A stretch of DNA of 13,272 bases from Syntrophaceae bacterium UBA5761 (lineage in GTDB: Bacteria; Desulfobacterota; Syntrophia; Syntrophales; UBA4778). The notes below the pieces were generated by a model, which was given only the letters and a program-made list of their open reading frames with translations, had not been told where the DNA came from and did not search any database. Made by a program: the position numbers and the translations under genes. The stretch covers positions 1 to 13,272 of the forward strand of contig DIEZ01000054.1 of NCBI GenBank assembly GCA_002418885.1. The letters run 5' to 3'. Below are positions 1 to 13,272 of this stretch, in pieces. Position 1 is the first letter of the stretch, and each line of letters opens with the position of its first letter.

Positions 1-488
1 AGTTTTTGCGCCCCCTCCTCCTTCGTGATCACCGCTCCGGGGTTCATTTCCGACGCACTGGCCGAGACGGTCAACACGGTCAGGACCGGAAGGGCGCCGA
101 GAATCTTTTTCTTGAAGGTGAAATAATCCCATAGGTCGTCGCCGGGGTCGGCTTTTACCCCCACGGCGATCGTCTTTGCCGTATCAATCACGCTGCCGCC
201 GCCGACTGCGAGAACAACGTCCACCTGTTCTGCCCGGGCGACATCCACTCCTTTAAGGACGTGAGAAAGAACAGGGTTTGGTTTGACTCCCGGAAACTCC
301 ACGACCTCGACCCCGGCCTCCTTGAGAGAGTTTATCACTTGGTCGTAGATGCCATGTTTCTTGATGCTCCCCTGGCCGTAAACAAGCAGTGCTTTCGAAC
401 CGAACCGCTTGACCTCGCCCCCTATACGGGCGATCATCCCCTGGCCGAAGATTATCCTCGTTGGGTTTTCGAACACGAAGTTCTGCAT
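1..488 (-). CDS. Iron-containing alcohol dehydrogenase, YqhD/BdhA type (N-terminal part, cut by window edge)
   Basis: This gene encodes the N-terminal 162 residues of a group III iron-dependent NAD(P)H alcohol/aldehyde dehydrogenase; the rest lies beyond the left edge. The start is ATG at 488, preceded by an AGGGGG ribosome site about 7 bases upstream. The N-terminus contains NPTRIIFGQG, the usual opening strand of the family. GGGSVIDTAK at residues 96-105 is the dinucleotide-binding signature, and SASEMNPGAVIT around 144-155 matches the YqhD/butanol dehydrogenase subgroup. The Asp and three His iron ligands would lie past the edge, so metal binding cannot be checked. Family members reduce short aldehydes to alcohols in the cytoplasm; the substrate cannot be read from this fragment. 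It is co-directional with ilvBNCD but separated from ilvD by 316 bases with hairpins, so it is probably a separate transcription unit. The family assignment is firm; the role is unknown. Confidence 0.9.
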   Translation of the reverse strand, partial: MQNFVFENPTRIIFGQGMIARIGGEVKRFGSKALLVYGQGSIKKHGIYDQVINSLKEAGVEVVEFPGVKPNPVLSHVLKGVDVARAEQVDVVLAVGGGSVIDTAKTIAVGVKADPGDDLWDYFTFKKKILGALPVLTVLTVSASASEMNPGAVITKEEGAQK

Positions 489-804
489 ATAGTCACCCCC
501 TGTGAAAAGATTGGTTGCCCGCTTGTCTTTTGCGGTAGAGTTGTGTCGGGAAACACGACTTTTGCTGCCCGACGTGTTACCCCGGTAAAAATCGGGGTGA
601 AATCAAGCGTACTCAGCATGTCTTAAATGCCCCGTGTCGAGGACGGGGCCTGGTATGGTCGAGGCGGTCAAGATGTTGTTGTGGCTTTTTACGAGTTTAT
701 CGCGAGCAACCAATGCGATTGCGCCATGAAAGACCATGGAAGGGACATCGTTCGACCGCATCTGACCGAAAGCGGCCCCTACTTTTACCTTGAGGCTCGT
801 GCCT
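489..804. other. 316-base intergenic stretch with hairpins between ilvD and the alcohol dehydrogenase gene
   Basis: No convincing gene is seen. Frames of about 60-120 codons stay open here on both strands, but none has a ribosome site, a recognisable domain or a good start. The stretch contains three inverted repeats: 629-649 (listed separately), ACCCCG/CGGGGT at 579-584 and 593-598, and GTCGGG/CCCGAC at 545-550 and 568-573, the last overlapped by AACACG/CGTGTT. These could form a structured 5' leader for the dehydrogenase gene or be an operator region. I see no clear sigma-70 promoter. Confidence 0.5.
629..649 (-). terminator. Weak candidate terminator hairpin after ilvD
   Basis: This is a perfect 7-bp GC-rich stem (GCCCCGT/ACGGGGC) with a 7-base loop, 155 bases past the ilvD stop. 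On the minus strand it is followed by ATTTAAG and not by a real T tract. It may end or attenuate the ilvBNCD transcript, but the missing T run makes efficient intrinsic termination doubtful. It is the best stop signal seen between ilvD and the dehydrogenase gene. Confidence 0.3.
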
Positions 805-2469
805 TCAGTCTTCCCTGAAGATAGCGCCGGTGCTGGCGGAGGTCACAAGCTGTGCATAACGTGCAAGGTAACCGCTCTTGACTGAGGACGGCCGGGGCTT
901 GAAGTCCTTTTTTCTCCGGGTTAATTCGCCATCACTGACTTTTAGGGTAAGTTTTTTCTTCGGAATGTCAATAGAAATTATGTCATCGTCCCTGACCAGG
1001 GCGATCGGGCCGCCCTCGGCCGCCTCCGGCGAGATATGCCCGATGGCCGCACCCTGGGTGCCGCCGCTGAACCTACCGTCGGTGAGAAGCGCCACCGATT
1101 TGCCGAGGCCCATCCCCACGATGGCGGAGGTCGGTCCCAACATCTCACGCATTCCCGGGCCTCCTTTCGGTCCCTCATAGCGGATCACCACGACGTCGCC
1201 GGGCTTTATCCTGCCGCCCAGGATAGCCGCGATGGCGCCGTCCTCAGAGTCGAACACCCGTGCCCGCCCCTCTTTCACCTGCATCTCGGGCGCTACGGCC
1301 GATTGTTTCACGACGGCGCCGTCGGGGGCAAGATTGCCCCTCATAACGGCGATGCCCCCTTCCTTCGAGTAGGGTGAATCGACCGTCCGGATCACCTCGC
1401 GGTTGAGAACCCGGGCTTTTTTCATATTTTCCCCGACAGTCGTCCCGGTTACGGTCGGCACCTTCCGATTGATGACGCCCAGCCGGCTGATTTCTTTCAT
1501 GACTGCCTGGATGCCGCCCGCCGCGTCGAGGTCTTCGATATGATGGTCGCCGGCGGGACTGAGCTTGCAGATGTTAGGTGTCTTCTCGCTGATGCGGTTG
1601 AAAAGGTCGAGGCTCAGATTGATGCCCGCCTCGTGGGCGATGGCGGGTATGTGGAGGACCGTGTTGGTAGAGCATCCCAGGGCCATATCGACGGCGATGG
1701 CGTTCTTGAACGCTTCCAGCGTGGCGATGTCCCGGGGCTTGACCTTTTTTTTCACGAGGTCCATGACCCTCACTCCCGCCTCCTTTGCCAGGCGGCGCCG
1801 CGCCGCATGGACCGCGAGAATCGTCCCGTTGCCCGGCAGGCCGAGGCCGAGCGCCTCGGTGACGCAATTCATGGAGTTCGCCGTGTACATCCCGGAGCAG
1901 GATCCGCAGCCCGGGCACGCGCGGTCTTCCAAGGCCTTGAGTTCCCCGACGGTCATGGTGCGGGCCTTGACTTGCCCTATGCCCTGGAAAACGCTGATCA
2001 AGTCGACCTTCTTCCCCCCCGTATCACCGGCCAGCATCGGGCCGCCGCTCACGAAGATCGACGGGATGTTGAGGCGCATTGCCGCCATCAGCATCCCCGG
2101 GACGATTTTGTCGCAGTTGGGGATGAACACAAGGCCGTCGAAGGGATGGGCCATCGCCATGACCTCGACGGAATCGGCAATCAACTCGCGACTCGCGAGG
2201 GAGAACTTCATCCCCTCGTGGCCCATGGCGATGCCGTCGCAGACGCCGATGGCCGGAAACTCGACCGGCGTGCCGCCCGCCATCCGTATCCCCGCCTTCA
2301 CATCCTCGGCAATCCGGTCGAGATGTATGTGTCCCGGGATGATTTCATTGGCCGAGTTCACAACCCCGATGATCGGCCTCGCAATCTCGCTGTCCGTGTA
2401 CCCCATGGCCTTGAAAAGCGACCGGTGAGGCGCTCTCTCCAGGCCCTTTTTCATCAAGTCGCTGCGCAT
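805..2469 (-). CDS. ilvD: Dihydroxy-acid dehydratase
   Basis: This enzyme dehydrates 2,3-dihydroxy-isovalerate and 2,3-dihydroxy-3-methylvalerate to the 2-oxoacid precursors of valine/leucine and isoleucine, using an Fe-S cluster in the cytoplasm. The 554 residues match the usual short bacterial/archaeal form (E. coli IlvD is about 616). Diagnostic motifs are [11 protein letters not shown] (77-87), NCDKIVPGM (118-126), [18 protein letters not shown] (185-202) and a C-terminal GRFSGGT. At residues 45-50 the sequence is PGHIHL, as in the E. coli enzyme, and not the PCNxHL of plant-type [2Fe-2S] enzymes. One cluster cysteine of that type is therefore absent, which suggests an oxygen-labile cluster of E. 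coli type (inference). The start is ATG at 2469 with an AAGGGGG site about 6 bases upstream. It follows ilvC by 31 bases and is the last gene of ilvBNCD. Confidence 0.97.
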
Positions 2470-2500
2470 ATCGTCCCCCTTCCCGCCGGTGGCCGGCCGA

Positions 2501-3568
2501 TTACCTTTTGCTAACCGCCTTCTTCCTTCTTTCAGGCCTTAGTGCCCGCACCGCGGCGCCCGCCCGCCACATCTCGCTGTTACGCAGTTCGGCCAGCTCC
2601 TCTTCCAGTCTTTCCCGGTAATCGGGGGTGCTGTTTGCCTTCAGCACTATCCGCGTCTCTGTTCCGGCGACGACGCGTTTATACAGTTTGTCGAAGACAG
2701 GGGCGACGGCGTCGCGGAAACGCCCCCTCCAGTCCAGGGCGCCTCGCTGGGCCGTCGTGCTGCAACTGGCGTACATCCAGTCCATGCCGTTCTCCGCAAC
2801 AAGACGGATCAGGCTTTGGGTCAGCTCTTCGACCGTCTCGTTAAAGGCCTCACTCGGACTATGGCCGTGGCTGCGCAAACAGTTGTACTGGGCCTCCATG
2901 ACACCCGCCAGGCAACCCATCAGGACACCCCTCTCGCCGACGAGGTCGCTGTAGACTTCCTTCTCAAAGGTCGTGGGGAACAGATAACCCGAACCGATGG
3001 CGATTCCCATGGCCAGGGTCCTCTCCAGCGCCCGCCCGGTGTAGTCCTGAAAGACGGCGAAGCTCGAGTTGATACCACTGCCGTCCAGAAAGTTGCTCCG
3101 CACGGTGCGCCCGGAGCCTTTCGGCGCCACGAGGATGACATCTATGTTCGGGAGCGGAACAACTTTTGTCAGCTTCCCGTACGTAATCGAAAAACCGTGA
3201 GAAAAATACAGCGCCTTTCCCTCCGTGAGATGAGGCTTGACCTTCGGCCACATGGCTTTCTGGCCCGCGTCGGAAAGAAGATAACAGACTATGGTTCCCC
3301 GTGCCGCTGCTTCTTCGACGGGGAAGAGTGTCTCGCCCGGTTTAAAGCCGTCCTTCACCGCCCTTTTCCAGCTCTCGGTCCCCTTCCGCTGCCCGACGAT
3401 GACGCGGATACCGTTGTCCCGAAGGTTCAGGACCTGTCCCGGCCCTTGGACGCCGTAACCGAGTACGGCTACAGTCTCACCCTTCAGGACCTTCTGCGCC
3501 TTCTTCAGGGGAAATTCCTTCGAGGTGATGACGTCTTCAACGACCCCACCGAAATCTATCTTTGCCAT
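2501..3568 (-). CDS. ilvC: Ketol-acid reductoisomerase
   Basis: This enzyme converts acetolactate or acetohydroxybutyrate to the dihydroxy acids by Mg-dependent alkyl migration and NAD(P)H reduction. The 355 residues are close to class I (short) enzymes. The Rossmann loop is GYGVQGPGQ (37-45) instead of the common GYGSQGHAH, followed by LNLRDNG. The coenzyme-specificity loop is GQRKGTESW (59-67). SHGFSI (123-128) carries the presumed catalytic His124, and [10 protein letters not shown] (148-157) carries Lys150. Asp208 and Glu212 in YSDLVGERG, with Glu244 and Glu248 in FNETVEE, align with the metal ligands. The C-terminus ends in a basic tail ([12 protein letters not shown]). The start is ATG at 3568 with AGGAGG upstream, 16 bases after the ilvN stop. 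The G-P-G-Q variant occurs in some anaerobes and Bacteroidetes as far as I recall. Function is secure. Confidence 0.96.
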
Positions 3569-3584
3569 TCTTCTTACCTCCTGT

Positions 3585-4076
3585 TTATTTTATCCTCTCC
3601 AAGGCAACGATGCCTGTCCGGGCCAAGTCGTCGATCCCCAGCGGTTTGAGGCTCTCGATTGCCCTTTCGACGTCCGCTTTTGTACCCGTGATCTCGATGA
3701 CGCAGCTATCTCCGTTCATCGTGACGACCCGCCCTCGGAAGGTATCGATGATGAGCGCGATATCCGCCTTGTTCTTTTCCGTGAGCTTCATCCTGACGAG
3801 CATCATCTCGCGCATGACGGTCTCCGTCTCCGTCAGTTCGCTCACGGAGTGTACATCGATCAGACGGAGGAGCTGCTTTTCGATCTTCGTGATTGCCGAC
3901 TGGTCCTGGTAGACAGAGAGGATTATTTTGGAAATCTTCGGGTCCAGGGTGGCGTCCACACAGAGAGTATCGATGTTGTACCCCCTACCCCCCAGGGTAC
4001 CGGCGACTCTCGCTAAAACATCGGGTTTATTGTTCACAAGTAATGATAAGATATGTTCTTTTTTCTGCTTTTCCAT
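3585..4076 (-). CDS. ilvN: Acetolactate synthase small (regulatory) subunit
   Basis: This is the regulatory partner of IlvB: it stimulates the large subunit and in most bacteria binds valine for feedback inhibition. The 163 residues match E. coli IlvH in length and layout: an N-terminal ACT domain at about 8-80 (ILSLLVNNKPD, then RGYNIDTL) and a C-terminal domain from about 86 (REMMLVRMKL, IIDTFRGRVV, then ARTGIVALER at the end). Aligned to E. coli IlvH without gaps at the N-terminus, Asp19 (codon 4020-4022) sits at the Gly14 position. Gly14 to Asp is a known valine-resistance change in IlvH, so feedback may be weak here (inference). The start is ATG at 4076, 22 bases after the ilvB stop. The family uses the symbols ilvN and ilvH interchangeably. 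Confidence 0.95.
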   Translation of the reverse strand: MEKQKKEHILSLLVNNKPDVLARVAGTLGGRGYNIDTLCVDATLDPKISKIILSVYQDQSAITKIEKQLLRLIDVHSVSELTETETVMREMMLVRMKLTEKNKADIALIIDTFRGRVVTMNGDSCVIEITGTKADVERAIESLKPLGIDDLARTGIVALERIK

Positions 4077-4098
4077 TTTCAGATTACCTCGCTCCGAA

Positions 4099-5799
4099 TC
4101 AATTGATCATTTCCCGGCCCAGAGTCATCTCCTGGATCGACCCGCCCGGCCTCACCATGGGGTAGACGCATTCTTCACGGGCAACCCGGAAGTCCATGAT
4201 GACCGGCCCCGGGTGTTCGAGTCCCTTCCTGAGAGTGGCCGCCGCTTCATCGGGCTTCATGGCCCGCAAGCCGAGCGTCCCATAAGCCTCCGCAACCTTG
4301 ACGAAGTCCGGGGCGTAGGTCATGTCCGTCTGGGAATAACGCTTTTCGTAAAACAGTTCCTGCCATTGGCGGACCATCCCCAGGTAGCCGTTGTTGAGAA
4401 CGACGACCTTTACCGGGATCCTGTACTGAACGGCCGTCGCCAGTTCCTGGATGTTCATCTGGATGCTCCCGTCCCCGGCAATGTCCACAACCAGCTTATC
4501 CGGGAACGCAACCTGGGCGCCGATGGCGGCGGGCAGGCCGAACCCCATGGTCCCGAGGCCGCCGGACGAAATGAACATGTTTGGCTCGTCAAACTTGTAG
4601 AACTGGGCGGCCCACATCTGATTCTGTCCGACCTCGGTCGTGATGATGGCCTTACCCTTCGTAAGGTTGCAAAGCGTTTCGATGACAAACTGGGGCTTGA
4701 TGACTTCATCGCTCGGACAATAAGAGAGGGGAACGTTTCTCTTCCATTCCTCAATCATGTCGAACCATTCCCTGCGGTCTTCGTAGGAAACGGTGAAGTT
4801 TTGATCCGCCAGCAGCTTGTTGAAACTCCGCAGCGCCTCCTTGCAGTCCTGCACGATAGGAACATCGACCATGACGTTCTTGTTGATCGAAGAGGCGTCC
4901 ACATCCACGTGGACCTTCTTTGCCTTGCGGGCAAAGGTTTCGAGACTCCCCGTGACGCGGTCGTCGAAACGGCAGCCGATGGCGATCAAGAGGTCACAAT
5001 TAGTGAGGGCCATGTTGGCATAATAGGTTCCGTGCATGCCCGGCATCCCGAGCCATAGAGGGTCTGAAGCGGGGAACGCCCCGAGCCCCATCAGCGTCGA
5101 CGTGACCGGCATCTTGGTTCTCCTTGCCATCTGTCTCAGTTCTTCCGACGCCCGGCCGAGAACGATGCCGCCTCCGGTAAGTAGAACGGGCCTTCTCGAC
5201 TCGGCGATCAGGTCGTGCACATACAGGGCCTTCCCGGAAGCCGGCTTCGGCGGTGGAATCGGCTCCTCTTCCTTGGGCGGCAGGGGTTCATAATCCGTCG
5301 TCGCCTGCATGACGTCCTTGGGCAGGTCCACCAGGACCGGCCCAGGCCTTCCCGAACGGGCGATGTGGAAGGCCTCGTGTATCGTCCTGGCTAATTCATC
5401 TACACGCCTCACCTGAAAATTGTGTTTAGTGCACGGTCGGGTAATTCCCACGATATCGGCCTCCTGAAAAGCGTCCGTTCCGATGAGTGCCGTGGGAACC
5501 TGTCCGGTAAAGACAACGATGGGAATGGAGTCGAGATAGGCGTTGGCAATGCCCGTAACGGTATTCGTCGCGCCCGGCCCGGAAGTCACGAGGACGACAC
5601 CGACCTTTCCGGAAGCCCTGGCATATCCGTCCGCAGCATGTACGGCGCCCTGCTCGTGTCTGACGAGGATATGGGTGATGTCACTCCGGTATAGCTCGTC
5701 GTAGATGTCGAGAAGAACGCCTCCCGGATAGCCGAAGACCGTTTGAATGCCCTCCTGTTTCAGGGCTCTGATAAAAATTTCTGCGCCTTTCAGTTTCAA
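4099..5799 (-). CDS. ilvB: Acetolactate synthase large (catalytic) subunit
   Basis: This thiamine-diphosphate enzyme condenses two pyruvates, or pyruvate and 2-oxobutanoate, the first step shared by branched-chain amino-acid synthesis. It has 566 residues from the chosen start. Visible landmarks are FGYPGG (22-27), the catalytic Glu49 in RHEQGAVHAADGYAR, SGPGATN (73-79), the central FAD-binding-type domain (about 190-330), and the ThDP/Mg motif GDGS (442-445) running to LNN (468-470), followed by YLGMVRQWQ. I place the start at TTG 5797-5799: AAGGAGG at 5808-5814 lies 8 bases upstream of it. The GTG at 5806-5808, three codons upstream, shares its first base with that ribosome site and so can hardly use it. 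It is the first structural gene of ilvBNCD, behind an Ile/Val attenuator and an intron-like RNA segment. Confidence 0.96.
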   Translation of the reverse strand: MKLKGAEIFIRALKQEGIQTVFGYPGGVLLDIYDELYRSDITHILVRHEQGAVHAADGYARASGKVGVVLVTSGPGATNTVTGIANAYLDSIPIVVFTGQVPTALIGTDAFQEADIVGITRPCTKHNFQVRRVDELARTIHEAFHIARSGRPGPVLVDLPKDVMQATTDYEPLPPKEEEPIPPPKPASGKALYVHDLIAESRRPVLLTGGGIVLGRASEELRQMARRTKMPVTSTLMGLGAFPASDPLWLGMPGMHGTYYANMALTNCDLLIAIGCRFDDRVTGSLETFARKAKKVHVDVDASSINKNVMVDVPIVQDCKEALRSFNKLLADQNFTVSYEDRREWFDMIEEWKRNVPLSYCPSDEVIKPQFVIETLCNLTKGKAIITTEVGQNQMWAAQFYKFDEPNMFISSGGLGTMGFGLPAAIGAQVAFPDKLVVDIAGDGSIQMNIQELATAVQYRIPVKVVVLNNGYLGMVRQWQELFYEKRYSQTDMTYAPDFVKVAEAYGTLGLRAMKPDEAAATLRKGLEHPGPVIMDFRVAREECVYPMVRPGGSIQEMTLGREMIN

Positions 5800-5807
5800 T
5801 GAAAACA

Positions 5808-5814
5808 CCTCCTT
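5808..5814 (-). promoter_or_regulatory. Shine-Dalgarno site deciding the ilvB start
   Basis: AAGGAGG is a near-perfect anti-16S match. Its last G is also the first base of the GTG at 5808. Spacing to the in-frame TTG at 5799 is 8 bases, which is optimal. This favours TTG as the initiator; a weak start codon with a strong ribosome site is plausible for a regulated gene. Confidence 0.7.
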
Positions 5815-5840
5815 GTGGTATTGACGAAATCGCCCCCAAC

Positions 5841-5963
5841 GGTTTCCCGCTGCCCTTGGACCACGCCTCGCGGCGACAGCCCTCGCCGTTTAGCTAACGG
5901 TTCCAGTCACCAGGGTCCGTAGAGGACTCTCACTTCCAAGTAGGTGCGCCCTGCCGGGCGCGC
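5841..5963 (-). mobile_element. Group IIC intron relic: 5' part of domain I only
   Basis: Read on the minus strand from 5963, this 123-nt segment matches, from memory, the start of group IIC introns such as the Oceanobacillus iheyensis intron, block by block and in order. GCGCGCCCGGCA corresponds to GTGTGCCCGGCA; GTGAGAGTCC is identical; GTTAGCTAAACG corresponds to GTTAGCCTAACG; GCGAGGGCTGTC corresponds to GCAAGGGTGTC; a GC stem with GCGA-type loop follows; then AAGGGCAGCGGGAAACC corresponds to GAAGGAAGCGG...AAACC. Stems visible by eye are GGCGCGCCC/GGGCGCACC at 5943-5964 (one mismatch, GGCA loop) and CCGTT/AACGG at 5886-5900. It lies 3 bases after the T tract of a terminator, the preferred IIC target. 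The expected 5' GTG is GCG, and domains II-VI and the reverse transcriptase are absent, so it cannot splice. Alternative: an unrelated structured leader RNA. Confidence 0.62.
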
Positions 5964-5966
5964 CTC

Positions 5967-6000
5967 AAAAAAAAACCGTCACCAGGGCTGGTAACGGTTT
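5967..6000 (-). terminator. ilv attenuator terminator
   Basis: On the minus strand AAACCGTTACCA (plus 5989-6000) pairs with TGGTGACGGTTT (5973-5984). This gives a 12-bp stem with a single G-U pair and a GCCC loop. The 3' arm runs into nine consecutive Ts (5967-5975). This is a textbook intrinsic terminator inside the leader upstream of ilvB. The 5' arm can instead pair with 6025-6034 to form the antiterminator. It may also stop readthrough from the PBP1A gene, which has no terminator of its own. Confidence 0.9.
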
Positions 6001-6044
6001 TTAGTTTTTTGTCGGAGAAAGATCAAACCATCACGCAGCCCCTG

Positions 6045-6104
6045 TCATCGGGGATCTACAACTACAGCTACGACTACGATGGTGAGCGTGATGATTTTTC
6101 TCAT
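6045..6104 (-). CDS. Ile/Val-rich ilv leader peptide
   Basis: This short ORF reads MRKIITLTIVVVAVVVDPR and then TGA. Of 19 residues, 6 are Val, 3 Ile and 1 Leu, with Val codons clustered at positions 10-16. That bias toward the pathway's end products, directly before an intrinsic terminator and ilvB, identifies an attenuator leader peptide with no function of its own expected for the peptide. ATG is the only start in this frame. There is no good Shine-Dalgarno sequence before it, and with the promoter proposed here the 5' UTR would be only about 10 bases, so translation may be near-leaderless or the true promoter may lie further upstream. Confidence 0.85.
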   Translation of the reverse strand: MRKIITLTIVVVAVVVDPR

Positions 6105-6120
6105 ACGGATATTTAGTTGA

Positions 6121-6150
6121 CTTCTACAAAAAAGAACATCGACCTGTCAA
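6121..6150 (-). promoter_or_regulatory. Likely sigma-70 promoter of the ilv operon
   Basis: On the minus strand a perfect TTGACA (-35, plus 6145-6150) is followed after 18 bases by TAGAAG (-10, plus 6121-6126, 4 of 6 consensus). It lies just past the PBP1A stop and just upstream of the leader peptide. The -35 is convincing and the -10 is only fair. TAAATA at 6110-6115 is an alternative -10 but has no matching -35. Confidence 0.5.
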
Positions 6151-6172
6151 GTATTTTTTTCAGTCTATGTTT

Positions 6173-8578
6173 TCAGTCCAGGTCTTCCTTTTCACTTTCT
6201 TTCGCCGGGGCACCCCCAAAATGCTTCAAGAACCATTTTTCCAGGTCGCTGGGCGCATATTCCGTGGGTGCCGTCCCTTCAAGGAAACATTCCGTCCTGG
6301 CATCGGACGAAAAGGGGCTCGCGAGGAGTCCCGTCTTGGGGTCGATCTTCACAAAAACGATTCCCTCCGGGACGCGGAAGTTTTCCACGGGCTGCCCTGC
6401 CAGGGCCTTCTCCATGAAATACAGCCAGATCGGCGCAGCGGCTACGCCGCCCACTTCCGCCTTGCCGAGCGGCCTGCCGTCGTCGTACCCGACCCAAACC
6501 CCGGCGACGAGGGACGGGGTATAACCGACGAACCAGGCGTCCTTGTACTCATCCGTGGTCCCGGTCTTTCCGGCTACGGGTTTTCCTATAGCCCTCACCC
6601 GCCATCCCGTGCCGCGTTGCACCACATCCTGAAGCACGGACGTCGTGATGTAGGCCACCTTGGCGTCGATCACCGGCTCTACATTCGGCACGTGCTCTTC
6701 GAAGATGCTGCCTGTACGGTCGACGATTTTCCTGATGAAATAGGGTTCGGTTTTTTTCCCCTCGTTCGCCAGCACACCGAAGGCCCTTACCATTTCCTGA
6801 ACCGTGACGCCCGACGTCCCTAAGGCCAGGGAAAGATTCTCGGAAAGCGGTGATTCTATGCCCATGTTACGGGCGTAATCGACGGCGTAGCGCACGCCGA
6901 TGTCCTTGAGGACCTTTATGGTGACCACGTTGCGGGAATAGACCAGGGCGTCCCGCAACGTGGTGGGACCATGGTATTTGGCATCGAAATTCTTCGGCCG
7001 CCAATCACTGTCCCCGAGGGCATCCTTGAAAACGACCGGGGAATCCATCACGATGGTCGCCGGCGTGAGCCCCTTGTCGAAGGCGGCGGCGTATATCAGC
7101 GGCTTGAAAGCAGAGCCGGGCTGGCGCCGCGACTGGGTCGCCCGGTTGAACTCGCTCCGTTTAAAGTCCCGTCCCCCCACCATGGCCTTGATCTCGCCGG
7201 TCCTCGCGTCCATACAAAGAAAGGCGGCCTGAACGGCCGGATGAAGCTCGATCGAAAGTTTCAACGGTTCTTTTTGAGGTTTTTCTACGAGGCGCGCTTC
7301 GACCACATCCCCGGGGCTGAAGAGACCGGCGGGGTTGTACATCTTACCCATTTCGACGTCCTTAGCGGCGTTCGCTGCCAGGTGAATATGGTCGAAGGAT
7401 GCCACCGCCTTCCGGCGCCCCACCAGTAGATAGACGACCCTGTCACCCTCGTCTACCGACTCGACAACCGCCTCGACGACCTGCTCTTTTTCCAGCGGTT
7501 TCTTTGAAATCTCCTTTTCCACCCGGGAGGTGAACTGGCCAACCTTTGCCGCGGGGACCCTCCTGATGGACACCCTTGTCCCTTCTCTCTTTTCGAGCTC
7601 TTGCAACCCTCTCTCTACGGCTGCCGTGGCGGCCTGCTGCATCTCAAAGTTCAACGTCGTGTAGACCTCGAGACCCTCCTTATACAGGGCCTCACTCCCG
7701 TACTTAGCGACGATGTAACGGCGCACGTTCTCCGTGAAATAAGGTGCCACTTTACCCTTGGGACCGGCTGTGTTCAGCCGGATCGGCATCTTTTCCGCCC
7801 GTTCTTTTTCCGCCTCGGTTATGTAGCCGTCTTCCACCATCCGGTTCAGGGTGTATGCTTGACGCTGTTTGGCTTTCTCAAGACTCACGAAAGGGGAGTA
7901 CCGGCTCGGCGCCTTCGGTAGTCCTGCGAGAAGGGCGGCCTCGGCCAGGTTCAGGTCCCTCGCACTCTTGCCGAAATAGCACTGAGACGCAGCCTCGATC
8001 CCGTATGTCCCGTGCCCGAGGTATATCTGGTTAAGGTAAAGATTCAGGATCTCGTATTTCCTCAGATAACGGTCCATCCGGTAGGCCAGGACGGCCTCTT
8101 TGATCTTCCTCGTCAGGCTCCTCTCGGGTGAGAGATAGATGGCCTTCGCGAGCTGCTGGGTGATGGTGCTGCCGCCCTGGACGATGGCGCCATGGGTCAC
8201 GTTCTTGACGAAGGCGCGCACCATCCCGTAGAAATCGATCCCCTCGTGCCGGAAGAACCTCGAATCCTCAGCGGCGATGAAGGCTTGGGCGACGTATTTG
8301 GGCACTTTGTTTATCGGGATAAACCGCCTGTCCTCGAGGAAGAACTCGTCGATCAATCGGTCGTTGTCGGAATATACCCTGGTCGTGATGCTCGGCCGAT
8401 AGTCCTTCAGGTTGTGGATGTCGGGCAGGTCACGGATGATTACGTACAGATAGAGACCGGCGGCAACGACAAGAAAGGGGAAAAGGACGAGGATAGAAAG
8501 AAAAAACCTCCTGAACCAAGGACTTCTTCTCGCGCCGTCTCTGATATTTTTCATCGACAGTTTTCTGTGCCGCCTCAT
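6173..8578 (-). CDS. mrcA: Class A penicillin-binding protein, PBP1A type (transglycosylase/transpeptidase)
   Basis: This is a bifunctional peptidoglycan synthase that polymerises lipid II glycan chains and cross-links the peptides on the periplasmic side. It has 801 residues from the chosen start. One membrane anchor lies at about 24-48 after a basic N-terminus. The GT51 domain has EDSRFFRHEGID (104-115, catalytic Glu104), QGGSTITQQLAK (134-145), RKIKEA (158-163, second Glu161) and NQIYLGHGTYGIEAAS (183-198). An OB-like insert region at about 335-445 precedes the transpeptidase, with SAFK (Ser489/Lys492), SRN (548-550) and KTGTT (671-675). The C-terminal tail is charged. I use ATG 8578, whose A is the last base of the tatC stop (TGATG), with GAAGGG upstream. 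The frame stays open a further 53 codons into tatC, but that stretch is low-complexity shadow. It is the third gene of the tatA-tatC unit. Confidence 0.94.
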   Translation of the reverse strand: MRRHRKLSMKNIRDGARRSPWFRRFFLSILVLFPFLVVAAGLYLYVIIRDLPDIHNLKDYRPSITTRVYSDNDRLIDEFFLEDRRFIPINKVPKYVAQAFIAAEDSRFFRHEGIDFYGMVRAFVKNVTHGAIVQGGSTITQQLAKAIYLSPERSLTRKIKEAVLAYRMDRYLRKYEILNLYLNQIYLGHGTYGIEAASQCYFGKSARDLNLAEAALLAGLPKAPSRYSPFVSLEKAKQRQAYTLNRMVEDGYITEAEKERAEKMPIRLNTAGPKGKVAPYFTENVRRYIVAKYGSEALYKEGLEVYTTLNFEMQQAATAAVERGLQELEKREGTRVSIRRVPAAKVGQFTSRVEKEISKKPLEKEQVVEAVVESVDEGDRVVYLLVGRRKAVASFDHIHLAANAAKDVEMGKMYNPAGLFSPGDVVEARLVEKPQKEPLKLSIELHPAVQAAFLCMDARTGEIKAMVGGRDFKRSEFNRATQSRRQPGSAFKPLIYAAAFDKGLTPATIVMDSPVVFKDALGDSDWRPKNFDAKYHGPTTLRDALVYSRNVVTIKVLKDIGVRYAVDYARNMGIESPLSENLSLALGTSGVTVQEMVRAFGVLANEGKKTEPYFIRKIVDRTGSIFEEHVPNVEPVIDAKVAYITTSVLQDVVQRGTGWRVRAIGKPVAGKTGTTDEYKDAWFVGYTPSLVAGVWVGYDDGRPLGKAEVGGVAAAPIWLYFMEKALAGQPVENFRVPEGIVFVKIDPKTGLLASPFSSDARTECFLEGTAPTEYAPSDLEKWFLKHFGGAPAKESEKEDLD

Positions 8579-9348
8579 CACAGCCCTTCGGGCGCCTCCT
8601 TCGCCTCCTTTCCCGCCGTCTTCTTCTCCCCCCACCTCGCGACTACAATCCCTACCTCGTAGAGAATCATCATGGGAACGGCCATCAGAGCCTGGGTAAA
8701 GGCGTCGGGCGTCGGCGTGAGGACCGCCGCTATGCAAAATATTAATAAAATAGCGTACTTTCTCTGTTTCTTCAACAGGGTTGCGTTGACTACTCCTATC
8801 TTCGCGAGGAAAAAGATGAAGACCGGAATCTCGAACACTATGCCGAAGGCGAGCAAGAGTTTGAGCGAGAGTGAAAGGTATTCCCGCAGCGTCAACATCG
8901 GCTTCAGGAAGTCGGTGGAAAATTGGAGGAAAAACCTGAAGGCCGGGGGTAGGGCGAGGAAATAACCGAAGAGCACCCCCGAAACGAAGAGTATCGTTGA
9001 TGTTAATACGAAAGGAATCACGTGCTTTTTCTCGGAGGCATAGAGCCCCGGCGAGATGAATTTCCAGGTCTGGTAAAGGATGTAAGGGCTAGAAACAACC
9101 AGCCCCGCGAAGAAAGAAACCTTCAGGTAGTTGAAGAAGGCCTCGGGGAGACTAGTGTAGATCATGTAGCTGTTCTTCGGCATGGATTCTACCAGAGGTC
9201 TGGTCAGGACCTCGAAAAGTCGTTCCTTGAAGTTATAGCAGATGCCGAAGGCGATGAAGGCCGCTATGAGGCTTCGCAACAACCGTTTGCGCAATTCCTC
9301 CAAGTGGGCCGTCAGGGGCATCTTCTCGCTTTGTTGGTTGTCGCTCAT
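8578..9348 (-). CDS. tatC: Twin-arginine translocase subunit TatC
   Basis: TatC is the polytopic membrane receptor that recognises twin-arginine signal peptides and exports folded proteins. The chosen form has 256 residues. HLEELRKRLLRSL (15-27) is the hallmark cytoplasmic N-terminus with Glu17. About six hydrophobic segments follow, with the conserved FISPGLYASEK (97-107), FEIPVFIFFLAK (172-183) and LTPTPDAFTQ (210-219, Asp215) motifs. The C-terminus is a short charged tail. I prefer ATG 9348 (MSDNQQ), which has AGAAG 5 bases upstream and the normal short lead-in to the HLEELR motif. ATG 9387 would add 13 residues but shows no ribosome site. It follows tatA by 53 bases (14 with the longer start) and overlaps the PBP1A gene by one base, so the three genes are probably cotranscribed. 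Confidence 0.95.
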   Translation of the reverse strand: MSDNQQSEKMPLTAHLEELRKRLLRSLIAAFIAFGICYNFKERLFEVLTRPLVESMPKNSYMIYTSLPEAFFNYLKVSFFAGLVVSSPYILYQTWKFISPGLYASEKKHVIPFVLTSTILFVSGVLFGYFLALPPAFRFFLQFSTDFLKPMLTLREYLSLSLKLLLAFGIVFEIPVFIFFLAKIGVVNATLLKKQRKYAILLIFCIAAVLTPTPDAFTQALMAVPMMILYEVGIVVARWGEKKTAGKEAKEAPEGL

Positions 9349-9401
9349 ATCTGCTTCTACGGAACGTCTTCTCCCGCCGTTTTTCATCTATATCTATGGG
9401 A

Positions 9402-9719
9402 TTATGACCCTTCCGCAGAAGGTTTCTGACCGCCGGGCAAGGTCGATTGGGGGGGGTGAGTTTCGTGACCGTCCTCGCCGGAGTGAGTCGCGGTCACTTT
9501 CTCTTCTTCAAGACCTTTCCTGAGGAGAGAGTCTTTCATGTCGTCTATATCCCGTTTCACTTCCTCCATTTTCAGCTCATCTTTGACATCTTCCATCGCT
9601 CGCTTGAACTCAGCGAGACCCCTGCCCAGCGCCTGGGCCACATCGGGCAGCTTTTTCGGTCCGATGACGAGCAGGGCTACTATGAGGATAACTATCAGTT
9701 CCGTCAGGCCTATGTTCAT
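9402..9719 (-). CDS. tatA: Twin-arginine translocase subunit, TatA/TatB family
   Basis: This is a single-span Tat component that forms or nucleates the protein-conducting assembly with TatC. The 105 residues comprise an N-terminal membrane helix (about 4-19, starting [10 protein letters not shown]), the hinge IGPKKLPD (19-26), an amphipathic helix (27-42), a charged, probably coiled helix to about 74, and a polar tail rich in Gly, Pro and Glu. Glu7 in the helix and GP at the hinge occur in TatB and in many TatA proteins outside the enterics, so TatA versus TatB cannot be decided here. No second TatA/B gene is visible. The start is ATG 9719: the upstream in-frame ATG at 9761 lies within the proposed promoter spacer, upstream of the -10, and would add non-family residues before the conserved N-terminus. 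Confidence 0.9.
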
Positions 9720-9750
9720 CTCAATTACCCACCAAAACCGGAAAAATTGC

Positions 9751-9778
9751 AATATATCCAATGAGAACGGTTTGTCAA
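9751..9778 (-). promoter_or_regulatory. Sigma-70 promoter of the tatA-tatC-PBP1A unit
   Basis: On the minus strand a perfect TTGACA (plus 9773-9778) is followed by a 16-base spacer and TATATT (plus 9751-9756, 5 of 6). Transcription would start near 9744, about 25 bases before the tatA ATG at 9719. This is the best-looking promoter in the window and it supports the short tatA start. Confidence 0.7.
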
Positions 9779-9837
9779 TGTCTGTCTTTTGGTTTTCGGG
9801 CGCAACAGGTAAACCCTTTACTTTTCGTGATATTGTA

Positions 9838-9860
9838 TGGTAAGTGAAGGCAACTTACCA
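9838..9860. repeat. Inverted repeat upstream of the deacetylase gene
   Basis: TGGTAAGT and ACTTACCA form a perfect 8-bp inverted repeat separated by 7 bases, 53 bases before the GTG start of the deacetylase gene, in the divergent region. No T tract follows, so it is not a terminator. It could be a repressor operator or a 5' UTR hairpin. I could not place a convincing plus-strand promoter beside it. Confidence 0.4.
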
Positions 9861-9913
9861 GAGAAAGTTTTCTCCACCGTAGAAGAACGGGAAAGAACGA
9901 GCGGAGGTGAGAG

Positions 9914-10972
9914 GTGCCTTTAAGAACGGGAATCGTCAAGGATGAGAGGTACATGCGGCATGAAACAAGTGCCTTTCACCCGGAATCTCCGAAACGGCTC
10001 GAAGCTATCTACAGGATGCTCGAATCACCCGACATGCAGGGGAAATTCGTTCTGATTGAGCCCCGATACGCCGGCCCCGAAGAAATCGGGATGATTCATG
10101 AGCAATGGTACATAGAGGTGGTTGCGAAGACGGCGGGGAAGCCGCACACCTATCTCGACGCCGACACTGAAACATCTCCGGAATCGTACGAGACCGCGAG
10201 GTTAGCCGTCGGGGGGGTGTGTAATGCCGTGGACGCCGTCGTGAAGAAGGAGGTCGACAATGCCTTCGCCTTCGTCAGGCCGCCGGGCCATCACGCCGAG
10301 GCGGACCGCGGGGCCGGATTCTGCCTCTTCAACAACGTCGCCATCGGGGCCATGTATGCCATCAACAAACTGGGACTGAGAAAAATCTTGATCGTGGACT
10401 GGGACCTCCATCACGGAAACGGCACCCAGCACTCCTTCTACGACGACCCCCGCGTCGTCTATTTCTCCACGCACCAGTACCCTTACTACCCGGGGACGGG
10501 GAGCGTGCAGGAAATCGGCAGGGGCCGGGGAAAGGGCTTCACGGTTAACGTCCCCCTCCGGACGGGTCCGGGAGACAACGAATACGTAAAGATTTTCCGG
10601 TCTATTCTTCAACCGGTAGCCCTCGAATTCAAACCGGACCTTGTGATGCTGTCCGCCGGGTTCGACATCTACTTCAAGGACCCCCTCGGGGGCATGAAGG
10701 TCACGCCGAGGGGTTTCGCCTGTTTGACCCGGATCATCCTAAACATAGCCGACGCCTGTTGCGACGGCCGGTTAGCCGTCACCTTGGAAGGCGGGTACCA
10801 CGTAGGCGGCCTCACCGATTCCTGTAAGACGGTCCTCAACGAAATGAGAGGCGACACCCATGTTACGGAGGACGAGTTGAAGCAGATGGAGGCCGAGGCG
10901 AACCCCTATATCGACAAGATTATCGAAGCGGTGAAGGATCAGGTGAGGCCGTACTGGAAGGCCTTGCAGTAG
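9914..10972 (+). CDS. Histone deacetylase / acetoin utilization (AcuC)-like family metal hydrolase
   Basis: This is a 352-residue zinc-dependent deacetylase-fold protein. RPPGHHAEADRGAGFCLFNN (122-141) contains the catalytic His126-His127 pair. VDWDLHHGNGTQ (161-172) supplies Asp164 and His166, and SAGFDIYFKDPLGG (247-260) supplies Asp251 as presumed Zn ligands. LEGGY (291-295) contains the likely transition-state Tyr295. All catalytic positions are intact. Bacterial members remove acyl groups from lysines (AcuC on acetyl-CoA synthetase) or from acetylated polyamines and small amides; the substrate here is unknown. The N-terminus has the class II-type ERYMRHETSAFHPESPKRLEAI. The start is GTG 9914 with GGAGG 6 bases upstream. 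It precedes gatC by 71 bases on the same strand and could share its transcript. It is cytoplasmic, with no signal peptide. Confidence 0.9.
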   Translation: MPLRTGIVKDERYMRHETSAFHPESPKRLEAIYRMLESPDMQGKFVLIEPRYAGPEEIGMIHEQWYIEVVAKTAGKPHTYLDADTETSPESYETARLAVGGVCNAVDAVVKKEVDNAFAFVRPPGHHAEADRGAGFCLFNNVAIGAMYAINKLGLRKILIVDWDLHHGNGTQHSFYDDPRVVYFSTHQYPYYPGTGSVQEIGRGRGKGFTVNVPLRTGPGDNEYVKIFRSILQPVALEFKPDLVMLSAGFDIYFKDPLGGMKVTPRGFACLTRIILNIADACCDGRLAVTLEGGYHVGGLTDSCKTVLNEMRGDTHVTEDELKQMEAEANPYIDKIIEAVKDQVRPYWKALQ

Positions 10973-11043
10973 GCGACGGCTCGAAACGGGAAAAGAAATT
11001 CCGTCAAGGTGACCGGCGACGGTCGGTAAAACTGGGGGATTTT

Positions 11044-11331
11044 GTGAAGATAACGAAGGAAGAGGTCGAGTACGTGGCGCATCTCGCCCGTCTCGAATTC
11101 TCCGGGACGGAAACAGAAAAATTCACGTCTCAACTGAATGATATTCTGCTTTACATGGAAAAGCTCAACCAGGTAAACACCGACGGCGTGGAACCTCTCA
11201 CCCGTGCCGCGGCACTTAGCAACGCCTTCCGTGAAGACAGAGCCTTGCCCTCGCTCCCCCATGACCTATCCCTGGCGAATGCACCCGACAGGAAAGCAAA
11301 CAGCTTCCGCGTTCCCAAGGTCATCGAGTAA
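11044..11331 (+). CDS. gatC: Asp/Glu-tRNA amidotransferase subunit C
   Basis: GatC is the small subunit that clamps GatA and GatB together in the enzyme that amidates misacylated Glu-tRNA(Gln) and/or Asp-tRNA(Asn). The 95 residues match the family. It has the N-terminal [19 protein letters not shown], the central [22 protein letters not shown] and the C-terminal [12 protein letters not shown]...FRVPKVIE. The start is GTG 11044 with a GGGGGA site about 4 bases upstream. gatA starts 8 bases after its stop. Confidence 0.94.
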
Positions 11332-11339
11332 AGAGCGTG

Positions 11340-12797
11340 ATGAAACTCCACGAACTGACAATTCATGAACTTCAGCAGAAACTGCGGAGCGGCGAAACAA
11401 CGGCGGTCGACCTCGTCGAGTCCGTCATCGGGCGGATCGACGAGGTCGAAGACAAAACCCGTTCCTACATCACGGTGCTGAGGAATTCCGCCAGGGAAGA
11501 GGCCTTCCGGGCCGACGAAGAAATCCGACAGGGCAAGGGCGGGCCGCTCACCGGCATCCCTGTCGCCCTCAAGGACATCGTCTGTACCAAGGGCGTACGG
11601 ACGACCTGCGGGTCGAAAATACTGCACGATTTCATCCCGCCTTACGACGCCACGGTCGTCGAGAGGCTTCGTGGCGCCGGAGCCCTGTTCATCGGTAAGA
11701 CCAACATGGACGAATTCGCCATGGGGTCCTCGACGGAAACGTCCTACTTCGGCGTGACACGGAACCCCTGGGACCTTGAGAGGATACCGGGGGGCTCGAG
11801 CGGCGGGTCGGCGACGGCCGTCGCCGCCGATGAGTGCATCGCCTCGCTTGGTTCCGACACGGGCGGGTCCATCCGCCAGCCTGCAGCCCTCTGCGGCGTT
11901 GTGGGGATGAAACCGACTTACGGCCGGGTTTCGCGGTACGGCCTGGTGGCCTTCGCCTCCTCTCTCGACCAGATAGGCCCTTTCACCAAGGACGTGGAAG
12001 ATTGCGCGATCATGATGAACGTAATCGCCGGGTACGACCCCCGCGAGTCCACGTCCGTCACCGTCGATGTCCCCGACTACACCGGCTATCTCACCCGTGG
12101 GGTCGAGGGACGGACGGTGGGGATTCCCAAGGAGTATTTCATCGCCGGCATAGACCATGAAGTGGAATCGGCAGTGAGACAAGCGATAGCGGTTCTCGAA
12201 GGCCTGGGCGCCCGCTGCATCGACATCTCGCTCCCACACACGGATTACTGCCTTGCCGTCTATTACATCGTCGCCCCGTCCGAAGCCAGCTCCAACCTCG
12301 CCCGTTACGACGGCGTCAAATACGGTTACCGCTCCCAAGAAAATCGGGAGCTCATGGAGATGTACAAGAAGACCCGGTCGGAGGGATTCGGCGCCGAGGT
12401 CAAAAGGAGGATCATGCTTGGGACGTACGCCCTTTCCTCCGGATACTACGACGCCTACTACAAGAAGGCGTCCCAGGTACGCTCCCTGATCAAGCGGGAC
12501 TTCGACGAAGCCTTCAAGACGTGCGACGCGATCGTGACGCCCACGAGCCCCACACCGGCCTTCAAGGTCGGAGAGAGGACGGATGACCCGCTCCAGATGT
12601 ACCTCTCCGACATCTTCACCATCTCCGCGAACCTCGCCGGTATCCCCGGCATATCCGTCCCTTGCGGCTACACGAAAAACGGTCTTCCCATCGGCGTCCA
12701 GTTCCTGGCATCCCACTTCGAAGAGGGGAAACTGCTCCAGGTCGCCCACGCCTACGAAAAGAGCTCCGGGGTGAAAAAAAGGAGGCCGAACCTCTGA
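11340..12797 (+). CDS. gatA: Asp/Glu-tRNA amidotransferase subunit A (amidase)
   Basis: GatA is the amidase-signature subunit that releases ammonia from glutamine for tRNA-dependent amidation. It has 485 residues from ATG 11340, the usual length. The Ser-cisSer-Lys triad is intact: Lys78 in ALKDI, Ser153 in PGGSSGGSA and nucleophile Ser177 in [12 protein letters not shown] (numbering by alignment to S. aureus GatA). [11 protein letters not shown] follows, and the C-terminus has the conserved [13 protein letters not shown] and [11 protein letters not shown] 11337, one codon upstream, is an equally possible start; [10 protein letters not shown] fits the family N-terminus either way. The gene lies between gatC (8 bases) and gatB (one-base overlap, TGATG), a typical gatCAB operon with likely translational coupling. 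Confidence 0.96.
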
Positions 12798-13272
12798 TGG
12801 AATACGAAGCGGTAATCGGGCTGGAGGTACACGCCCAGCTCCTCACGGATTCGAAGATATTCTGCGGCTGCTCCACCAAGTTCGGCGCGGCTCCCAACGC
12901 AAACACCTGCCAAATCTGCCTCGGTATGCCGGGCGTCCTGCCGGTCTTGAACAGAAAAGTAGTAGAATTCACGATGAAAATGGCCATGGCGACGAACTGC
13001 CGCATTAACGCTGCAAACGTCTTCGCACGGAAAAATTACTTCTACCCCGACCTTCCCAAGGGATACCAGATTTCTCAGTACGCCCAACCGGCGGCGGAGC
13101 ACGGCTACGTGGATGTCGAGGTCGACGGCGGCAAAAGGCGGATCGGCATAACCCGCATCCACATGGAAGAGGACGCGGGAAAACTCGTCCACGACGACGT
13201 GCAACCGTGGAGCTACGTGGACTTCAACCGCACCGGCGTTCCCCTGATCGAGATCGTCAGCGAGCCCGACAT
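12797..13272 (+). CDS. gatB: Asp/Glu-tRNA amidotransferase subunit B (5' part, cut by window edge)
   Basis: GatB is the kinase/transamidase subunit that phosphorylates the tRNA-bound Glu or Asp and transfers ammonia to it. Only the first 158 codons are present. [14 protein letters not shown] (2-15) is the family N-terminus. Cys23, Cys25, Cys38 and Cys41 (CGC...CQIC) form the zinc knuckle; [17 protein letters not shown] and [10 protein letters not shown] are catalytic-core motifs. The start ATG shares its A with the gatA stop. GGAGG lies 11 bases upstream, slightly far, which fits coupling to gatA translation. Confidence 0.96.

Follow-up and report, generated by a model that had tools for sequence, protein, structure and literature searches.

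Excerpts from three papers describe group IIC introns (bacterial class C) as elements that insert at transcription terminators (PMC4424553, PMC8919778, PMC4028801), and one of these excerpts adds that, being behind terminators, they have few chances of transcription and a limited effect on host genes (PMC8919778). According to passages in two of the papers, the majority of bacterial group II copies are truncated or inactivated (PMC4424553, PMC4028801). Among the titles and abstract openings of the open-access literature, no report of IIC introns in attenuators was recognised. Here we describe the 5' remnant of a IIC intron that lies between the terminator of an amino-acid attenuator and the first gene of an ilvBNCD operon. 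The element class and its target rule are already known, and the noteworthy part is the landing site in a regulated leader.

The window analysed here, a stretch of 13,272 nucleotides, is the whole of contig C61 in a Syntrophaceae draft assembly (G000; 2.03 Mb, 89 contigs, 89% complete). On its minus strand runs ilvB-ilvN-ilvC-ilvD, with the leader upstream. The features of leader and operon, in the direction of transcription, are as follows.

6145 to 6150, minus strand: TTGACA, a putative -35-like promoter element upstream of the leader peptide, a candidate by eye.
6045 to 6104, minus strand: predicted leader peptide MRKIITLTIVVVAVVVDPR, with I, L or V in 10 of 19 residues, from the reading of the ORF.
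6086 to 6095, minus strand: arm 1, AUCAUCACGC, within the leader ORF, able to form 10 of 10 pairs with arm 2 at 6036-6027, G-U allowed.
6025 to 6036, minus strand: arm 2, the antiterminator strand, GCGUGAUGGUUU, of which 6034-6025 can form 10 of 10 pairs with the terminator 5' arm at 6000-5991, G-U allowed.
5976 to 6000, minus strand: attenuator terminator hairpin, from fold and conservation.
5967 to 5975, minus strand: terminator T tract of 9 T, read from the sequence.
5842 to 5963, minus strand: group IIC intron fragment, the 5' end of domain I (model positions 1-121), from profile, covariance model and DNA identity.
5815 to 5841, minus strand: junction sequence, old leader or deletion residue, in which only CGAT resembles IIC 3' ends (not significant).
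5806 to 5814, minus strand: ilvB ribosome binding site AAGGAGGTG; comparable sites precede ilvB in relatives.
4099 to 5799, minus strand: ilvB, acetolactate synthase large subunit (TIGR00118, E 1.7e-248), with a TTG start by analogy with relatives.
3585 to 4076, minus strand: ilvN/ilvH, acetolactate synthase small subunit (TIGR00119).
2501 to 3568, minus strand: ilvC, ketol-acid reductoisomerase (TIGR00465).
805 to 2469, minus strand: ilvD, dihydroxy-acid dehydratase (TIGR00110).

By its anatomy the leader is an amino-acid attenuator, with regulation predicted from an I/L/V-rich leader ORF and a conserved antiterminator and terminator. Pairings 1:2 (6095-6086 with 6036-6027) and 2:3 (6034-6025 with 6000-5991) are mutually exclusive. 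Across ten aligned leaders of the order, this one included, the antiterminator word GATGGT and the terminator AAACCG..CGG are invariant; the terminator pattern had missed three of 13 leaders (L018, L037 and L041), whose terminators are visible by eye and which do not form part of the alignment. A leader ORF was found in the nine other leaders too, in a search for the frame richest in I, L and V, which biases the comparison towards finding one. No Rfam family reached the gathering threshold in the leader. Contrary to the reading by eye and to the fold, a consensus scan of 5750-6250 returned neither promoter nor terminator, the terminator perhaps escaping it through pairing of its T tract with A's further upstream.

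The initial annotation, made from the sequence alone, had recognised opening motifs of group IIC introns in order on the minus strand at 5963-5841. These motifs are present, and two kinds of model identify the segment as a 5' fragment of IIC domain I. A profile was built from 62 IIC 5' ends, which come from named records among at least 80 loci matched with the reverse transcriptase (RT) of the intron in genome G002 and do not include the window or the G002 copies; it gave one nhmmer match in the window, at 5961-5845 on the minus strand (60.9 bits, E 1.1e-18). A covariance model built from 34 introns (one from G002, with the window left out) gave a match at 5963-5842, covering positions 1-121 of 151 (79.2 bits, E 4.9e-18). 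The alignment of these 34 introns has a consensus fold of 31 pairs, both sides of which vary in 23, and the fragment keeps 25 of the 31; both the domain I 5' sequence and the secondary structure of IIC introns are therefore found here. At the DNA level the fragment is 81-82% identical to two copies in G002, a genome of the same family: L009, a near-complete intron with RT and Rfam group II domains that is ended only by the contig end, and L010, a second 5' fragment and itself a stub. Weaker DNA matches, in a search of its own genome and 59 relatives, occur in G053 (two places), G044 and G039 (36 bases); both G053 places match the covariance model, and the G044 place does so over 20 positions only (E 0.0055). 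By eye the intron-like stretch may reach about 5834, for a total remnant of about 122-130 nt, and the sequence past about 5842 (at most 5834 by eye) cannot be aligned to introns.

At its gathering threshold Rfam found nothing in the window, and a scan of 5600-6250, which takes in the 5800-6010 segment that the initial annotation had singled out for such a scan, returned no group II match up to E 10. Rfam probably misses the fragment because its group II models leave out the beginning of domain I: in other introns, the match to group-II-D1D4-3 sets in only after about 86 bases. A 5' stub overlooked by Rfam can be recovered with a model of 5' domain I.

The stub is unable to splice. It starts with GCGCG at 5963-5959, breaking the GUGYG of the class as the initial annotation had noted (GTG changed to GCG), while G1 and T2 are invariant and all 34 aligned introns start with GT. 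The 3' part is likewise missing, with nothing recognisable past about position 130 at the locus. For domain V there was no Rfam group II match in the window and no RF00029 match in the genome assembly, and a PF00078 search of the whole assembly found no class C RT in the window. A possible remnant of the intron 3' end at 5840-5815 was rejected, since only CGAT agrees with IIC 3' ends by eye. No further copies of the fragment were found in the assembly, whose sole PF00078 (RT_1) match lies on contig C38 (L008, about 1130-2697, plus strand), a stand-alone RT_1 protein in an open frame of 525 aa. By sequence and surroundings this protein looks unlike a group II intron RT and is possibly a defence RT. 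A second fossil in the same genome, on contig C66 (L252, 3018-3095, minus strand), is a 26-residue scrap of a IIC RT C-terminus. The lack of domain V, the RT_1 protein unlike that of an intron and the RT scrap fit an extinct element family, and within the limits of the draft assembly the intron family seems to be extinct in this genome; as the draft is 89% complete, an intact copy could be missing from it.

As the initial annotation had stated, the fragment begins three bases past the T tract, from which GAG (5966-5964) separates the intron start at 5963. The distance from terminator stem to intron start is 12 nt, close to the usual IIC distance, and of the two placements expected of a IIC intron, directly behind a terminator hairpin or an attC, the fragment shows the first. 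Of the named introns, 44 retain their whole 5' end together with 60 nt of upstream sequence; 36 of these have a T run just upstream, and the stem-to-intron distance is 8-11 nt in 27 of the 36. A set from the class survey (33 of 99 surveyed places, picked by their first letters as terminator-type elements) has a T run in 29 of 33 and a distance of 8-14 nt in 25 of those 29. With a spacing this near the usual IIC range, the attenuator terminator was very likely the insertion target, in agreement with the proposal of the initial annotation.

The comparison of ilvB leaders, which had also been suggested at the outset, covered the best 30 of 53 IlvB matches, from 51 of 60 genomes, the present genome included. 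At these 30 loci the covariance model finds the fragment at its own ilvB locus only; one other locus (L022) is cut by a contig end, and the fragment is absent from the 28 readable leaders of relatives, which are attenuator-like by eye. This absence argues against an ancestral leader RNA and for an insertion specific to this lineage, as far as sampled. The ilv leader of G002 is a compact empty site. Two other relatives, G001 and G009, carry different inserts between terminator and ribosome binding site, palindromic by eye (L014 3215-3341 and L016 3215-3399, respectively, both minus strand); the G001 insert is single-copy in its genome, and a 36-base part of the G009 insert is found once more, at 89%. 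These inserts were considered as IIC elements and rejected, as the covariance model gives no match, and they are no clear multi-copy repeats either.

From the identity and position of the fragment, its absence in the examined relatives, the absence of intron 3' parts at the locus and substitutions consistent with neutrality, we infer entry by retrohoming, exit by deletion and no effect on ilv expression. A terminator-targeting group IIC intron would have retrohomed directly behind the ilvBNCD attenuator terminator in an ancestor of this genome, either after the split from the two examined family members or with later loss from those. A subsequent deletion would have run from about position 122-130 through the RT and domains V-VI, perhaps with some 3' exon, so that 122-130 nt remained as a stub that separates the attenuator from the ilvB ribosome binding site. 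This stub would drift neutrally and be transcribed only on attenuator read-through, as inert 5' UTR. We put the probability of this whole account, from IIC insertion behind the ilv attenuator through deletion to neutral drift, at roughly 0.88; the stub is most likely an ordinary fossil without function in an unusual place.

The pattern of change in the fragment fits that predicted by neutral decay. Because the insertion is found in one genome only, the yardstick for neutrality was the consensus of six related 5' ends (L009, L010, L043, L158, L161 and L162, with L010 a stub as well) in place of stub orthologues. Relative to the majority of these six, 21 of 121 positions in the fragment are substituted, by transitions in 17 cases. 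Nine of the 21 fall in paired columns, about as expected given that paired columns make up 62 of the 121, and 4 of 26 invariant columns are changed, the second base included. Six of 31 pairs are broken in the fragment compared with one in the consensus, and a neutral simulation (20,000 random placements of an equal number of changes) gives 6.1 +/- 1.9. The initial annotation had seen stems retained with compensating GC pairs and had raised reuse as a leader RNA affecting ilvB expression; with pair breakage at the neutral expectation, the first is not borne out and the second gains no support.

A more specific version of reuse, in which an exapted leader element tunes ilvB read-through transcripts by its fold or by mimicry of the terminator arms, is improbable. 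The routes proposed for it are transcript stability, ribosome access and pairing with the antiterminator strand. The stub does hold copies of two terminator-arm words: the 10-mer CCCTGGTGAC is common to the terminator 3' arm (5987-5978) and the stub (5915-5906), both on the minus strand, and AACCGTTA is common to the stub (5902-5895, minus strand) and the terminator 5' arm. It also folds slightly more stably than its shuffles (z -2.1, equalled by 9 of 200; z -1.7 when the ribosome binding site is included), an excess that may be a leftover of intron stems. However, AACCGTTA is already present in related introns such as L009 and L043, so that match predates the insertion. Moreover, the stub is transcribed after the terminator decision and therefore cannot act on it in cis, and its pairs are broken at the rate expected of neutral change. 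The 10-base CCCTGGTGAC identity was created by one substitution in the stub, and the neutral fossil reading leaves it without explanation.

Very improbable is an assembly artefact, by which the ilvB side would have been misjoined to a contig that stops in an intron 5' end. Contig ends do cut IIC matches short at 118-141 bases, in G096 as well as in several further genomes, and breaks about 120-140 bases into such repeats are frequent in assemblies of this class. The stub, however, lies within a contig, has invariant positions broken and departs at 21 of 121 positions from the consensus of the elements closest to it; no other copy was found in the assembly, and a wrong join would leave intron 3' sequence on the right side, where none is recognisable. 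An unrelated structured leader RNA with a chance likeness to domain I, for which only the absence of an Rfam match speaks, can be dismissed in view of two models near E 1e-18, 81-82% identity to elements with intron domains and RT, and the absence of such an RNA from the other 29 ilvB loci that were searched, of which one is cut off.

The fossil reading places the stub in a common category. Matches to the 5' model occur in 54 of 155 genomes of the class, the present one included, for 127 matches in total. Of the 126 outside this genome, 99 were surveyed and 27, mostly near contig ends, were left out; 26 of the 99 run into a contig end, 39 keep an RT or domain V pattern and 34 keep neither. This leaves 34 of 73 decidable places lacking both, by a crude sorting that relied on three RT queries and a loose domain V pattern and that filed L182, a stub by eye, among the 39 as near-complete; since the probe was the 5' end, the count is one of 5' stubs and leaves out 3'-only ones. 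5'-only IIC stubs are clearly ordinary in this class. A recurrent breakpoint at about 120-130 nt was considered and rejected: many of the 118-141 nt matches are contig ends, and real stubs break variably by eye. A tandem at L115 contains N's, looks like an assembly problem and was not used. Separately, three short IIC elements, L156, L157 and L159, may be ORF-less introns: at about 510-640 nt in length, they lack an RT match and show a domain V pattern soon after domain I, with a stretch of N in L159. Stubs of about 60-70 nt by eye in two species of one genus (L174, G106:C22; L175, G094:C49) look like orthologues at the same place, in which decay could be followed.

One further conditional terminator with a IIC element behind it emerged from an Rfam screen of 70 IIC loci, at some of which the available DNA begins only shortly before the intron. 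Among these loci a single riboswitch, a TPP aptamer (L158:1066-1157), lies immediately ahead of an intron: within 1066-1207 (plus strand) of L158, a locus on G109:C74, a IIC 5' end follows at 1201, directly behind the TPP-riboswitch terminator. The aptamer strand TACCCTTCGA (1101-1110) is complementary to TCGAAGGGTA (1175-1184) in the terminator, and perfect complementarity between aptamer and terminator extends over at most 11 bases, a length reached by 1 of 2000 shuffles of the aptamer letters. A search with one T-box pattern found none upstream of 178 intron starts, some of which have little upstream DNA. In a leader-peptide screen of intron 5' flanks, covering the class places and the named loci, the window ranked second; the top candidate, L114, was rejected as an asparagine-rich frame with a GTG start that looks like an ordinary coding tail. 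Upstream of the G002 intron L009 are a promoter-like site, a small ORF rich in Leu and a terminator; because the contig ends inside the intron, L009 was left out of the count of conditional terminators. Elsewhere, a IIC intron lies right behind a 6S RNA gene in Cytobacillus gottheilii (L118 3210-3453, plus strand). The element behind the TPP-riboswitch terminator indicates that conditional terminators have been used more than once, though rarely, and IIC introns seem to use any available terminator, with regulated ones included but rare in this sample.

Termination at attenuators and riboswitch platforms can be lifted on demand, and the stub and the TPP element show that such sites are used: switchable terminators, and not just ordinary ones, can receive IIC introns. 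It is a bolder and rather unlikely proposal that regulated terminators are ordinary IIC targets at which intron activity is gated by read-through under starvation and decay leaves stubs in leaders. If it held, an intron behind a regulated terminator would escape the usual silence, being transcribed and mobile only on attenuator read-through; its activity would be tied to amino-acid or vitamin starvation, and the stub of the window and the TPP-riboswitch element of G109 would be two traces of this. It raises a testable question, namely whether an intact intron at such a site is expressed and mobile only on leader read-through.

The locus can be compared with several systems. With group IIC introns the fragment shares the 5' sequence and fold of domain I, its orientation and its place directly behind a terminator T tract, whereas only about 122-130 nt are left, GUGYG has become GCGCG, RT and domain V are absent, and the terminator is an attenuator within an operon leader instead of one at a gene end. 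Truncation itself it shares with other bacterial group II copies, as the 34 of 73 places in this class lacking an RT or domain V pattern illustrate, but its site, the 5' UTR of a biosynthetic operon, sets it apart. The leader has the I/L/V-rich leader peptide, the exclusive pairings 1:2 and 2:3 and the terminator of ilv peptide-leader attenuators, and differs from them in the intron stub between terminator and first gene. Another counterpart is the G109:C74 element, in which a IIC 5' end again follows immediately on a regulatory leader's terminator and the intron is again broken, its RT match ending at about 1 kb; there, in contrast, the leader senses a metabolite, about 1 kb of intron is kept, and a long frame, recombinase-like by eye, follows on the other strand.
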